IMG/VR virus record: IMGVR_UViG_3300006923_000014 | Coordinates: 17,516 to 81,515 of that record | Source of the DNA: a virus | Strand: one strand, 5' to 3' | DNA length: 64,000 nucleotides | Part shown: piece by piece, positions 1 to 64,000 of the stretch | Layout of the letters: every line of letters begins with the position of its first letter | Numbering within the stretch: position 1 is the stretch's first letter | Translations under genes and position numbers: made by a program | Notes under the pieces: generated by a model | The model's database searches: none | The model's input: the letters and a program-made list of their open reading frames with translations, nothing else | Told to the model about the DNA's origin: nothing

Positions 1-1
1 T

Positions 2-307
2 AAAGGACTCTTTCAAGGCTCAGGTGTCTATGTCTTATGCTCAATGAAGTTAGCTACTGATAGTGCAGAAAACACATGGATTGAAATTATAAAAGTAAAT
101 AGCCTGGGAGAAGTTCATTGCTCTCATGGTCATGTTGCAGAATGGTATTCTAGTGGCTTCCCAGTACCCCCTAAAAATAAAGAACAATTTTATTCTTTCC
201 ATGGGAAGACAATGTCGAAAAAAGAATGGGAAAAAGAAGTATATAGAGAAATAATGCTTAGAGAAACAAATGATTGTCTGGATAACCCCAAGGAAGAAAA
301 GAATTAG
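2..307 (+). CDS. Family A small protein, 5' end outside window
   Basis: The reading frame is open from base 2, so the true start lies upstream; the ATG at 44 is internal. The upstream residues (LFQGSGVYVL) match the F-x-G-x-G-x-Y motif of a paralog family repeated through this window (called family A here). The C-terminal half has the other family marks: a degenerate H-x-x-G-P-like stretch, a Y-x-F-H-G turn, and a Trp/Glu-rich tail WEKEVYREIMLRE. Function is unknown. It overlaps the next gene by 38 bases, as expected in a translationally coupled operon. Confidence 0.75.
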   Translation, partial: KGLFQGSGVYVLCSMKLATDSAENTWIEIIKVNSLGEVHCSHGHVAEWYSSGFPVPPKNKEQFYSFHGKTMSKKEWEKEVYREIMLRETNDCLDNPKEEKN

Positions 308-542
308 GTTCTATTCTTCTAATAAAGAATGGTTTCATCTTGTCCATGTAGCAAGAAAAGTTGATGGCAAATGGATTCTTCCTCTTGATTCAAATATTCT
401 ACAAGCAATATTTGTTGCTTCTAAAGAAAAAGAATACAAAATGCTTGTAACAAATAACATTCCAAACAAACACCAATTACTCTTGGGACAATTAATAGAA
501 GAATTAGAGAGAATATTTAATGAGCAAAAGACATCCCCGTAA
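270..542 (+). CDS. Family B small protein
   Basis: 90 aa orphan. The C-terminal half (KEKEYKMLVTNN followed by a Leu-rich helix LLLGQLIEELERI) matches a second paralog group (family B) found mainly at 31554-36398. The ATG at 270 lies inside the preceding gene. No enzymatic motif is visible. Function unknown. Confidence 0.65.
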   Translation: MIVWITPRKKRIRFYSSNKEWFHLVHVARKVDGKWILPLDSNILQAIFVASKEKEYKMLVTNNIPNKHQLLLGQLIEELERIFNEQKTSP

Positions 543-708
543 AGACAAGAAAAAGTCTAGACAACATACCAAAGACGAACCCGTCTTAGTTAATATAGGG
601 AAATACACTCCCAGCGCAGCTGAAATTCACTCTGATGGAACAATGATTTATCTTCTCCATCCTACTGGTCTCAATCGTAAACAAAGGAGAAAACATGGCC
701 TGTATTAA
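520..708 (+). CDS. Small basic orphan protein
   Basis: 62 aa, strongly basic at both ends (KRHPRKDKKKSRQH near the N-terminus, NRKQRRKHG near the C-terminus), which suggests nucleic-acid or ribosome contact. It overlaps both neighbours, which supports it as part of the operon. Not recognised. Confidence 0.65.
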   Translation: MSKRHPRKDKKKSRQHTKDEPVLVNIGKYTPSAAEIHSDGTMIYLLHPTGLNRKQRRKHGLY

Positions 709-1075
709 TCAAGCTATGGAGTGGCTCGATAAAGGCCAAAAACTTTTTAGAGCCGAATGGGCAGCAAAGTCTGCTTATATCTATTTAGAGCAGGATGATC
801 AAATCTTTGTTAATTGGGATGGAACTATACATGAATATGGTCTCAGGCTTAGTGATCTCACAGCTACAGATTGGGAAATTTATAAAGAAATAAATTTTCA
901 AACTGTAACTAGCTTCAAGGAAGCTTGCTCCCATATGGACCAGGGTGGACTTGCTGAAAGATCAGGCGTGAGTCCAGTTAAACTTTGGAGAAATAACTTT
1001 TATATTGAAGCTACTTCAGCTCGCTATGCTTTGACTTATCTAGATGTTATGGCAACAGATTGGGTTCTTCTTTAA
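695..1075 (+). CDS. Tandem DUF2829/Tad2-like protein
   Basis: 126 aa that reads as two related modules. Residues about 5-65 have the DUF2829 pattern: an N-terminal helix with a basic turn and Arg-x-x-Trp (GQKLFRAEW), an aromatic strand (YIYLE), and the closing L-x-x-L-T-A-T-D-W. Residues about 72-126 repeat it more weakly and close with V-M-A-T-D-W. DUF2829 includes Tad2, a phage protein that sequesters the cyclic ADP-ribose-type signal of Thoeris defence. The assignment is by pattern only. A related ending occurs in the gene at 2580. Known Tad2 proteins are single-domain oligomers, so a tandem form would be unusual. Confidence 0.5.
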   Translation: MACINQAMEWLDKGQKLFRAEWAAKSAYIYLEQDDQIFVNWDGTIHEYGLRLSDLTATDWEIYKEINFQTVTSFKEACSHMDQGGLAERSGVSPVKLWRNNFYIEATSARYALTYLDVMATDWVLL

Positions 1076-1323
1076 TCCTATCTAAAACTTTAGAGGATGG
1101 ACTCTTAGAAGTCCATCGCTCTTCTTGCCTTCATCCTCCCGACAATACATATGGTAATCATATGTGTGTATGGGGAGAAGGTGGGTCATGGTTCAGATGG
1201 CAAAACAATTGGTACACTGGGTGGCCAAAATCTCAACATAAAGTAAAACTTATATTAAAGGATTGTGACAATTGGGAAGAAGCACAAGAGTTTCTTTCCC
1301 TAAATCCATACTTAATAGGATAG
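1060..1323 (+). CDS. Small orphan protein
   Basis: 87 aa from a TTG start inside the end of the preceding gene; the next in-frame ATG (1159) would remove a third of the protein. Rich in Trp and Gly (GEGGSWFRWQNNWYTGW). Not recognised. It ends 3 bases before the phosphatase gene. Confidence 0.6.
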   Translation: MGSSLILSKTLEDGLLEVHRSSCLHPPDNTYGNHMCVWGEGGSWFRWQNNWYTGWPKSQHKVKLILKDCDNWEEAQEFLSLNPYLIG

Positions 1324-1326
1324 ACA

Positions 1327-1965
1327 ATGAAGATCTTTACTCATAGTGCACAAGGACAACGCGCCTATCAAGAAGATAGACTTCTTATTCAAGACTCTCT
1401 TTTAGTTATTGCAGATGGAATGGGTGGCCACCCCAATGGAGATAAGGCTGCTACACATGCTGTAGAATGCCTCTCTGCCGTCGCTTCTGAAGTAGAAGAG
1501 ACCAAGGGTCTCATGAATACTGATGAGCTAACCAGAGGGATTAAGAACGCAAATACGCTATGTATTCAAGCGGGCGACCGACGAGGTTCAACAGTTTCTA
1601 CTGTTTACATTGATAAGGACACTAGTTCTCTTCAAATTGCACATGTAGGTGATACAAGAATTTATCTAATGCGCGGCCCAAATCTTATCTATCGTACAGA
1701 TGATCATGGTTATGGCCATACGCTTACAAATTGTCTTGGCTTTCTTGTCCAAGTAGACACAAAGGTTCTCTCCTATCAGGAAGGAGATATCCTCCTCATG
1801 ACTACAGATGGTATTCATGATGTATTTGATGGAAGTTATCATCTATACTCTGAAATTCAGAAGGCAATTGAACTAGGTTTTAATCCTGCAGAGAAACTAT
1901 GTAGTCTTGCTATTGACGAAAGAGAGTCTAGAGACAATTGCACTGCAATAATATGCCTTCTATAG
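1327..1965 (+). CDS. PP2C-type Ser/Thr protein phosphatase
   Basis: 212 aa, a compact PP2C (PPM) phosphatase, which removes phosphate from Ser/Thr using two Mg/Mn ions. The metal-binding motifs appear in order: QEDR near residue 16, VIADGMGGHPNGD near 27-39, GSTVSTVYI then AHVGDTRIYLM in the middle, TTDGIHD near 160, and RDNCTAIIC at the C-terminus. All key Asp residues are present, so it should be active. It is shorter than bacterial PP2C (about 240 aa), with a reduced flap region. Likely target: host or phage phosphoproteins in the cytoplasm. A tyrosine-type phosphatase is encoded at 26693. Confidence 0.9.
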   Translation: MKIFTHSAQGQRAYQEDRLLIQDSLLVIADGMGGHPNGDKAATHAVECLSAVASEVEETKGLMNTDELTRGIKNANTLCIQAGDRRGSTVSTVYIDKDTSSLQIAHVGDTRIYLMRGPNLIYRTDDHGYGHTLTNCLGFLVQVDTKVLSYQEGDILLMTTDGIHDVFDGSYHLYSEIQKAIELGFNPAEKLCSLAIDERESRDNCTAIICLL

Positions 1966-2267
1966 TAAAAAACATCAAAGTCATCAAATTAGATGAAGCT
2001 ATTCTGTATAAAAATAAGCATAAAATAAAATTACTTTCTTGCCATTTTCTTAGAGCAGGGCGCTATAGAATAGATTTTGGAGAAAAAGGAATAGCCTGGG
2101 CTTGGTGTGATGAAGAAAGACAACTCCATTCTTTAAAAGGGCCTGCTCTAAAAATATTTTATGGATATGAATTACCCCATGAATATTTTTATATTAATGG
2201 TAAGTCTATTTTGAAAGAAGACTGGATAGTAGAAAAACAATATCGAGATCTTATGACCAATGGATGA
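1953..2267 (+). CDS. Family A small protein (GPA type)
   Basis: 104 aa, a clear family A member: FLRAGRYRID, then QLHSLKGPA, then YFYINGKSI, then EKQYRDLMTNG. The LHxLxGPA core resembles the HREDGPA-type repeats of some phage and bacterial proteins, reduced to one copy. The ATG at 1953 is preferred over the TTG at 1938. Function unknown. It overlaps the next gene by 8 bases. Confidence 0.75.
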   Translation: MPSIVKNIKVIKLDEAILYKNKHKIKLLSCHFLRAGRYRIDFGEKGIAWAWCDEERQLHSLKGPALKIFYGYELPHEYFYINGKSILKEDWIVEKQYRDLMTNG

Positions 2268-2583
2268 GTATCAATTAGAATATGTTTTTTTTAAACATAC
2301 CCCACAATATAAAAAAGGTCGCTTTAAACTTGAAGAACAGCATTTTAAAGGGCCTGGAAAATATTCTTATATCAATGAATATAAAACTATAGATTATTGT
2401 ATTGTTGATGAAGCAGGGTATTTGCATAATTTAAAAGGACCTGCCTGGGTTTTAGGAAGTCTTCAGGAAGATAATAAGATTCCTTTTTCTAGTATTTATT
2501 ATATTCATGGAATAGAAATTACAAAAGAAAAGTTCTTGTTTGAAAAAGAATACAAAGAAATAATTATAGGAAAACAAAAATGA
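2260..2583 (+). CDS. Family A small protein (GPA type)
   Basis: 107 aa. All family A elements are present: FKGPGKYSY, YLHNLKGPAW, YYIHGIEI and EKEYKEIIIGKQ. Adjacent to another member at 1953, as expected of tandem duplication and divergence. Function unknown. Confidence 0.78.
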   Translation: MDEYQLEYVFFKHTPQYKKGRFKLEEQHFKGPGKYSYINEYKTIDYCIVDEAGYLHNLKGPAWVLGSLQEDNKIPFSSIYYIHGIEITKEKFLFEKEYKEIIIGKQK

Positions 2584-2945
2584 ATACACCACATGTAGTT
2601 CTTGGCACCCACACTGATCCCTTCACCGCTACAGTCTTCCCTTCTTTAGAGGCTGCAACAACTTATATTGAAGGATCTCCATTCAAAAACTGTCTTTCTA
2701 TTCTAGAAGCAGAAATGGGTAGTGAAACAGGAGCACTTTCTAATCCTGGAATCTCTTTTTCAGAAGCTTTTATGAAGGCACTAACTCATGGAGATATGAT
2801 TATGAGAGGAGATTATAAGTATCGGTATCATTCAGATACAAGTACTTGGTATAGATCCGCCGCCACCTCTACTGCTTACGAAGAAGAATATGAACTTACC
2901 GAAGAAGATCGTACACGAACAGACTGGCGGATCTACTCAGAATAA
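2580..2945 (+). CDS. Orphan with C-terminal Tad2/DUF2829-like module
   Basis: 121 aa. Residues about 1-55 are unrecognised. Residues about 57-121 start with a helix (ISFSEAFMKALTHG) followed by a basic turn (MIMRGDYKYRY) and close with T-R-T-D-W-R-I-Y, matching the ending of the tandem DUF2829-like protein at 695 (T-A-T-D-W-E-I-Y). This suggests a third, diverged module of the same family. Function is inferred only. Confidence 0.6.
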   Translation: MNTPHVVLGTHTDPFTATVFPSLEAATTYIEGSPFKNCLSILEAEMGSETGALSNPGISFSEAFMKALTHGDMIMRGDYKYRYHSDTSTWYRSAATSTAYEEEYELTEEDRTRTDWRIYSE

Positions 2946-3189
2946 GCCTTTTAAGATGTTTTATCTTGGTCTTAGAAATACTAAAGAATGGCCTTTATTC
3001 TCTGTACAAGGTACTCTTCTTAGAATTAATGAAAAAAGACGTCTTCATTCTTTAGATGGCCCAGCGCGAAGAGATGTGCGATTGGATGACAAACGAGCAG
3101 ACACTCTTTTTTATGTTATTGAAGAAACATCACTCAACCCAAAACAATGGCGACAAGAAATTTATAAAAGACTTATGTTAAAATCTTAA
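2890..3189 (+). CDS. Family A small protein (GPA type)
   Basis: 99 aa from ATG 2890, which overlaps the preceding gene by 56 bases; the in-frame ATG at 2956 is a possible alternative start. Family marks: RLHSLDGPARR and a C-terminal WRQEIYKRLML. The F-x-G-x-G-x-Y motif is absent. Its 3' end contains the likely promoter of the tmRNA gene. Function unknown. Confidence 0.7.
   Translation: MNLPKKIVHEQTGGSTQNKPFKMFYLGLRNTKEWPLFSVQGTLLRINEKRRLHSLDGPARRDVRLDDKRADTLFYVIEETSLNPKQWRQEIYKRLMLKS
3176..3184 (+). promoter_or_regulatory. Probable extended -10 promoter for the tmRNA
   Basis: TGT followed by TAAAAT lies 9 bases before the first base of the tmRNA acceptor stem, the right place for an extended -10 element. 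A near-identical element (TGTTATACT) precedes the homing endonuclease gene on the other strand. No good -35 is visible. Confidence 0.45.
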
Positions 3190-3696
3190 CTATGGGCCGG
3201 TACTGGCTTCGACTTGGTTATTGGAATAAACAATACAGGTAGTCCTTGTAAGAAAAGACTTTAAAGACTTACATAAAACTAAACGGCAACGATAACGTAG
3301 CTCTCGCTGCATAGCGAGTGGGGTTTCTAACTACCCTATGTCCAAAGTTAGATGTGCACTTGGTCTTAGCAGAGAAATAATAGACTAAAATGGTTACCCT
3401 GTTTTTGGCAGGTGGAATTCACTTTTCCTGGTTCCGAATTGGTTGGAAATAGAACCTAGATGACTTGTTAGTTCAAAGCAACTAAACTAAACTTGTGACA
3501 ATATTGTTTATAAAGAAACTGAGGACATGGGTTCGATTAACAAAATGGTCGCTTCAGTGAGTAATCACTGTCGAATAAGAGAGCTCATACGGTGAACGCT
3601 CAGCATGTAATGATGGTGCCAACGCCGTACGGTGAATCCGAAAGGAGTAAGCCGTCTAGAGACTTATAGGTTCCTAAGACTAAATGTTAAGGAATA

Positions 3697-4104
3697 CTAG
3701 GATGCAAAAAAATCTTCTTCAAAAAGAAGTTTTTTGGCTTTCATTTCATCAGAATATTTTCCATTTCTAGGGGTCACTTCTAGATAAGTTGTGCAAATAA
3801 GTTTAGCTCTTCTTATCTTTGATTTTTCTCTTAAGTAAGGAGATATCTCTAATAAAAAATTAATTGCAGTGCGGTGTTTTAAACGCCAAGACCAAGATTG
3901 TTTGTGATGAGATTTGTAAACCTTTTGTTTTACAATAAATCCTCCAAATTCTTGGACTAAGAAATCAAGAAGTTCTTTACTTGTTGATGTCATAGATACT
4001 GTTGGCGCACGATACTTGTCCCGACTATGAGGGCGGCTTAACGTTACAGTTCCTTCCCCATCAAACAATCCTGCAGTATAAGCCAATTTTAATTCTTTTT
4101 GCAT
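3697..4104 (-). CDS. LAGLIDADG homing endonuclease, antisense in intron
   Basis: 135 aa from ATG 4104, chosen because a Shine-Dalgarno GAGGAG precedes it and the LAGLIDADG helix (YTAGLFDGEGTV) starts 8 residues later. A longer upstream frame exists but lacks a ribosome site. The single LAGLIDADG motif means it should act as a homodimer, cutting intron-less tmRNA genes at the T-loop to spread the intron. It is encoded on the strand opposite to the intron RNA, so it needs its own promoter (see 4130). The gene lies wholly inside the intron. Confidence 0.85.
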   Translation of the reverse strand: MQKELKLAYTAGLFDGEGTVTLSRPHSRDKYRAPTVSMTSTSKELLDFLVQEFGGFIVKQKVYKSHHKQSWSWRLKHRTAINFLLEISPYLREKSKIRRAKLICTTYLEVTPRNGKYSDEMKAKKLLFEEDFFAS

Positions 4105-4129
4105 AATACGCTCTCCTCTTCTTGGATAT

Positions 4130-4138
4130 AGTATAACA
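4130..4138 (-). promoter_or_regulatory. Probable extended -10 promoter of the intron endonuclease
   Basis: On the minus strand TGT-TATACT lies about 25 bases before the endonuclease start codon. This would allow transcription of the antisense gene from within the intron. The -35 region is weak (TTCTTC at 17-base spacing). Confidence 0.45.
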
Positions 4139-4223
4139 TAAACCCTGTCCAAGAAGAAGAAGGAATAGTCCACGCCATAATGAAAATTATGGAATACGTG
4201 TCCCATCCGGTCCACCATATTGA

Positions 4224-4314
4224 GATGCACATATAATCGCTATTTCACACGGCGATGCAGCTAAACCATAGTTGTGCATCCCCGGAGACGCTGGGCTCCG
4301 TATGGTTACCCAGC
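4224..4314 (+). other. Structured RNA element with H-type pseudoknot
   Basis: Between the tmRNA and tRNA-Gly. GATGCAC (4224-4230) pairs with GTGCATC (4274-4280), enclosing a smaller hairpin. Next, CGGAG (4283-4287) pairs with CTCCG (4296-4300), while GCTGGG (4290-4295) pairs with CCCAGC (4309-4314). The interleaved stems have loops of 2, 0 and 8 nt, which is a textbook H-type pseudoknot. It may be a separate small RNA, a processing signal or a decayed gene. No family recognised. Confidence 0.5.
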
Positions 4315-4321
4315 AATTTAT

Positions 4322-4397
4322 GCGATCTTAATTCAGTTGGTAGAATTTCTGGTTTCCAACCAGATTGTCGTCGGTTCGAGTCCGACAGGTCGCTCCA
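4322..4397 (+). tRNA. tRNA-Gly (anticodon UCC)
   Basis: 76 nt cloverleaf: acceptor GCGATCT/AGGTCGC with one G-U pair, anticodon stem TCTGG/CCAGA with loop TTTCCAA giving anticodon UCC, T stem GTCGG/CCGAC with loop TTCGAGT, and an encoded CCA end. It reads GGA and other Gly codons. It is the only standard tRNA seen in the window and is probably cotranscribed with the tmRNA. Confidence 0.95.
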
Positions 4398-4456
4398 TTA
4401 ATTTCTTTCATGTTTTTGTTCTCGCTGCAATACAACAATCTTAAACTAGAACATTA

Positions 4457-4786
4457 ATGCCTCTACATTATATAGACGAATGGCCTTTGATTCTTTCAAA
4501 AGATACCAGGTTAATATGGGATGCAAGACTCCTTTTTTAAGGAGCTGGAACATATCTCTATAAAGATCTCAGTAGCCGTTATTCTTGGTATCTTAAAATC
4601 AATGCCGAGGGTATTCTTGATGCACCCATCCCAGTACCTGCAGTTATTACCAAGTACACTATGAGTGGAAATATTAGAATATTAAAAGCATACTATTCTA
4701 ATGGTAATTCATTGCCTTCTTTTAACTTAGAAAATTATCTATATAAAAAGTTGTTACTTAGTCCAAAGACAAATAAAGGACTTTAA
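4457..4786 (+). pseudogene. Family A gene broken by an in-frame ochre codon
   Basis: One frame runs from ATG 4457 to TAA 4784 with a single internal TAA at 4538-4540. It falls exactly inside the family A motif: the translation reads LLF-stop-GAGTYLY where the paralog at position 2 has LFQGSGVYVL, so one C-to-T change of CAA to TAA explains it. Downstream family marks remain intact (ENYLYKKLLLSPK). Intact codons after the stop suggest recent loss or suppression. Other genes end in TAA, so general recoding is unlikely. Confidence 0.75.
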
Positions 4787-4845
4787 GCCACCTTGCCCCG
4801 GGAATATGGGGTCTGGAAATACACCAATAAAACAAGGAGTTAATT

Positions 4846-5178
4846 ATGAGCAACCAGGTACATGACATTCAGAGTTTTCTGAAGGATGGCGGAAACATTA
4901 TGCGTAGACGCGAAGGGCGACGGGTCGTCACTGTTGCTTATCGATGTAACCGTGATAAGACTGTAACCTACGCAGGAGTTATCTTCCGTAAGGATGATCC
5001 TCAGGAAGAGTATTCCAAGAAGGGACACACCCACACCGCTGTTCAGCGTTTCTACATGCGTCCTGTCATTATCCCTCATCCTTCGGTTGTAGGTCCAGCA
5101 CATGCTATTCAGAGCGCAGTAGAACACAGTATTCGTACTGCCATGGGCACTGTTGGTGCATACGGCCCTCGCACCTAA
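4846..5178 (+). CDS. Small basic protein, likely highly expressed
   Basis: 110 aa orphan with a strong ribosome site (AAGGAG) and codon use clearly richer in G/C and CGT/GTC/ACC codons than its neighbours, which usually marks high expression. It forms its own unit, followed by the hairpin at 5201. Sequence is Arg-rich near the N-terminus (MRRREGRRVV). Could be a DNA-binding or structural protein. Not recognised. Confidence 0.8.
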   Translation: MSNQVHDIQSFLKDGGNIMRRREGRRVVTVAYRCNRDKTVTYAGVIFRKDDPQEEYSKKGHTHTAVQRFYMRPVIIPHPSVVGPAHAIQSAVEHSIRTAMGTVGAYGPRT

Positions 5179-5200
5179 TCTATTCTATAAATCTAATCCA

Positions 5201-5226
5201 AAGGGGAGACTTAAACGTCTCCCCTT
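5201..5226 (+). terminator. Hairpin terminator
   Basis: A perfect 10-bp inverted repeat (AAGGGGAGAC/GTCTCCCCTT) with a 6-base loop, followed by a T-rich stretch that is not a clean T-run. It closes the 4846 gene. Confidence 0.7.
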
Positions 5227-5238
5227 ACTTTGTTTCTT

Positions 5239-5649
5239 ATGTCACCACCTATTAAAATCTTCTTTTCAGCTTATATTTATAGTGCTCTTAAAAAAGATAA
5301 ACTTATTCTTAGAGATCGATGGAAGTCTCATGCTACAGAAAATAATCAACAAATTTTCTTCTGTAGATTTACAAAAGAGAGAACTCTTCAATATTTAAAA
5401 GAAGATCGTGTTGTATATCAGTTGGGGCACTTTACAACTTTCAATAAAAAAGGTCAAATAAGTAAACCCTATGCTCCTTTTTCTATTGAAAGTGTTTCTG
5501 TTAATTTAGATAAAAGCTGTTATGTCTTTCCAGACTGGTCTTCTCAGACTTATGTTTATCATGGAATATCATACGATTCAAAAGAAAAAATGGAAGTTGT
5601 TCTGTTTAAAGAACTAATGCTAGGAGAACAAAATGCCAGTAATCAGTAA
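5239..5649 (+). CDS. Family A-like protein
   Basis: 136 aa from ATG 5239; the TTG nine bases earlier lies in the terminator tail. The C-terminus carries the family A ending (YVYHGISYDSKEK, then FKELMLGEQN), while the N-terminal two thirds are divergent and lack the GPA core. No clear ribosome site, since the terminator hairpin lies just upstream. Confidence 0.7.
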   Translation: MSPPIKIFFSAYIYSALKKDKLILRDRWKSHATENNQQIFFCRFTKERTLQYLKEDRVVYQLGHFTTFNKKGQISKPYAPFSIESVSVNLDKSCYVFPDWSSQTYVYHGISYDSKEKMEVVLFKELMLGEQNASNQ

Positions 5650-5944
5650 TTGGAGCATTGTCCAAAAACATGAAGATAAAATAGATGGAGTGTGCCGAAT
5701 TAAAGGCACTGTTAAAAACCATCGTTATATTCTTGACGGTAAACTTATCGTCTCTTCTCCAATTCAAACTATTGAATGGAAACAAGGTATTGTCATGACT
5801 CTAAATACCGCTTATATGCTTAGTGATTCTCCAAGTAGAGTCTGGGCACTTTGGACTAAGAAGTATGACAAAGAGACATATGACAATCTTTTAGAATTGG
5901 GCTTTACAATTCCAAAAAAGAAAGAGAAGAAAAATGATTCTTGA
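5633..5944 (+). CDS. Orphan protein
   Basis: 103 aa, soluble, strand-rich, with a Lys-rich C-terminus (IPKKKEKKND). Overlaps both neighbours. Not recognised. Confidence 0.65.
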   Translation: MPVISNWSIVQKHEDKIDGVCRIKGTVKNHRYILDGKLIVSSPIQTIEWKQGIVMTLNTAYMLSDSPSRVWALWTKKYDKETYDNLLELGFTIPKKKEKKNDS

Positions 5945-6221
5945 CTTTCTTTTAGGAGCTTTAATAACTTTGGGAATAAATACATTTCTCGGGTTGTTCT
6001 CTGCCTCAATATTTATGTCTACGCTTATGGAAACTGCCGAAACTAGCAAGGCTATTGTCTTTCTTGAAGGTCTTCTTAATAAAGCAGAAATATATCTAAA
6101 AAAGACTTGGTTATTTAGAAACTTTCCAGAAATAGCAGCATATATTGTTTCGTTGATATTTATGAATCTTTGGGCTTTTTGGACACCAGTCTGCTTATAT
6201 CATTTTTTAACTAATGGATAA
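5934..6221 (+). CDS. Small membrane protein
   Basis: 95 aa with an N-terminal hydrophobic segment (about residues 2-28) and a C-terminal one (about 68-92), consistent with a two-span inner-membrane protein. Next to another small membrane protein. Holin-like function is possible but unsupported. Confidence 0.65.
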   Translation: MILDFLLGALITLGINTFLGLFSASIFMSTLMETAETSKAIVFLEGLLNKAEIYLKKTWLFRNFPEIAAYIVSLIFMNLWAFWTPVCLYHFLTNG

Positions 6222-6411
6222 AGCTTTACAAATTATTTGGTGGATAGTTCTAATACTTATAATTGGAATGGGCGGTGCCTATCTAAAACTGATGGGTATT
6301 CCCCAAATACTTCTATTTATATTTACTATCTTCTTTATATGGCTTTATCATTTAACACATCCATTCATTCCATTCATTAAGTCTGATAAGGAAACACAAT
6401 CAGATGAATAA
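6214..6411 (+). CDS. Small membrane protein
   Basis: 65 aa, mostly two hydrophobic helices (about residues 6-27 and 30-50) and a short acidic tail (KSDKETQSDE). Overlaps the preceding membrane protein gene by 8 bases; the two may work together. Function unknown. Confidence 0.65.
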   Translation: MDKALQIIWWIVLILIIGMGGAYLKLMGIPQILLFIFTIFFIWLYHLTHPFIPFIKSDKETQSDE

Positions 6412-6631
6412 GATAATCACTGTACTTTATGCAAAAGAATTTAATTGTTTTAGAGTTAAGACAATTACTGGCAAAAAAGTAAGAACACAATCTTTCCCTT
6501 GTAGTAAAGGGTTGATGACTTGTTCAGAACAAGAAGTGGCGGCTGTCGCAAGGCGTGAATTCTTCAATTCTTCATTCCGACCGCGTCCTACCTTTAACTT
6601 TATTTATAAGGAAATAGGGTGGAGATTCTAA
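6404..6631 (+). CDS. Orphan protein
   Basis: 75 aa, basic, with a predicted strand-helix pattern and a Phe/Arg-rich C-terminus. Overlaps both neighbours. Not recognised. Confidence 0.6.
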   Translation: MNKIITVLYAKEFNCFRVKTITGKKVRTQSFPCSKGLMTCSEQEVAAVARREFFNSSFRPRPTFNFIYKEIGWRF

Positions 6632-7029
6632 AACTAGATAAAGCTGATGCTGTTCAATATTTAGAGGTTCATGGCTTTTCTTCAGATGCTATTCAATATA
6701 TGTTGCTTTCTATGAAAGAACACCCAGAATGGGGAATATATAAAGGAATTTATAAATGGCCAGAAGAAGACGAGCCAATTTATGTTGACAAACCAGGATG
6801 GTGGCTTTTTCTAGACTACAAACCTCGACATTTGGATTATATTGTTTTATTTCCTGACATAAAAAACAAATTCACACAAGAAATAGATAAAGAATTACTA
6901 CCTCCTGATTTTCTTTTCATTAATTGCAATGCTCACCCAAAAAGACAACGAAGAGTTTGTTTAAAAACTCAACTTCTTGAATTAGAATACAAACAACTCT
7001 TAACTAAAGATAAACCAAATGAAAACTAA
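6619..7029 (+). CDS. Orphan with family B-like tail
   Basis: 136 aa from a GTG start with GGAAATAGG upstream. The C-terminus (TQLLELEYKQLLTKDK) matches the E-x-E-Y-K-x-L-x-T ending of families A and B. The rest is aromatic and unrecognised. Confidence 0.65.
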   Translation: MEILKLDKADAVQYLEVHGFSSDAIQYMLLSMKEHPEWGIYKGIYKWPEEDEPIYVDKPGWWLFLDYKPRHLDYIVLFPDIKNKFTQEIDKELLPPDFLFINCNAHPKRQRRVCLKTQLLELEYKQLLTKDKPNEN

Positions 7030-7219
7030 AAGAATAAAGGGCCGTGACCCTGTTCATCTAGCTGCTATTCAACACAGTGGCGCTGGAAGACATAAGTCTG
7101 AACAAGACTATTCTCGTAAGAAAGAGAAATACCAAGCTCTTTTTGATGAAATGGACGAGTTCTATGATGATCTAGAAGACGAAGATCTTTCAGAGTGGGA
7201 GGAAGAAGATTATGGCTGA
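7019..7219 (+). CDS. Small charged protein
   Basis: 66 aa, basic N-terminal half and a very acidic C-terminus (DLEDEDLSEWEEEDYG). It lies at the border of the GC-rich island, and its last bases overlap the first island gene. Not recognised. Confidence 0.65.
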   Translation: MKTKRIKGRDPVHLAAIQHSGAGRHKSEQDYSRKKEKYQALFDEMDEFYDDLEDEDLSEWEEEDYG

Positions 7220-7424
7220 GAAGTGCCACGCCTGCGGAAGCGACCGGCTGATGCCGGTGCGCGACTTCGCAGTGTCTATTGAGAGACCCGACCCTGGCTA
7301 TGGAATGGGTCGCTACGACAGACAAAAGGTCTATGCCTGCCGAGACTGCGGGGCGCTGCGGATTGATGACGCTGAGAAGGATTGGATGGACGGGACAAAC
7401 GAAGAGGAGGAAAACAGTGGCTGA
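7212..7424 (+). CDS. Zinc-ribbon protein in GC-rich island
   Basis: 70 aa with two Cys pairs (CHACGS near residue 5 and CRDCGA near 44), a four-Cys zinc ribbon, and an acidic tail. GC content and codon use differ sharply from the AT-rich surroundings, indicating recent acquisition from a GC-rich source, probably another phage. Function unknown. Confidence 0.75.
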   Translation: MAEKCHACGSDRLMPVRDFAVSIERPDPGYGMGRYDRQKVYACRDCGALRIDDAEKDWMDGTNEEEENSG

Positions 7425-7785
7425 CCTAACGATTGAGCAGGTGCGCGAACTATTGGAGGCGGCCGACCGACCGCATCCCCCGAAAACCGACCTGCAAGCC
7501 GTGTACGCCTGGGCAGATGCCCACCACACCCTCGCTAAGCAGAAGTTCGACCTTGCTCGTCTCGTGCTGGAGCAAGCCGAACGCATCGAGGACCTGGAGG
7601 CAGGCCAGGAAACACTTCCGATCCTGAAGCGTCAATGCGAGCGCATCGCCACGTTCGAGGGGCTGCTACGCGAGCTGGAGTGGGAGATATGCCCAATCTC
7701 TGAGCAAGAGGAGTGCGTGTGGTGCATGAATCGCGCACCAGATCACGCCAACGACTGCCGCTTAGCCGCTGCTCTTAATTCTTAA
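7417..7785 (+). CDS. Zinc-motif phage orphan in GC-rich island
   Basis: 122 aa from GTG 7417, which has a strong GAGGAGG ribosome site and overlaps the previous stop; a longer frame from 7279 would run through the preceding gene. Helical, probably coiled coil, in the middle, then a Cys/His cluster (CPISEQEECVWCMNRAPDHA... ending HANDC) and an Ala/Leu tail typical of small zinc-binding phage proteins. Codon use matches its GC-rich partner. Confidence 0.75.
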   Translation: MADLTIEQVRELLEAADRPHPPKTDLQAVYAWADAHHTLAKQKFDLARLVLEQAERIEDLEAGQETLPILKRQCERIATFEGLLRELEWEICPISEQEECVWCMNRAPDHANDCRLAAALNS

Positions 7786-7832
7786 TATTTATTACCTTTT
7801 ATAATATATCAATTTAACAAGGCTTTCAAATA

Positions 7833-8192
7833 ATGGTAACACCACTCCTCGCCGCATTCTTTGTTGGCCTCCTTCTCGTTGGTAGTTCTACTTTACGTGT
7901 AGTAGAAGTAGCAAAAGGGGAAATTCTCAACACCTTTCTAATTTCTATCATTATTAGCTTTGCTTATTGGTTCTCTATTCAATACATTGCTCAAAACGAT
8001 ATTGGTTCTTATGTAGCATTTTCTCTTGGAGCCTGCATTGCCACTGTCTCTCTTGCACATAGAGAAAGCAACAGTCCTAATAAAGGACTATTGGCTAGAC
8101 ATGGTGTTCGAGGAGTTGGTTCAGAAATGCCAGAAGAGAAAACATCTTCAAAAAGAATAAATGGATTTTTTAGAGAAGAAGAAACCTCTTGA
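7833..8192 (+). CDS. Membrane protein
   Basis: 119 aa with three hydrophobic segments (about residues 3-22, 31-52 and 60-76) and a polar basic tail, so probably an inner-membrane protein with a cytoplasmic C-terminus. First gene after the GC-rich island. Function unknown. Confidence 0.65.
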   Translation: MVTPLLAAFFVGLLLVGSSTLRVVEVAKGEILNTFLISIIISFAYWFSIQYIAQNDIGSYVAFSLGACIATVSLAHRESNSPNKGLLARHGVRGVGSEMPEEKTSSKRINGFFREEETS

Positions 8193-8204
8193 CTAGAAAC
8201 AAGC

Positions 8205-8549
8205 ATGAATGAATATTATCTAAACAACTATAGTCGTTCTCGTGGAGAAAACCCTTATTCTGCAGCATTATGGCTATCTATAGAATGGGCCAGAATTGCA
8301 AGAATGAGCGGGAAGAGAGAAGACAAGCACAGCAAAGAATTCTCTGCCAAGCACAATGAATTGTCTTTACATATGCAAACTTACATAGTTAATGCAAGAA
8401 CACCAGAAGACTTACGTCAAAAGTTCTTTCAAATGAGAAAGACGATTATTAAAGACTTTCATAAAAGTACAAGTGGCACCAAAGATGCTTACGGTATGTG
8501 TGGTGCAGAACTCGACAAGGTTATCAACAAGTTCTTAATACAGGAGTAA
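8205..8549 (+). CDS. Helical orphan protein
   Basis: 114 aa, mostly helical and basic, no recognisable motif. Directly precedes the deaminase, whose ribosome site overlaps its last codons. Confidence 0.65.
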   Translation: MNEYYLNNYSRSRGENPYSAALWLSIEWARIARMSGKREDKHSKEFSAKHNELSLHMQTYIVNARTPEDLRQKFFQMRKTIIKDFHKSTSGTKDAYGMCGAELDKVINKFLIQE

Positions 8550-8559
8550 ACGATGCCAA

Positions 8560-8940
8560 GTGTATTACAAGGCTAAGGATCAGGCGCTTAATAACGATCA
8601 TGACTATCATATCGCAGCTATCTTGTGGAGAAAGAAGTCTCCTATCAGAATTGGTGTCAATTCTAAGAAAACCCATCCTGCTGCTCGTCGTCAATATTCT
8701 TGTGGGCCACGATTTGTTCATCACCTTCATGCCGAAATGCATGCTCTCTTGAATACAGATACTACAAAAAATGATGTTCTTGAAGTCATGAGATGGACTA
8801 AGGATGGTCAACGGACAATGAGCAAGCCTTGCGAGCACTGTATGAAGGTTATTAGAGCTTCTGGAATTAAAAAGGTTCGTTATACAGACTGGGATGGAAC
8901 CTGGACAGAAATGAATCTCTGCGCAATAAGTATGAGATAA
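8560..8940 (+). CDS. Cytidine/deoxycytidylate deaminase-like protein
   Basis: 126 aa with the zinc deaminase signature: H-A-E (HLHAEMHALL) followed by P-C-E-H-C (KPCEHCMKVI), with His and two Cys as zinc ligands and Glu as proton shuttle. A dCMP or cytidine substrate, feeding dUMP to the ThyX of this phage, is likely but not proven; tRNA or nucleobase deamination is possible. The frame begins at GTG 8560, but the best-placed start (ATG 8553, 6 bases after AGGAG) is in another frame and stops after 7 codons. A one-base change near the start is a possibility. Confidence 0.8.
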   Translation: MYYKAKDQALNNDHDYHIAAILWRKKSPIRIGVNSKKTHPAARRQYSCGPRFVHHLHAEMHALLNTDTTKNDVLEVMRWTKDGQRTMSKPCEHCMKVIRASGIKKVRYTDWDGTWTEMNLCAISMR

Positions 8941-9353
8941 GAAAAACTATCTTTCAATGGAAATCTGCCCCTTCTCAAAAAGAAGTATGGCAATTTATAG
9001 TTAACATAAAAGGCCATATCGCCTTCAAACCTGCGTTCAGAATTCCATGCGCTGCTGAGGATCCTCTTCTTCTTCCAAGTAAACAGTTCCAGGGATCTGG
9101 TATTTATTGTTTAAAAGAAACGACAGTAGACTTTATTTATTATGTCTCTCTTGTTGGTTATGTAAATGAAAATAGTTTATTTGATAATATTCCTGGGAAA
9201 AACTATTGTGGGTATATAAAAAATAAAAAATTCAGTGCCTGTGATGGAATCACTGCTTCTTGGAGTATAGACAACAAGAAAATTATCCCCTGGAAGGGTT
9301 ATCGAAAAGCCCTGACCAACAAAGAATATAGAGAATTAATGTGTCCCAAATAA
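8937..9353 (+). CDS. Family A-like protein without a standard start codon
   Basis: An open frame encodes a plausible family member: KQFQGSGIYCLKE, then a tail TNKEYRELMCPK. There is no in-frame ATG, GTG or TTG. The best candidate is ATA at 8937, overlapping the TAA stop of the deaminase gene (an ATAA version of the usual ATGA overlap). Alternatives are a frameshift fusion with the deaminase gene or a decayed start. About 138 aa. Family resemblance is clear; the start is uncertain. Confidence 0.6.
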   Translation: MRKTIFQWKSAPSQKEVWQFIVNIKGHIAFKPAFRIPCAAEDPLLLPSKQFQGSGIYCLKETTVDFIYYVSLVGYVNENSLFDNIPGKNYCGYIKNKKFSACDGITASWSIDNKKIIPWKGYRKALTNKEYRELMCPK

Positions 9354-9796
9354 CTCATAAAGAACTAAAAGAAATTTTATTTGATTGGCCTTCTGCATTT
9401 GCTCCTACACATAAAGAAATAAACCAATTTATAATAGATATTCAAGATATTCCTTGTTATCTTATTCCTGTAAGAATACTTGAGTCTATGGACCGAACAG
9501 AGAACAGGATTATTAAAGATGGACAATATTGGGCTTTACCATTAGAATATTTTGAAGGACCTGGAATTTATATAACTGACGAAAGACCTTTAACAAAAAA
9601 TCATGACAATGACGTTTCATATTATGGAGCAGATCGTCGTAATAGAAACATTCCAAACAAAAACTATTCTGGTTTTTCTGGAGAAGAAAAGTTTTTAGCT
9701 GTTGAGGGCTACATTCATTTTCCATACTCTGGGGGTAGTCTTCCCACCTATATAGAATCACTTCTTTTAAAAGAGTTAATCTTAGATGACAGTTGA
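9341..9796 (+). CDS. Family A-like protein
   Basis: 151 aa from GTG 9341 inside the end of the preceding gene. Family motif EYFEGPGIYITDE in the middle and tail ESLLLKELILDD. Very similar in layout to the gene just upstream (IPGKNY there, IPNKNY here), so the two are tandem duplicates. Function unknown. Confidence 0.75.
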   Translation: MSQITHKELKEILFDWPSAFAPTHKEINQFIIDIQDIPCYLIPVRILESMDRTENRIIKDGQYWALPLEYFEGPGIYITDERPLTKNHDNDVSYYGADRRNRNIPNKNYSGFSGEEKFLAVEGYIHFPYSGGSLPTYIESLLLKELILDDS

Positions 9797-10307
9797 AACT
9801 TTAATCGCCAAGCTTAAAAAACTTCCATCAAAAACAATAGTTATTGTTCAGGAATATGACAGCTTAGATAATATAGCTAGACCAATCAAAGTAGTTGAAA
9901 AGATTACTAAAGCTGACTTACCCGAACACTTAAGAGATGTTACAATTAAGAATAAAAAAAACTTAATTATCTTAAGTGCTTGGGGTAATGGCGAAGCACC
10001 TGCATCGCAATTTATTCCAATCAAGACAGAACAGAAACTTCAGTCTTTCATTCTTCATGCAAAAAAGAATGGCATTCCATTATCACTAATCAAGGAATGG
10101 ATTCAAAAGAATGAGCTGCCTCCGAAGAATAAAAAGAAAGCTACTCGTAAAGTTCAAAAGACCTCAGGACGCACAGAAATATTACCTAAATCCGCTAAAG
10201 AATTACACAGTGATAATGCTAAGCGGCTCACCCCCAAACCCAACAGTCCAACTCGCAGAAAGAAGAGGAGTGTGGATCCCAATGTGGGAACTGGAAATAA
10301 TAGATGA
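9786..10307 (+). CDS. Orphan with basic disordered C-terminus
   Basis: 173 aa. The N-terminus (LIAKLKKLPSKTIVIVQEYD) resembles the L-x-x-L-P-x-D-x-x-V opening of a common small phage family. The C-terminal 65 residues are low complexity and rich in Lys, Arg, Pro and Ser, probably disordered and nucleic-acid binding. Function unknown. Confidence 0.65.
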   Translation: MTVETLIAKLKKLPSKTIVIVQEYDSLDNIARPIKVVEKITKADLPEHLRDVTIKNKKNLIILSAWGNGEAPASQFIPIKTEQKLQSFILHAKKNGIPLSLIKEWIQKNELPPKNKKKATRKVQKTSGRTEILPKSAKELHSDNAKRLTPKPNSPTRRKKRSVDPNVGTGNNR

Positions 10308-10609
10308 CTCTTGATACTGAACCATATAATAAATTTATAGAAATATCTAATATTCTCTTTGGCGAAGCAGAGATTGTTTCGGTGCAAGAATTCATGAAAC
10401 GAACTCTTGTTCAGGGAGCGCCGCCTCCGGAAAACCTTAATGTTTGTGTTAACTCTTATATGAGAGTTATTCGAAATTTTAAAACAGTTGCTCTGGGTCG
10501 ACCCGACAGTATCTGTCTTCAAAAAGAATCACCTTTAGACCTATGGGCTTGGCACAAACTCATTGACATAGAATATAAACTTACAATGACAGAGACAGAT
10601 AATGCCTGA
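10304..10609 (+). CDS. Orphan protein
   Basis: 101 aa, soluble, helical, no recognisable motif. Four-base overlap with the preceding gene and 8-base overlap with the next. Confidence 0.65.
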   Translation: MTLDTEPYNKFIEISNILFGEAEIVSVQEFMKRTLVQGAPPPENLNVCVNSYMRVIRNFKTVALGRPDSICLQKESPLDLWAWHKLIDIEYKLTMTETDNA

Positions 10610-11009
10610 ATCAGAAGAAACTACTATTCTTTCTTGTAAAGAATTCTTAGAAGATGACATATTTAATGCTATTGGCATTGCCATTGGATATAGGTTCTTA
10701 GTAGAGAGCTGGGCTCCACAAGATCTTGACTTTCGACTTGCTCTTTTCGATGGAGAAAATTCTTTTGGACTTGACCATAGTTTTGAAATTGCTTTAGAAC
10801 GAGTAAATTCAACAACATCTAAAACTTTTATCGAAGACCAAACCAAATCTTTAGAATCTAGTTTATCAGAGTTGAAAAATCAAGAAGAGTTATTGACGAA
10901 AATAACCAAACACTTTCAGATTTGTCTTGATATTACTCATAAACTTGAAAAGGTTTTGGAGGAGAATATAAAACTTTCCAAAGCCCTAGAAACCGCAGCA
11001 CCCCATTAA
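10602..11009 (+). CDS. Coiled-coil orphan protein
   Basis: 135 aa, acidic. Residues about 70-130 form a likely coiled coil (SSLSELKNQEELLTKITKHF and following heptads). Not recognised. Confidence 0.65.
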   Translation: MPESEETTILSCKEFLEDDIFNAIGIAIGYRFLVESWAPQDLDFRLALFDGENSFGLDHSFEIALERVNSTTSKTFIEDQTKSLESSLSELKNQEELLTKITKHFQICLDITHKLEKVLEENIKLSKALETAAPH

Positions 11010-11017
11010 AGGACATC

Positions 11018-11266
11018 ATGAAGTTCCTTCTCCTCTATTATATAATTAGCAGAATCTTTGCTGTCTGGGCTATATTTCCAGCATTAAAACAAGAAATAGA
11101 AGAGCTTCTTAATCCTATTGAAGGTCGGCCCCGAATCTATAATATTTTTACTATGTTAATAATTTTATTTATTACATATATTCCACCAATATTAGATATT
11201 ATGGTTCTTATCCTTGGAGGGCTCATCCTTATAGAAAAGGTTAAAAAATGGCAGAAATCAATTTAA
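11018..11266 (+). CDS. Small membrane protein
   Basis: 82 aa with an N-terminal hydrophobic segment (about 2-20) and a second long one (about 42-74), followed by a short basic tail. Possible two-span membrane protein. Good GGACATC-type spacing to ATG 11018. Function unknown. Confidence 0.6.
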   Translation: MKFLLLYYIISRIFAVWAIFPALKQEIEELLNPIEGRPRIYNIFTMLIILFITYIPPILDIMVLILGGLILIEKVKKWQKSI

Positions 11267-11613
11267 ATTCAACACCGCCCTTAAAAGACTTACTTCCTAA
11301 AGATATTGAGCCTCAACCTATCTGTCCAGAAGGTATGCGAAAATTCACTATCTTTCGACGTGGAGATGAGTCTAATGTTTCAGGTACTGGAAAAATTATT
11401 CAAGGAGTATTGTTTGCCGATGGGAAAGCAGTCATTCAATGGCTTGCAGGACCAGACCCTGGTGACACTCAAGTCAAAAATAGTTTTGAGAAGTTCTTAG
11501 AAACACACATTATTCCCCATCCGGGGAATAGAACTATTCTAACCTGGGAAGATGGTATTCAAATATTCTTTCCGGAGGAAGACAACGAAGCCACAGGGTC
11601 CACAACATCCTAA
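11248..11613 (+). CDS. Conserved phage/bacterial orphan (FxxxRxxDxSxVSGTG type)
   Basis: 121 aa. Residues about 32-100 read as a small strand-rich domain: FRRGDESNVSGTGKIIQGV, then FADGKAVIQWL, then HPGNRTILTW. This layout resembles an uncharacterised small domain found in phages and actinobacteria; the resemblance is from memory. No function proposed. Confidence 0.65.
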   Translation: MAEINLNSTPPLKDLLPKDIEPQPICPEGMRKFTIFRRGDESNVSGTGKIIQGVLFADGKAVIQWLAGPDPGDTQVKNSFEKFLETHIIPHPGNRTILTWEDGIQIFFPEEDNEATGSTTS

Positions 11614-12013
11614 GATAATAGGTGAGGGAATTTCTAAAGACCCTTGGCTTTTAAACGGCTATACTCTTAGAAACCTAACACACGAAGACACTATAGCAAA
11701 ATATATGAAAGACACTGGGTTAGCATTTTCCATACCCCTTCTAACTAGAAGACCTCGAAATGGAAATCACCAAACTTTTCATAAGTTTAAAAACAACACC
11801 CCTTCTGGTTGGTATCTTTTAATGGAGACTCGGACACTATTCAAAATAACAGATGGTTATCTCTGCAATAAAGGAGATATTGGGATTTGGGCAGTTTCTG
11901 TATTTGGTCTCAAAACTCATGGACTATATACTTATAAGTCATGGGTCTCTTCGAATGAAATTGAGATTAATTCCTTACTTTATAAAGATATGATGATTGG
12001 TAAAACATTGTGA
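11552..12013 (+). CDS. Family A-like protein
   Basis: 153 aa from ATG 11552, overlapping the previous gene by 62 bases. The tail EINSLLYKDMMIGKTL is the family A ending. The GPA core is replaced by an aromatic strand region. Function unknown. Confidence 0.65.
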   Translation: MVFKYSFRRKTTKPQGPQHPKIIGEGISKDPWLLNGYTLRNLTHEDTIAKYMKDTGLAFSIPLLTRRPRNGNHQTFHKFKNNTPSGWYLLMETRTLFKITDGYLCNKGDIGIWAVSVFGLKTHGLYTYKSWVSSNEIEINSLLYKDMMIGKTL

Positions 12014-12034
12014 TAAAATTCCAAAGGAGGATTG

Positions 12035-12937
12035 ATGCTAAGACTATTATTCTTACTAATGTCATCTTTAGGATGTAACGACACCACTTTTACCCATACA
12101 GTTATCGAGGAAGTTCCAACTTATATCGAACCACAAGTAGAAGTCTTTAATGCAGGAACTTCCATTACTCGCGCAGACTTTCTTGTAGTTCTTGATGTTT
12201 CTGGCTCAATGTCACAAGTCAACAACCACCTTTCAGAAGGACTTACTCCTTTTGTAGATGCTTTACTAGCCATACAGGATGACCTTGACTGGCGACTTAC
12301 TGCAGTAAGTGCTGATTCTGATTACGTCGAAATAGATGATTGGATAGAAGCACACGATGTTGAATTCCCCTCCATGGCCGTGGCAGACTTGCAGGTTATG
12401 GTAGAGAGAGGTGGAGCTGAAGAAGGATTCTTAGCTGGCTACTCTGCTTATCATTTGGACACAGAGTTCTTTAGAGACAATGCGGACTTGTTGTTCATCT
12501 TTATTTCTGACGAAGACGAGCAATCAAGTATTCCTGTCTCCGATTGGACAGGGTGGCAGGCAACATTGCGTTCTTATCCATATGAAGTACACAATAGTGC
12601 TATCACAACTTTTTATGAAAACTCCTGTGGTTATGGAGTAGGTCAAAAATATATTGATGTATCTTCTGCAACAGTTGAAATTTGCAGTCCAACTGGTTGG
12701 GCTGAAGCCGCCAACCCAGTCTTAGACAGAGTTAATCCTCTTGAAGATGTTTTTTACTTAGATCAAGAACCAGATCCAGATACGATTAGAGTATGGGTTA
12801 ATAATACAGAGTATTCTCAACCTAATTGGCAATATGATATTAATGAATGGAAAGTAGTTCTGTCTTTCACACCACCTTCAGGGAGTTCTGTTGTCATCTC
12901 ATACTACCTTGTTCAAGGAGATACTGGAGCTTCTTGA
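12035..12937 (+). CDS. VWA-domain lipoprotein
   Basis: 300 aa. ATG 12035 chosen because AAGGAGG lies 5 bases upstream. The N-terminus is a lipoprotein signal peptide (LLFLLMSSLGC, Cys at residue 14), so the protein should be lipid-anchored in the envelope. Residues about 48-180 form a von Willebrand A domain with a complete first MIDAS motif (DVSGSM) and a later strand ending in FISDEDE. A C-terminal strand-rich domain follows (about 225-300). VWA domains bind protein partners through a metal ion. It may alter the host surface, for example by excluding other phages; this is inference. Confidence 0.82.
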   Translation: MLRLLFLLMSSLGCNDTTFTHTVIEEVPTYIEPQVEVFNAGTSITRADFLVVLDVSGSMSQVNNHLSEGLTPFVDALLAIQDDLDWRLTAVSADSDYVEIDDWIEAHDVEFPSMAVADLQVMVERGGAEEGFLAGYSAYHLDTEFFRDNADLLFIFISDEDEQSSIPVSDWTGWQATLRSYPYEVHNSAITTFYENSCGYGVGQKYIDVSSATVEICSPTGWAEAANPVLDRVNPLEDVFYLDQEPDPDTIRVWVNNTEYSQPNWQYDINEWKVVLSFTPPSGSSVVISYYLVQGDTGAS

Positions 12938-13259
12938 AAAAAGCGATAAATATATCCTTATAAGAAAGGTGGCCAGTTACACTAAGCCACATTATATAAA
13001 CGTTTATAATAATAAAACAGCAGATACATTTACTCTTCATTCAGATCTAGATGTGGTTTTTTCTAACTTTGGGAAAATTTCTTATGAAGACTTCTATTAT
13101 CAACTTCTTATGGAGGAATCTCCTATAGAGACCCAAAAAGTTGATAAAAAAGATGAAGTTAAATATAAAAGAACTTACTTTATTCATGGTGTTCCTTATG
13201 AAAAAGAAAAATTCTTAGAAGAACTTGAATATAGAAAAATAATGTTAGGCAAAACATGA
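12891..13259 (+). CDS. Family A-like protein
   Basis: 122 aa from TTG 12891 inside the end of the VWA gene; TTG 12909 is an alternative. The tail is a clear family match (YFIHGVPYEKEKFLEELEYRKIMLGKT). A second copy of the module may be present (SYEDFYYQLLMEES in the middle). Function unknown. Confidence 0.7.
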   Translation: MSSHTTLFKEILELLEKSDKYILIRKVASYTKPHYINVYNNKTADTFTLHSDLDVVFSNFGKISYEDFYYQLLMEESPIETQKVDKKDEVKYKRTYFIHGVPYEKEKFLEELEYRKIMLGKT

Positions 13260-13876
13260 AAGACTCTCCTATGTCCACATCTACAGCACCCCTATCTCTT
13301 CCTCAACTCAGAACTTTAATGTTTAAAGAAGGACTTAAGGTCTTTGAAACTGGAGCTTACAATCTTAACCTTGTTGGGGTTAGGAATATGTCTAAGCTTC
13401 ATGAGAATAAGTTTAATGACTGGTTCTATTGTTTCTATAAAGATGTTGACGGATATTGGAGTACTCATAGATGGGCATGTACGACCGACCCAGGGACTTA
13501 CTGGCGTCTACACCCAACTAACCCCAAGGGAACAGCCATATTAGCTCCTGGACAGTACAGAGCGGCCTACATGCTAGGCAAACACAAGGGCAAGTATGAA
13601 GCTCTTGTCCAACAGGGCAAAATGCCAGTAGCTCATTTCAGAGACTCTGATAGAAATGAAGACCTGAACTTTACTGGTGATTTAATCACAGACACTTACA
13701 TAGGTGCTAATATTCACAGAGCTAGTGCGACTACTGTTACAGAAAATGTAAATAAATATTCAGCAGCTTGTCAAGTAATTCAGAACCCTCTTCACTTTTA
13801 TCTTTTAATAGCTCTTGCTAAACTTTCTTCGAGTATTCATGGACCCTATTTTACATATACACTTCTAGAGATATGA
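13256..13876 (+). CDS. L,D-transpeptidase-like (YkuD-type) phage protein
   Basis: 206 aa. The sequence matches a family seen in phages whose core runs from VGVRN through a Trp/Thr segment (TTDPGTYW), LAPGQYRAAYMLGKHKGKYEAL, to INxHRA and a Cys motif (here NIHRASATT then SAACQVI). A His followed by Ser-x-x-Cys resembles the H and S-x-G-C catalytic pair of L,D-transpeptidases. It could process peptidoglycan during entry or lysis. The glycine normally before the Cys is Ala here, so activity is uncertain. ATG 13271 is an alternative start. Confidence 0.55.
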   Translation: MKDSPMSTSTAPLSLPQLRTLMFKEGLKVFETGAYNLNLVGVRNMSKLHENKFNDWFYCFYKDVDGYWSTHRWACTTDPGTYWRLHPTNPKGTAILAPGQYRAAYMLGKHKGKYEALVQQGKMPVAHFRDSDRNEDLNFTGDLITDTYIGANIHRASATTVTENVNKYSAACQVIQNPLHFYLLIALAKLSSSIHGPYFTYTLLEI

Positions 13877-14070
13877 GTATTCACTATATTTACAAAATTA
13901 CAATGGGTCCTTACTTTTATTACGGACGGTCAGGGCAAAAACTAGGTGCGCGTGAACAGGAACATCTCAGAACATTAAAAGCAAATCGACATTTTAATCC
14001 GAAGGTACAAGCTGTCTTTAACAAACACAACAATTCCTGGAAAATGGAATCTTTCATCTCCCGACAATAG
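13873..14070 (+). CDS. GIY-YIG endonuclease domain fragment
   Basis: 65 aa. The start YIYKITMGPYFYYGRSGQ is a degenerate GIY-YIG motif and is followed by the Arg/Glu-His helix (REQEHLR) and an N-x-H-x-N-x-x-V-Q segment of group I-type GIY-YIG nucleases. The domain ends about 25 residues early and no DNA-binding region follows, so it is either a minimal or a truncated endonuclease. No intron is visible around it. Confidence 0.6.
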   Translation: MSIHYIYKITMGPYFYYGRSGQKLGAREQEHLRTLKANRHFNPKVQAVFNKHNNSWKMESFISRQ

Positions 14071-14079
14071 AGAAACAAT

Positions 14080-14493
14080 ATGTTTAGTATTTATACAGAT
14101 GGTTCAACGCGTCCAACCAATCCAGGACAAATGGGCGCTGGCATAGTCATTTATGCATCTAATGTGACCAAACCTATTATGGAACTCTCTATTCCTTTAG
14201 GACATGGAACAAATAATCAAGCAGAAATGCTAGCTATTTATATAGCCTTAACCCATACCGTAGAGTTACCTTCAATTACTACTACTATCTATACAGATTC
14301 AAAGTATTGTTGGGGGCTTCTAACCCAGGGGTGGAACGCTAAAACTAATAAAGATTTAGTGGAAAAGACGCGGGCGCTGCTCGCAACCAAAACTAATATC
14401 TTTATCAAACACATCAGAGGACACCAGGGAATAGAGGGTAATGAAATAGCGGATAAGCTTGCTTATACAGCATGTATTCATGACCTTTCTTAA
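14080..14493 (+). CDS. rnhA: Ribonuclease HI
   Basis: 137 aa, full RNase HI fold, which cuts RNA in RNA-DNA hybrids and can remove primers during phage replication. Catalytic residues in order: Asp of YTDGSTRPTNPG, Glu of NNQAEMLAI, Asp of YTDSKYCW, a His in the loop of GHQGIEGNE, and Asp of IADKLAY. Length is normal (E. coli 155 aa). It works with the polymerase (43719) and primase-helicase (59843). Confidence 0.93.
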   Translation: MFSIYTDGSTRPTNPGQMGAGIVIYASNVTKPIMELSIPLGHGTNNQAEMLAIYIALTHTVELPSITTTIYTDSKYCWGLLTQGWNAKTNKDLVEKTRALLATKTNIFIKHIRGHQGIEGNEIADKLAYTACIHDLS

Positions 14494-14500
14494 ATCAAAT

Positions 14501-15139
14501 ATGGAACTAATACATAGAAGATACTCTTTTTACTCTTTTGCTAAAACAAATTATCTTCCTACAAGTCTTACTTTTTATACTTCAGAATTGCCAGATGCTA
14601 CTGAATACAAATTAATTCTTATAGAGTCAGAGTTTAAGACTAAAACTAAGATAAGGTTCTCTTTCTCTTTAGATAAATGTATTCCAGATTTCAGTATTGT
14701 TAAATCTTTTTTAGGCATTTTCTTTCTCTCACCAAAAGAACGTAAAGTATTTACTCATAAGAAACTAAAAGAATATCAACTCTCTATTCCTCAAGATATA
14801 AGAATAGAACTTGAAGAAAGTTGGAATCTTATTAAAGATAATGAAACTCACCTTGCCTTTTTTAACGATATTATGAAAATAAAAAACAAAGAATGTAATG
14901 CAATAATGGTAAGAAATGGACATAGGGAATTCATAGAGTCCAGATCTGGAGTATACAAAAGACTGGCATTAAACGAGCGATCACTCATACCGTTATCTCT
15001 AACAGTTTATCGTTCTATTGATGATATTAAATTTATGAAGTCTCAAGCTGATGAAATTATTTATCAAAGACTTATGCAGGGAAAGAAATTACCTACACAC
15101 TATCTTAATTACGAAATAGATCTTGGAGAAGATATATGA
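14501..15139 (+). CDS. Large family A-like protein
   Basis: 212 aa from ATG 14501, preferred over the upstream TTG 14459 that overlaps RNase H. The C-terminal QADEIIYQRLMQGKKL is the family A ending. The upstream part is longer than in other members and unrecognised. It overlaps the next start by 4 bases. Confidence 0.65.
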   Translation: MELIHRRYSFYSFAKTNYLPTSLTFYTSELPDATEYKLILIESEFKTKTKIRFSFSLDKCIPDFSIVKSFLGIFFLSPKERKVFTHKKLKEYQLSIPQDIRIELEESWNLIKDNETHLAFFNDIMKIKNKECNAIMVRNGHREFIESRSGVYKRLALNERSLIPLSLTVYRSIDDIKFMKSQADEIIYQRLMQGKKLPTHYLNYEIDLGEDI

Positions 15140-15882
15140 TTTTCTTACTAGCAACACTTTTAGCATGTAGCCCCGAATGTCCTATTGACGTTACTGTAGA
15201 AGAAGCTATCATTAATGTAGAACAGCCTTCTACTGAAACAGACACAGACGAAAGAGAAGTGTCAGATGAGGCAGAAACCATTACTGATACCGAAGAGCCT
15301 CTTGTTGTAGATACAAATAGCGGTGATACCGCTGATGAAACAACAGATTGGACTGAATATATTGCAGCCAAAAGCGTCAAGGACTGTAATAATTGGCTCA
15401 AGAATATGGAAAAGCCAAAGGATCCAAATTTTTCATGCAATATGTGGGGAATGAATCAAGCTGGCGAATACATAGAACTGTATGACCTGAAAGGACAAGT
15501 TGTTCTCCTTGAATTCAGTACCGTCTGGTGCAGTGTTTGTAATTATATTGCTCCTGGAACACAGGAAGTACATGATTCTTTTCAAGACTTTGTTTACTTA
15601 ACAGTTCTTGTTCAAGATGAAAGTCGAAATCATATCGAACCTAGCGATGGAATTGCCTGGGCAAAATATTATAATATTACAACAGCTCCAGTCTTAGTTA
15701 CTCCCTATGACTCGGTCATTACCGAAACCCATGATGGTTCCGAACCCACATTGTGGGACGTCAGCGCATGGCCTTCCTTCTATCTTTTAAATAGAGATGG
15801 ACAAATTGTCTGGCGTAGTGATGGTTACAATGAAGAAAGAATCTTGACCTATATTGAAAATGAAATAAATGAAACAGATTGA
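15136..15882 (+). CDS. TlpA/thioredoxin-fold lipoprotein
   Basis: 248 aa. N-terminal lipoprotein signal (IFLLATLLAC, Cys about residue 11), then an acidic Thr/Asp/Glu-rich linker of about 70 residues, then a thioredoxin-like domain with the redox motif WCSVC (FSTVWCSVCNYIAP) and the cis-Pro strand SAWPSFYLLN. This is the layout of TlpA-like disulfide reductases working outside the inner membrane. A second protein of the same design is at 36550. The role may be disulfide handling of exported phage or host proteins. Confidence 0.85.
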   Translation: MIFLLATLLACSPECPIDVTVEEAIINVEQPSTETDTDEREVSDEAETITDTEEPLVVDTNSGDTADETTDWTEYIAAKSVKDCNNWLKNMEKPKDPNFSCNMWGMNQAGEYIELYDLKGQVVLLEFSTVWCSVCNYIAPGTQEVHDSFQDFVYLTVLVQDESRNHIEPSDGIAWAKYYNITTAPVLVTPYDSVITETHDGSEPTLWDVSAWPSFYLLNRDGQIVWRSDGYNEERILTYIENEINETD

Positions 15883-15907
15883 ATCAAAAAATTAAAAGGA
15901 GGAGCCC

Positions 15908-16324
15908 CTGGAAAGTTTACTCTGGGGGTTCTTGCTTTTCTTTGCGGCAGTGTCCATCCTTGAGGCGATAGCCTCTTGGACAGATAAAAGATCTATTAGA
16001 AAAATAGGCACACGCATCCTTATTTGGATAGCAATCACCCCAATCATTACAGAATTACTTGGCATCAGTCTAGGACTATTAGCAGGTGGCACAGCAACCA
16101 AAGCTGGCCTTGAATATGCTATTTCAACAGGACTAATTGCTTCAGTATTTAGATTAATTAATACTAAATTCAAAGTACAAAATATGAGCCTAATTGAATG
16201 GCTCCACAAAGAAAAACTCTATAAAACTGACTGGCACCACGACGAATCATTGTTACATATTATTTTTAAAACCAGGAATAAAAATGAACGAACCGAGACA
16301 GGGCTGGATAAAGATTCCATTTAA
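15908..16324 (+). CDS. Membrane protein, probable CTG start
   Basis: 138 aa if begun at CTG 15908, six bases after a perfect AGGAGG; the first standard start in frame is TTG 15932 with no ribosome site. From CTG the protein begins ESLLWGFLLFFAAV, giving a complete N-terminal membrane segment, which supports the longer form. A second hydrophobic stretch covers about residues 38-72. Function unknown. Confidence 0.6.
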   Translation: MESLLWGFLLFFAAVSILEAIASWTDKRSIRKIGTRILIWIAITPIITELLGISLGLLAGGTATKAGLEYAISTGLIASVFRLINTKFKVQNMSLIEWLHKEKLYKTDWHHDESLLHIIFKTRNKNERTETGLDKDSI

Positions 16325-16583
16325 TAATGGAGTTGTCATTCTCTGCCAACCACAAGACTATCCTGAAGTTCTTGTTAATACTTTCCCTGCACTAAATTTT
16401 AAACAAGCTCAGATTAACGTTGATACAAAAACTCTTGTTTACTCATCTACTGATGGTGAAGAAGAAGCTCCAATCATTGCATATAAAGAAGACATCGAAG
16501 CAGCACGGAAAGCAGCCATCGACTGGCTTCATGAAATCCTCAAATCAAATCTTCCCACTCCTCCTCCAAACCAGGATAACTAA
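16284..16583 (+). CDS. Orphan protein
   Basis: 99 aa from ATG 16284; the longer frame from 16194 would overlap the previous gene by 131 bases. Pro-rich C-terminus (LPTPPPNQDN). Directly adjacent to the large orphan at 16584. Not recognised. Confidence 0.65.
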   Translation: MNEPRQGWIKIPFNNGVVILCQPQDYPEVLVNTFPALNFKQAQINVDTKTLVYSSTDGEEEAPIIAYKEDIEAARKAAIDWLHEILKSNLPTPPPNQDN

Positions 16584-18170
16584 ATGGATACCCCCACTTC
16601 ATTCCTCCAGGCCTTCGAAGAAGGTGTTTCTGGTATTGAAGCAAGCGTCACTGATTACAAATTTAGTGACTCTGGCTACCTTCTAAGCAGCAATGGATAT
16701 ACCCAAGCAAACGATATGAGATACGACAAGAAGGGTCAGCCCCAGCCTTTCGTATTTCATACTGCTGATGGACAAACTCTCACCACTCCATATCGTAAGG
16801 TATATCAAGGGTGGAAGGAAGCTTATTCATTCCCTCAAGGCGCTGAAGAATCTTACACCAAGGATGAGGGTGGAGAAATGCTCCATTCGTCTGCAGCCAA
16901 TGCAGACCAGCGCTCAACTTTGCGTGAATCTTCTTGGCAAGATTGGTTCGACCTCAATCATATTGTTCAAAAAATTGTTGTGTCTGCAGCAAGCCATGAA
17001 CTGTCTTACAAAGACATGTGGTCTTATCTTTTCAAATGGATGAATACCGCCAAAGAACAAGGTAAGCTTGATTTTGAATTCATCTTGCTTCCAGAAGAAG
17101 TTCAAATTATCAAGAATGCTTGGCGTCAAATTGACCGACAAGGTCTTAGTCAATTCCAATCCAATATGGAAAACTATCTCCAGCGTGTAGATTCTGAAGG
17201 CAACTCTATTGATGACTTCAATATGTACTTTACACGACCTGACGTAGGGGACGCAGAACTACTGCGTACTCCCTTCCCTATGGTTACTCTGCCTGGTGGG
17301 CAGGTGGTTAAAGACGGATGGAATGTAGACGACATTCTGTGGCCAGGAGAGCAAGAACGACTTAGTGCAGAGAGAAAGTTGAACTACTCTGCTTATGAAC
17401 TCTATGGAACCAGTACAGATAATGAGACAAAGAAAACCCAATGGTTCAATAACACTGATAACTTTGATAGAATCAAAAACTCAAAGGTTATTGCCGAAGA
17501 GAAGGTAACAGAGTGGCTTCACTCTATTACTGGTAAGCTAGAAAGCTTGCCCTATCTCTTGGGTGTGTCTTGCTACCTAGATACTCTTCAGAAAAATGTT
17601 GCCATTTATTTCCAAGATGTCTTCCCTGATGTAAGTACTAATGCCGCTGTACTACAGGCACGACTGTATCACGCAGACAATCGAGTCGTCTTCTTTCTTG
17701 AAGAAAAGGGATGGATGAGTATCAAGCACTACCAAGAAGAAGACCGATACACTATGGTTGAACACAAGGGAAGAGTGGGTCTTCCTATGGTTCGAGCTAA
17801 CAGTGCGCGCATCACAAAGAGTGCCTGGCTTAAAGCTAAGCTATATCTTACTCAGATTCTTCTCACTCAGCATGAACAGTCAGAAAAAGAGGCAATCAAC
17901 CTTACCTTTGCTCACCTAGACAAAGAAGGGAAGCCTATTCGTAACCAAGGACAAACACAAGCCTTTCTACCCACCAGAGAAGGAGCACGCATTATTAACA
18001 CTACTCCGCGTTCCTTTATCAAGCGATGGGGAAGAGAAGCCCAACAGGAAGCAGGCGAAACAACTGAAGCGGTAGTCAAGAAACTAATTTCATTCAAAAT
18101 CCGTAAGCACGAGCACGATGTAAAGACTGCCTATGCTTACCTTTACAAACAACTTACCAAAGGAAATTAA
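16584..18170 (+). CDS. Large orphan protein
   Basis: 528 aa, soluble, starts one base after the preceding stop and is followed directly by the next gene. Composition and codon use suggest good expression. No motif I recognise: no Walker, nuclease or metal cluster. A Trp/Asp-rich N-terminal half and a basic helical C-terminus (SFKIRKHEHDVKTAYAYL) are visible. Its size and well-kept reading frame suggest an important, perhaps virion-associated, protein; that is inference. Confidence 0.75.
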   Translation: MDTPTSFLQAFEEGVSGIEASVTDYKFSDSGYLLSSNGYTQANDMRYDKKGQPQPFVFHTADGQTLTTPYRKVYQGWKEAYSFPQGAEESYTKDEGGEMLHSSAANADQRSTLRESSWQDWFDLNHIVQKIVVSAASHELSYKDMWSYLFKWMNTAKEQGKLDFEFILLPEEVQIIKNAWRQIDRQGLSQFQSNMENYLQRVDSEGNSIDDFNMYFTRPDVGDAELLRTPFPMVTLPGGQVVKDGWNVDDILWPGEQERLSAERKLNYSAYELYGTSTDNETKKTQWFNNTDNFDRIKNSKVIAEEKVTEWLHSITGKLESLPYLLGVSCYLDTLQKNVAIYFQDVFPDVSTNAAVLQARLYHADNRVVFFLEEKGWMSIKHYQEEDRYTMVEHKGRVGLPMVRANSARITKSAWLKAKLYLTQILLTQHEQSEKEAINLTFAHLDKEGKPIRNQGQTQAFLPTREGARIINTTPRSFIKRWGREAQQEAGETTEAVVKKLISFKIRKHEHDVKTAYAYLYKQLTKGN

Positions 18171-18650
18171 ATGAGTACAGGGATTCCTCCTCGTCTCGCA
18201 GGAAAGAAGGTTTTAGTCCTTCAAAACAATGTCGTGGTGCCACGACCAAAGTGCAAAGACAAAAATGATAGAGAAAGAGTTCTAAAAGAAATTGGAGAGA
18301 AATCTACAATGGATCTTGGAGCTGCTATCAATCAAGGCAAAATAACTTTAGCAGATGCAAAGAAAATGTTTCCAGCATCTGTATTGTTCGATCATTCAAC
18401 ACGCAACCCTCAAACAAACTCCTTACGAAGAAATGATGTTCGACTTGTAGAAAAGAAAACCCAAACCTATTGGGGCTTGACTAATACTCGATTCCCACAA
18501 TGGGTGCCCATTATAGGAAGAGATAGCCAATCAGATTATCTTGTTGTACAGAAAAGAGTTGTCACTATGTTATGTGCTGTCTCTTCATCTGGAACTCAGG
18601 TAATCAATGTCCTTAACACTAAAACAACCACCACGAAGAGACGTACCTAG
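18171..18650 (+). CDS. Orphan protein
   Basis: 159 aa, basic, starting directly after the large orphan, so probably its functional partner. Ends in a Thr/Lys-rich tail (NTKTTTTKRRT). Not recognised. Confidence 0.7.
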   Translation: MSTGIPPRLAGKKVLVLQNNVVVPRPKCKDKNDRERVLKEIGEKSTMDLGAAINQGKITLADAKKMFPASVLFDHSTRNPQTNSLRRNDVRLVEKKTQTYWGLTNTRFPQWVPIIGRDSQSDYLVVQKRVVTMLCAVSSSGTQVINVLNTKTTTTKRRT

Positions 18651-18668
18651 GAACCCCATTGGAGTAAA

Positions 18669-18743
18669 ATGGGATCACTAGACTTACTTCTAATTACAAT
18701 AACATTAACAGTTATAGGAAAATTAAGTGTCAAGAGAAACTAA
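18669..18743 (+). CDS. Membrane micropeptide
   Basis: 24 aa predicted from ATG 18669 with a good GGAG ribosome site 4 bases upstream. It is almost a single hydrophobic helix (LDLLLITITLTVIG) ending in a basic tail. The stop overlaps the next gene. A real micropeptide or a translation leader. Confidence 0.45.
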   Translation: MGSLDLLLITITLTVIGKLSVKRN

Positions 18744-19023
18744 TACCAGAGTATCTAGAATTGAACAAGGTAAAAATATTGCCGCTACGCGCGGACATGC
18801 AAAAACCTATGTCAATACTGGATCACTAAAAGAAGTCTTTCAATTCGAACACTCTGAAGAAACAGTCCTCGCAGGCGAAGTCCTAATAGGTTATGATTCT
18901 TCAGGACAACCAATATGGAAATATGCAGAGCACACCTTCTATTTCAAAGCACCTGAAACCCAGCTAGTAGTTTATGATTCTAACTATCTAGATGTTTATC
19001 CTGGAGAAGATAATGAAAATTAA
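18727..19023 (+). CDS. Orphan protein
   Basis: 98 aa from GTG 18727. Soluble, strand-rich after residue 40, acidic C-terminus. Overlaps the next gene's start. Not recognised. Confidence 0.65.
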   Translation: MSRETNTRVSRIEQGKNIAATRGHAKTYVNTGSLKEVFQFEHSEETVLAGEVLIGYDSSGQPIWKYAEHTFYFKAPETQLVVYDSNYLDVYPGEDNEN

Positions 19024-19300
19024 TATCATTCCCGCAGAAAAGTTACGGGAGTTTCAAGCTCCCACTGCACAAAAGCTAGCTCAGAGAGTTCAAAATACTT
19101 TTAAGCGCTTACATCTTCATGACGGACAACGGTTTGTTGATGTCCCTCTCTACCTTGAAAATGATACAATGGTAAATGAGGTGACTGATGCAATCAAAAC
19201 AGCCGACGCGGAGTATTCAGTCCAGGTGGTTAACACTGAAGAAGAACAGTACTGCTCTCGTGTACTTCGTATTAGCTGGTATCCAGAGAACAATGAGTAA
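19013..19300 (+). CDS. Orphan protein
   Basis: 95 aa from ATG 19013, which has GGAGA 5 bases upstream; the ATG at 18992 is less well placed. A mixed alpha/beta pattern with the opening MKINIIPAEKLREF. Not recognised. Confidence 0.65.
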   Translation: MKINIIPAEKLREFQAPTAQKLAQRVQNTFKRLHLHDGQRFVDVPLYLENDTMVNEVTDAIKTADAEYSVQVVNTEEEQYCSRVLRISWYPENNE

Positions 19301-19595
19301 GGTATTTAAATTCATTGTTAAGAAAGTATTAAATAAATTGGACGAGAAATATCCCGTCCAGCAACCCTCTCCTCTTCCTCCAAAAGAAGTAAAAACTAAA
19401 ACCATAGAGTTTCAAAACAGAGACTTTAAAATGGTAACAAGTTCGAGCGGCAATCCAATCATTAAAGAGATTGAAGTTACAATCAACTCTTTTAATGGTA
19501 AGAAAGCTCCTTACTTATGTTATAAAGTTTCTAATGGACTCGAAACACAGTGGTGGGCTTACTGTCCTGTGGAGGACACACGCTATAAGGGATGA
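19293..19595 (+). CDS. Orphan protein
   Basis: 100 aa from ATG 19293, preferred because the longer frame from 19188 overlaps the previous gene by 113 bases. Amphipathic basic N-terminus (SKVFKFIVKKVLNKL) and an aromatic C-terminal strand region. Not recognised. Confidence 0.6.
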   Translation: MSKVFKFIVKKVLNKLDEKYPVQQPSPLPPKEVKTKTIEFQNRDFKMVTSSSGNPIIKEIEVTINSFNGKKAPYLCYKVSNGLETQWWAYCPVEDTRYKG

Positions 19596-19596
19596 T

Positions 19597-19980
19597 ATGA
19601 ACATCTTATTAGGATTTTACTTTACAGTCACTACATTTCTTGTTCTTTATTCTTGGCTTGTTCTTAGGCCTGAGTTAAAAGAATCTAAAGAAAGATTAAA
19701 GAATCTTTCTAGTCGTCTTGCTCAAAATTATTATGATTTAAATTTCATTGTTGGAGAAATAGAAGACGCAGATATTCTAGTACGTAGTGATGTATATAAG
19801 TTAAAGCAACAAATAGATGCTATTTGGAAAGGATTTGGCTGGGAAGATGAGGTTTTTATCTCCTCAGTCAAACAAGGTCAAACAGAATGGCGCATACCTA
19901 TACCTCAAAAGAAGGAAGGTCAAGTAATTAAAAGGGTTACCTCTAACGTTAGGGTTCTTAAAACACCAAAGAATCGTTGA
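19597..19980 (+). CDS. Membrane-anchored coiled-coil protein
   Basis: 127 aa from ATG 19597. One N-terminal membrane helix (about residues 4-23) followed by a coiled coil (LKESKERLKNLSSRLAQ). Such bitopic proteins include inner-membrane spanins, but no lysis partner is recognised here. Its stop abuts the stop of the reverse-strand protease gene. Confidence 0.6.
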   Translation: MNILLGFYFTVTTFLVLYSWLVLRPELKESKERLKNLSSRLAQNYYDLNFIVGEIEDADILVRSDVYKLKQQIDAIWKGFGWEDEVFISSVKQGQTEWRIPIPQKKEGQVIKRVTSNVRVLKTPKNR

Positions 19981-20646
19981 TTAATGTTTTAGCAAACCCT
20001 TATTAATACTAGAAAGCTTTACAACCCAAACTCGTGTTGGATCAAACTGTTCAAGACCTATACCTATAGCACTTATAACTCCAACTAGATCTCCTTTGTG
20101 GTTATAAACACCGCCGCCACTAGAACCAGGAAGAGCATAGGCTTGTAAAAGAGCTGCATTACTAAAGCTCTCTCCATCAGAAACCATTCCTCGTGTAACT
20201 ACATTACAGTCTCTCGAAGGGCAACCAAGAAGCCAAACTTCTTGACCTGTCTTTAGCTGTGCTGAAATTTTAGCAGCCTTTGTTTTCTTTGGCTTCTTTG
20301 GTAAATCAAAGATAGCCCAATCATCAAAGTCATTAGGTCTTGTTACATATCCTATCGAGTCTAATGTTACACAGCCTTCTTTCTCAAGATCAAGAAAGCC
20401 ACAAACTCTAGTTGCATGTTCTTTAGAAATATCTGCAACATGAGCGGCTGTCAAAAGCCTATAGATTCCATGAGATTTTACAATAGTCCCAGACCCTACT
20501 GGAATCCATCCAAAGACAGCGTGATCAACTTCAAAAGACACTGCAGAGACTTTCATATTTTTAACTTGAGGAACAACGTCGGGCGCTGCGTGGCATGACT
20601 GAGCGAACAACAATAACAGAGTAAAAAACTTTATCATAAACAACAC
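19981..20646 (-). CDS. Secreted trypsin-like serine protease
   Basis: 221 aa on the reverse strand. Signal peptide at residues 1-21 (FFTLLLLFAQSCHA with an A-x-A-like site). Catalytic triad in order: His of LTAAHVAD, Asp of DDWAIFDL, Ser of PGSSGGGVY, as in trypsin/V8-type proteases (S1 family). Two Cys pairs may form disulfides, fitting a periplasmic location. It is one of only two credible reverse-strand genes, flanked by + strand operons, with AGGGAG 8 bases before the start, so it looks like a self-contained moron gene. Possible targets are host envelope proteins or other phages' receptors. Confidence 0.9.
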   Translation of the reverse strand: MLFMIKFFTLLLLFAQSCHAAPDVVPQVKNMKVSAVSFEVDHAVFGWIPVGSGTIVKSHGIYRLLTAAHVADISKEHATRVCGFLDLEKEGCVTLDSIGYVTRPNDFDDWAIFDLPKKPKKTKAAKISAQLKTGQEVWLLGCPSRDCNVVTRGMVSDGESFSNAALLQAYALPGSSGGGVYNHKGDLVGVISAIGIGLEQFDPTRVWVVKLSSINKGLLKH

Positions 20647-20676
20647 TCCCTATTACTATTATGCCATAAGGTAGCC

Positions 20677-21435
20677 ATGAATCCGATTCCTAACTTTGTT
20701 AAAGAAAAAACAGCTTGTTATTTTTCTCTCTTTAATACTTCTTTTCTTCCTTTTAACAAAGAAGAATCATTAAGAAATACTTTTCGGCAATTAACAATCG
20801 CAATTCCTGAAATTCTAGTTACTGGTGGTTACGTTAGAGATAATCTAGCAAACGCAAGTATCTTGCCAAAAGATATAGATTTAATTATTCCTTTTAAAGG
20901 GAAAACTCAGCAGATTGTTCTTCAGAATACTATTACCAACCTTCTTTCTTGTCATGGAGCTGTTCAAAATATATATGAAGATAAATATAATAATATTTTT
21001 GAAGAAAAAATTATAGTTAATAAAGTTAATATTCGAATAGGCCAAACTATTGTTTTTAGTATTGACCTTATCTGGACAGAAGAACCAGAAAAATATATTA
21101 AATCTTTTGATTGGCTTTGCTGCATGGGGACAATGTTTTTAAAGGATCTCGTGGATTGTAGTTCCCTATATCGAGATATATACTTTCCATCGCCTGAAGA
21201 ACTTGAAGAATACAAAGAAGAGAAAATCTCAAAATTTGGATCATCACCTCTTACACATTATTATCATTATAGAAAAACTCTTCGCCTCAATAGCGTTAAA
21301 AATCCCGAGTCAGCACTGAGGCGTGGGTTTTACTTGGCACATCGCTTAGGTAAAAAGATGAGACAAGAAGACTTCAATACATTAGTCATGATGACTAATC
21401 TCTTAGACAATAACAAATTAATCGAAAAGGATTAA
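20677..21435 (+). CDS. Nucleotidyltransferase, CCA-adding/poly(A) polymerase type
   Basis: 252 aa. The polymerase beta-type signature of class II CCA-adding enzymes is present: VTGGYVRDNL followed by PKDIDLI, with two Asp for metal binding, and a third Asp in FSIDLIW. The length covers the head and neck but not the full body and tail of cellular enzymes (about 400 aa). A CCA-repair role for phage or host tRNAs fits the nearby translation genes, but another nucleotidyl transfer is possible. Confidence 0.7.
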   Translation: MNPIPNFVKEKTACYFSLFNTSFLPFNKEESLRNTFRQLTIAIPEILVTGGYVRDNLANASILPKDIDLIIPFKGKTQQIVLQNTITNLLSCHGAVQNIYEDKYNNIFEEKIIVNKVNIRIGQTIVFSIDLIWTEEPEKYIKSFDWLCCMGTMFLKDLVDCSSLYRDIYFPSPEELEEYKEEKISKFGSSPLTHYYHYRKTLRLNSVKNPESALRRGFYLAHRLGKKMRQEDFNTLVMMTNLLDNNKLIEKD

Positions 21436-21436
21436 C

Positions 21437-22123
21437 ATGCAAGTCCCCGAAGGTTATGAGCTAGTCTCTGACTTACAAATAGATGTACCTATCTTAAATC
21501 CTATTACATTCAGTGCGCTGGCAAATCCCGAGGCTCTCCAACATGTTGGTAAGCACCTTATTGCAGGTCCAGCCCTTACTGCAGATGTAATGGAATTAGA
21601 TACTGATGCAGACGGAGGAAAACTTTATTGTATTTTCACAGAACATCCTAAAGAACTAGAAGATTTCTTCTCAAGCTATGGGATGACTGAGATAACTCAT
21701 TCTGTTCTTCCTCGTTTATGGAAAGACCAAGATTACGCATTATCTATTATTGTTCCTTCAGAACATAGTCTTAACAATATGAGAAAAGAGAACATGCGCA
21801 TCTTTGATTGTGACTGTCTTGCTGCAGAGATGCCCTCAAGTATTGAGTTAGGAATCACTGAAGGTACTTATATTCTTAAGCCAAAAGAGATGCCCCAAAA
21901 GATTAGACTAACCAAGGTTGGAAGAATGCTTCCAGTTGACCTGGTAAAGGTCTACACAAAAGCCTATCATCGAATGGGTTTTAAAATTGACTACTTTGTA
22001 TTTCATCACTTTTGGAGACTTAGATGTGCATTCAATTTTAGAAATGATCTAATAGATGACCTAAACGCCTTTGAGGAATGGCGTAGTGATTTCCTCGATG
22101 AACCAATTACCTTTACTTACTAA
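21437..22123 (+). CDS. Orphan protein next to nucleotidyltransferase
   Basis: 228 aa, one base after the nucleotidyltransferase stop. Mixed alpha/beta, with acidic stretches (DADGG near residue 56, DCDCL near 128). No signature recognised. It may be a subunit or diverged relative of its neighbour. Confidence 0.65.
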   Translation: MQVPEGYELVSDLQIDVPILNPITFSALANPEALQHVGKHLIAGPALTADVMELDTDADGGKLYCIFTEHPKELEDFFSSYGMTEITHSVLPRLWKDQDYALSIIVPSEHSLNNMRKENMRIFDCDCLAAEMPSSIELGITEGTYILKPKEMPQKIRLTKVGRMLPVDLVKVYTKAYHRMGFKIDYFVFHHFWRLRCAFNFRNDLIDDLNAFEEWRSDFLDEPITFTY

Positions 22124-22141
22124 GAACCAGGAGAAAGAACA

Positions 22142-23326
22142 ATGGATTCAAGAAATTTTCAAAGAGTACTAGATATTTACTTCGAAGCGGATGTGCCTCT
22201 TCACGTCTGGGGCGCCGGTGGAATCGGCAAGTCTCAAATCATTGAAGCAGTTGCTGAAAGGAAAGGTCACCACATGGAAGACCTACGTCTCGCAACACAG
22301 GAAGTGGGAGACCTTATTGGTATTCCCAAACGTACAACCCAAGAAGCTTTACGCATCTCTGGACATGATGAAGAAGGCAATGCCATTATCGAAACCTACA
22401 CTGCTGATGTCACTACTTGGACTCAGCCGACTTGGTTCCGTCGTATTTGGAACAAGTATGCCCTTGGGTTCCGAACCGTGCTTTTCCTCGACGAAATGGA
22501 CCGTGCCAACAAAGAAGTTATTCAGGTAGCTTACCAGCTAACAACGAAAAAGCAACTTCACGAGCACGAGCTGCCCCCTGGGACCATCATCATCGCAGCA
22601 GGTAACCCTCCAACTGAAGATTACATGGTAGAGACTTTCGACGACGCTATGTGTACTCGTTGGGCACACGTTAAGCTTGATGCTAACGTCCCTGCGTGGC
22701 TTACTGAAGTCGGACCTCGTATGGATGAAGAAATCACAGGCTTCATTGCAACTGCAGGCAAGGAATATCTTTTCCACAAAGCAGCTGCTTGGGATATTGA
22801 AACTGTTAGAATGCCTACGCCTCGTGGTTGGGAGTTCGTAAACCGAGTTTACGGTGCTTGGAAGAAGCACGGTGGCGGCGACCAACTACTTCTTATGACT
22901 TGTGTCGGTTCTATCGTTGGCGCTGCAGCTGGTCGAGAATTCGTTCAGTCTCTTGAGACTCAGTGGATTACCAGAGATCAGATTCTTTCTGGAGCAAAGA
23001 ACTACCAAGACCTTAAAGCAAGCTCTGCAGCTTCTGGTCAGATTCTTCGACTCGTTAACGAATGCTCTCTCTATCTCGAAAAGAAAGACTTTAAGAGCAA
23101 GAAGAAAGAGAAAATGGTTGTTGACGCAAGTAAGGTTCAAGCCTTTGGTGCATTCCTCGATGCCCTTACTCAGGATAAAACCGAGCTTTCTGTCTCTCTA
23201 ACCAAGAGCATCATGAAGCGCGAGCGTGAAGTACTCAAGCTTATTCTCACGAAGGTTTCACCTTCCACGAGAAGTCGCTACAACGAACTCTTCACTCTCA
23301 GTCACAAGGTTAACGCATCTTATTAA
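22142..23326 (+). CDS. MoxR-type AAA+ ATPase
   Basis: 394 aa. Walker A GAGGIGKS near residue 24, Walker B VLFLDEMDRA near 120, sensor-1 Asn of AAGNPP near 154, and an arginine region after CTRWAHV. MoxR ATPases act with VWA-domain proteins as chaperones that load metals or remodel complexes; a VWA metallopeptidase follows at 23394. Codon use is richer in G/C-ending codons than the neighbours, suggesting high expression. A strong hairpin closes the gene. Confidence 0.9.
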   Translation: MDSRNFQRVLDIYFEADVPLHVWGAGGIGKSQIIEAVAERKGHHMEDLRLATQEVGDLIGIPKRTTQEALRISGHDEEGNAIIETYTADVTTWTQPTWFRRIWNKYALGFRTVLFLDEMDRANKEVIQVAYQLTTKKQLHEHELPPGTIIIAAGNPPTEDYMVETFDDAMCTRWAHVKLDANVPAWLTEVGPRMDEEITGFIATAGKEYLFHKAAAWDIETVRMPTPRGWEFVNRVYGAWKKHGGGDQLLLMTCVGSIVGAAAGREFVQSLETQWITRDQILSGAKNYQDLKASSAASGQILRLVNECSLYLEKKDFKSKKKEKMVVDASKVQAFGAFLDALTQDKTELSVSLTKSIMKREREVLKLILTKVSPSTRSRYNELFTLSHKVNASY

Positions 23327-23334
23327 CACACGAG

Positions 23335-23358
23335 AAGGGGAGGGTAACTCCTCCCCTT
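23335..23358 (+). terminator. Hairpin after the MoxR gene
   Basis: AAGGGGAGG pairs with CCTCCCCTT around a 6-base loop. It lacks a T-run, so it may attenuate or protect the 3' end rather than fully terminate. Confidence 0.6.
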
Positions 23359-23393
23359 TCTCATTCAAAACTACTACACAAGTAGGAGAATAA

Positions 23394-24605
23394 ATGAGTA
23401 CTTTTAAAGACCTTCCTGCTGAAGAAAAAGTCAGCAAATGGCTTGCTACTGTTCTTGTAGGGAGTGATGCAAACATGCAGTGGTATGCTGCTGCACTATC
23501 TCAATTCGCCTTTGGAACAACAAGTGAAGTTCCTACGATGGCTCTTACTATGAGCTTCGAAACTTTACAACCAAAAATTGTTTACAATGTCAAGTTTGTT
23601 AAAGACCTTGACTTTCCTGAATTCGGAGCAATTCTAATTCATGAACTCTGGCACTTTCTTAATCGCTCATTTATGCGTCAAGAATTTCGTGACCCAACTG
23701 GGTGGAACTTTGCAACTGACAGTGCAATGAACTGGCATATTGAGAGAGATTTTTCTCATAAACCTCTAGTTCAACTTCCAGACAATTGTCTTCAAGCTCC
23801 TAAGGAAATGAAGCAAGAAGACGTTTACTCAGAAAATCTTTACAAAGTAACAACAGGCCAAGGTAAAGACAAACAATCAGGACAGCCCGGCGCGGGTTCT
23901 CCCCTAGAGCAAGCCTGGGATGATTTTCAGGCTGGAAAGACTAAGCTAGTTGATGACCACTCTCTTTGGGGTACATTCAACGACGTTCCTGAAGAAGCGA
24001 TTGGAAACAAAGTTGTTGAGATTATTGACAACGCAACAAGATTTGCAGGAAGCGAACCTCATGGAGCAGCAAAGATTCTTCGTGAGTTGCTTGAGTCTAA
24101 GGTTCCTTGGGGTCAACTACTTCGTAGATTTGCAGGTGACTACCTTAAGATTGGTAGCAGGCCATCCTGGAAGCGTTATAACAGACGTATGGGAGAAAGC
24201 CAGCCCGGCAAAATTATTAAGCGTGGTGGAAAGCTTGTTATCCTTGTAGATACTTCTGGCTCTACAGCTGGAGACCAAGCACAGTTCTGGGGAGAGATTG
24301 ACTTTGTTGCACGAAGTTTTGAAACCTGGGTCATCCAATGTGATGCTGCAGTTCAAGGCAAGCCCATTAGATATCATAGAGGGGTTGGGAAATCTCTTGA
24401 GATTAAAGGCTATGGCGGCACCGATATGAATCCAGGTATTGAAGCAGCAAAGAAGTTAAAGCCAGATCTCTTTGTTTGTTTTACTGACGGATACCTTTTC
24501 GGAGAACCTGTCCCAACTGGAAAACCAGAGCTTTGGGTTATCTGTCAGAATGGCGTAGAAGTCAAAAACAGACGATGTATCTTCATCGAGAGCAAAGATA
24601 AATGA
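23394..24605 (+). CDS. VWA-like metallopeptidase (DUF2201 type)
   Basis: 403 aa. The N-terminal domain has a zincin motif HExxH (LIHELWHFLNR near residue 82). The C-terminal third is a VWA domain with VDTSGSTA as MIDAS motif and a later GGTDMNPG and CFTDGY. This matches putative metallopeptidases that pair with MoxR ATPases, encoded just upstream. The middle segment is rich in Gly, Gln and Lys. AGGAGAATAA gives a good ribosome site. Known bacterial relatives are linked to stress, and some to phage defence. Here the pair may control assembly or degradation. Confidence 0.85.
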   Translation: MSTFKDLPAEEKVSKWLATVLVGSDANMQWYAAALSQFAFGTTSEVPTMALTMSFETLQPKIVYNVKFVKDLDFPEFGAILIHELWHFLNRSFMRQEFRDPTGWNFATDSAMNWHIERDFSHKPLVQLPDNCLQAPKEMKQEDVYSENLYKVTTGQGKDKQSGQPGAGSPLEQAWDDFQAGKTKLVDDHSLWGTFNDVPEEAIGNKVVEIIDNATRFAGSEPHGAAKILRELLESKVPWGQLLRRFAGDYLKIGSRPSWKRYNRRMGESQPGKIIKRGGKLVILVDTSGSTAGDQAQFWGEIDFVARSFETWVIQCDAAVQGKPIRYHRGVGKSLEIKGYGGTDMNPGIEAAKKLKPDLFVCFTDGYLFGEPVPTGKPELWVICQNGVEVKNRRCIFIESKDK

Positions 24606-24712
24606 AGGCATATAGTACCAAAGAGGGAAACTTCTTTGGTATTCCTTATACAAAAAGGCAATGGAATAGTTTTCAATATAAACAAACCATGTGTCCTGAT
24701 TTCTCCTTATAG
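24602..24712 (+). CDS. Truncated family A paralog
   Basis: 36 aa from ATG 24602, overlapping the previous stop (ATGA). It consists almost only of the C-terminal family A module (FFGIPYTKRQWNSFQYKQTM). Either a minimal functional domain or a remnant of a larger gene. Confidence 0.5.
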   Translation: MKAYSTKEGNFFGIPYTKRQWNSFQYKQTMCPDFSL

Positions 24713-24761
24713 AAACCCAAAAAGTTACTAAAAAATATGACAGATTTTACAGAAAACATTT

Positions 24762-24917
24762 ATGCCTTTTTTCAATAAATCTCTGAACTCTTTAAAGGCT
24801 CATGTAAACAAGAACAGGGTAGCTAGAATTAAATCTCATATTCAAGAAAGTCATTTCTCTTTTTCTTCTTGGGCTGGAGATTATCGCGAAGACTGCTCGT
24901 TTCTCCTTGAGAAATAA
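24762..24917 (+). CDS. Small basic orphan
   Basis: 51 aa from ATG 24762, opening PFFNKSLNSLKAHVNKNRV. No strong ribosome site is visible. It fills part of a 440-base gap between larger genes. Not recognised. Confidence 0.4.
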   Translation: MPFFNKSLNSLKAHVNKNRVARIKSHIQESHFSFSSWAGDYREDCSFLLEK

Positions 24918-24949
24918 AAAGTTTACAAAAACAACTTGATTATCAAACA

Positions 24950-25021
24950 ATGATGACAACAAATCATAATGATTTACCCGAAAAGAATGCAGATGAGCAA
25001 AGCTCTACTGCAAAAGAATAA
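24950..25021 (+). CDS. Possible acidic micropeptide
   Basis: 23 aa, polar and acidic (LPEKNADEQSSTAKE). Weak ribosome site; may be chance. The rest of 24918-25046 holds no other recognisable feature. Confidence 0.25.
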   Translation: MMTTNHNDLPEKNADEQSSTAKE

Positions 25022-25046
25022 CAAACAAAGATAAACAGGAGTAAAT

Positions 25047-25307
25047 ATGACGTCACATCAAAGAAGTACACTTAGTCGTGTATCACGTCAGCGCTTTACC
25101 CAGCGTTATGGTTCAACCAGTTACAATATCATCAGCTCCTATGTTGCTTCAGACCGCAGCCTTAGCTCGCAAGAGCTTGCACAGACGCTTGGCGTCGCTG
25201 TCGGTACTGTTCGTACCACTCTAGGTAATTTTACCCGTGGTGCTTATGGCAGCATCGTTGATGACTGTAACTTTACTAGCCGTCACTTCCGTCCTGCTGT
25301 ACGATAA
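25047..25307 (+). CDS. Small helix-turn-helix DNA-binding protein
   Basis: 86 aa with a strong ribosome site (AGGAG) and G/C-richer codon use than its neighbours, suggesting high expression. Residues about 36-68 read as a helix-turn-helix: SSQELAQTLGVAVGTVRTTL. The N-terminus is Arg/Ser-rich. It stands alone, followed by a perfect hairpin, as expected of an abundant regulator or nucleoid-like protein. Its targets are not known. Confidence 0.75.
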   Translation: MTSHQRSTLSRVSRQRFTQRYGSTSYNIISSYVASDRSLSSQELAQTLGVAVGTVRTTLGNFTRGAYGSIVDDCNFTSRHFRPAVR

Positions 25308-25329
25308 ACAGCTTTCTCCAACCAAAAGA

Positions 25330-25357
25330 GAGGGGAACACAAATTTGTGTTCCCCTC
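25330..25357 (+). terminator. Perfect inverted repeat terminator
   Basis: A 28-base perfect palindrome (GAGGGGAACACAAA and its complement) directly after the HTH gene. The tail is only mildly T-rich (GGTTTAT). The stem could also be a protein-binding operator. Confidence 0.65.
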
Positions 25358-25371
25358 GCAGGTTTATAACA

Positions 25372-26682
25372 ATGGACTCTATTGCTTTTACCCCAACATA
25401 TAATCTGAAATCTAGTAATCCTATTTCAAAAATGGGAAAAAAGTATCTTCAGTCAATTCATCAACTAAGTGCTTTGTATTGTGTAACTAAATCTCAAAGA
25501 ATAGATGCAGAACTATTGAAAAATGAAATGTATAGTACTTTAATATATCCAATATTATTTACAGTAACTACAGATACAGACATTTTTCATAGAGTGGTCG
25601 CTTCACAAAATGTACTTACAAAACTAATTAAAAATACAGAACAAGGAGATATGTTTTTGAGTCTTCCTCCTTGGGTGAATGATTTAGAAGATCAAAGCGA
25701 TGCCGAAATCCATGGGACAACTATTTTTACCCAAATTGAAGGGAAAAATATAGTCTTCTCTCATCCAGAGACAGTTGTGGGCCTTGCAGATTTTGGGATA
25801 CAACTTACAAAAGGATGTAATTCAAAATACTGGGCTCTTCCCATTTCTTTAAAGAAAGATTTTACAATACCTTTATCTATAGGAGAAACAGTAGCTGCAT
25901 TTACAGAAGCAGAACACCAACAATTTCTTAAAATTTATCAACAAACTTTACAGGGAAATATATATGTTGGAAATCTTATTCATAATGCTGCTCCTAGTAC
26001 TTTAAAATATTCTCTTTTTTCTATCAAAGAAATAGGATTATTTCTTGGGTATATCAATTATATACTTCTTTATTCAAGCAGTTACCCCACCCTTGGTGCT
26101 GAACTTCACAATGCATTGCTAGATTCGAAAAGTACTTCAGATCAGATCAATAATTTGTTTGATCAAGTTAATAAAAGAAAATCATGGATTTCCTCGATTG
26201 CTTCTTATCCTACAATTAAAACAAATATAATTCAAATTCAAAACATTGCAAAACAAGTATCGATAGCAAGTCTTTCTTACTCAGCCTGTATTGGACCTGT
26301 CAGTCTCCCTGAAAACTCAATGCAAACAAAAGAAAAGAAAGATATTAAATATAATATTCAATTCAGAATTCTCGATAAAAATAGACTAAGGGTTCAGTGT
26401 AAAAAGACTGGTGGATACGCATCAGAAGCATCTTATATATTTGACCTGTCCTCATCTTCAATCCTCTTACAAGCAAAGAATCTTTCTGACTTTAAAGAAA
26501 GAGATGTTCAGTTACTTATTCAAGAAAAACAACTTCAACATCTTTCTTATGAAAAATCTTCATTTTATAAAGGCAGTGACCAATATTATTGTAAAGGAAT
26601 ATATGACCCAGCAAAAGGTCTTCTTGTCAGTATCAACGGAACAAAAACATTAATTGCAAAAGCAACAGAACTACAATTCTAA
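25372..26682 (+). CDS. Large orphan protein
   Basis: 436 aa from ATG 25372, the first start after the hairpin. Soluble, rich in Ser, Ile and Gln, with no recognised motif. A middle region (about 220-260) is moderately hydrophobic (IGLFLGYINYILLYSS) but not clearly a membrane segment. It shares an operon with the tyrosine phosphatase. Confidence 0.7.
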   Translation: MDSIAFTPTYNLKSSNPISKMGKKYLQSIHQLSALYCVTKSQRIDAELLKNEMYSTLIYPILFTVTTDTDIFHRVVASQNVLTKLIKNTEQGDMFLSLPPWVNDLEDQSDAEIHGTTIFTQIEGKNIVFSHPETVVGLADFGIQLTKGCNSKYWALPISLKKDFTIPLSIGETVAAFTEAEHQQFLKIYQQTLQGNIYVGNLIHNAAPSTLKYSLFSIKEIGLFLGYINYILLYSSSYPTLGAELHNALLDSKSTSDQINNLFDQVNKRKSWISSIASYPTIKTNIIQIQNIAKQVSIASLSYSACIGPVSLPENSMQTKEKKDIKYNIQFRILDKNRLRVQCKKTGGYASEASYIFDLSSSSILLQAKNLSDFKERDVQLLIQEKQLQHLSYEKSSFYKGSDQYYCKGIYDPAKGLLVSINGTKTLIAKATELQF

Positions 26683-26692
26683 AGGAAAATCA

Positions 26693-27454
26693 ATGAGTAG
26701 CGGATATCATTATGGCGGATCAGGCTTTGGACAAAATATTGGTTGGTGTTTTGACACCAAAAATATAGAATTTTGGGGCTCATCAAAATCAAAATTAGAT
26801 GATGTGTTAGATTCCACAGGTGAAGACTTTGCAGATACTGACCTTATCATTAACTGCACTGGGCTCCCCTATACTATTAAACCTTTTATTAAGTCTGCTC
26901 CGACATGGCTTTTAAAAGAAAACAAAACAGAAAAAAGTTTGTCTCTTCCGCAACCACATCAATTAGTTCTTGAATGGAAAGACTTTAGTCCTCCCCCTAG
27001 GCATTATGAAAACCTAGATTTTTGGAAAAATATAGTAACAAGAGCAGAAGAACATGGAATCAAACGAATTTTTGTTTGCTGCCAAGGAGGTAAAGGACGT
27101 ACTGGGACTGCTCTTTCTGCTCTTATGATGGCGACAAACATGGCCGAGGATCCATTCCAGGCTATTAATCGAGTTAGAGAAAACTATACAGAAAAAGCAG
27201 TAGAAACAACTAGTCAAACTAAATATCTCATCAACTGTTTCTATCCAGAAGGAGAAGAAAGAACTGAAGTTTATGATTATTTAGATCAGTTAGAAAAACA
27301 ACGCCGAGCAGCTGAAAAATCAAAGACAACCACTAAATGGAAGCGTCCACAATCAAATCAAGCTATAGCCGATGATGATCTCTATGAGGATGTTCTTGAT
27401 GATGATACAGAAGATTCTGTCTCTTTTAAAACGTCTTATTCCAGCTACAAGTAA
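26693..27454 (+). CDS. Tyrosine/dual-specificity phosphatase
   Basis: 253 aa from ATG 26693, with AAAGGAAA upstream. The P-loop CQGGKGRTG (near residue 127) fits the C-x5-R signature of cysteine-dependent phosphatases; the general-acid Asp is probably in the WKDFSPPPRH loop about 25 residues earlier. The fold matches compact dual-specificity phosphatases. A Lys/Arg-rich and then acidic tail follows (about 205-253). Substrates could be phosphoproteins, RNA caps or phosphoinositide-like molecules. The PP2C at 1327 is an unrelated second phosphatase. Confidence 0.88.
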   Translation: MSSGYHYGGSGFGQNIGWCFDTKNIEFWGSSKSKLDDVLDSTGEDFADTDLIINCTGLPYTIKPFIKSAPTWLLKENKTEKSLSLPQPHQLVLEWKDFSPPPRHYENLDFWKNIVTRAEEHGIKRIFVCCQGGKGRTGTALSALMMATNMAEDPFQAINRVRENYTEKAVETTSQTKYLINCFYPEGEERTEVYDYLDQLEKQRRAAEKSKTTTKWKRPQSNQAIADDDLYEDVLDDDTEDSVSFKTSYSSYK

Positions 27455-27482
27455 AGAAGAATTGCAACTAGGTGCAAAAACA

Positions 27483-29321
27483 ATGTCTTTTATTAAAAAG
27501 AAAAATATTGATGATGAGGTTCATCTATATGAAGAATATGCCCAAAAGGGAAATATCTTTCAGCCATCTAAAAATGTGAAAAAGATTAAAACTCAAAAAG
27601 CAAAAGGTGTCCTTGCTATTGAAGAGTATGCAATCCATGTTCAGTCTGTTAGGTGGAGCATTAACAGACATCTCTTGTTTGAGGCTGGGAGAGAATTTAC
27701 TAAAGAAAATTTTAATTACCCTGTCTTTGTAAGACCGTGTCCTACAGTACCCAGACATGGTTTTGTAGACTCAACAACATGCAAGACAGCCACACAATTA
27801 AACAAAATCTCTAAACAAACCCATAAGGTTGAACCTAAAGCAGAATTACTTATTACCAAACCTATTCCTGCTACATATAGTGCGATCATCTCTGGTGATA
27901 GAATTACTTTTGGACCAGGAAATGATGGAGCTACTTCCGGCAAGCAATGTCAATCTTTATATATCTCTGAGCCAGATTATCTCAGGCAACATATTATTAA
28001 AGACAATTGCGGGATAACCGAAGACCAGATTCCTTATTATGAATTAGTTTGTACTCAAAGAGAAACATTTCTTGTTCAAGTACGTGGGGGACCAGAGCTT
28101 CCTACATCAAAAAACTTTGTTCCGAATCAACTTATAGTAAACAAAGTAGTTAAAGCCGAGGGTGACCTTTTAAAATGGGAAACCATTGTAAGATCACTAA
28201 ATCCTAAAACTACAGTTATTGATCACACTGAAGGAACCCTCTCCTCTCATTACGCTGTTCACGCTATTCTAAACAACATTCCTATTTTTACTGAAAACTG
28301 TCCTCGGGTTGGTGACTTGGTTGTTCCTACCGAGGCTGCAAATGAAATTACAGATGAAGAAAGAAAAGAATTTGCTAATGCTTACCTTTTCGGTCTCTCT
28401 AATATCAATACAGTTCTTAAAGAAAATAATGGGGGAGTAGATTTCTTTCGCCGCTCAACCAGACAGATTGTAGAGCTTGCTGTTGCATGTTTACATAACT
28501 TTAGTGCTCTCTATCGTCACAGAGACTGGAAGCTCTTAGGGACGACTCTAGGCTTGTTCGCAAGGGTTTGTTACTCTGTCTCTGCAGGAGAAATGAGACA
28601 CGCTAACTCTAAAGCAAATAAAGAGTGGAAGAATATAAAAGCTTGTCATACACATGAAGAGCGTGGGAAAACTTACCGTAAAAATTTATGTCTTAGTGCC
28701 CCAGATGTTCAAACAAGCATTGAAGATATTTGCAAAGGCTTTAGCATTAAAGGTTGGGAGTCAGGATTTGGAGGAAAAGCATGGGCTAATTGTACTTCTT
28801 CAATCATGGAGCTACACAATCATTGTGTTGACGGGGATATCAAAGAAGCAGTTGCTCAATTCAATAATGTTATTCATGAAGAACATAACGGTGGCCTATA
28901 TCTTAACAAAGTAGTTAATTCTGGTATCTTTGATACTGCTGCTAGAAACTCAACTCTGTTTATGTTTCAGAATTTAAAAAATAGTATTCATATTCTTGGT
29001 AGTCTTTATAATCAATCACAACCAAAAGAATATTGTCTTCGCAAACTTTTTATTTCAGCTTCTGCTCAACCAAAAACTCAACCAAAAAAGGCAGAGCCTA
29101 CAGATATGACAATTAAAAGAACAGGAAAACAAACACTTCTTACTTCTCCCGATATTTGTATTGACCTTACTAATGATTACAGTTGGGATTTATGGAATAC
29201 CACAGAAAAAGAAACTCCACTTTACTCTGGAAAGATTCCTTATTGGTATACAAATAGCAAAGGAAAGAAAGTTATATCTAAAGCAAAGGTAACTAAACTA
29301 TGCAAACAAAACAAGTCATAA
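27483..29321 (+). CDS. PEP-synthase-like protein with swivelling domain
   Basis: 612 aa from ATG 27483; the frame extends to 27372 but that would overlap the phosphatase by 83 bases. Residues about 80-115 (PVFVRPCPTVPRHGFVDS) resemble the ATP-grasp opening of PEP synthase or pyruvate phosphate dikinase. Residues about 250-290 (TEGTLSSHYAVHAILNNIPIF then GDLVVP) match the swivelling phosphohistidine domain T-x-G-x-x-S-H-A-A. The C-terminal 300 residues are helical and unrecognised. This suggests an ATP-driven phosphoryl transfer, perhaps as an antibiotic-inactivation-type or protein-modifying kinase. Assignment is tentative. Confidence 0.5.
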   Translation: MSFIKKKNIDDEVHLYEEYAQKGNIFQPSKNVKKIKTQKAKGVLAIEEYAIHVQSVRWSINRHLLFEAGREFTKENFNYPVFVRPCPTVPRHGFVDSTTCKTATQLNKISKQTHKVEPKAELLITKPIPATYSAIISGDRITFGPGNDGATSGKQCQSLYISEPDYLRQHIIKDNCGITEDQIPYYELVCTQRETFLVQVRGGPELPTSKNFVPNQLIVNKVVKAEGDLLKWETIVRSLNPKTTVIDHTEGTLSSHYAVHAILNNIPIFTENCPRVGDLVVPTEAANEITDEERKEFANAYLFGLSNINTVLKENNGGVDFFRRSTRQIVELAVACLHNFSALYRHRDWKLLGTTLGLFARVCYSVSAGEMRHANSKANKEWKNIKACHTHEERGKTYRKNLCLSAPDVQTSIEDICKGFSIKGWESGFGGKAWANCTSSIMELHNHCVDGDIKEAVAQFNNVIHEEHNGGLYLNKVVNSGIFDTAARNSTLFMFQNLKNSIHILGSLYNQSQPKEYCLRKLFISASAQPKTQPKKAEPTDMTIKRTGKQTLLTSPDICIDLTNDYSWDLWNTTEKETPLYSGKIPYWYTNSKGKKVISKAKVTKLCKQNKS

Positions 29322-29390
29322 TAGACCTTATTAGAATAAACTATAAACAATTTTCAACACTGTTAATTAAAGATTTAATTAGGAATAAAA

Positions 29391-29819
29391 ATGAATGTAA
29401 AGCAGGTTATTGTTGTAAGAACAAAATACCCCGATAATAAAGGGGGAACACGAAAATTAAGAACGGGAAAACTTATGGCACAAGCCGCTCATGCTTCAAT
29501 GAAAGTCTTTCTCGACATGATGGCTGAAACAACTTATGAAAACAGTCCATACAGTTCCTTTTTTATGGAACTAAGCCACACAAGCCCTGTATATCACTGG
29601 CTGTCTGGTCCTTTTGCAAAGATCTGTTGTTATGTAGAGAGTGAAAAAGATCTATTGGACTTATATTACAGAGCCCGCGCAGCGGGCCTTCCTGCTAGTC
29701 TTATTAAAGACTCGGGCAAGACTGAATTCCATGGTGTTCCTACCAATACATGTATTGCTATAGGACCAGCAGAGAATAAAGATATAGATAAGATCACTGG
29801 AGATTTGAAACTACTATGA
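29391..29819 (+). CDS. Peptidyl-tRNA hydrolase, Pth2 family
   Basis: 142 aa. Pth2 frees tRNA from peptidyl-tRNA that dropped off the ribosome. The family pattern is clear: KQVIVVRTKYP, then GKLMAQAAHASMKVF, and the C-terminal AGLPASLIKDSGKTEFHGVPT with TCIAIGPA and a closing D-K-I-T-G-x-L-K-L-L. Pth2 is typical of archaea and eukaryotes, rare in bacteria, and found in some large phages. The loop between helices (MMAETTYENSPYSSFF) is a phage-type insertion. It complements the phage tmRNA. Confidence 0.9.
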   Translation: MNVKQVIVVRTKYPDNKGGTRKLRTGKLMAQAAHASMKVFLDMMAETTYENSPYSSFFMELSHTSPVYHWLSGPFAKICCYVESEKDLLDLYYRARAAGLPASLIKDSGKTEFHGVPTNTCIAIGPAENKDIDKITGDLKLL

Positions 29820-30073
29820 AAGAAAATTGGAGAACAGACCCTCTTCCCAAAAGAAGGTTTTTCTTCTGGGGAAAGGGAGAAATAGATGGTGTCTTTTGTC
29901 ACTCTATCTTTATAAGAGAACAAGACTTTCATCCTGATGATCTCAAGCTTCCATATCGTCGAAGAAGAATGGTCTGGGGGCATAGAAGAATAGATATAAT
30001 CTCTTGTCGTTGGAGTAGGGGAGAGCCTTACAGAATGAGGGGATGGTCTGAAATAGAAGAACCGCAGGATTAG
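29816..30073 (+). CDS. Small Arg/Trp-rich protein
   Basis: 85 aa starting inside the Pth2 stop (ATGA overlap). Very basic in the middle (PYRRRRMVWGHRR). Possible RNA-binding partner of Pth2; inference only. Confidence 0.65.
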   Translation: MKENWRTDPLPKRRFFFWGKGEIDGVFCHSIFIREQDFHPDDLKLPYRRRRMVWGHRRIDIISCRWSRGEPYRMRGWSEIEEPQD

Positions 30074-30074
30074 A

Positions 30075-30308
30075 ATGATATTAAAAAATATTATCTTAGA
30101 TCTCTTGGAAAACAAGAGTAGACTTAAAAAACATAATCAATTACGTTCTCGAATAGAAAACTTTACTCCACCTGGTCAGCCAAATTATAGTTGTTCATTT
30201 CAGTTTGGTGGTTCACAATTAAGATGGAAGTGTGGTTGTGAACGAACCATCATGAACAAAACACACTATAACGAATTATGTCAGACACACCTAAATCAAC
30301 TGAAGTAA
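30075..30308 (+). CDS. Small putative zinc protein
   Basis: 77 aa with Cys residues in CGCERT and CQTH near the C-terminus plus an upstream Cys, so a small zinc site is possible. Basic N-terminal helix. Not recognised. Confidence 0.6.
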   Translation: MILKNIILDLLENKSRLKKHNQLRSRIENFTPPGQPNYSCSFQFGGSQLRWKCGCERTIMNKTHYNELCQTHLNQLK

Positions 30309-30571
30309 AAGCTTACAAGAGACCACGCCCTACACGTAGACAACTCAAGAGAGAAATACAGATAGGACGTGAACATATTGGAGAATTAGCAAGTTGGCAA
30401 AAAGGACGTGAACAACGTATAGCTATTTGTCTTGGTCTTTCAAAGAATGCAACTCTGCCAATGATTGAAAAGGAGGCGCGGAGATTATACACTATCTCTC
30501 AGAAACAAGCACAGGGCACTTCTCTTCTTCCTAAAAAGACTAAAAAGAAAAAGACAAAATCCAAAGTATAA
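30278..30571 (+). CDS. Small basic protein
   Basis: 97 aa, highly basic, ending in a poly-Lys tail (KKTKKKKTKSKV). Probably nucleic-acid binding. Overlaps the preceding gene by 31 bases. Confidence 0.65.
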   Translation: MSDTPKSTEVKAYKRPRPTRRQLKREIQIGREHIGELASWQKGREQRIAICLGLSKNATLPMIEKEARRLYTISQKQAQGTSLLPKKTKKKKTKSKV

Positions 30572-30618
30572 TATTCTTGTAGCCTTCAGGGCTCATAGAC
30601 ATAAAGGAGTAACTAGCT

Positions 30619-31497
30619 TTGGTTCAAGAGACTCTTCATACCGTTCACGTTGATCCCAACACATTGAATAATCTTTATAACAAGAATGCTGTTAAGATCA
30701 GTGATGTTAATTCTAACTATCCAATCCTTTCATCAGAAATTCTTTATCCTAATGCACAGCTTATCCTTAAGCATGAATCACAAAGTGCATTGGCTGTTAT
30801 TGATCCCGCTTGCAATTTTATAGAGCTATGCTTTAGTAATAATGCACCGTTTGGCATTAGTCCTCGCAACACAGAACAAACAGTTCTAATGCATCAATTA
30901 CAAAATGATGATATTAAGTTACAGATTATTGCAGGAAAAGCTGGCTGCGGCAAGTCTCTGCTTGCAATGGCTTCAGGCCTTAGTAAAGTTCTAGAAGATA
31001 ATCTGTATAAAAGACTAGTTATTACTAAGCCTACTTATCAAGTGGGAGAAAAGGGTGCCTTCGCCGCAGTCCCCGGTAATATTCAAGAAAAGTATGAACC
31101 TTATCTTATGAACTTCATGATGACTCTTGAAGAGTTAGGCATGGAGAGAGCTTATCTAAATATTATTAAAGAGAAAAGATTAATAGAATTTGTACCTCTG
31201 CAATTAATGAGAGGAATGTCTTTTAAAAACTGCATGGTAGTCGCTGATGAAGTACAGTCTCTATCAAGACATGAGATGCAAACTCTTTGCTCAAGAATTG
31301 GAGCTAACTCCAAGCTTGTTTTGCTTGGTGATCCAAGACAAATAGATAGAAGCATATCATTTAATGAAACAGGCCTTGCCCGTTTAATCAAATCTGACAG
31401 AATAAAATATTCTGATCTATGTGCTATGACTCATCTAACAAAGAATGAAAGAAGTAGACTTAGTACATTATTAGATGATGTTCTTTTAGAAGACTAA
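30619..31497 (+). CDS. phoH: PhoH-like ATPase
   Basis: 292 aa from TTG 30619, 8 bases after AGGAG. The PhoH P-loop ATPase domain fills residues about 90-275: Walker A AGKAGCGKS, the KPTYQVGEKGAFAAVPG motif, Walker B VVADEVQ, and the sensor GDPRQID. PhoH family members are common in large phages, with predicted RNA helicase activity; their phage role is unsettled. A hairpin follows. Confidence 0.92.
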   Translation: MVQETLHTVHVDPNTLNNLYNKNAVKISDVNSNYPILSSEILYPNAQLILKHESQSALAVIDPACNFIELCFSNNAPFGISPRNTEQTVLMHQLQNDDIKLQIIAGKAGCGKSLLAMASGLSKVLEDNLYKRLVITKPTYQVGEKGAFAAVPGNIQEKYEPYLMNFMMTLEELGMERAYLNIIKEKRLIEFVPLQLMRGMSFKNCMVVADEVQSLSRHEMQTLCSRIGANSKLVLLGDPRQIDRSISFNETGLARLIKSDRIKYSDLCAMTHLTKNERSRLSTLLDDVLLED

Positions 31498-31515
31498 TCT
31501 TTTTCAAAAGATTAT

Positions 31516-31543
31516 GGGAAAGGAAGAGGGTAAAACCTCTCCC
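31516..31543 (+). terminator. Imperfect hairpin terminator after phoH
   Basis: AGAGG/CCTCT with an outer GGG/CCC pair, followed by TGTTTTGTTT. The stem is imperfect but the T-rich tail is the best of the hairpins in this window. Confidence 0.55.
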
Positions 31544-31553
31544 TGTTTTGTTT

Positions 31554-31886
31554 ATGATTATAAAATCTTACACTGATTCAGAATGTGTTGTCCTTTGTAT
31601 CTTCTGTACTATAACTTATCGTTTAATAAGTAATTTTATTTTAGAGTGTTCTCTTGATCATGGCAATGGGGCTCATGATTATATAATCATGAGGCCTGGC
31701 GATAATATTATTCCAGGAGATCTTATTGCCTCAAACTGGTTATACCCACTCACCAAGTGGCAAGAAAATCTTAAGAAAGAAATAATAGAAATTGAATATA
31801 AATATATAACTATAGGGAAAGAGTTTCCTAAGATACTTCAAATACTGCAGGAAAGGATTAAACGATGGGATACATCAGAGAATTAG
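31554..31886 (+). CDS. Family B small protein
   Basis: 110 aa from ATG 31554. First of several family B genes in a row. The C-terminus has the family ending: EIEYKYITIGKEFPKILQILQERI. The N-terminal half is a strand-rich, variable domain. Function unknown. It overlaps the next member by 22 bases. Confidence 0.7.
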   Translation: MIIKSYTDSECVVLCIFCTITYRLISNFILECSLDHGNGAHDYIIMRPGDNIIPGDLIASNWLYPLTKWQENLKKEIIEIEYKYITIGKEFPKILQILQERIKRWDTSEN

Positions 31887-32185
31887 ACCTGCCACCTGGC
31901 AGTAAATATAGATGTATATACGGTGTTCATCTTAAAATTAAAAGAAAGAGGGAGCACTATACTGGATGGACTTTTTATGCTTCTGCAGACCATCTCAACA
32001 GATGGAGACTAACACCTACTCTAGGGTATGGAAAAACATATTTGTCTTCCGAAGCACAAGAAGAATTTGTAAAAATTCTCCTTAACCTAGAGTATGAGCA
32101 CCTAACTTCTGGTGATAAGACTTACTTCCCTAATCTATATCCAGTACTGAGAAAATTAGAAAATGATGCAGATAAAAAAGGTTGA
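31865..32185 (+). CDS. Family B small protein
   Basis: 106 aa. Tail LEYEHLTSGDKTYFPNLYPV then a Leu-rich helix, as in its neighbours. N-terminal half differs in sequence but has similar aromatic strands (YTGWTFYASADHLNRW). Function unknown. Confidence 0.72.
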   Translation: MGYIRELDLPPGSKYRCIYGVHLKIKRKREHYTGWTFYASADHLNRWRLTPTLGYGKTYLSSEAQEEFVKILLNLEYEHLTSGDKTYFPNLYPVLRKLENDADKKG

Positions 32186-32414
32186 AGATATCTATGAATG
32201 GAAACCTATCCATATTCATATAGAAAAAAATAGTTATCAACTGTCAACAGAGTGGTCTCGAAATGAATCGGTAACAAACCTCTCGCCTTTTTATCGAAAA
32301 GATTTATTAAATTGCTTGCAAAACTTACAATACAAAGCTATAATAACTGAAGATAAAGAGTTCTTTCCAGAACTCTTACCACTATTAAAAGCATTAGAAG
32401 AAATAGATCAATAA
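32163..32414 (+). CDS. Family B small protein
   Basis: 83 aa, a shorter member. Tail LQYKAIITEDKEFFPELLPLL matches the preceding gene closely, so tandem duplication is likely. Function unknown. Confidence 0.72.
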   Translation: MMQIKKVEDIYEWKPIHIHIEKNSYQLSTEWSRNESVTNLSPFYRKDLLNCLQNLQYKAIITEDKEFFPELLPLLKALEEIDQ

Positions 32415-32417
32415 TTA

Positions 32418-32744
32418 ATGACTGAAAAATATATTCTCAAAGTAAAAACCTGGGCCCCAATTAGTTTTCATAAAAATGAAGATGATAGAATCATTGCTTT
32501 CGCAGACAAGCCGCGCAAAAAATATATTCTATCAGAAAAACCACTCTATCTTTCAGGGTTTGACGGCTGGGCTGATCATTGGTTATGCAAAACAAAAGAA
32601 ACTTTAGAAGATTCAATATATGAGTCTCTTCTTTGTGGCAATAAAGAACAATTAGATTTAATAGAAAGACTTTTATTTCTTACCAAGAAAGCAATTTATT
32701 TTCAAACTATTAGTAATCGAAAAAATATATATCAAAATGAATAG
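32418..32744 (+). CDS. Family B-like small protein
   Basis: 108 aa. The family ending is diverged (EDSIYESLLCGNKEQLDLIERLL) and followed by about 20 extra basic residues. Aromatic N-terminal half. Function unknown. Confidence 0.68.
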   Translation: MTEKYILKVKTWAPISFHKNEDDRIIAFADKPRKKYILSEKPLYLSGFDGWADHWLCKTKETLEDSIYESLLCGNKEQLDLIERLLFLTKKAIYFQTISNRKNIYQNE

Positions 32745-32985
32745 AGAAGAATTAATCCAAAGTATAGAACACTCCTTAAACTCATCTGGTCTATCAGACA
32801 GAGAGAAAGTACGTGCACTTAGCAATGTCTTGATTGACTATGGATGTGCACTTGAGTCTATATCTGAACCAGTTACCACCACCACACTTAAAAAGATAGA
32901 GCAAGACTATTATCAGTCCCCAACCTTGGGTAAAGCTCTTATCATGCAAGGAAGCCTCATGCTTACATGGGGTGCAACACATTAA
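32737..32985 (+). CDS. Orphan protein
   Basis: 82 aa, helical, opening NREELIQSIEHSLNSSGLSDREK. Not a family B member. Not recognised. Confidence 0.6.
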   Translation: MNREELIQSIEHSLNSSGLSDREKVRALSNVLIDYGCALESISEPVTTTTLKKIEQDYYQSPTLGKALIMQGSLMLTWGATH

Positions 32986-33014
32986 ACACAAATAAAAATA
33001 ACAGGATAAATCAT

Positions 33015-33542
33015 ATGGAAACATTGTATATCAACCGTCCCAATCAGTACGCTATTTACAAAGGCATTAAAGGAAATAACGGAGCCATTCAATTTAACTT
33101 GATTCCGTTTGACCCCGCGCGTGCAAACGTAGATGATGATCGCAAACTGCAAGAAAAAGACAAAAAAGGTTGGTTGCTTATCGATGCAGCCAGTGCTTCT
33201 GGACCCAATCAATATGATTGGAGCACAGATATTAAATTCTCTATGTCTGAAACAGATATTGGCAAGTTTCTTGTTGGTATCGGTCGAATGGGGAGTGAAG
33301 GAGACACTTTAGTTAATATCTTTCACAAACATGAAAAGACAGGGGCCACTAAGAAACTAATCATTACACAAGGCAGAGTGTATCAAGGTAATCCAACCTG
33401 GATGTTTGCTCTTCTTTGTACAGACAGTACAGGCACTCGAAATGTCAATGTACCTATTAGCAAAGACGAAATGCTTGTTCTGAAGCTTCTGCTTGAAGCA
33501 GCAGTTCCCTCTATTCTTGGATGGAGTGCTCGTAGTGTCTAA
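33015..33542 (+). CDS. Putative single-stranded nucleic-acid-binding protein
   Basis: 175 aa from ATG 33015, after AGGATAA; the longer frame from 32967 lies within the previous gene. Well-ordered and strand-rich: FLVGIGRMGSEGD, NIFHKHEKTGATKKLII, GNPTWMFALLC and VPISKDEMLVLKLLL. The pattern of paired four-strand units followed by a C-terminal helix is reminiscent of Whirly/PUR-type single-strand binding folds, but this is only an impression. Codon use suggests good expression, as expected for a binding protein in replication. Confidence 0.6.
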   Translation: METLYINRPNQYAIYKGIKGNNGAIQFNLIPFDPARANVDDDRKLQEKDKKGWLLIDAASASGPNQYDWSTDIKFSMSETDIGKFLVGIGRMGSEGDTLVNIFHKHEKTGATKKLIITQGRVYQGNPTWMFALLCTDSTGTRNVNVPISKDEMLVLKLLLEAAVPSILGWSARSV

Positions 33543-33885
33543 GCCAATTGTAAATGCACATATCTTCGCTCAACTTTTTGACGAAATGGCTTGGGGTGGT
33601 CTAGTCTTACTAGAAAGTTCTGAATTTGAAAAACAACAAAGATTAGAATTTACACTTCCCTTACCCGCTAACGCTGATCCTTCTTATGCTGAAGAGTCAG
33701 TTGTTTATGAGGCTAGCAAAATGCTTCCCATGAGATTAAAATGGCCTGACTATATTGTCACAAATTTTATTGTCTCTTCTGAAGAAGTAAAGAAAAGAGT
33801 TGAATCTAACGAACACATAAGTAAAAATATGAAACAATATGCCTACCAAACAACCGTCAGAAAAAACGATAGCACTGGAGAATGA
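33535..33885 (+). CDS. Orphan protein
   Basis: 116 aa from GTG 33535, which overlaps the preceding stop; the ATG at 33493 would overlap more. Soluble and acidic in the middle. Translationally coupled to 33015, so possibly a partner. Not recognised. Confidence 0.65.
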   Translation: MSKPIVNAHIFAQLFDEMAWGGLVLLESSEFEKQQRLEFTLPLPANADPSYAEESVVYEASKMLPMRLKWPDYIVTNFIVSSEEVKKRVESNEHISKNMKQYAYQTTVRKNDSTGE

Positions 33886-34222
33886 AAAGGGAGAGATGCT
33901 TAACCTCTTAGATTTGGTCTCACAAATCTTAGACAAAAGCACATCATCTCAAATAGATGAAAAATCTCAACTTCTTTCAGCAATTAGTGCAACTCAAATT
34001 GTTAAAGATATGGGACAACGAGGATCAGATGAGGTTATTGCCTTATATAAAATCTATCCAAACTTGATACCTTTACTGGCTGGTGTATTCCAGACAGGGC
34101 TTAAACTTGGCCTATTCATTGCACGAAAAAACATTAAGATTACATTACAGGAATCTAATGCAGAAAGTGATCAGTCAAGTAGCCAAACTAATAGTTCCAA
34201 TAGTCATACCGATTCTAATTGA
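33839..34222 (+). CDS. Orphan with Ser/Asn-rich tail
   Basis: 127 aa. Helical core with one moderately hydrophobic helix (IPLLAGVFQTGLKLGLFI) and a low-complexity tail (SDQSSSQTNSSNSHTDSN). Not recognised. Confidence 0.65.
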   Translation: MPTKQPSEKTIALENEKGEMLNLLDLVSQILDKSTSSQIDEKSQLLSAISATQIVKDMGQRGSDEVIALYKIYPNLIPLLAGVFQTGLKLGLFIARKNIKITLQESNAESDQSSSQTNSSNSHTDSN

Positions 34223-34301
34223 GATGACTCTTAAAGAGTTCTTCGGATTATCTGAAGACAAAATAAAACAACATGTAGAAAACAGGAGAAAAAATGAGTG
34301 A
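34158..34301 (+). CDS. Small membrane-anchored protein
   Basis: 47 aa from ATG 34158, in another frame within the end of the preceding gene. One hydrophobic helix (AKLIVPIVIPILIEM) followed by a charged tail. The upstream frame to 34083 is less likely. Confidence 0.5.
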   Translation: MQKVISQVAKLIVPIVIPILIEMTLKEFFGLSEDKIKQHVENRRKNE

Positions 34302-34635
34302 TTTGAAAGTAACCAATGTAAAGTTCTGGCCGCGCACCGGTAACGGTGCCCTCAAGGCTTTTGCCGATGTAGAGTTTAACGGAGAGATGACCGTCAAGGG
34401 ATTCTCTGTGTTCTCTGGTCAGAACGGCATCTGGGCGAAGGCCCCTTCCGACAGAGTAGAAAAGAATGGTGAGACGCAGTATTACCCGCGTATCATGTTC
34501 CGTTCTACCGGCGAGGAGAAGAGTACTCATCCAGTGCTCAAGGCCATTGTCGATGCTTATACTGGTGGTTCGTCTGCCCAGACTAAGTCTACCCCTCAAC
34601 CGGCAGATGCAGGTCTTGGTAGCGATCCCTGGTAA
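34294..34635 (+). CDS. SpoVG-like nucleic-acid-binding protein
   Basis: 113 aa. Residues 4-82 follow the SpoVG fold pattern: VTNVKFWPRTGNGALKAFAD, then VKGFSVFSGQNGIWAKAPSD and a strand ending in YPRIMF. SpoVG proteins bind DNA or RNA as dimers. The tail ends in S-D-P-W, resembling the acidic hydrophobic tips of single-strand binding proteins. Codon use is biased to G/C-ending codons, and the gene has a strong ribosome site and its own hairpin, all pointing to high expression. Confidence 0.8.
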   Translation: MSDLKVTNVKFWPRTGNGALKAFADVEFNGEMTVKGFSVFSGQNGIWAKAPSDRVEKNGETQYYPRIMFRSTGEEKSTHPVLKAIVDAYTGGSSAQTKSTPQPADAGLGSDPW

Positions 34636-34655
34636 ACATAGAGTAACTCTCAAAA

Positions 34656-34687
34656 CAAGGGGCGGGGAGAAATCTCCGCCCCTTTGT
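34656..34687 (+). terminator. Strong GC hairpin terminator
   Basis: AAGGGGCGG pairs with CCGCCCCTT around a short loop with further inner pairing. The tail TTGTTATTG has few T runs. Confidence 0.7.
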
Positions 34688-34704
34688 TATTGAAAAGAGA
34701 ACGC

Positions 34705-34863
34705 GTGGACAAATTCAAAAATATAGAGCCCAACCTTATTGAATTGTTTAAATTTATTCGTCAGTTCTATCCTAAATTAGAGCAAGAAATTGTATACAAA
34801 GCTCTTCTTACCGACAAGAAGAGTAAATTTGTACAATATATTCTAGAAGAAGGAGAAGAATAG
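34705..34863 (+). CDS. Small orphan protein
   Basis: 52 aa from GTG 34705, in a gap between hairpin and next gene. Helical, acidic C-terminus (VQYILEEGEE). AAGAGA lies 6 bases upstream. Its stop directly abuts the next GTG. Confidence 0.55.
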   Translation: MDKFKNIEPNLIELFKFIRQFYPKLEQEIVYKALLTDKKSKFVQYILEEGEE

Positions 34864-35181
34864 GTGATAAACTGGGGAAGTCCTTCCAATATAGTTTTAT
34901 CCAAGATTGATTTAAGACCTGGATTCTCCTGGAGACTTACTTACAAATGTTGGGGTTGGCATATACACTTCTTTCATAAAAGCAATGGTACTTGGTATTG
35001 GCAACACAATCCAGACATACTTAGCTACGCACGACCATTAACAATTCCCCCCGAGCCTGTACGTCGAGAGGAATTTAAAAATTGGATAAAAGATAAACTT
35101 TATATTCAGTTAATAACCCCAACAAAAAACAATGAACTTATAGAGGTTTTAGAAACAATGCTTGTTGAAGCAGAGGATTGA
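34864..35181 (+). CDS. Family B small protein
   Basis: 105 aa from GTG 34864, with GGAGAAGAA upstream. The family ending is visible (IKDKLYIQLITPTKNNELIEVLETML). The N-terminal half contains the aromatic strand pattern FSWRLTYKCWGWHIHFF. Function unknown. Confidence 0.7.
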   Translation: MINWGSPSNIVLSKIDLRPGFSWRLTYKCWGWHIHFFHKSNGTWYWQHNPDILSYARPLTIPPEPVRREEFKNWIKDKLYIQLITPTKNNELIEVLETMLVEAED

Positions 35182-35182
35182 G

Positions 35183-35524
35183 GTGGGTTTGCCACCACCA
35201 TATAAAATGAAGCTAGAGAAAGTTAAAAACACTTGGGTTTTAACTTTTCGTACATTTGGAAACCATTGTATTTCTATTAACAAATCACAAGAAGGATGGT
35301 TCTTCGAGACTATCGGCAGAGGTCTTGCCATAACAGATTCTATCGACAAGCTTCTTCTTCGAACATATCTATCTCATTATCCATATCTATATAGATTTAA
35401 AGCATGGCTAGAAGAAGAACTCTATACAGCATGGATGACAGATAATCCCGAACACTTAGAGATTTTGGAAATTCTATTAAATAATACTAAAAAGCATATA
35501 CAGCGGTGGGAAACAAAACTATGA
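35183..35524 (+). CDS. Family B small protein
   Basis: 113 aa from GTG 35183, preferred over TTG 35162 because GAGG precedes it and it starts right after the previous stop. Closely similar to its upstream neighbour (WVLTFRTFGNHCISI against the corresponding strand there) and shares the tail LEEELYTAWMTDNPEHLEIL. A tandem duplicate. Function unknown. Confidence 0.72.
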   Translation: MGLPPPYKMKLEKVKNTWVLTFRTFGNHCISINKSQEGWFFETIGRGLAITDSIDKLLLRTYLSHYPYLYRFKAWLEEELYTAWMTDNPEHLEILEILLNNTKKHIQRWETKL

Positions 35525-36027
35525 AAGAAACACTTGAAACCCTTAAAAAAGGGAAAGAAAAACTTAAAGAATTCTCTACTCTTATTGGGACTCACTATCT
35601 TGTTGATGGGAAGACTCCCGATCAGTGGAGACAAGAATTTACTATTAACATAGGAAAAGACCCGAACATTGAAGAAGTGCGCCGGACTTCTGCCGCTCTT
35701 GTTCGGCTCATCAATATTGCATCTTTCTATAAAGCTAATGCTCAATTAGTCTTTGATGGTATTAGTCATGGTTCTCACGACCAGTACCTCAGTGCTTTTG
35801 AAAAGCAAGTAGACAAATATAAGGTTGATGGTAAACGACTTCCATCACAGAAAACACTTGAGTCTCTAGCAGAAAGCTCAATGAAAGATCTTAACTCTGC
35901 TAAAGCTAATGCTGGAATGAAGCTTCGCTTCTGGAAAGATATTGTCCAAGGTCTTGTTGAGCAAAGGAAAAGCTTAGAAATGATTATGTGGTCAATCAAT
36001 ATTGAAATGAAGAAAGAAACATACTGA
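35521..36027 (+). CDS. Helical orphan protein
   Basis: 168 aa from ATG 35521 (overlaps the previous stop). Nearly all helical and basic, opening TLETLKKGKEKLKEFSTLIG. Codon use is good. It resembles the style of small phage recombination or core accessory proteins, but no family is recognised. Confidence 0.68.
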   Translation: MKETLETLKKGKEKLKEFSTLIGTHYLVDGKTPDQWRQEFTINIGKDPNIEEVRRTSAALVRLINIASFYKANAQLVFDGISHGSHDQYLSAFEKQVDKYKVDGKRLPSQKTLESLAESSMKDLNSAKANAGMKLRFWKDIVQGLVEQRKSLEMIMWSINIEMKKETY

Positions 36028-36038
36028 TTTTGTTCAAT

Positions 36039-36398
36039 ATGTCTGTTACTTACTCATGGCCGCCACCATCACGAGTTAAATACTATTTTTTCTTTGAAGA
36101 AAAAGAACTCTCTTTAAAGAGAGTTCTTATTATCTCTTCCTCTAGAAAACCTGCTTATTTATGTAAAGTAAGCTCTCTTATCTATGGAGGAAAGAATCGC
36201 TGGCGTGCGCCTGAAGATGTTGTGTGGAGAAATCTTGAAGAAAGTCTTGCATTGAAAACATCTTTTTATTGCAAAGCTCTTCAAGAGGCAGCAAAAGAAA
36301 AATATTACAAGCTCATTATGAATAATTTAGATAATTGGATACTTCAACCTCTTCAAGAATTGATAGATATAGACCTTAGTCAGATTGTGAGAGACTAA
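36039..36398 (+). CDS. Family B-like small protein
   Basis: 119 aa from ATG 36039. Family-like ending AAKEKYYKLIMNNLDNWILQ followed by a Leu-rich helix. N-terminal half strand-rich. Function unknown. Confidence 0.65.
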   Translation: MSVTYSWPPPSRVKYYFFFEEKELSLKRVLIISSSRKPAYLCKVSSLIYGGKNRWRAPEDVVWRNLEESLALKTSFYCKALQEAAKEKYYKLIMNNLDNWILQPLQELIDIDLSQIVRD

Positions 36399-36441
36399 TG
36401 GGTGCTCCTATAGTCAAACCACTTACATCCCATATACCCAT

Positions 36442-36528
36442 ATGATGAAAGAAAAAGAAGATACATTAGAAATTTCTATTCTTACAGCTTTGTATAAAGC
36501 TTTACTAGAAGTTCAGCATACAGTATAA
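36442..36528 (+). CDS. Possible small helical protein
   Basis: 28 aa (KEKEDTLEISILTALYKALLEV), partly similar to the tail helices of family B. Weak ribosome site; may be a remnant. The rest of 36399-36549 shows nothing else convincing. Confidence 0.3.
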   Translation: MMKEKEDTLEISILTALYKALLEVQHTV

Positions 36529-36549
36529 TAAGCACCCCAAGGAGAATAA

Positions 36550-37188
36550 ATGCCAACAACTTTTCTATTACTATTGAGCTGTACTCAAGACATTTTCGAT
36601 ACAGCAGCAGAAGAAGACGGTTGGCTCGGAGGATCACCGGAGACTCCTATCATTGTAGACTTTACAGAATCTGAAGTAGAAGATACCGGGGTGGTTAAAG
36701 AAAACAACCTAACTGAAATAATAGAAGAAAATTGTTATGTTCAAATGGGTACAAAACTTTGTGACTTCACCTTGACAAATCAGATGGGAACAGATATTAC
36801 TCTTTCCGATTATTCAGGATCTTATATTCTATTAGATTTCTCTGCAATGTGGTGCGGACCTTGTCAAAGTGCAGCAGCTGCAGCCCAGGATCTTCAAAAT
36901 AATTATTCTGACAAGAATGTTAAATACATTATTGTCTTACTTGAGGATTATTACAGTCAAGAGTTAGACTTAAAAGATCTTAATGATTGGTCAGACACAT
37001 TTGGCCTAACAACTATAAATACATTGGGCGGATCAAGAGCATTGCTTCAGTCAAGCGGAGGACCATATCCTCTTTCATCCTGGCCCACCTTTTACTATAT
37101 TAATAAGGAAGGAATTGTAGAGTATTACCACTCTGGATATTCAGAAGAAGCTCTACAACATAACCTCGATTACTTAACCTCGCAATAA
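36550..37188 (+). CDS. TlpA/thioredoxin-fold lipoprotein
   Basis: 212 aa with AAGGAGA as ribosome site. Short lipoprotein signal (TFLLLLSC, Cys about residue 11), an acidic linker, then a thioredoxin domain with the WCGPC motif (FSAMWCGPCQSA) and SWPTFYYIN carrying the cis-Pro. Same design as the protein at 15136, with the canonical CGPC redox centre instead of CSVC. Likely outside the inner membrane, reducing or isomerising disulfides. It is followed 20 bases later by the ribonucleotide reductase gene but is probably unrelated to it in function. Confidence 0.87.
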   Translation: MPTTFLLLLSCTQDIFDTAAEEDGWLGGSPETPIIVDFTESEVEDTGVVKENNLTEIIEENCYVQMGTKLCDFTLTNQMGTDITLSDYSGSYILLDFSAMWCGPCQSAAAAAQDLQNNYSDKNVKYIIVLLEDYYSQELDLKDLNDWSDTFGLTTINTLGGSRALLQSSGGPYPLSSWPTFYYINKEGIVEYYHSGYSEEALQHNLDYLTSQ

Positions 37189-37207
37189 GTCTCTATACAG
37201 GCTCGAG

Positions 37208-39616
37208 ATGACCTATACAGAAGAGCAAGCCAAGCAGGCTTGCTTAGAATACTTTAATAATGATTTTTTAGCTGCAGATACTGTTGTTAAAAAATATCTA
37301 CTCAGAAACCTTAATGGTGAACTATTAGAGGTCTCTCCAACAGACATGCATCGGCGTTTGGCTAAAGAATTTGCACGAATTGAAAGTAATTACCCTAGTC
37401 CTCTTTCAGAAGAAGAGATTCTTTCACAACTTGAAAGATTTTCTAAGATTATTCCTCAAGGTTCTCCCATGTATGGGATTGGAAATCCAAGACCTGTGTC
37501 TTTGAGTAATTGTGTTGTGATTGATAGTCCTAAAGATAATATCTCTGCAATCTTTGAAGGTGCACGAGATATTGCGAACCTAAGCAAAAGACGATGTGGA
37601 ATTGGTGTAGACATTAGTCAGCTACGACCAGACGGGACTGTTGTTAACAATGCAGCACAGACGACTACTGGAGCTTGGAGCTTTGCTGATCTTTACAGCT
37701 ATACGCTAAGAAAGATTGGACAAAAAGGCCGGCGAGGTGCTGGTATGATCTCTATAGATGTACGACATCCAGATATAGAGAAGTTTATTACCATGAAAAA
37801 GGATCTAACTAAAGTTACTGGCGCTAATATTAGCATTAGAATCAGAGATGATTTTATGGAGGCAGTAGAAGCCGACACTGACTTTACTTTACGTTGGCCT
37901 GTGGATAGTAAAAACCCAAGCATTACAAGAATAGTAAAAGCAAAAGAGCTATGGAGTTTAATCACAACAACTGCCACGACTACAGCAGAGCCTGGACTAA
38001 TGATGTGGGATAACATCATCAATCATCTTCCAGCTCACTGTTATAAAGGATTTGAAACATTAACAACCAACCCTTGCGGCGAGGTCCCCTTGTCTGCTTA
38101 TGATAGTTGCCGTTTGATCACTATAAATCTAACTTCTTTTGTCCAGAATCCCTATACTTCACAGGCTAATTTTAATATAGATGATTTTAAAAACACAGTT
38201 CGCATTGCTATGCGTCTTTGTGATGATCTAGTAGATCTTGAGCTTGAAAAACTTGAATTGATTTATCAATCTGCAGATACAGAAGATGAAAAAGTTTTAT
38301 GGCAACAACTCAGAAATTCTTGTGAAAAAGGACGCCGCACTGGCTTAGGAACAACAGGCCTTGCAGATGCACTAGCTATGCTTAACCTTGAATATGGGTC
38401 AACAAATAGTCTTTATCATATAGAGAATCTTTATGAAATATTTAAGTTAGAAGCTTACAAAGAATCAGCAAGTCTTGCACAAGAAAGAGGAGCATTTCCC
38501 GTTTGGAAACCAGGCGTAGAAGAAGACTGTAAGTTCTTTGATCCTTTTCCTTTGGGGCTTGTTGAAAAGATGGAAGCTCATGGACGCCGAAACATATCTA
38601 TCTTAACAAATGCTCCAACAGGATCATGTTCTATCTTAGCTCAATGTTCATCAGGAATAGAGCCTATCTACAGATTAGAGTACACACGTAGAAAGAAATT
38701 ATCTCATGACGAACTAGAAAATAGTTCAGATTTTATCGACAAAGATGGAGAGAAGTGGAAAGAGTTTACTGTCTTCCATCATGCCTATAATGAATATAGA
38801 AAACTAACAAAGAAAACTACTTCTTCAAAGTTTTTCGTTACCTCTGATCAAATAGATTGGAGTGCTCGTATTGACGTACAGGCAGCCATACAGCGGCATA
38901 TTGATCACAGCATTAGCTCGACCATCAATCTACCCAAAGGAACACCTGTAGACGTCGTTAAAGAGCTTTATATGAAAGCCTGGAAGGAAGGCCTCAAGGG
39001 AGTTACCGTTTATGTAGAGGGGTCTCGAGCAGGTGTTCTGGTATCGAAAGATATTCAATCAACCAAAGACTTGATTACAGAAACAACAGCTCCTAAACGA
39101 CCACAAGAACTTCCTTGTGAAATCCATCATAGATCTGTGAAGGGCGAGAAGTGGACAATCTTACTTGGTCTATTAGACGATAAACCTTATGAAGTATTTG
39201 CCGGACCTGCAGAAAATATTGATATTGCCACTAAATTTACAACTGGAACAATCTTTAAATATCCAAGAAAAACAATTAACTCAAGATATGATTTAGAGTA
39301 TGGGGAGAACGGCGGGACAACAAAGATAAAGAACATTGTTAAGTGGTTTGAAAACGATGACTATGGAACAATGAGTCGTCTTGTCAGCATGAATTTAAGA
39401 CATGGTGTACCTATCCATTACATCTGTGAACAATTACAGAAAGATCCCAACGGAGATCTTCTCAGTTTTAATAAAGTATTAGGACGTGTTCTCAAAACTC
39501 ATATTCCAGACGGAACAGACAGAGATAGAATCTGTGGCGAATGTAATAACGAAGGCCTGACTTACCAAGAAGGCTGTTTGACATGTACTTCTTGCGGCTA
39601 CACTAAGTGTAATTAA
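37208..39616 (+). CDS. nrdJ: Class II (B12-dependent) ribonucleotide reductase
   Basis: 802 aa. Converts ribonucleotides to deoxyribonucleotides using adenosylcobalamin, so it works with or without oxygen and needs no second subunit. Visible: the active-site opening SLSNCVVIDSP near residue 100, RRCGIGVDIS, KGRRGAGMISIDVRHPDIEKF, the Asn-Pro-Cys-Gly-Glu motif (NPCGEVPLS near 288) with catalytic Cys and Glu, TNAPTGSCSILAQCSSGIEP, and a C-terminal Cys cluster (CTSCGYTKCN) that receives electrons. Complete length for the family. No electron-donor gene adjoins it. Confidence 0.95.
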   Translation: MTYTEEQAKQACLEYFNNDFLAADTVVKKYLLRNLNGELLEVSPTDMHRRLAKEFARIESNYPSPLSEEEILSQLERFSKIIPQGSPMYGIGNPRPVSLSNCVVIDSPKDNISAIFEGARDIANLSKRRCGIGVDISQLRPDGTVVNNAAQTTTGAWSFADLYSYTLRKIGQKGRRGAGMISIDVRHPDIEKFITMKKDLTKVTGANISIRIRDDFMEAVEADTDFTLRWPVDSKNPSITRIVKAKELWSLITTTATTTAEPGLMMWDNIINHLPAHCYKGFETLTTNPCGEVPLSAYDSCRLITINLTSFVQNPYTSQANFNIDDFKNTVRIAMRLCDDLVDLELEKLELIYQSADTEDEKVLWQQLRNSCEKGRRTGLGTTGLADALAMLNLEYGSTNSLYHIENLYEIFKLEAYKESASLAQERGAFPVWKPGVEEDCKFFDPFPLGLVEKMEAHGRRNISILTNAPTGSCSILAQCSSGIEPIYRLEYTRRKKLSHDELENSSDFIDKDGEKWKEFTVFHHAYNEYRKLTKKTTSSKFFVTSDQIDWSARIDVQAAIQRHIDHSISSTINLPKGTPVDVVKELYMKAWKEGLKGVTVYVEGSRAGVLVSKDIQSTKDLITETTAPKRPQELPCEIHHRSVKGEKWTILLGLLDDKPYEVFAGPAENIDIATKFTTGTIFKYPRKTINSRYDLEYGENGGTTKIKNIVKWFENDDYGTMSRLVSMNLRHGVPIHYICEQLQKDPNGDLLSFNKVLGRVLKTHIPDGTDRDRICGECNNEGLTYQEGCLTCTSCGYTKCN

Positions 39617-39921
39617 TGTCTCAAGATGAATATTCAGAGATGGGCAAACAAATACTAAGAGCCGTTTTCACCTCAGCCGTTTTTGACTACAATAAATATG
39701 TTGTCAGAAAGCGCCTTAAGCCCAAAGAAGCATTAGCTTTCTCTACTGCAAGTCGTCTGTTATTTGACGATGATTATCGAATATTGTATGGGGACTGGGA
39801 GCTTTCTCTCGAAGAGCTTCTTTCTGTTATTAATGATAACAAAGAAGTAGATCTCGAAATAGTTAGAGAAAATATTATAAACAAGGCTTATCAGAGAAAA
39901 TCAAGAAAAAAGAAAACATGA
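39616..39921 (+). CDS. Orphan protein
   Basis: 101 aa, overlapping the reductase stop (TAATG). Helical with a poly-Lys tail (KSRKKKT). Not recognised; perhaps a reductase accessory by position. Confidence 0.65.
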   Translation: MSQDEYSEMGKQILRAVFTSAVFDYNKYVVRKRLKPKEALAFSTASRLLFDDDYRILYGDWELSLEELLSVINDNKEVDLEIVRENIINKAYQRKSRKKKT

Positions 39922-40487
39922 TTCCTCCAGTAAAAATTCTTAAAATTAAAGACGAGACTGAACTAATCTTAGAGCTTGGCTCAACTGAAATTAGTTTTGT
40001 AAATGGATGTTTTGAATTACCTCATATGGGGTATGCAACATTCTTTTGTGAAGTCTTAGCTCAAGCGAACATGATGTCTCTTACTTTTAAAATAACAGAA
40101 TTGAGAAATGCCAAATATACATTTGGACATACCCTACTGATAGCTGTCAATGACGACGAGTCTTTCAGAAAAGTTCGAGGAACAAAACCACTTTACAAGT
40201 GGGATGAAAGAGTTGATACATTAATATCTTGTCTTCAGGGACTTACTTCTAGGAATACTTTGTTTTCAGATATTGATAAAATTATTTTCTTTAAAATGGA
40301 AGAGACTAATCCCTGCAAATTACTTAGAGTAGTTCAGCCAGGTTATATCTATAAAGGCTCAGAATATAAATATAAACAAATTCCTGAGAAAAAAGTTATC
40401 AAAAGTTATGGTGGAGAAATTAATTGGATTAAAAATCCAGTCACAATACATGGCTCTGATATTAAAAAAAGAATTCTAGAAGGATAA
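39918..40487 (+). CDS. Orphan protein
   Basis: 189 aa, strand-rich with two Cys-containing loops. Not recognised. Sits between the reductase and recA. Confidence 0.65.
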   Translation: MIPPVKILKIKDETELILELGSTEISFVNGCFELPHMGYATFFCEVLAQANMMSLTFKITELRNAKYTFGHTLLIAVNDDESFRKVRGTKPLYKWDERVDTLISCLQGLTSRNTLFSDIDKIIFFKMEETNPCKLLRVVQPGYIYKGSEYKYKQIPEKKVIKSYGGEINWIKNPVTIHGSDIKKRILEG

Positions 40488-40489
40488 AA

Positions 40490-41536
40490 TTGGAACAACA
40501 GAATACCTACAAGAAAAAAGACCCAACTCAAATTGATGCCCTCTTAGCTAGACTAACAAAGTCTATGGGCAAGGGAACTATTTTCAGACAAACAGAAGAA
40601 AGAGTTTCCGCCTGGCCCGCAATCAGTACTACTTCACTATCTTTAGACCATGCATTAGGTATTGGAGGAGTTCCCCAAGGAAGATTTGTTGAACTTCTGG
40701 GGATGGAGAGTAGTGGCAAAACCACAATGGCGTTACATATGATTGCTGAAGCTCAAAAATTAGGAGCAACAGTCGCTTTCGTTGACGCAGAGCATGCTCT
40801 TGACCCCAACTATGCTGCAGCTCTTGGGGTAGATATGGACAACATGTTAATCTCTCAGCCCAATACTGGAGAAGAAGCACTGAATATAGTTGATGAGTTA
40901 GTTCGTTCTCAATTGATTGATCTTGTTGTTGTAGACTCTGTCGCCGCCCTTGTACCGAAGGCAGAACTGGAAGGCGGGATGGATGAACAGCAAATGGGGC
41001 TACAAGCAAGACTCATGAGTAAAGCTTGTCGAAAGCTTACACCACTTGCTCATAAAAACAACGTAACCGTTCTTTGGATTAATCAATACAGAAGCAAGAT
41101 AGGAGTCTTCTTCGGCTCTCCTCATGTTGGGGCAGGAGGAAATGCATTGAAATACTACTGTTCAGTTCGAATGAAAGTCAGTCGAACAAAGACAGAGAAA
41201 ACCCAGGGAGAAGCGACTCATAACAGGACTAAGGTAGAAATTATTAAAAACAAAATGGCACCACCATACAAGCAAGCACAGTTTGACATTCGCTTTGGCG
41301 TTGGCATAGATCAAGTTGGAGAACTTATTGATATTGGTGTCTTGCATAAAATTATTAGAAAAGCAGGTCCTTACTTTTATCTAGAAGCGGAGAACGTTAA
41401 ATTAGGTCAAGGGAAAACTAATTCCATTAACTTCTTAAAGGAAAATCCTGAAATACAAACTCAATTGAAAACAGCTGTCATAGATGCTCTCTATCCCCAA
41501 GAGGAGGACGAGGAGATTATGGATGGCCTGGAGTAG
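40490..41536 (+). CDS. recA: RecA recombinase
   Basis: 348 aa from TTG 40490 with AAGGA upstream. Complete bacterial-type RecA: Walker A GMESSGKT near residue 70, FVDAEHALDP, Walker B LVVVDSVAAL, the L1/L2 regions near MDEQQMGLQARLMS and INQYRSKIGVFFGSP, and ALKYYCSVR. Needed for strand exchange in recombination-dependent replication and repair. Bacterial-type RecA in a phage, rather than UvsX, suggests acquisition from a bacterium. Confidence 0.95.
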   Translation: MEQQNTYKKKDPTQIDALLARLTKSMGKGTIFRQTEERVSAWPAISTTSLSLDHALGIGGVPQGRFVELLGMESSGKTTMALHMIAEAQKLGATVAFVDAEHALDPNYAAALGVDMDNMLISQPNTGEEALNIVDELVRSQLIDLVVVDSVAALVPKAELEGGMDEQQMGLQARLMSKACRKLTPLAHKNNVTVLWINQYRSKIGVFFGSPHVGAGGNALKYYCSVRMKVSRTKTEKTQGEATHNRTKVEIIKNKMAPPYKQAQFDIRFGVGIDQVGELIDIGVLHKIIRKAGPYFYLEAENVKLGQGKTNSINFLKENPEIQTQLKTAVIDALYPQEEDEEIMDGLE

Positions 41537-42083
41537 CCCAATTGAAGATAAGTTCAATCAAAAGATAAGGCCTTATCTGAAAAGATCACCAAAAGTAACA
41601 CTCTCAAAAGTAACCCCAGGCGATTTAGTCTGGGGTTATTACGATAGCGCGTGGCAAACAACTGCTTTAATAATTAGACCTCTTGGCTCATTAAAAGCTT
41701 TTTGTTCTGAAGAAAATATCTCTAAAGAAATGGTTGAATATATTTATAGTGAATATCAATTTCTTTTAAAGATTAGACAAAATACAAATCCAGATATAAA
41801 TATTACTCTTGATCCACAAATTTATAATTGTCTAATTCAACATACAACTCCAGAATATATTCTAAAAGAAATCTGGAAGTTTTATGAAACAAATCAAGTA
41901 GGGTTGTACACAAAATCTTGTTTTCTTTCTCAATCAATGATTACTATAAAAGACAAACCCCAGTGGTGGTTTCATTGGATTGATAATGAAATCTTTTTAC
42001 AAGTTTTAGAACATCCAGATTCATATTCAGCATTTGCTACGAAATATGATTATTTTTTAGAACATTCACAGGATTATAGATGA
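41523..42083 (+). CDS. Orphan protein
   Basis: 186 aa from ATG 41523 (GAGGAG upstream), overlapping the end of recA in another frame; the longer frame from 41484 is unlikely. Aromatic-rich in the second half (QWWFHWIDNEIFLQV). First of four orphans between recA and the polymerase. Not recognised. Confidence 0.68.
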   Translation: MAWSSPIEDKFNQKIRPYLKRSPKVTLSKVTPGDLVWGYYDSAWQTTALIIRPLGSLKAFCSEENISKEMVEYIYSEYQFLLKIRQNTNPDINITLDPQIYNCLIQHTTPEYILKEIWKFYETNQVGLYTKSCFLSQSMITIKDKPQWWFHWIDNEIFLQVLEHPDSYSAFATKYDYFLEHSQDYR

Positions 42084-42655
42084 CACTAGAAGAAATTAAG
42101 ACTACACAACAATGGTATTCAAAACTTCCCAACCATAAAAGAGAAAAATACTTAGAGAATGAGTTAGCCAAACTTACAAAGTTTGATACAACACCCACTC
42201 TATGGGATGACTATATACAAAACAATAACCTTTGGTGGCAAAAAGCTGACTCAAATCCAACAGCCTTATTTAAAACTATCTTTCTGGGAAAGACCTTTTT
42301 TGTAAAAATAAAACATAAAACAAATATTATTGATATGCCAAAGTATCTACAAGCAAATACGCCTGGTTCCACACAGCTTTATGAGGGTCAGCCTGTCGCT
42401 TCAATAGGACCTTTTCAAGGAAAGATCTTCTTTAATTCTAATGATAATCATTTTTACTTGGGAGCTACTGGGCGACATAAATATTTGCATCGATCATTCA
42501 TAATGGAGTTCTTGCAAACACATGGACAAGAGGATTACTCTTGGATGAAAGATATTGAATTATTTTATAAAGACTCATATCTTATTGGTGGCTATAAAGA
42601 ATTAGAAGAGCCACAATCTAAACAAACAGCACTTCAATGGAAATATATAGGATAG
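42080..42655 (+). CDS. Orphan protein
   Basis: 191 aa, ATGA overlap with the previous gene. Trp/Tyr-rich with a central strand region (FFVKIKHKTNIIDMP). Ends QTALQWKYIG; the third orphan of the group (42659) ends similarly in ALTHQWKIL, hinting that these are distant paralogs. Confidence 0.68.
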   Translation: MTLEEIKTTQQWYSKLPNHKREKYLENELAKLTKFDTTPTLWDDYIQNNNLWWQKADSNPTALFKTIFLGKTFFVKIKHKTNIIDMPKYLQANTPGSTQLYEGQPVASIGPFQGKIFFNSNDNHFYLGATGRHKYLHRSFIMEFLQTHGQEDYSWMKDIELFYKDSYLIGGYKELEEPQSKQTALQWKYIG

Positions 42656-42658
42656 ATT

Positions 42659-43213
42659 ATGCCAAAGAAAAAGAAAGTAATAAGTGCAGACGAACAAGCT
42701 CTGATTCTTTATAGCAAGGCTTCAAATAAAAGAAGGCTTGACTTCCTTTCAAAGATAACAATTGACGCTATGGTTGCTGTTGGTTATGTCAAAGAAGGAC
42801 AAAACTGGCATCCATTCAAATCTCAAACAAGCAAATATGCTTGGAGTTGGAACAAAGACAAATATCAAGAATATTGTACTGTAGATCTCCCCATCCACAC
42901 TCGTCCTGCCAATGTAGTTCTTGGACATCCATATTCTATTTTTTCTATTGAATTAATAGAAAAAGACAATTGGTCTAAAAAAGAATTAAAATACTGGGCA
43001 GGAGGAGTACTCGGCCCGAAGTCCCCTGCTATGAAACAACTTTGCGAATATATTCTATTGAAATTAATAGTAGATGAGTTTGAGATTTCCTCACTACAAT
43101 ACCTTAGAGAACCAATGGAATACTATGAAATGAGTTTTTCTCTCATAGACTTAGATTCACTAACATCAAAAGACAAAACAAAGGCCTTGACTCACCAATG
43201 GAAAATATTGTAA
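42659..43213 (+). CDS. Orphan protein
   Basis: 184 aa, basic N-terminus (PKKKKVISADEQ). It ends in ALTHQWKIL, similar to the preceding gene. Not recognised. Confidence 0.68.
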   Translation: MPKKKKVISADEQALILYSKASNKRRLDFLSKITIDAMVAVGYVKEGQNWHPFKSQTSKYAWSWNKDKYQEYCTVDLPIHTRPANVVLGHPYSIFSIELIEKDNWSKKELKYWAGGVLGPKSPAMKQLCEYILLKLIVDEFEISSLQYLREPMEYYEMSFSLIDLDSLTSKDKTKALTHQWKIL

Positions 43214-43719
43214 ATCAAATTGAACAAGCTGTTGAGCATAAAAAATGGGAGATTGCAAGCAATCTTGTCCTTACTGTTATTAAAAAATCTACAAATCTTA
43301 ATAGTTTAATTTTACAAACAAAATGGATTGGAAATAATCCAACTCTGAATATCCAGCTCAATCACCTTCATTTAGGTAATACAAATATTTCTATGCCTAT
43401 TCAGTCTAAAAGTCAACAACAACTAAGGTTGAGAGAATTATTTAAGTCAGGTTATGGTAGGTGGAGAGATCATATTAGTCTTAGTACAGGAGTTAGGTAT
43501 TCCAGATTCCCTATTTCACATAGTCACGTAATTAAAGGAACTCCCAAGCTTGTAGCTTTGCTTTGCTTAGGAATCTATGGACTTAAAATCGAAAGCTTAT
43601 ATCCTCTTCAAGAAATACTTGAAGAAACTTTGATGCCCCCTGAGCTAGGTTTTATTAAAGAAATACGTCCGGGTGTCTTAATTTTTGCCAAGCCACCAAC
43701 AAAAGAAGATACTTTTTAA
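43198..43719 (+). CDS. Orphan protein
   Basis: 173 aa, overlapping the previous gene by 16 bases and the polymerase start by one (TAATG). Not recognised. Coupling with the polymerase suggests co-expression. Confidence 0.68.
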   Translation: MENIVNQIEQAVEHKKWEIASNLVLTVIKKSTNLNSLILQTKWIGNNPTLNIQLNHLHLGNTNISMPIQSKSQQQLRLRELFKSGYGRWRDHISLSTGVRYSRFPISHSHVIKGTPKLVALLCLGIYGLKIESLYPLQEILEETLMPPELGFIKEIRPGVLIFAKPPTKEDTF

Positions 43720-46700
43720 TGAATACACCTAACTTTGTACATCTTCATATGCATACTGAGCATTCGCTTTTGGATGGCATCATTCGTGTGAAACAACTTC
43801 CTCAAGCTGTTAAAGAAATGGGAATGAATGCTGTTTCTATGACTGATCATGGAACTCTCAGTGGTGCCCTAGACTTCTATAAAGAGTGTACAAAAGCAAA
43901 TGTTAAACCTCTTATTGGTTTAGAGTCTTATACTTCTAAAGACAGACTTCTTAAACAAGTAGATGATTTAGATCAAAAGTATTATCATTTACTCCTTTTG
44001 GCTCAAAATGAAGTAGGCTACAAAAACTTATGTCAGCTTGTCTCTACAGGAAATAGGGATGGTTATTATTACAAGGGAAGACTTGACGATAAACTATTAG
44101 AGCAATACAGTGAAGGTTTGATTGCAACTAGTACATGTCTTGGTGGGCGAATTGCACAACTATATAGACGTAGTTCTTCTGCAGCTGCAGAAAAGCTTAT
44201 CATGTACTATGCAGATCTATTCAAAGATAGATTCTTTTTAGAGATTCAGCATCATCCCACTGAACCAGAACAAGTTGCTTTAAATAATTTCCTCCTAGAA
44301 GTCTCTAGTAAATATAATATTCCTCCTATTTTGTCAGCTGATTGTCATTATTTGAAAAAATCAGATGGAATCACTAATGATTCTCCTCATGAACAGATGC
44401 TTGCTTTGAACGTAGGTTCTACCATTCATACAGAGGGTAGATTTTCGTTTGATCAACGTCATCATTATGTTCTTCCTCCCGAAGAGGTTCGTGAGATTTG
44501 TGAAACAAATCAATGGCCACTTGACTTAATGACAAATACACAACACATTGCAGACATGTGTACTGGAAAATACTTCACAGATTGTGGTGTTGGTTCTAAA
44601 ATGCCCGAACCACTCAATATCAAAGTAGATTCTCTTACAGACCTAACTAAATTAGGTAAGTGGGGGTTAGTTAATCGATTTGGGTCTGTAAATAAAGTTC
44701 CAGAAAAATACAAAGCGCGCCTAAACTATGAGCTTGAAGTTATCCACAGGATGGGTTACTCCAATTATTTCCTCATTGTCAAAGACCTTGTAGATGCTAT
44801 TAGAAAAAAAGGAATAGCTATTGGGCCTGGAAGAGGATCAGCGGCGGGCTCTTTACTTAATTGGGCCTTGGGTATTACTTCTAAAGAAGCCGATCCTATT
44901 AAGCATGATCTTTATTTTGAACGTTTCCTTAACGCAGCAAGAACTGACGCCATGGTTGATGTTGACCTTGACTTCCCTACCTCTAAAAGACATTTAGTGT
45001 TTGACTATCTCAAAGAAACCTATGGAGAGAAGGGGTGTGCCCATCTGGGTACATATCAAAAGTTTAAAGCACGAGGACTTATGTGGGCCTTAGCTCGTGT
45101 TCAAGGACACAGTATTGAATACGGAAAGAAGTTATCTAAGCTAGTTCCTGAAGATCATAGAGGTGTTTCTCCGACACTAGAAGAGGCTATCGAGGCTTCT
45201 CCTGAATTACTAGAACATCCAAAAATCTTATCAGTTGCAGAAAAAATAGAAGGGATGACTTCAAGAGCAGGCGTTCATGCTTCTGGTTACATCGTTTATA
45301 ACGATGACCTGGGAAAGTATATGCCTGTTTATCAAAAGAAAGATGCTAAGACAAAGAAACCAATCATGGTTACCCAAATGGATATGCATGATGTTGAAGA
45401 AATGGGTTTCGTTAAGTTTGATATTCTTGGTATTCAAAATCTTGATGTTGTAAGCAGAACTTTAGATCTTGTTGAAAAGTATCATAATGTAACTATTGAT
45501 TTAGACGCTATTGATTACCATGATGATAATGTCTTTGCGTTAATGAGAGAAGGAAGATTAGCTGGTGTCTTCCAATTAGAAGACTCACTTCGAAACATTA
45601 CTGTTAGAGTACAGCCAACATGCCTTAACGATATCTCTGTTGTTAACGCTATAGGACGCCCAGGACCTTTAGATGCTGGGCTCTTGGATGGATATGTCCT
45701 GGCTAAAGAACACGGCCTAGAGGGGCTTAAGAAGTGGGGGAAATACGGCTCTGACCGAATGTCTGAACTACTTTGGAACCTGTTGCCTGAAACCTATGGT
45801 CTCTTTATTTATCAAGAGTCTGTTATGAGGCTTCTTGTAGAAATTGCTGGCTTCTCTCTTGCCGAGGCTGACCTTGCACGCCGAGCAATGGGAAAGAAAA
45901 AACCCGAAGAGATGAATAAGCTAAAGAAAAGATTTGTTCCTGGTGCTATTGAAAAAGTAAATGCTACCGAAGAAGAAGCAGAAACTTTATGGAAGCTTAT
46001 TCAAGGTTATAGTCTTTATGGCTTTAACAAATCCCACAGTCTTACCTATTCTATTCTTGGATACCAGGAAGCATGGCTCAAAAAGTATTATCCTGTCGAG
46101 TTTATGACTGCATTATTATCAGAAGAATCTGATATTAATAAGATTACAAAATATATCTCTGAGTGTAAGATTTTGGGTATTAAGGTAGAAGGACCTAACG
46201 TTAATAAATCTTTAAGGCACTTCTCTATTGAAGACGACACCATTGTCTTTGGCCTTGAAGCAATCAAGGGGATGGGTAGAGGCGCCGTCACAGCTTTATT
46301 AAAAGCAAGAGGCTCTCAACCATTCAAAGATATCTCAGACTTATTAAGTAGAGTAAACCTTACAAAGATTAACTCAGCAAAAGTTGAAGCATTAACTCAT
46401 GCTGGCGCCCTCGATTGTTTAGGGTTAGGGCGACAAACTATTCTGGATCATTTTAAAAAGATTACTCAATACTTTAGAGATTTAGAAAAGTATGGCGAAA
46501 AGATACTACGCTACAAAGAAAGAGAAAAGGAAATCAAAATAGCTCTTGCTCTTAGAGAAGCAGGAGAGAAAGTTAATAAGCCCAGAATCCTTAAGAAACC
46601 TGAACTTCCTGAGAAGCCTACGATTCCAGCAGAAGAAAGACGTGAGATTACTTTCGATCTTCTTCAAAAGGAAAAAGAAGTCTTGGGGTATTACCTTTCA

Positions 46701-47030
46701 ATTCATCCAACTGATTTTGTTACTGCAACCAACAATACATCTCTTATCTTAGATGTTTGTAGGACAAGACAAAGAGGGTTTTTGAATGGTGTAATCTTAC
46801 AAGCCAAAGAGATAACCACAAAGAAAGGTACTCGCATGGCATTCCTCACTGTGGAAGATGCTACCGGCCAAGCCGAAGTAGTTGTCTTCCCAGGAAAAGT
46901 TTTTAAACAATACAAAAAGGCGGTAAGTAATTCTCCTAAAGATAAAATTGTTAGGATAGAATTTACAGCTGAAGATATACAGCAAACGCCAATCAAACTA
47001 ATAGCAGAGCGTATAAGAGGAGTAAAATGA
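43719..47030 (+). CDS. dnaE: DNA polymerase III alpha subunit
   Basis: 1103 aa, nearly the length of E. coli DnaE (1160). Replicative C-family polymerase. N-terminal PHP domain (FVHLHMHTEHSLLDG, then MTDHGTLSG) with the metal-binding His/Asp set. Palm motifs: GPGRGSAAGSLLNWALG near residue 370, catalytic Asp pair in MVDVDLDFP near 411-416, and a third Asp in GFVKFDILG near 567. Fingers include NAIGRPGPL and KSHSLTYSILGYQEAW. A C-terminal OB-fold (LNGVILQAKEI to VVVFPG) follows. No clamp, clamp loader or epsilon gene is visible in the window. Confidence 0.96.
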   Translation: MNTPNFVHLHMHTEHSLLDGIIRVKQLPQAVKEMGMNAVSMTDHGTLSGALDFYKECTKANVKPLIGLESYTSKDRLLKQVDDLDQKYYHLLLLAQNEVGYKNLCQLVSTGNRDGYYYKGRLDDKLLEQYSEGLIATSTCLGGRIAQLYRRSSSAAAEKLIMYYADLFKDRFFLEIQHHPTEPEQVALNNFLLEVSSKYNIPPILSADCHYLKKSDGITNDSPHEQMLALNVGSTIHTEGRFSFDQRHHYVLPPEEVREICETNQWPLDLMTNTQHIADMCTGKYFTDCGVGSKMPEPLNIKVDSLTDLTKLGKWGLVNRFGSVNKVPEKYKARLNYELEVIHRMGYSNYFLIVKDLVDAIRKKGIAIGPGRGSAAGSLLNWALGITSKEADPIKHDLYFERFLNAARTDAMVDVDLDFPTSKRHLVFDYLKETYGEKGCAHLGTYQKFKARGLMWALARVQGHSIEYGKKLSKLVPEDHRGVSPTLEEAIEASPELLEHPKILSVAEKIEGMTSRAGVHASGYIVYNDDLGKYMPVYQKKDAKTKKPIMVTQMDMHDVEEMGFVKFDILGIQNLDVVSRTLDLVEKYHNVTIDLDAIDYHDDNVFALMREGRLAGVFQLEDSLRNITVRVQPTCLNDISVVNAIGRPGPLDAGLLDGYVLAKEHGLEGLKKWGKYGSDRMSELLWNLLPETYGLFIYQESVMRLLVEIAGFSLAEADLARRAMGKKKPEEMNKLKKRFVPGAIEKVNATEEEAETLWKLIQGYSLYGFNKSHSLTYSILGYQEAWLKKYYPVEFMTALLSEESDINKITKYISECKILGIKVEGPNVNKSLRHFSIEDDTIVFGLEAIKGMGRGAVTALLKARGSQPFKDISDLLSRVNLTKINSAKVEALTHAGALDCLGLGRQTILDHFKKITQYFRDLEKYGEKILRYKEREKEIKIALALREAGEKVNKPRILKKPELPEKPTIPAEERREITFDLLQKEKEVLGYYLSIHPTDFVTATNNTSLILDVCRTRQRGFLNGVILQAKEITTKKGTRMAFLTVEDATGQAEVVVFPGKVFKQYKKAVSNSPKDKIVRIEFTAEDIQQTPIKLIAERIRGVK

Positions 47031-49111
47031 CGACCAAGCCCTGGACTATTGAAGAAGACAATATCCTTCTGTCTCATTATGAGCCAGACCCAGGGAGTAA
47101 ACCCCTGGGGATGGATGATGTTCTCGTCTCTTTACCCAGCCGAACTTACAAGGCTGTGTATTCTAGATATAAAAGAATCAAAGTGCTTCGAACAAAACTA
47201 CAAGAGTGTGTTCCTAAAAGTCTCCCTACTATTAAGCTTCCTACAGAAGAAGAAAGGACAAAAGAAAATTGGGAAAAGTTAAAGAAATTCTTTAACGAAG
47301 AGGTCACAAAAAGTGCAAAACTAGAACCAAGAGGCTTGGTTGATGGAGAGGTTAAAATCCTTTCTATGTCTGATTGGCATATTCCTTTTCATCGAGCTGA
47401 ATTAGTGGAAGAAATTTTAGAAGAACATGGCGACGCCGATGCTGTTGTTGTTAATGGAGACTTCCTCGATATGTATGGAGTCTCTAGTTATACCAAACAT
47501 AAGCACATTCCTCTTATGGATGAGTATAAAATAGGGCTCGAGATGGTCGCTAGACTTTCAAGTATGTTCCCAAAGGTTTTTCTAACCAGAGGTAATCATG
47601 AGAATAGATTGTCTAGAATCATGCGTAGTCAACTACCATTAGAAACCAAGGGGTTTTTCGCAACCAATGTGACAGCAATGCTCGCGAATGGTATACTCAT
47701 TGACAAAAATGGATTAGCTGGCGAAAGCCTTGACTTCCCGAATGTTTATCACGACCCACACCTACCTTGGGGATGCTTGATTGGGAAAACCCTCTTTGCT
47801 CACCCTCATCCTTTTAGAAAAGGGCCAGGGAGAACAGTAGAGTATGTCCATAAGCAGTTAGAGGGTGGTCACTTAGACTACGACGCAATCGTATTGGGTC
47901 ATTGCTTTGATGCAGAAACAGAACTCTTGACAAAAGAAGGGTGGCAATCTATTGATAGCATTGATGAAAAACATCAAGCCGTTACATTCAATTTAGACAC
48001 AGAAGAATTAGAATTTAATCATATCAAAGCCATATACAAATATAATGACTATGATAAGTTAATTCATTTTACAAACAAAGATGGACTAGAGATTGCCGTT
48101 ACAGAAGACCATGGTATGGTCGGACGATCGACCAATGCCTGTAATTGGCAGAAGAAGAAGGCAAAAAACTTTTTTAATAAAAAGTTCTATATCCCTGCAG
48201 CAGGAGAGGAAACCTCAACAAAGGATGCTGGTATCTCCGATAATCTCCTTAGGCTTCTTGCTTGGGTAGTTACTGAAGGACACATTACTTGGACAAATAA
48301 AGATCAAACTAATGCCTATATTAGGATTTCTCAATCACAAGACAAAAACGAATATGTAACTTATTTAGAAGAGCTTCTTCAAAAAGAAAACTTCTCCTAT
48401 TCAAAAAGCCAGAGATATGTTGCCAACTCTGTCAAACACAATCAGCATCGAAATTACGATGCATATCGTTTTGGACTTGGAGTAAAAGATACTCCACGTC
48501 TTATGAAATTCTTAACCAAAGACAAAGTATTTAAACAGTCTCTTCTTGGTCAGCTTTCTCTTCGGCAAAGGAAGCTTCTGATAGAAGAGCTATGTAAAGG
48601 AGATGGTAGTAAGTGTGGCTCAGAATCTTGGAGAGCTTATTACACCAAAAACCCAGAACTTAAAGATCAATTTCAATATCTAGCAACCCTAGCTGGATAT
48701 AGAACTAAGGCTTCCATAAGAGACGATGGTGTTTTTGTTATCCATCTTAGTTACCAAAACGTACGACAAGTAACGAAAACAGAAGTGAAGCCTTATAGCG
48801 GAAAAGTGTTCTGTGTCTCCGTCCCTAATGGCACATTAGTTGCAAGAAGAAATGGAGTGGTCTTTGTTACTCAAAATACCCACCACTGTGCTAAGTATAT
48901 TTATGAAGGCATGCTTCTTATGGAACAAGGATGTCTTTCGGGACTTCATGGATACCAGACTTCTCCTAATTTAGGCTATAAGGCTCAAGTAAATGGGTAC
49001 GCCGTAGTTTATCAAGATAAAGATGGAAATACAGACTACAACAAGAGTCGAGTATATTACCGTGGAATACAAAAAGCATACAAAACACATAGTGCTGTAG
49101 CAAAGGATTAA
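47027..49111 (+). CDS. Metallophosphoesterase with intein
   Basis: 694 aa precursor, about 369 aa after splicing. Residues 1-60 are an HTH/SANT-like domain (WTIEEDNILLSHYEPD, SRTYKAVYSRY). The phosphoesterase follows: SDWHIPFH (metal site 1), VVNGDFLDMYG, RGNHENRL, LFAHPHPF and the last metal motif GHTHH. That motif is split by the intein: VLGH is followed by the intein Cys, and THHC resumes after the terminal Asn. So the enzyme is inactive until spliced. Likely roles are DNA end processing or cyclic-nucleotide or DNA phosphoester cleavage in replication; context next to DnaE and a Cas4-like nuclease supports DNA work. Confidence 0.9.
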   Translation: MTTKPWTIEEDNILLSHYEPDPGSKPLGMDDVLVSLPSRTYKAVYSRYKRIKVLRTKLQECVPKSLPTIKLPTEEERTKENWEKLKKFFNEEVTKSAKLEPRGLVDGEVKILSMSDWHIPFHRAELVEEILEEHGDADAVVVNGDFLDMYGVSSYTKHKHIPLMDEYKIGLEMVARLSSMFPKVFLTRGNHENRLSRIMRSQLPLETKGFFATNVTAMLANGILIDKNGLAGESLDFPNVYHDPHLPWGCLIGKTLFAHPHPFRKGPGRTVEYVHKQLEGGHLDYDAIVLGHCFDAETELLTKEGWQSIDSIDEKHQAVTFNLDTEELEFNHIKAIYKYNDYDKLIHFTNKDGLEIAVTEDHGMVGRSTNACNWQKKKAKNFFNKKFYIPAAGEETSTKDAGISDNLLRLLAWVVTEGHITWTNKDQTNAYIRISQSQDKNEYVTYLEELLQKENFSYSKSQRYVANSVKHNQHRNYDAYRFGLGVKDTPRLMKFLTKDKVFKQSLLGQLSLRQRKLLIEELCKGDGSKCGSESWRAYYTKNPELKDQFQYLATLAGYRTKASIRDDGVFVIHLSYQNVRQVTKTEVKPYSGKVFCVSVPNGTLVARRNGVVFVTQNTHHCAKYIYEGMLLMEQGCLSGLHGYQTSPNLGYKAQVNGYAVVYQDKDGNTDYNKSRVYYRGIQKAYKTHSAVAKD
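47903..48877 (+). mobile_element. Intein with endonuclease domain, in the GHTH motif
   Basis: 325 aa, residues 293-617 of the precursor. Block A starts CFDAETELLTKEGWQSI; block B has TEDHGMVG; the endonuclease region has two degenerate LAGLIDADG-type blocks (LLRLLAWVVTEGHI and LIEELCKGDGS). The C-terminal splicing block ends NGVVFVTQN with Thr as +1. The last residues are Gln-Asn rather than His-Asn, as in a minority of inteins. Confidence 0.9.
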
Positions 49112-49441
49112 ATGACACCACAAGAAAAACTAGAAGAGTTAATGGCCAAAGCCAATAATGGCGGAGGCCTTTCTTTAGAACAAATTGCACACATGACAAA
49201 TGGCAATTACCTTGCAATCGAAGAGCTACAAAGTGCCTTTCAAAGTATGGCTCGAGATATGCTCATGATCTTAACTAATGCCCAGGGCATGCAGAAGATT
49301 CTTATCGACAAAGAATTTACCACAGAAGAAGAACTGAATAATACAATTACAAAAGTTCAGCTTGCTCTTGAAGAGGAGTGGAAAACAAAAAGACAAGAAA
49401 AAGAGACTACAGTAATAGATGATAGTGACCTGGAACTATAA
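49112..49441 (+). CDS. Small helical orphan
   Basis: 109 aa, helical, starts right after the previous stop. Gly-rich turn near residue 15 (NNGGGLSLEQIAHMTNG) and coiled-coil-like C-terminus. Not recognised. TAATG overlap with the nuclease gene. Confidence 0.68.
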   Translation: MTPQEKLEELMAKANNGGGLSLEQIAHMTNGNYLAIEELQSAFQSMARDMLMILTNAQGMQKILIDKEFTTEEELNNTITKVQLALEEEWKTKRQEKETTVIDDSDLEL

Positions 49442-50658
49442 TGAAAGCATGGGAAGCACTAGACAAAGCAATTACAGAAGTTGATCCACTAAAAGAATGC
49501 AGAACTATTAACCTTTACCCAAGTGAGGCAAGTTTGATAGATCCTACGACAAACAAAGCCGCTGGCGGGTGTGTTCGTAAGGGTTGGCTTCGTTTTAAAA
49601 CTGCTATAGATCAAAATAATAAACCAAAAGATATTCATGCAAAGAAAGCAAGTCTAGATGTTCATGGTGAACCCTTAAACATTGTTGTTTCACATCATAC
49701 TCCAAGATCAGAATGGATTTTTAAAGCAGGTAATACTTTTGAAAGCATGATTATCCAAGTAGCAAGACGTGGAGGTATCCTCCACTCAGGTCACAAACGT
49801 TTTAAGATCCCTGTTAAACATGATCTATTCTTGGCTGGTGAAGTTGACGCTGTCTTTCGAGATGGCTCCACGTTGGTTGGGATTGAAATTAAATCTACTC
49901 ATGGCTATATGGCCGAAAAGAAAATTATCCATCCCAAATATGGAGAGCCAAAGCTAGAGCACTTGCTTCAAACAGCACTTTATGCCTGGTATTATCGAGA
50001 TCAAATTCCATACTTTCAACTTCTCTATATTTTAAGAGGGAAGCTCCAAAGAAGAGAGTTTAAAATCTCAATTCATGAATTAGATGATGGCGACTTCGGA
50101 ATCAAGGTCGACGACATGAGAACACCCTATCGTATATCTCATGTTCTTGATCGATATACAGAATTGGCTGAATATATTCACGAAAACTATCTCCCTCCAA
50201 GAGACTTTGAACTCATCTTTGATGATGATCAAATGAATGAGCTTAACGATAACAATGAGTTAGGCAAAACACTTGGATCTGCTTGGGAAAAGTATTGGGA
50301 TAGAAAGGTCAATGGTGGCCGAAAGGTTCAACGACCAGAAAAGGGACACTTCCAATGTTCTTACTGTCAATTCAAAGATGTTTGTTACAAGAAAGATGGG
50401 ACTCCATACGATATGACAAAATACATGAATCCAAAAGATACAAATATAATGTCTCTTGAGTCAATTGCAGCTGACACTGTTTGGGATGTAGTAAAATTCT
50501 ATCAATTAACATGGCCGTTTAAAGAAACACTCATGGAAAGAATGAACGTAGATACGGTTGAAGAAGCTGCAGAACTCTTCAATCAGGACCAAAAGAAGTG
50601 GATACAAGATTCAGAGCTTGAGCAATTCTCCCTAATAATGCGTAAGTATAGAGAATAA
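49441..50658 (+). CDS. Cas4/RecB-type PD-(D/E)XK nuclease
   Basis: 405 aa. Core nuclease motifs: AGEVDAVF (Asp), GIEIKST (Glu and Lys), and the helix LLQTALYAWYY (Gln-x-x-x-Tyr). An early Cys (GGCVRKGWLRF near residue 41) and a C-terminal cluster (CSYCQFKDVC) could hold a 4Fe-4S cluster as in Cas4 and AddB. Such enzymes are single-strand exonucleases in recombination or end-resection. No Cas1/Cas2 or CRISPR repeat is nearby. Confidence 0.88.
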   Translation: MKAWEALDKAITEVDPLKECRTINLYPSEASLIDPTTNKAAGGCVRKGWLRFKTAIDQNNKPKDIHAKKASLDVHGEPLNIVVSHHTPRSEWIFKAGNTFESMIIQVARRGGILHSGHKRFKIPVKHDLFLAGEVDAVFRDGSTLVGIEIKSTHGYMAEKKIIHPKYGEPKLEHLLQTALYAWYYRDQIPYFQLLYILRGKLQRREFKISIHELDDGDFGIKVDDMRTPYRISHVLDRYTELAEYIHENYLPPRDFELIFDDDQMNELNDNNELGKTLGSAWEKYWDRKVNGGRKVQRPEKGHFQCSYCQFKDVCYKKDGTPYDMTKYMNPKDTNIMSLESIAADTVWDVVKFYQLTWPFKETLMERMNVDTVEEAAELFNQDQKKWIQDSELEQFSLIMRKYRE

Positions 50659-51164
50659 TGTCTAAGCTTCATGGTCTATTCCTCGACAGGGATGGGGTTC
50701 TTAATGTGAATACACATTACCCTCACCTTGTCGAGGATCTTTACATTCCCGATGGTGTTTTTGAGGCCTGTACTTTATTAAAGTATTATCAAAATAAAAT
50801 TCGACCAATAGTAGTGACCAATCAAAGTGGTGTTGGGCGTGGGCTTTATACTAAAGCAGAATGTTTAGAATTTGAAGAGCACCTTGCTAATGAAATCTAT
50901 ATACATTCTGGACTTAATATACCTAAAGAAAACTGGTACCACGCATGGGACACTGCCTCTCCTGACTATAAACCTTCTCCCAACATGATTCTACAGGGTA
51001 TGAAAGATCATAACTTAAAACCCAAAAACTGTGTGCTCATTGGAGACAAACAGACTGATGTTGACGCCGCGATGGCAGCAGAACTTAGTCTTGGCTATCT
51101 CATTTACACCAATAATGGTGAACACTTCCTTGAAGCTGTAATGGAAACTTTATTAAAATTATGA
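50658..51164 (+). CDS. HAD phosphatase, GmhB/HisB-like
   Basis: 168 aa. HAD motifs: LFLDRDGVLN (nucleophile and acid), VVTNQSGVGRG (Thr/Ser motif II), a Lys in YKPSPNMILQG and GDKQTDVDAAMAA (motif IV). The layout resembles D-glycero-D-manno-heptose 1,7-bisphosphate phosphatase (GmhB), though the zinc Cys loop of GmhB is not obvious. A heptose-kinase-like gene lies at 54926. An HAD polynucleotide 3'-phosphatase role is an alternative. Confidence 0.8.
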   Translation: MSKLHGLFLDRDGVLNVNTHYPHLVEDLYIPDGVFEACTLLKYYQNKIRPIVVTNQSGVGRGLYTKAECLEFEEHLANEIYIHSGLNIPKENWYHAWDTASPDYKPSPNMILQGMKDHNLKPKNCVLIGDKQTDVDAAMAAELSLGYLIYTNNGEHFLEAVMETLLKL

Positions 51165-51421
51165 ACAAAGGACTCCTCTGGTCTCAAATAGCCAGTCATA
51201 TAGAATCATCTATAGCCCCCGCTCTCGCAACACATCAAGGCTCTTGCGAATTAAAAGATATTGAATTAACAAAAGACGAAGATCTTGTTGTTTATATTCA
51301 ATACCAAGGAGCTTGTAATGGCTGTGCTTATTCAGAGACAACTACATTATCTATGATTCAAAATCTCCTTAGAGAAGAACTCAATGATCCAAGAATAGTT
51401 GTAGAGAAATGGAATGAGTAA
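51161..51421 (+). CDS. Nfu/NifU C-terminal-like protein
   Basis: 86 aa with the NifU C-terminal domain layout: a helix, a strand pair, then G-x-C-x-x-C (YQGACNGCAYSETTTLSMI) and a final helix with LLREELNDPRIVVE. Such domains carry or deliver 4Fe-4S clusters. Its neighbour at 49441 likely needs a 4Fe-4S cluster, so it could supply it; inference. Confidence 0.82.
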   Translation: MNKGLLWSQIASHIESSIAPALATHQGSCELKDIELTKDEDLVVYIQYQGACNGCAYSETTTLSMIQNLLREELNDPRIVVEKWNE

Positions 51422-51620
51422 GCAAAAGAAAAGCAGCTGGGAGAATATAGAGATTCTCGAGCTGGGTGGTTTTATTATTGAATACGACAAGTCTGACAAT
51501 ACACTTACAGTAAATACAAAGTTTGAATGCGAGGTAGATTGCATTCATTTGAGTAACTTTATTGAAGAAATAGATGAATGCAAAACCGTCATAATTAAAG
51601 GGCCAGAATGGAACGAATAG
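51414..51620 (+). CDS. Small acidic orphan
   Basis: 68 aa, strand-rich, acidic (CEVDCIHLSNFIEEIDEC). Overlaps both neighbours. Not recognised. Confidence 0.62.
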   Translation: MSKQKKSSWENIEILELGGFIIEYDKSDNTLTVNTKFECEVDCIHLSNFIEEIDECKTVIIKGPEWNE

Positions 51621-51982
51621 TTACAAAACACTGGTATATCCAACTTCGTATAGCAACAGGAACACAGAAAAAGAAATGTCTTTATGCTGGAGAGGGTTGT
51701 TGTAATACAGTAACAAAACAAAGAACAGTTCCCACTGGTAGTCATTGGACCTGTACAAATGGAAGGTGGAAACGGTCTAACACAAAGAAAGAAAAAAGAA
51801 CTTACCATTCTACAGTTAAAGGAACCAAGCTTTTATGCTTTAGTATAAAGCATAAACATCATCTTGTATGCACAGCTTGTTGGCCTAGATTGATTAAAGA
51901 ATTAGCAATGATGCCAACTCAAGTAACAGAATTTGATTATGAATTAATGATGAAAGGACTAACAGATGAGCATAACGAATAA
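51608..51982 (+). CDS. Family C putative zinc protein
   Basis: 124 aa. Cys-rich: CLYAGEGCCNT near residue 24, a basic middle, and a C-terminal VCTACWPRLIKEL. The next two genes share this design, so they form a tandem paralog triplet. Cys pairs suggest zinc binding. Function unknown. Confidence 0.72.
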   Translation: MERIVTKHWYIQLRIATGTQKKKCLYAGEGCCNTVTKQRTVPTGSHWTCTNGRWKRSNTKKEKRTYHSTVKGTKLLCFSIKHKHHLVCTACWPRLIKELAMMPTQVTEFDYELMMKGLTDEHNE

Positions 51983-52367
51983 TAGACTATGTGTTAAAAC
52001 CTTTACGGTGAATAATAAGCTTCATAAATGTGACTATGTAGAAAAGGGTTGTGTTAATACAGAGATCATAACCAAGAAAGTACCAATTAGAAAAAGAGTA
52101 CAGAAACAATACAAAAAAGGATACACTCGTTGGGGTCAAAGCCGGTATTGGACGTGGAAAACTACAGGCCACAACAAGGTTAAAAAACATTACACTAGAA
52201 AAGGCACTATGCTCTTTCAATTAAAAACAGGTTCTTACGGTGGATATAATATTCTTAAAGTATGTCCTGACTGTTGGCCCAGGGCTATCCAAGAGATACA
52301 GGACCTGCCTTCAATTGACTTCCAATACACTACGACAATGAAGGAATTTGCAAGTGGCGAAGAATGA
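51966..52367 (+). CDS. Family C putative zinc protein
   Basis: 133 aa. CDYVEKGCVNTEIITKKVP near residue 23, then a basic, aromatic segment, then VCPDCWPRAIQEI. Same order of motifs as the preceding gene. Probably nucleic-acid binding. Confidence 0.72.
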   Translation: MSITNNRLCVKTFTVNNKLHKCDYVEKGCVNTEIITKKVPIRKRVQKQYKKGYTRWGQSRYWTWKTTGHNKVKKHYTRKGTMLFQLKTGSYGGYNILKVCPDCWPRAIQEIQDLPSIDFQYTTTMKEFASGEE

Positions 52368-52680
52368 TATATTTCGTGAAGAGGACTGGGAGCTTATAAG
52401 AACTGAAAGGGAATGGATCGACCGCTGGAATAAAGTTGGCGGCGAGAACAAAAAACGCTCCCGATCTGATGTAGACTGGCCTCAAAGCTATCCTGTTCTT
52501 GTTTGGTTTCAAAGAGAATATGATGAATATTTTGATGAGGGTTGGGCGTGGCCCAATTTCTTTTATCCTCTCAATCATATATGCACTAACTGCCAACATA
52601 CAGAACCCATCTGGCCAGAAACTGGCGACGATAATATAGATTATGAATTATTAATGGAGAAAACAAATGAGATTAAGTAA
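52348..52680 (+). CDS. Family C-like protein
   Basis: 110 aa from TTG 52348 (GTG 52354 is possible). Only the second Cys pair remains (ICTNCQHTEPIW), followed by DYELLME as in the first member (DYELMMK). Diverged third copy. Function unknown. Confidence 0.62.
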   Translation: MQVAKNDIFREEDWELIRTEREWIDRWNKVGGENKKRSRSDVDWPQSYPVLVWFQREYDEYFDEGWAWPNFFYPLNHICTNCQHTEPIWPETGDDNIDYELLMEKTNEIK

Positions 52681-52960
52681 ATGGAAAATAGGCGATATTG
52701 TAATCGCAAGAAAACTTATAACTGAAGATGGTACTTCTCAGGGCGATCATAATGCTTCTTTCCCTGCCCCCAATTACATTCATGCATGTAAGAGTGATCG
52801 AGGTGCTGTTGTGGGCATTCATGACGAAATACCAACTGTTCGTTTTCAAAAGACTAAAACTGCTACTATTGTCAGAGATGACGAAATAAAGTATATCGGA
52901 TTTAACTCTAAAAATAAAGCGTCAGATGCTTTCATGAACCCTTCATATAAAACAAAGTAA
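52667..52960 (+). CDS. NifZ-like small protein
   Basis: 97 aa. The pattern KWKIGDIVIARKLI, then DRGAVVGIHDEIPTVRF and IVRDDEIKYIG is that of the small barrel NifZ-like domain. NifZ helps nitrogenase metallocluster assembly, but phage homologs are probably general SH3-like barrels. No other nitrogenase gene is present, so metal function is not implied. Confidence 0.6.
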   Translation: MRLSKWKIGDIVIARKLITEDGTSQGDHNASFPAPNYIHACKSDRGAVVGIHDEIPTVRFQKTKTATIVRDDEIKYIGFNSKNKASDAFMNPSYKTK

Positions 52961-52963
52961 AAT

Positions 52964-53182
52964 ATGAAACGAATAGCAATAGCTGACATTCTCCTAGAGT
53001 CTGGAGAGACAGAAGTATCTCTCGACCTTAGAGAACACATGAATTCATTTGAAAAAGCAAATCCTGATAAAACTCTTCACCCCTCTACTCTTAAGTTAAT
53101 CACACACCCTGTTTCTGATGGAAATTTTAGATTAATCTTATCTGTAGGCTATACACAGTATGGGGAAAAATATGTTAGGTAA
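52964..53182 (+). CDS. Small orphan protein
   Basis: 72 aa, mixed alpha/beta (ETEVSLDLREHMNSFEK). Not recognised. Good spacing to neighbours. Confidence 0.62.
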   Translation: MKRIAIADILLESGETEVSLDLREHMNSFEKANPDKTLHPSTLKLITHPVSDGNFRLILSVGYTQYGEKYVR

Positions 53183-53243
53183 ATTAAATTTAAACACAGA
53201 TTTAGGACGAACAACTTATCCGCCGTCCCTGTATTATAAATGA
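53172..53243 (+). CDS. Possible micropeptide
   Basis: 23 aa from ATG 53172 (LGKLNLNTDLGRTTYPPSLYYK). Ends overlapping the next start (ATGA). GGGGAAAAAT is a weak ribosome site. Tentative. Confidence 0.35.
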   Translation: MLGKLNLNTDLGRTTYPPSLYYK

Positions 53244-53509
53244 AAAAGAAACAAAAAGTAACCAAAACATATTATGTATTTACTAACAAAAACCAAACAA
53301 AGTTTATAGAAGAAATCAAAGACGAATGGAATGACGATGTCTGTCCGTCCTATTTGCCAACAGAAGACATTCTTAAGGCCTACAGGGCAACCGCAAATGA
53401 ACTCAAAGAAATAGGATGGCATTCAAATGTTGGTAATATTAAAACAAATTGGCCAAGTTACAAACCAATGAAAATTAAATATACTCGTATAATTGAGGTG
53501 GAATATTAA
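53240..53509 (+). CDS. Small basic orphan
   Basis: 89 aa, strongly basic at the N-terminus (KKKQKVTKTYYVF). Not recognised. Confidence 0.62.
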   Translation: MKKKQKVTKTYYVFTNKNQTKFIEEIKDEWNDDVCPSYLPTEDILKAYRATANELKEIGWHSNVGNIKTNWPSYKPMKIKYTRIIEVEY

Positions 53510-54380
53510 AATTAACATACTAGACGATGGCTTTGTTCGTCTTGTTGACAGTATGGGGACAGATTCTTCTATAGTTAGGAGTGCTCGTGTTTCCTATGGT
53601 GACGGAACAAAGAGTAAAAGAGAAGACGAAGGGCTAATTAGATACCTCATGCGTCATAAACACTTCTCTCCATTCGCCTCCTGTCAAGTTCAGCTTCATT
53701 TAAGACTTCCCATTTATGTACATAACCAGCTGGTACGTCATGATCGAGTCCACTGGAATATGCTAAGTGGAAGATACTCTGTAATGCCAGATGAGAAGTG
53801 GATATGTCAGGAATGGAAAGGCCAATCCGACCATAATAAACAAGTCGGAGACAAGGGTCTGGATGGCACTGTGACAACTGATCACCCCAAAGCTATAGCC
53901 CTGGGTCTAGAGCCAGAACAAGGCCTCCAAGAGGGCTTGCAGGACCTACAGAAAGCTGCTTATGAAGAGTCTCAAGAACACTACGAAGCTCTTCTAGAAT
54001 TAGGAGCTAGTAGAGAAAAAGCGCGATCAGTATTACCCATGGGGCAATATACTGAAGGCTATATGACTGCTAACCTTGGGGACCTTATGCTTATCCTCTC
54101 ACAAAGAATGCATCCCCATGCTCAAGAAGAAACTCAAGAATATGCTAAGGCTATCTTTACTATTCTTTCAGATTTGTTTCCTGTTTCTATGCAAGCATTC
54201 GAAGACTACCAATTAAATTCTATTTCTTTAAGTGGTTATGAGATACAGTTGATTACAAGGGCCTTTAAAATAAGATATGAGGATGACATAGAGGGGCTTA
54301 AGAAAATAATGGACACGATGGGGTTTCCTAAAAACAAAAGAGAGCGGGGTGAGTTCCTGAAAAAGATGGAGTTAATATGA
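53493..54380 (+). CDS. thyX: Flavin-dependent thymidylate synthase ThyX
   Basis: 295 aa. Makes dTMP from dUMP with FAD and folate. The ThyX motif R-H-R-x7-S is modified to RHDRVHWNMLSGRYS near residue 79, with the rest of the fold conserved: DSMGTDSSIVRSARVSYG, LIRYLMRHKHFSPFA, and the C-terminal ARSVLPMGQYTEGYM plus QRMHPHAQEE. A long insert follows the motif. The listed TTG start lacks an upstream ribosome site. GAGGTGG at 53495-53501 points instead to an ATT start at 53505 or 53511, giving a normal N-terminus. Confidence 0.93.
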   Translation: MRWNIKINILDDGFVRLVDSMGTDSSIVRSARVSYGDGTKSKREDEGLIRYLMRHKHFSPFASCQVQLHLRLPIYVHNQLVRHDRVHWNMLSGRYSVMPDEKWICQEWKGQSDHNKQVGDKGLDGTVTTDHPKAIALGLEPEQGLQEGLQDLQKAAYEESQEHYEALLELGASREKARSVLPMGQYTEGYMTANLGDLMLILSQRMHPHAQEETQEYAKAIFTILSDLFPVSMQAFEDYQLNSISLSGYEIQLITRAFKIRYEDDIEGLKKIMDTMGFPKNKRERGEFLKKMELI

Positions 54381-54592
54381 CGACAAAACAGAAAAAGATT
54401 ATTGACGAGGCTGTTTCTAGAGTAGCCTCTATGATTGTAGCTACCAATCATTGTGGACACGGATCTCTAGAGGATTTATCTTGTGCAATGTATTCTCTTC
54501 AGGATTATTTAGGAAATATAGATTGCAATGAAGAAGGCCTTACTCTTCCTGGCCAAGAAACACAATCAATTACAGATCTTTGGGAATATTAA
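54377..54592 (+). CDS. Small orphan protein
   Basis: 71 aa, ATGA overlap with thyX. Helical and acidic. Not recognised. Confidence 0.62.
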   Translation: MTTKQKKIIDEAVSRVASMIVATNHCGHGSLEDLSCAMYSLQDYLGNIDCNEEGLTLPGQETQSITDLWEY

Positions 54593-54593
54593 A

Positions 54594-54743
54594 ATGAACT
54601 GGTTAAGGGATAAGCTAGCAGAAATCCTACATAATTGTATTGCGCATCCACTCATGCCTTTCCTTCCTCGAAAGTGGGGTAATTTTCTCCATGATTGGAC
54701 TCTAAAATTCTGGCCACCTTATCATGGAGACCATGATGAGTGA
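54594..54743 (+). CDS. Small conserved phage protein (HNCIAHPL type)
   Basis: 49 aa from ATG 54594. The core LHNCIAHPLMPFLP then FLHDWT matches a widespread small phage family of unknown function with conserved His, Cys and Trp. Very short, without neighbouring partners. Confidence 0.68.
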   Translation: MNWLRDKLAEILHNCIAHPLMPFLPRKWGNFLHDWTLKFWPPYHGDHDE

Positions 54744-54963
54744 TCCAGTCAATCATCCCGACCACTATAAAAAAGGTGGACTAGAATGCATAGATGTAAT
54801 CGAGGGCCTGGGGCTTGGGTATCATTTAGGAAATGCCCTTAAATATATGTGGAGAGCAGGAGATAAAGACCCATCTAAATACGTAGAAGATTTAGAGAAA
54901 TGTATTTGGTTTATACGGAGGCGCATTGAGTATTACGAAAAAACGCATTCTAGTGATAGGTGA
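54736..54963 (+). CDS. DUF3310 family phage protein
   Basis: 75 aa. Matches DUF3310 closely: VNHPDHYKKGGLECIDVIE, GNALKYMWRAGDKD and EDLEKCIWFIRRRIEYY. A very common small phage protein, often near nucleotide-metabolism genes, function unsettled. ATG 54736 chosen over 54724 because GGAGA then lies at normal distance. Confidence 0.88.
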   Translation: MSDPVNHPDHYKKGGLECIDVIEGLGLGYHLGNALKYMWRAGDKDPSKYVEDLEKCIWFIRRRIEYYEKTHSSDR

Positions 54964-55774
54964 TGGGATACAAGACACCTATCATACAGGAGATATCCTA
55001 GGTATTGCTAACGAAGACCCTGCATTAAAATTTAGACCAACAGGAATGGTAACAAAAAAGGGTGGAGCCGCATACTGTCAAGCACTTCTTCAATCGTTTC
55101 TGCCTGACTATGAGATAGAGCTATTCTTAACTAGCCATTCTCACATTCAACGCTTTGTTGATAACAAATACAAAAGAGTTGTTCTTACTGTAGATACAGA
55201 ACCAGTAGAAAAGTATCCGTATGAGGTTATTGCAAATCATGCGTTGGAAAGATTTGTAAAGTCTTGGGACCCTAGTGTTCTTTATATATGGGACGACGAC
55301 AGAACTCCATCTTTACCCTCTTGGGTTTTTCGACTTTCGGGACTAGATGCTCTTCCCGTTCGAGGAATTTATTTAGACTCTTCTAGGAAAAATACTTTGG
55401 GTTACCCTGTAGTTAGTTATAGAAAAGCCTCAGAAACTGAGAATATATTACCTCAGCAAAATGACCATCTTTTAATTACAACAAGTGCCTCCAAGGTAGA
55501 AATCATTAATGCATGGGCTCTAAATCCTTTCGCACGCAAAGGAACCTTAAGGCCTATCGATTACTTAGTTCCTAAATCAAATAAAATTGTCGACACATGT
55601 GGTGCAGGAGACACATTTTTCACTGCCTTCTGTGCAGCCAAAGAACAAGGAAAAGAGTTAGAAGAAGCTATTCATTATGCTATCAGTGCAGCCTCTTTGA
55701 GTATTGAACACAATGGCTGTTTCCTCCCATCCTTACAAGAAATAGAGGATAGACAATTAGAATATTATGGTTAA
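54926..55774 (+). CDS. PfkB sugar kinase, heptose-kinase (HldE)-like
   Basis: 282 aa from TTG 54926, 4 bases after GGAGG. Ribokinase-family kinase with the hallmark DTCGAGDTFFTAFCAA (catalytic Asp in GAGD) and N-terminal ILVIGDGIQDTYHTG and KKGGAAY. The layout resembles the kinase half of HldE, which phosphorylates heptose-7-phosphate. With the GmhB-like HAD (50658) and the cupin that follows, it suggests a sugar-phosphate branch. The isomerase and nucleotidyltransferase of that pathway are not in the window. Confidence 0.82.
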   Translation: MSITKKRILVIGDGIQDTYHTGDILGIANEDPALKFRPTGMVTKKGGAAYCQALLQSFLPDYEIELFLTSHSHIQRFVDNKYKRVVLTVDTEPVEKYPYEVIANHALERFVKSWDPSVLYIWDDDRTPSLPSWVFRLSGLDALPVRGIYLDSSRKNTLGYPVVSYRKASETENILPQQNDHLLITTSASKVEIINAWALNPFARKGTLRPIDYLVPKSNKIVDTCGAGDTFFTAFCAAKEQGKELEEAIHYAISAASLSIEHNGCFLPSLQEIEDRQLEYYG

Positions 55775-56171
55775 AGTAGTTATGACAGATAAAAAAACAG
55801 ACCCTTCATATGTTCAGCGCTTTGAAAAAACAAAAAATGTTCCCAAAAGATGGGGTTATGAATTATGGATAGCCAATTCCCACCTATATTGTGGAAAGCA
55901 ATTAAACATATTCCCCCTATGTCAAACCTCCTTGCATTTTCATGTAAATAAAACAGAACACATTTATGTTTCTTCAGGAACTATGACTCTTGAAGTAGCA
56001 AAAAAGGATGGTTCTGGCTTACAGATTACAAGATTAAAACCAGGTGATTCAGTAATTGTCACTCCTGGACTAATGCATAGACTTAAAAATGAAAACAGTA
56101 CTGAAGACCTAGTTCTTATGGAATTCAGCACACAACACTTTGATGAAGATAGTTATAGAGTACAAACATGA
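55767..56171 (+). CDS. Cupin, mannose-6-phosphate isomerase type II-like
   Basis: 134 aa. Single cupin domain: RWGYELWIANS, metal-binding H-x-H in SLHFHVNKTEHIYV with Glu-His, then RLKPGDSVIVTPGLMHRL with the last His. This matches the C-terminal isomerase part of ManC/GPI-type enzymes. It overlaps the kinase gene by 8 bases, so the two likely act on the same sugar. Confidence 0.82.
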   Translation: MVKVVMTDKKTDPSYVQRFEKTKNVPKRWGYELWIANSHLYCGKQLNIFPLCQTSLHFHVNKTEHIYVSSGTMTLEVAKKDGSGLQITRLKPGDSVIVTPGLMHRLKNENSTEDLVLMEFSTQHFDEDSYRVQT

Positions 56172-56641
56172 GAATTGCACAATTGCCACATGCAAGTGGC
56201 CTCAAGTTTCCCGAGAGAGGAGACGAATACGCAGCTGGCTTAGATTTAAGAGCTGCACATCCAAACAAAACAGAAGTTCCTCAAGATCAAACAGACACAT
56301 TAGTCTGGACTCTTAAACCAGGAGAACGAAGACTTATTTCTACTGGTTTAATTGTAGAAGTACCTGCTGGAAACTATGGAAGAATTGCGCCGCGCTCTGG
56401 CCTCGCCCTCAAACAAGGCATTGACGTTATGGCCGGCGTTGTGGACTCTAGTTATCGAGGCGAGGTAGGCGTCGTCCTGGTTAATCTAGGACAAGATGAA
56501 GTAACGCTTAAGCATGGCGACCGCATCGCACAATTAATTGTTACTCCTTATAGGAATGTGTCTATACAACCAGCAGAAATAAAAGCCCTAACTAAAACAA
56601 GTAGACAAGATGGCGGCTTTGGTTCTACTGGCGTACAGTGA
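56168..56641 (+). CDS. dut: dUTPase
   Basis: 157 aa, trimeric all-beta dUTPase that hydrolyses dUTP to dUMP, preventing uracil incorporation and feeding ThyX. All five motifs are present: AAGLDLRA, APRSGLA, GVVDSSYRGEVGVVLVN, GDRIAQLIV and RQDGGFGSTG. Complete length. A short insert follows motif 1 (residues about 35-45). Confidence 0.96.
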   Translation: MRIAQLPHASGLKFPERGDEYAAGLDLRAAHPNKTEVPQDQTDTLVWTLKPGERRLISTGLIVEVPAGNYGRIAPRSGLALKQGIDVMAGVVDSSYRGEVGVVLVNLGQDEVTLKHGDRIAQLIVTPYRNVSIQPAEIKALTKTSRQDGGFGSTGVQ

Positions 56642-57222
56642 TAATTGCAATCGTATTGATGGCGCTTGGACTCTCAATCCTAGGCTACCTACTCTTTCAT
56701 GCTCAACGGTCAAACAATAAAGCAGAACACATTATAAATAGTTATAAAAAACAGTTTGATATAAAGTCTCAAAATATTCAGCATCTGCTGAATGAAAATG
56801 AGACTTTGAATAACCATATATCTATTATTAAGAATGTTCTTGCCAATATTGAAAAAGAAAAGACTGATTGGAAAAAACAAGAAGAGCACAAGATAAGAGC
56901 AGATGCACTAAAGAAGTCCAAGTCCATCTTACGAGGGCAAGCTGTAGAACACCTAGCCCCTTTCCTTACTTCACATGACTTTAATCCAAAAGATATGCGA
57001 TTTCTTGGTGACCCAGTAGATTATATTATTTATGATGGCATGTCTGACCTCAAAGCTGGCAATAGAAATGATATAGAAAAGATTGTTTTTATGGATATTA
57101 AAACAGGCCAGTCCTCTTTGAATAAAACACAAAGAAGAATTAGAGATGCTGTCAAGGCAGGCAAGGTAGAATTTATTACAGAAAGAATAGAAACGAAAAA
57201 ATCAGGAGACAATAATGACTGA
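56638..57222 (+). CDS. Membrane-anchored resolvase-like endonuclease
   Basis: 194 aa from GTG 56638. One N-terminal membrane helix (about 1-20), a coiled coil, then a PD-(D/E)XK domain matching endonucleases related to archaeal Holliday-junction resolvase: ILRGQAVEHLAPFL, FLGDPVDYIIYDG (Asp) and IVFMDIKTG (D-x-K). Probably a junction- or flap-cleaving nuclease held at the membrane. It fits the recombination set. Confidence 0.82.
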   Translation: MIIAIVLMALGLSILGYLLFHAQRSNNKAEHIINSYKKQFDIKSQNIQHLLNENETLNNHISIIKNVLANIEKEKTDWKKQEEHKIRADALKKSKSILRGQAVEHLAPFLTSHDFNPKDMRFLGDPVDYIIYDGMSDLKAGNRNDIEKIVFMDIKTGQSSLNKTQRRIRDAVKAGKVEFITERIETKKSGDNND

Positions 57223-57778
57223 CCTTCCAAAACCAAAAGCACGACGACTTTATTTAACTAAACAAATAGACCAATCTTCAATAGCTCCATTAATTCAAAG
57301 TATTCTTGATATAAATGCTAATGATAAACATCTAATCAAGTTATATAAAATATATGGTCTTGATTACACACCCCAACCAATAGAACTCTATATAGATTCT
57401 TATGGTGGTACAGTCTATCAAGCCTTTGGTCTTATTAGTGTCATGGAACAGTCAAAAGTTCCTGTTCATACTATTGTCACAGGTGTCGCTATGTCTGGAG
57501 GGTTCATGATACTTATTCATGGGCATAAGAGATTTGCATACAAACACTCTACCCCCATGTACCATCAAGTCTCTACAGCAAAATGGGGAACCATTAAAGA
57601 GATTGAAGAAAGTCTCGAGCAAAGCCAAAAGCTACAAAAACAAATGGAAGCTATGGTTAAAGCTAAAACCAAAATCCCCAAAGCTAAACTCAAAAAGATT
57701 TTTGAGAATAAGGCTGATTGGTATATGACTTCTAAAGAAGCTCTTGAGTACAAAGTCATTGATGAGATCATTAAATGA
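57215..57778 (+). CDS. clpP: ClpP-like serine protease
   Basis: 187 aa. Crotonase-type ClpP fold with Gly-Ser nucleophile region GVAMSGGFMILIHG (Ser near residue 94), catalytic His in PMYHQVS, and Asp near KADWYMTSKEA. ELYIDSYGGTVY is the conserved strand that binds substrate. No Clp ATPase is visible, so it may use host ClpX/ClpA, or act as a head-maturation-type protease. The phage tmRNA tag (ALAA) is a ClpXP signal, which makes the pairing notable. Confidence 0.9.
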   Translation: MTDLPKPKARRLYLTKQIDQSSIAPLIQSILDINANDKHLIKLYKIYGLDYTPQPIELYIDSYGGTVYQAFGLISVMEQSKVPVHTIVTGVAMSGGFMILIHGHKRFAYKHSTPMYHQVSTAKWGTIKEIEESLEQSQKLQKQMEAMVKAKTKIPKAKLKKIFENKADWYMTSKEALEYKVIDEIIK

Positions 57779-58077
57779 TAAATGAAAACAAAACAGCTTT
57801 TACTATTGGTCACGAAAAGAATTACGATGAAGTTCTTGAAAGAGAACCGACTGTTCAAAAAGTTGGAAGATATTTGGGCTACCCCGGAGGGTGGGTTTGG
57901 GAAAAGGCTGAAGATGCAAAAAGTTTTATAGACCAATCTTCTTTTTCATTCAGAGCTGCAGTTTATGAATTACGTCTTAGAAATGGAGTTGACGCAGACT
58001 TTTCAGCTGTACCAGGGGAAGACGGTGTATATAACTTACTCCATGATGCTGAAATAATTAAAAAAATAGAACTATGA
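57775..58077 (+). CDS. Conserved small orphan
   Basis: 100 aa. The segment YPGGWVWEKAEDAKSFI followed by a strand (AAVYELRLRNGVD) and LLHDAEIIKK fits an uncharacterised small family seen in bacteria and phages. Function unknown. Confidence 0.68.
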   Translation: MINENKTAFTIGHEKNYDEVLEREPTVQKVGRYLGYPGGWVWEKAEDAKSFIDQSSFSFRAAVYELRLRNGVDADFSAVPGEDGVYNLLHDAEIIKKIEL

Positions 58078-58451
58078 AAAAAGAATTAGAGCAACAACTG
58101 CTTAGTGATTATCCTGATCTATTCTTTACTTTTGAAAATAGTCTTATCCTTAGCTATGGATTTAATTGTCAAGATGGTTGGTTCGATATTATCGACACTC
58201 TTTGTAAAAATATACAACATAGAGTCAAGTGGGTTAAGCCACCTATAAATCAACCCAAAGTTGTTCAAGTCAAAGAAAAATTTGGTGGTCTTCACTTTTA
58301 TCTTGATGTCTGTTTAGACGAAGAAATAAGAGGAATGATTGGATTTGCTGAAAGCTTTAGCCTCAAAATCTGTGAAAAGTGTGGCTCACCAGGTAAACGA
58401 CGTCAAGGCGGATGGATTAAAACACTTTGCGACAAATGCCATAAAGTATAA
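58074..58451 (+). CDS. Zinc-binding conserved orphan
   Basis: 125 aa. Conserved core VVQVKEKFGGLHFYLD followed by a C-terminal four-Cys ribbon: CEKCGSPGKR then TLCDKCH. This layout recurs in bacterial and phage proteins of unknown role. ATGA overlap with the previous gene. Confidence 0.72.
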   Translation: MKKELEQQLLSDYPDLFFTFENSLILSYGFNCQDGWFDIIDTLCKNIQHRVKWVKPPINQPKVVQVKEKFGGLHFYLDVCLDEEIRGMIGFAESFSLKICEKCGSPGKRRQGGWIKTLCDKCHKV

Positions 58452-58466
58452 AGGGAAATTAGAATA

Positions 58467-58682
58467 ATGAATACATATGTAACATATTTCGAAAGCGAAT
58501 CAGGCGATAATTACTTGGTTCAATACAAACGCGAAACACTCCCCGAGTCACCACAAGAATGGCTTAGCGTAATCCAAGAAACTTTAGATGATGAATATTT
58601 TGTTGCCGAACAAGATGATTTTTCAGGCCCCGGAATTATGGGCACTTGGGTTTACCCACAAGAAACAATTGAGATAGTTTAA
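58467..58682 (+). CDS. Small acidic orphan
   Basis: 71 aa, acidic, ends one base into the next gene's start. Not recognised. Confidence 0.62.
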   Translation: MNTYVTYFESESGDNYLVQYKRETLPESPQEWLSVIQETLDDEYFVAEQDDFSGPGIMGTWVYPQETIEIV

Positions 58683-59710
58683 TGAGCACTCTATGGAGAG
58701 ATCCTCTCTTCACATATGATGATCTTTTACTTATTCCACAACATTCTTGTCTTTCAACCAGGAAAGAGGCCATAACTGAAACAGCTATAGGAGATACAAA
58801 ACTTAATTTTCCTATGATTTCAGCTAATATGGATACAGTCACTGGTGTAAGAATGGCTATCGCCATGTGGAAAGCAGGTGGATTAGGAATACTCCATCGT
58901 TTTTATCCTCCAGAGCAAGAGAACCGTAGACTATCCGATGTCCAACAACTAGTTGATAGGGGTGTCCCTAGAGAATATATCTACACTAGTATCGGTGTAG
59001 GTGGAAAAGAAATAGAGTGGGCCGAAAAGTTAGTAGAAGCAGGAGCAGGGGGTCTATGTTTAGATATAGCTCATGCACACTCTGAACTAACTGGATATGT
59101 TCTTAAGCAATTACAGCACCTTAGGCCACATATCACTATTATTGGAGGGAATGTAGCCACACCCGAAGGGGCTATCTTCTTGGCTCCATTGTGTGATGCA
59201 ATTAAGGTCGGGATTGGACCCGGTTCTCGCTGCACAACTCGCTCAGTAACCGGACATGGCGTTCCCCAAGCATATGCCATCCATAGTATTAGACGAACAC
59301 TTCCTAATAAACCAATCATTGCTGATGGTGGACTTAAAACTTCTGGAGATATTGCAAAAGCGCTTGCTCTAGGAGCCACAGCAGTCATGAGCGGCTCTAT
59401 GCTTGCTCCTTCTACAGAAGCAGAAGGAACTCACTATACAGGACAAGACGGAAGAACCTATAAGGTTTATAGAGGCATGGCCTCTAAGCAAGCAATGGAA
59501 AAGGCAGGACGACAACCACGTGCTGCCGAGGGTGTGTCTGCACCCGTGCTTGTCCGGGGAACAGTATCTGAATTAATGTCTGAATGGAAAGATGGCTTAC
59601 AGAGTGCTTTGTCTTATTCTGGTTGCATGAGCATTACAGAATTTAGAGAAGATGCAATTCTTTCTCTAATCACGCCTACAACATTAGTAGAAAATGGAGT
59701 TAGATTATGA
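58682..59710 (+). CDS. GMP reductase / IMP dehydrogenase-like enzyme
   Basis: 342 aa TIM barrel without CBS domains, the length of GMP reductase. Catalytic Cys in KVGIGPGSRCTTRSVTG near residue 184, N-terminal FTYDDLLLIPQHS, flap-like MASKQAMEKAGRQPRAAEGV. IMP dehydrogenase and GMP reductase share this core; the Arg in G-S-R-C and the flap make either possible. It rebalances purine pools, complementing the reductase and thymidylate genes. Confidence 0.88.
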   Translation: MSTLWRDPLFTYDDLLLIPQHSCLSTRKEAITETAIGDTKLNFPMISANMDTVTGVRMAIAMWKAGGLGILHRFYPPEQENRRLSDVQQLVDRGVPREYIYTSIGVGGKEIEWAEKLVEAGAGGLCLDIAHAHSELTGYVLKQLQHLRPHITIIGGNVATPEGAIFLAPLCDAIKVGIGPGSRCTTRSVTGHGVPQAYAIHSIRRTLPNKPIIADGGLKTSGDIAKALALGATAVMSGSMLAPSTEAEGTHYTGQDGRTYKVYRGMASKQAMEKAGRQPRAAEGVSAPVLVRGTVSELMSEWKDGLQSALSYSGCMSITEFREDAILSLITPTTLVENGVRL

Positions 59711-59856
59711 ATAACTACAAAAGAAAGTTTCCGCGTTTAACCTGGGAACAAAAAGAAGCTATTAAAGAATATTTTGCTGACAAAGGCGATGTCATTTCTA
59801 TATTAAAAGCAATACGAAAGAAGAAGGAAACAATTCCAGCTGATGAAACTAAGTAA
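59707..59856 (+). CDS. Small basic protein upstream of primase
   Basis: 49 aa (YKRKFPRLTWEQKEAIKEYF), ATGA overlap with the reductase-type gene and 14-base overlap with the primase-helicase. Helical and basic, possible helix-turn-helix. Not recognised. Confidence 0.6.
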   Translation: MNNYKRKFPRLTWEQKEAIKEYFADKGDVISILKAIRKKKETIPADETK

Positions 59857-62800
59857 AGCTATTACCGAGCTTAAACTCCTCCTCCCTCAATATCTAAAAG
59901 ATCAAGATATTGTCAGTAGTAAATCAAAGAAGTTTGCTTGTATCAACCCACACCATAAAGACTCAACTCCAAGTGCCTCTCTCTATCCTGGAAGTGATTA
60001 CACTGAAGGAAGATGTTTTGGTTGTGTAACTAACTTTGATATTTTTACTGCAGCTCATTGGTTAGAAGGAATGCCTCAAGAAGGGCCCGAATGGGTCTCT
60101 ACTACTGTCTCCACACTATGTGAGAGGTATGATATACCCTTAGAGCTTGAGCCCCTTACAGACGCCCAGAAAGCCTCTAAGGCAGCACTTGCTGCATTTC
60201 AAGAAGCAGCTCGTATTCTTACCACACATACTGTTTGGTCAAAAGATTGTGAAGAGTATATTAATAAAAACAAATGGAAGAAAGAGGTACTTTTACACAG
60301 GGGTGTGGGCTGTCTCTCTAGAGAAATTCTAACTTTAGAAATGTCCAAAAAAGGATACAGCGCAGAGTATCTTAGAACATTAGGTTTGCTTGGTGAGCAT
60401 AATTGTCCTTTCGATGGAGAGCAACTTGTATTTACTGTGTATAACCACCGTGGGCAAGCCCTTGGCTTCTCCTATCGGACATGGGATGGGAAACAAAAGT
60501 ATGTTAACCCACACATGTATGGCTATGGCACAGAGTCTTTAAAGAAAGGGGAGACACTTTATGGGTTGGATAAAGCGCGCCGGTGCACTGACCAACCACT
60601 CATTCTAGTAGAGGGATATACAGATGTCCTAACTCTTAACCATAAAGGAATCAACAATGTTGCTGCCATTTGTGGAACTGCCCTAACTAAGGAACAGATT
60701 CTCCTCTTAGAAAGTGTAGGTTTTCATAGTATTGTTTTGGCTCTTGACTGGGATGCAGCTGGCCAGATAGGAATCAGAAGAGCAATAGACTTGCTTATGA
60801 AAGAAAGTCAAGATCTTGATATTTCTATCATTGGAAAGACCGACAAGACTGAGGGATTAGACCCTTCTGATTTTGTACTCCAACATGGAAAGAAAGGATG
60901 GCTAGCATTACCCAATCTAAGTGCCTTCTCTTGGTTGCTTCAAGATCGTTTGACAGGCCAAACGCCAAAGAGAAAATTAGCCGAAGACATGGTGCGAATT
61001 ATTGCACTTGAATCTTCTGCAATTACAAGAGAAGAATACACTAAGGAATTGGCAAATACAACCGGGGTGTCTATCCATGCTCTTGATATTGAGGTTGGCA
61101 AACAACTCAATAAAAGAGAAAGACAACGCAATAAGATTGAAAAAAACATAATCGAAAGAATGGCTCTGGACTTAGACAAGTTCCCTGACCATCGCATATC
61201 TATCCTTTCTGAAGCAGCTGGCAATATTGAAAAAGTCCGTAATGATTATGAGTCTGGCAAATACTCCTCAAGAGGAGTTCTTTCTTTACTCAGAACACAA
61301 AAGATTAAAGAGGAGTCAATTGACCCCTCTGTTGGCCTTGGATTCAAAATGAATCTAATGCCCCAATTAGCTAAATGCTTTGAAGGAGGAAAGGACTGGG
61401 CGAGTGACACGCTTATGCTTTTGGGTGGAGAAGCCAATGCGGGTAAGTCCTCGCTCATGTCCAATATCGCTTTTGATATTGCGCATTCTAACAAAGATGC
61501 AACCGTTATCTACTTCTCTATTGATGACTCTGGTCGAGACATCTTGCCTAAATTCCTATGTAATGCACATGTCTCTAACTTAGGCAGATTACCCACAAGC
61601 AAATTCGAAGAACTATCTATCGGGGCAATCATTAACCCCGGACGATGGGCCTCTATGCTTCCATCTAAAGGACACAAGGAACGCTTCTTTGACTTTAGGC
61701 AACAGGCTTATAACTTAATAGAAAATCTTGTAAAAGAAGATAGGTTTCTAATTAAGGATGCTACTGATGGAGCTACTCTTGAATACATGGAAGCCGTTAT
61801 TCGCTTTCATAGAGGAAAATACCCAAGTCGTAGAATCTTCTGCGTCTTAGACAATACTCACAACCTTCAAGACTATGGTGGCAAAGACATGAGAGAACGC
61901 TTTAGTAAAATTGCAGATACTATGAACAATATTTGTAACAAATACAGTGTCTGCATGCTGGCCTCTGTTGAGTATAAGAAAAGAAGTGGTGGAATGCGTG
62001 GTGGGAAGTTACTTCCCAAAAATGAAGATATTGCTGAGTGTATGACAGGAGATTCTCTTGTCTTTACAACTCAAGGGCTAAAAAGAATTGATCAAATTAT
62101 CCCTGGCAATATTGTTTACACCAAAGACGAAAACAATCGAATTGTTACCAACAAGGTGTTGGCTAAACTAGACAAAGGCGTTCAGCAAGTTTATAAGGTC
62201 ATGCTTAAAGGTGGACGCACTATTAAAGTTACTGGCAATCACCCATTTTTCACAGAAAAGTATAAATGGAATAAACTTTCAGAATTATCTGTAGGGGATT
62301 TTGTTGCTTTGCCTTCTGAGATTCCTCAACCAAAATCATGCTCTAATCCAATAAATAACGACATTGCTCGTTTACTTGGATACATGGCAGGTGATGGTTG
62401 CTATGCCTTAAAAAGTACTCCTCGTTTTACAAACAGAGATAAGGGCATAATCAAAGATATAAAAACAATAGTACAGGATAGGTTTAAATTAGGAGCTTCT
62501 GAAAGACTCCATAATGGTTCTCTTCATCTTCGTTTTACTAACGGAAGACAAGGATGTAAGGTCAAAAATCCACTAACAGAATATCTAAAAACTTTGGATA
62601 TCTGGGGTCAGACGGGTATGGCAAAAAATATCCCGACTGAACTTTATTCTCAAACCAATGAAGTTATTAGCCATTATATCTCTGGCTTAATTGCCACAGA
62701 CGGCTCAATAGATACAAAGAAGAAAACAATCAGATTCTTTAATAAGAGTAATTATTTAACTCAGGGTTTAATATCTCTTTTAAGTAGACTTGGTATTTAT

Positions 62801-63550
62801 TCCACACTAAATAATGTAAAGAATGGTGTTAATGCTGTTTGTATTTCAGGCGATGAAGCAATTAATCTCGCTCAGCTTTTGTTTATTCCTGGTGCAAAAG
62901 GAAACAAGTGTAAGCAATTGGCTAGTCTTTCCAGACTGAATAAAAACAAACATGATCATTTGCCAATTCTGTTTACTGAGCGCCTTAAAGAAATTACAAC
63001 AAAGGCAAGAATAAATATAAATGACGGAAGAGAGCTAGGGTTTCAAGTAAGAGACGGTCATAGAGTTACAAGATCTATTGGCTCTAAATTAGCAAGCTCC
63101 TTAAAGGACAAAGGATTACAAGCCATACTTAATGAACAGTTAAGGTGGGTGAACATTGTCAAGATTGAAAAACTGGACAAAGAACAAGTCTGGGATTTAA
63201 CAATTGATGGAACTCATAACTTTATTGCCAATAATATTATTGTTCATAACACCAGGGCCTTCAATTACCGAGCTAAGTGGATTGGACACATCTATAATGA
63301 TATGCACGAACGACAGGAAGATTATGATACTTTTCATATCGACCCAATGACGAAGAAACCAATGCCTCGCATCCTTTTACTCCACTCAAAAAATAAGATT
63401 AATGGTTTTAAAGAGATTACTGTTCACGACTTCTTTCCTCACCTTAGTACTTTCAAATGGAAAGATGAAAGTGAGGCCAAACTAGAAGCCAAGAAATATC
63501 TAGAAGACCTTAAAGAAGAGGAAGAATATGATCAAGACGAAAATTGGTAG
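59843..63550 (+). CDS. Primase-helicase with intein
   Basis: 1235 aa precursor, about 831 aa after splicing. Bifunctional replication protein like T7 gp4. Zinc finger near residues 32-60 (CINPHHKDSTPS then CFGC). TOPRIM primase core: LILVEGYTDVLTL, CGTALTKEQ and ALDWDAAGQIG. Helicase: Walker A GGEANAGKSSL near 535, Walker B region FCVLDNTHN and the SVEY motif. An intein splits the helicase at DIAE-TRAFN. C-terminal acidic tail (EEEEYDQDE). Primes and unwinds DNA for DnaE. Confidence 0.93.
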   Translation: MKLSKAITELKLLLPQYLKDQDIVSSKSKKFACINPHHKDSTPSASLYPGSDYTEGRCFGCVTNFDIFTAAHWLEGMPQEGPEWVSTTVSTLCERYDIPLELEPLTDAQKASKAALAAFQEAARILTTHTVWSKDCEEYINKNKWKKEVLLHRGVGCLSREILTLEMSKKGYSAEYLRTLGLLGEHNCPFDGEQLVFTVYNHRGQALGFSYRTWDGKQKYVNPHMYGYGTESLKKGETLYGLDKARRCTDQPLILVEGYTDVLTLNHKGINNVAAICGTALTKEQILLLESVGFHSIVLALDWDAAGQIGIRRAIDLLMKESQDLDISIIGKTDKTEGLDPSDFVLQHGKKGWLALPNLSAFSWLLQDRLTGQTPKRKLAEDMVRIIALESSAITREEYTKELANTTGVSIHALDIEVGKQLNKRERQRNKIEKNIIERMALDLDKFPDHRISILSEAAGNIEKVRNDYESGKYSSRGVLSLLRTQKIKEESIDPSVGLGFKMNLMPQLAKCFEGGKDWASDTLMLLGGEANAGKSSLMSNIAFDIAHSNKDATVIYFSIDDSGRDILPKFLCNAHVSNLGRLPTSKFEELSIGAIINPGRWASMLPSKGHKERFFDFRQQAYNLIENLVKEDRFLIKDATDGATLEYMEAVIRFHRGKYPSRRIFCVLDNTHNLQDYGGKDMRERFSKIADTMNNICNKYSVCMLASVEYKKRSGGMRGGKLLPKNEDIAECMTGDSLVFTTQGLKRIDQIIPGNIVYTKDENNRIVTNKVLAKLDKGVQQVYKVMLKGGRTIKVTGNHPFFTEKYKWNKLSELSVGDFVALPSEIPQPKSCSNPINNDIARLLGYMAGDGCYALKSTPRFTNRDKGIIKDIKTIVQDRFKLGASERLHNGSLHLRFTNGRQGCKVKNPLTEYLKTLDIWGQTGMAKNIPTELYSQTNEVISHYISGLIATDGSIDTKKKTIRFFNKSNYLTQGLISLLSRLGIYSTLNNVKNGVNAVCISGDEAINLAQLLFIPGAKGNKCKQLASLSRLNKNKHDHLPILFTERLKEITTKARININDGRELGFQVRDGHRVTRSIGSKLASSLKDKGLQAILNEQLRWVNIVKIEKLDKEQVWDLTIDGTHNFIANNIIVHNTRAFNYRAKWIGHIYNDMHERQEDYDTFHIDPMTKKPMPRILLLHSKNKINGFKEITVHDFFPHLSTFKWKDESEAKLEAKKYLEDLKEEEEYDQDENW
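62039..63250 (+). mobile_element. Intein in the primase-helicase
   Basis: 404 aa, residues 733-1136. Starts CMTGDSLVFTTQGLKRI, has the TGNHPFF block B, two LAGLIDADG-type blocks (LLGYMAGDGC and ISGLIATDGS) and ends DGTHNFIANNIIVHN with Thr +1. All splicing residues are canonical, so it should splice. DnaB-type helicases often carry inteins near this place. Confidence 0.95.
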
Positions 63551-64000
63551 CATGGCCTTGGGCATCATTGTAGGTATTATCCTAGCAATAGGACTTGCCT
63601 TTGGAGTTGCACGGCGGGCTAACGCCAGAATGATTATGCTTGATGATCAACTGACAGCAGAGAAACAGCTTTCTCAAGAAGTCTTGCGTACTAAAAACAA
63701 AGAAGTCTATAATCTTGAAAAACATATTAAAGATTTAGTAAAATCAAATGATGGTTTGAAAGAAGATATCAAAGAACTCGAGGCCAATCCTGTTGTTGTG
63801 ACGCATACAGAGGTCATCATTAAAGGGGAGACAACAGAAGAAACTGTGGACCACTTTCCTGAAGAGTGGGACTATCGAAATGCAAACAATCTTCTTGTTG
63901 CTTCTCACCTCTATAATGAGGATCTTTCTTCTTTCTCTGCAACTACTTATGACTTAACAGTGAGTGTTCAAAACCTTATCGCAACGATACCAACAGGAGA
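63528..64000 (+). CDS. Membrane-anchored coiled-coil protein, 3' end outside window
   Basis: At least 157 aa from ATG 63528; overlaps the end of the primase-helicase and runs off the window. One N-terminal membrane helix (about residues 7-28) and a long coiled coil (LTAEKQLSQEVLRTKN and following). It resembles inner-membrane spanins or tethering proteins in layout only. Function unknown. Confidence 0.68.
   Translation, partial: MIKTKIGSMALGIIVGIILAIGLAFGVARRANARMIMLDDQLTAEKQLSQEVLRTKNKEVYNLEKHIKDLVKSNDGLKEDIKELEANPVVVTHTEVIIKGETTEETVDHFPEEWDYRNANNLLVASHLYNEDLSSFSATTYDLTVSVQNLIATIPTG

What the first reader, a model, noticed from the sequence alone, without database searches (positions are those of the whole stretch)
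3194..4217. Phage tmRNA gene split in its T-loop by a group I intron
Sequence shows: exon 1 (3194-3537) and exon 2 (4201-4217) form a complete tRNA-like end only when joined; the exon end TTCGAT pairs with guide GTCGAA (3570-3575), placing the required U-G pair at the splice site; the intron ends in G. The tag reads GNDNVALAA. Known: tmRNA and T-loop group I introns exist in bacteria. Inference: a phage version would couple ribosome rescue to RNA splicing, which may be sensitive to host state.
Basis: partly seen in the sequence, partly recalled or inferred. Interest (0 to 1): 0.9.

Follow-up and report, generated by a model that had tools for sequence, protein, structure and literature searches.

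The report
Phage tmRNA gene interrupted by intron
A bacterial virus carries its own ribosome-rescue RNA (tmRNA) gene, and that gene is cut in two, inside its tRNA-like loop, by what is very probably a self-splicing intron carrying a homing-nuclease gene on the opposite strand; such introns are known in bacterial tmRNA genes but I found no described case in a phage.

Summary
Exon 1 (3194-3537) and exon 2 (4201-4217) form a complete 361-nt tmRNA only when joined: ARAGORN calls it spliced and finds nothing unspliced. Site 4201 is the only one in the rest of the window that gives 5/5 T-stem pairs, 7/7 acceptor pairs and CCA.

The 663-nt insert has the anatomy of a group I intron: P1 with U.G at the splice site, omega-G, and P3-P9 in canonical order (2 of 2000 shuffles and 0 of 730 other phage segments match). 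Rfam's general model scores it below threshold (20.8 bits, cut-off 50), so the core rests mainly on my model.

The replicon is a phage, and an identical copy lies in a 151-kb contig. T-loop position 7, LAGLIDADG genes and the P7.1 site are all known for bacterial tmRNA introns (PMC11915505); a phage carrier appears undescribed. A second, different phage (G009) has the same arrangement in what looks like a permuted two-piece tmRNA, a combination absent from the published gene forms. Splicing and homing are inferred, not shown.

The parts
3194..3537 (+). tmRNA exon 1: 5' acceptor strand GGGCCGG (3194-3200), D-arm analogue CUGGCUUCGAC, helix P2, tag region, 5' half of the T arm up to T-loop nucleotide 59
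   Evidence: RF00023 58.2 bits; ARAGORN on joined exons
3285..3314 (+). tag reading frame GNDNVALAA + UAG
   Evidence: ARAGORN tag positions 92-121 of the spliced RNA
3532..3537 (+). 5' splice-site strand of P1 (UUCGAU; last U is position -1)
   Evidence: 6/6 pairing with 3570-3575 incl. U.G (sequence)
3538..4200 (+). group I intron, 663 nt, T-loop position 7, ends in omega-G
   Evidence: junction rules; core descriptor 2/2000 shuffles, 0/730 other segments; RF00028 20.8 bits, sub-threshold
3555..3570 (+). hairpin CAGUGA-GUAA-UCACUG inside the P1 loop, stacked next to the guide
   Evidence: fold z -4.2
3570..3575 (+). internal guide sequence GUCGAA (3' strand of P1)
   Evidence: sequence
3579..3584 (+). 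P3 5' strand GAGAGC (pairs 4110-4115 GCUCUC)
   Evidence: direct pairing in the sequence; descriptor
3588..3629 (+). P4 UACGGUG/CGCCGUA (3588-3594/3623-3629), J4/5 AA, P5, J5/4 CCAA
   Evidence: helix search; fold (not distinctive by z-score)
3630..3654 (+). P6 (CGGU/GCCG) and P6a UCC-GAAA-GGA
   Evidence: fold z -3.4
3661..3666 (+). P7 5' strand GACUUA (pairs 4166-4170 UAGUC); alternative GACUA at 3678-3682
   Evidence: helix search
3697..4104 (-). single-motif LAGLIDADG homing endonuclease gene, 135 aa, antisense, in the P7.1 region; AGGAG 8 nt before the ATG
   Evidence: PF14528 31.3 bits, cut-off 22.5; AF2 model pLDDT 81; Foldseek best hits I-CreI, E 1e-6
4110..4115 (+). P3 3' strand GCUCUC
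   Evidence: direct pairing in the sequence; descriptor
4117..4157 (+). P8 (12-bp stem)
   Evidence: fold z -5.5; aligned as P8 by RF00028
4166..4170 (+). P7 3' strand UAGUC, preceded by J8/7
   Evidence: RF00028 alignment over J8/7-P7'-P9
4171..4199 (+). P9.0 (ACG/CGU) and P9 CCAUAAU-GAAA-AUUAUGG
   Evidence: fold z -5.4
4201..4217 (+). tmRNA exon 2: T60, 3' T-stem CCCAU, 3' acceptor CCGGUCC, A73, CCA
   Evidence: unique 5/5 + 7/7 + CCA site; ARAGORN

Best explanation
This is a phage-encoded tmRNA gene with a mobile group I intron at T-loop position 7. The transcript 3194-4217 folds its intron core, guanosine attacks after U3537 (held in P1 by the guide GUCGAA), and exon ligation at 3537/4201 rebuilds the T arm, the acceptor stem with G3-U70 and the CCA end. 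The spliced RNA can then be charged with alanine and, with host SmpB, tag stalled nascent chains with GNDNVALAA. The antisense LAGLIDADG protein, probably a homodimer like I-CreI, cuts intron-less copies of the tmRNA T-loop site so that repair copies the intron in. The intron is therefore mainly a selfish element that keeps the tmRNA usable by splicing out. Shown: the split gene, junction rules, a plausible full core, endonuclease family and predicted fold, phage context. Inferred: splicing, charging, tagging, cleavage and homing.
For: Spliced-only tmRNA call; unique exon 2; P1, U.G and omega-G (sequence); canonical-order core in 2/2000 shuffles and 0/730 other segments; very stable P8, P9 and P6a hairpins; RF00028 3' half at E 0.012-0.031; LAGLIDADG_3, invariant motif residues across 15 aligned phage proteins, I-CreI-like fold. 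Position 7, LAGLIDADG genes and the P7.1 insertion site are published features of tmRNA introns (PMC11915505). The C. botulinum tmRNA intron is reported as self-splicing (PMC2729099). A second phage has the same layout with a homologous antisense endonuclease and an intron scoring 97.3 bits on RF00028.
Against: RF00028 stays below its cut-off and does not recognise the 5' half of the core. The 5' core has alternative pairings: ACGGU/GCCGU could be P4, and there are two P7 5' candidates. The core model was drawn on this sequence before the descriptor was written, so the shuffle test is partly post hoc, and the descriptor misses the second phage's intron. No close homologue gives covariation support. 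No expression or splicing data.
Confidence: 0.88

Rival explanations
1. A decayed tmRNA gene: the intron or the exons no longer work, and the region survives as a pseudogene kept by the endonuclease.
For: RF00028 score is low; the phage has no SmpB of its own in the records held.
Against: Every exon element that can be checked is intact: 7/7 acceptor, 5/5 T-stem, CCA, G3-U70, tag and stop, 10-bp P2. The endonuclease frame and motif are intact. No SmpB is expected if the host supplies it.
Confidence: 0.08
2. The insert is a free-standing endonuclease gene that merely landed in the tmRNA gene, without an intron (as the GIY-YIG insertions at permuted tmRNA genes in L141, L142, L145 and L146 seem to be).
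For: Such intron-less insertions at the same T-loop do seem to occur. The 5' half of the core is not seen by RF00028.
Against: Those cases have an intact acceptor piece downstream; here no second acceptor copy exists and the 17-nt exon 2 fits only as a splice partner. P1, J8/7-P7'-P9 and omega-G are in place.
Confidence: 0.03
3. The intron is kept because splicing regulates phage ribosome rescue (for example through GTP or magnesium levels).
For: The whole tRNA-like end depends on splicing, so a regulatory effect is possible. An extra stable hairpin sits inside the P1 loop.
Against: No riboswitch or regulatory RNA family was detected over its cut-off. An endonuclease gene and the patchy distribution fit selfish spread without regulation.
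Confidence: 0.07

Closest known systems
Intron-form bacterial tmRNA genes (883 unique sequences, PMC11915505; first case Clostridium botulinum)
   Same: T-loop position 7, -1 U paired to G, omega-G, some with LAGLIDADG genes in P7.1, intron under 700 bp
   Different: Carried by a phage; endonuclease antisense (orientation is not stated in that paper's text); tag GNDNVALAA; no phage intron form is named in its main text (supplement not readable here)
Phage tmRNA genes (79 in PMC11915505; e.g. Bxz1-type mycobacteriophages and phage G in PMC4131195; marine methylophage Melnitz in PMC9004378)
   Same: Phage-borne ssrA
   Different: None is described in the text I could read as interrupted by an intron
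Group I introns of phages with homing endonucleases (T4 td, cyanophage Pf-WMP3)
   Same: Self-splicing core plus homing endonuclease in a phage gene
   Different: Here the interrupted gene is a structured non-coding RNA, split inside the tRNA-like loop; endonuclease is antisense LAGLIDADG
Single-motif LAGLIDADG endonucleases (I-CreI, I-MsoI, I-CvuI)
   Same: Motif, length and predicted fold
   Different: About 20% identity; target would be a tmRNA T-loop rather than rDNA
Nuclear rDNA group I introns with antisense endonuclease genes (PMC9548176)
   Same: Antisense endonuclease gene within a group I intron
   Different: His-Cys family, eukaryotic rDNA

Membership tests
tmRNA (ssrA) | tRNA-like end: 7-bp acceptor, T arm, CCA | tested here: met
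   only after joining 3537/4201
tmRNA (ssrA) | alanine identity pair G3-U70 | tested here: met
   GGGCCGG/CCGGUCC, read from the sequence
tmRNA (ssrA) | tag frame with stop, ending in Ala-Ala | tested here: met
   GNDNVALAA*
tmRNA (ssrA) | family covariance score over cut-off | tested here: met
   RF00023 58.2 bits, cut-off 47, from exon 1
tmRNA (ssrA) | works in trans-translation with SmpB | not testable with these tools
   no SmpB in the phage records; host SmpB presumed
intron-form tmRNA | insert at T-loop position 7, between nucleotides 59 and 60 | tested here: met
   TTCGAT|T; site definition from PMC11915505
intron-form tmRNA | -1 U paired to G in P1 and omega-G | tested here: met
   U3537.G3570, G4200
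intron-form tmRNA | match to the published tmRNA_intron covariance model | not testable with these tools
   model is in a supplement that was not available
group I intron | P3-P4-P5-P6-P7-P8-P9 in canonical order | tested here: met
   (2/2000 shuffles, 0/730 segments); 5' core pairing not unique
group I intron | recognised by the general RF00028 model | tested here: inconclusive
   20.8 bits, cut-off 50; 3' half matched, 5' half not; a 400-nt gene interrupts the core
group I intron | guanosine-dependent self-splicing | not testable with these tools
   needs bench assay
LAGLIDADG homing endonuclease | LAGLIDADG motif with catalytic acid | tested here: met
   PF14528 above cut-off; AGLFDGEG, invariant D and E
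LAGLIDADG homing endonuclease | LAGLIDADG fold | tested here: met
   AF2 pLDDT 81, I-CreI top hits
LAGLIDADG homing endonuclease | cuts the intron-less allele | not testable with these tools
   needs bench assay

The most novel reading that the evidence does not exclude
The T-loop of phage tmRNA genes is a recurrent landing site for several kinds of mobile nuclease element: group I introns with antisense LAGLIDADG genes in one-piece and in permuted two-piece tmRNA genes, and intron-less GIY-YIG genes that bring a replacement acceptor piece. In the intron cases the phage's rescue RNA exists only after splicing, while the encoded nuclease can cut uninterrupted tmRNA genes of the host or of rival phages, making the phage tmRNA a protected copy. 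A permuted-plus-intron tmRNA gene would itself be a new gene form.
Probability: 0.3. Interest if true: 0.75.

Novelty: new variant of a known kind. Interest (0 to 1): 0.52.

Why it matters
tmRNA introns are known from bacterial chromosomes, and phages are an obvious possible vehicle for their spread between phyla; an intron-bearing phage tmRNA supplies a candidate vehicle and a testable homing donor. It also makes a phage's ribosome-rescue RNA depend on splicing, which can be tested by removing the intron. Standard annotation misses such genes: ARAGORN found nothing in the unspliced sequence.

Tried and rejected
Blastn of the locus against 50,697 phage records listed only the neighbouring tRNA-Gly among the best places. 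A relaxed T-loop/guide scan gave only chance matches apart from L140 and L141, already found. The strict T-loop/guide pattern in 84,980 bacterial and archaeal genomes gave 13 matches, none a tmRNA; so the bacterial introns use other guide or stem letters and no close bacterial relative was found. RF00028 in about 795 genomes of two phyla gave group I introns, none placed in a tmRNA by my exon filter; those I read through looked like tRNA anticodon-loop introns or were not near a tmRNA. Eighty phage relatives of the endonuclease: apart from this phage's own copy, none in a split tRNA or tmRNA by my filter. An earlier core model with P4 as GAUGGU/GCCGUC or ACGGU/GCCGU was dropped because no consistent P3 and J3/4 could be found. 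A terminator/promoter scan was uninformative. The phage's host could not be identified: polymerase relatives are 32-35% and RNR relatives about 40% identical, to gut and Bacteroides phages.

Full report
Observation. Exon 1 (3194-3537) is recognised as tmRNA by Rfam (58.2 bits, cut-off 47), but the match collapses at the T arm. Joining 3537 to 4201 gives a complete 361-nt tmRNA in ARAGORN with tag GNDNVALAA; the unjoined sequence gives none. ARAGORN accepts several neighbouring joins, so the exact junction rests on the group I rules: U3537 pairs with G3570 in P1 and G4200 is omega-G. Among all sites preceded by G in the rest of the window only 4201 gives 5/5 T-stem, 7/7 acceptor and CCA. Splicing also creates the G3-U70 pair that alanyl-tRNA synthetase reads (established knowledge). 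The same sequence is 100% identical over 8,104 bp in a second contig of 151,482 bp.

The intron. The insert is 663 nt at T-loop position 7, the main site of the 883 published tmRNA introns (PMC11915505). A full core can be drawn: P1 UUCGAU/GUCGAA, P3 GAGAGC/GCUCUC, P4 UACGGUG/CGCCGUA, J4/5 AA, J5/4 CCAA, P6 with a GAAA-capped P6a, P7 GACU(U)A/UAGUC, P8 of 12 bp, P9.0 and a GAAA-capped P9. A descriptor demanding this order was met by 2 of 2000 dinucleotide shuffles and 0 of 730 other segments of the same phage. This test is partly post hoc and the descriptor misses another good group I intron, so it supports rather than proves. The general Rfam model gives 20.8 bits (cut-off 50) over 4052-4192; its J8/7-P7'-P9 alignment agrees with my model, but its 5' part is placed wrongly and the 5' half alone scores nothing. 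The 408-nt gene within the core is one likely reason.

The endonuclease. On the opposite strand, 4104-3697, lies a 135-aa LAGLIDADG protein (PF14528 31.3 bits). Its motif residues are invariant across 15 aligned phage proteins, and its AlphaFold2 model (pLDDT 81) matches I-CreI and related homodimeric homing endonucleases (E 1e-6, TM about 0.6). It sits between P7 and P3', the P7.1 region, where 19 of the 23 endonuclease genes of the founding set of published tmRNA introns lie.

The carrier. The window is part of an IMG/VR record of 81,515 bases. It encodes a Pol III-type polymerase, primase-helicase, UvsX, PhoH, a B12-dependent-type RNR and thymidylate synthase. The longer copy encodes tail, lysis and virion proteins and at least eight tRNAs. 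No SmpB was found in any of three records, so host SmpB is presumed.

A second phage. In contig IMGVR_UViG_3300007535_000003 (G009, 97,237 bp; tail-fibre and primase families), GGAC-UCGGG-UUCGAU is followed by a 621-nt insert whose core scores 97.3 bits on RF00028, ending in G before UCCCGA-AGGCUCC. The insert carries an antisense LAGLIDADG gene homologous to the window's (32% identity, E 1e-15). The matching 5' acceptor strand GGGGCCU, again giving G3-U70, lies 293 nt downstream, followed by AAUUGGUUUUGAC, a frame GESEMMQLLRAAA* and a strong terminator-like hairpin; the helix CCCAGUUAGCA/UGCUAGCUAGGG would join the two pieces. This is best read as a permuted tmRNA gene with a T-loop intron, although ARAGORN does not call it after splicing. 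Table 3 of PMC11915505 lists no such combined form.

Mechanism. Most likely the intron is a selfish element that splices itself out of the phage tmRNA and spreads through its endonuclease; the spliced RNA works with host SmpB. Splicing and homing are inferred. Regulation of rescue by splicing is possible but unsupported.

Novelty. Each ingredient is known separately. A phage carrier of an intron-form tmRNA is not described in any text I could read; the database supplement could not be opened, so an unremarked entry there remains possible. I rate it a new variant of a known kind.

Noticed in passing
L170 (G009), 1617-2660: Second phage with a T-loop group I intron and antisense LAGLIDADG gene, in an apparently permuted two-piece tmRNA gene followed by a terminator-like hairpin; a gene form not listed in PMC11915505.
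   Followed up: partly
L142 (- strand), L145, L141, L146: GIY-YIG genes of 210-213 aa sit directly upstream of permuted tmRNA genes, preceded by a truncated acceptor-piece copy that ends at the T-loop and is 82-84% identical to the intact one over 50-55 nt (L145, L141); ARAGORN calls the downstream permuted tmRNA in L142 and L145. Looks like insertion at the T-loop that regenerates the acceptor piece.
   Followed up: partly
window 59843-63550: Primase-helicase interrupted by an intein domain with its own LAGLIDADG endonuclease (Pfam Intein_splicing, LAGLIDADG_3).
   Followed up: no
window 1938-2267, 2260-2583, 2890-3189: Three neighbouring small proteins share a motif like LHSLKGPA just upstream of the tmRNA gene; probable paralogues of unknown function.
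   Followed up: no
window 3706-3735: Hairpin with T runs on both strands lies inside the last codons of the endonuclease gene. If it ended the antisense transcript, the mRNA would lack a stop codon and be a tmRNA substrate; stem is weak and not called as a terminator.
   Followed up: no
window 4219-4321: Short spacer between exon 2 and tRNA-Gly contains two inverted repeats (GATGCAC/GTGCATC, GCTGGG/CCCAGC) of unknown role.
   Followed up: no
window 1327-1965: PP2C-type protein phosphatase gene in the phage, about 1.2 kb upstream of the tmRNA gene.
   Followed up: no
window 58682-59710: Phage-encoded IMP dehydrogenase/GMP reductase-family gene next to the primase gene.
   Followed up: no
L335 2536-5793: Phage contig with a GOLLD RNA (199.7 bits) embedded in a tRNA array next to a LAGLIDADG gene.
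   Followed up: no
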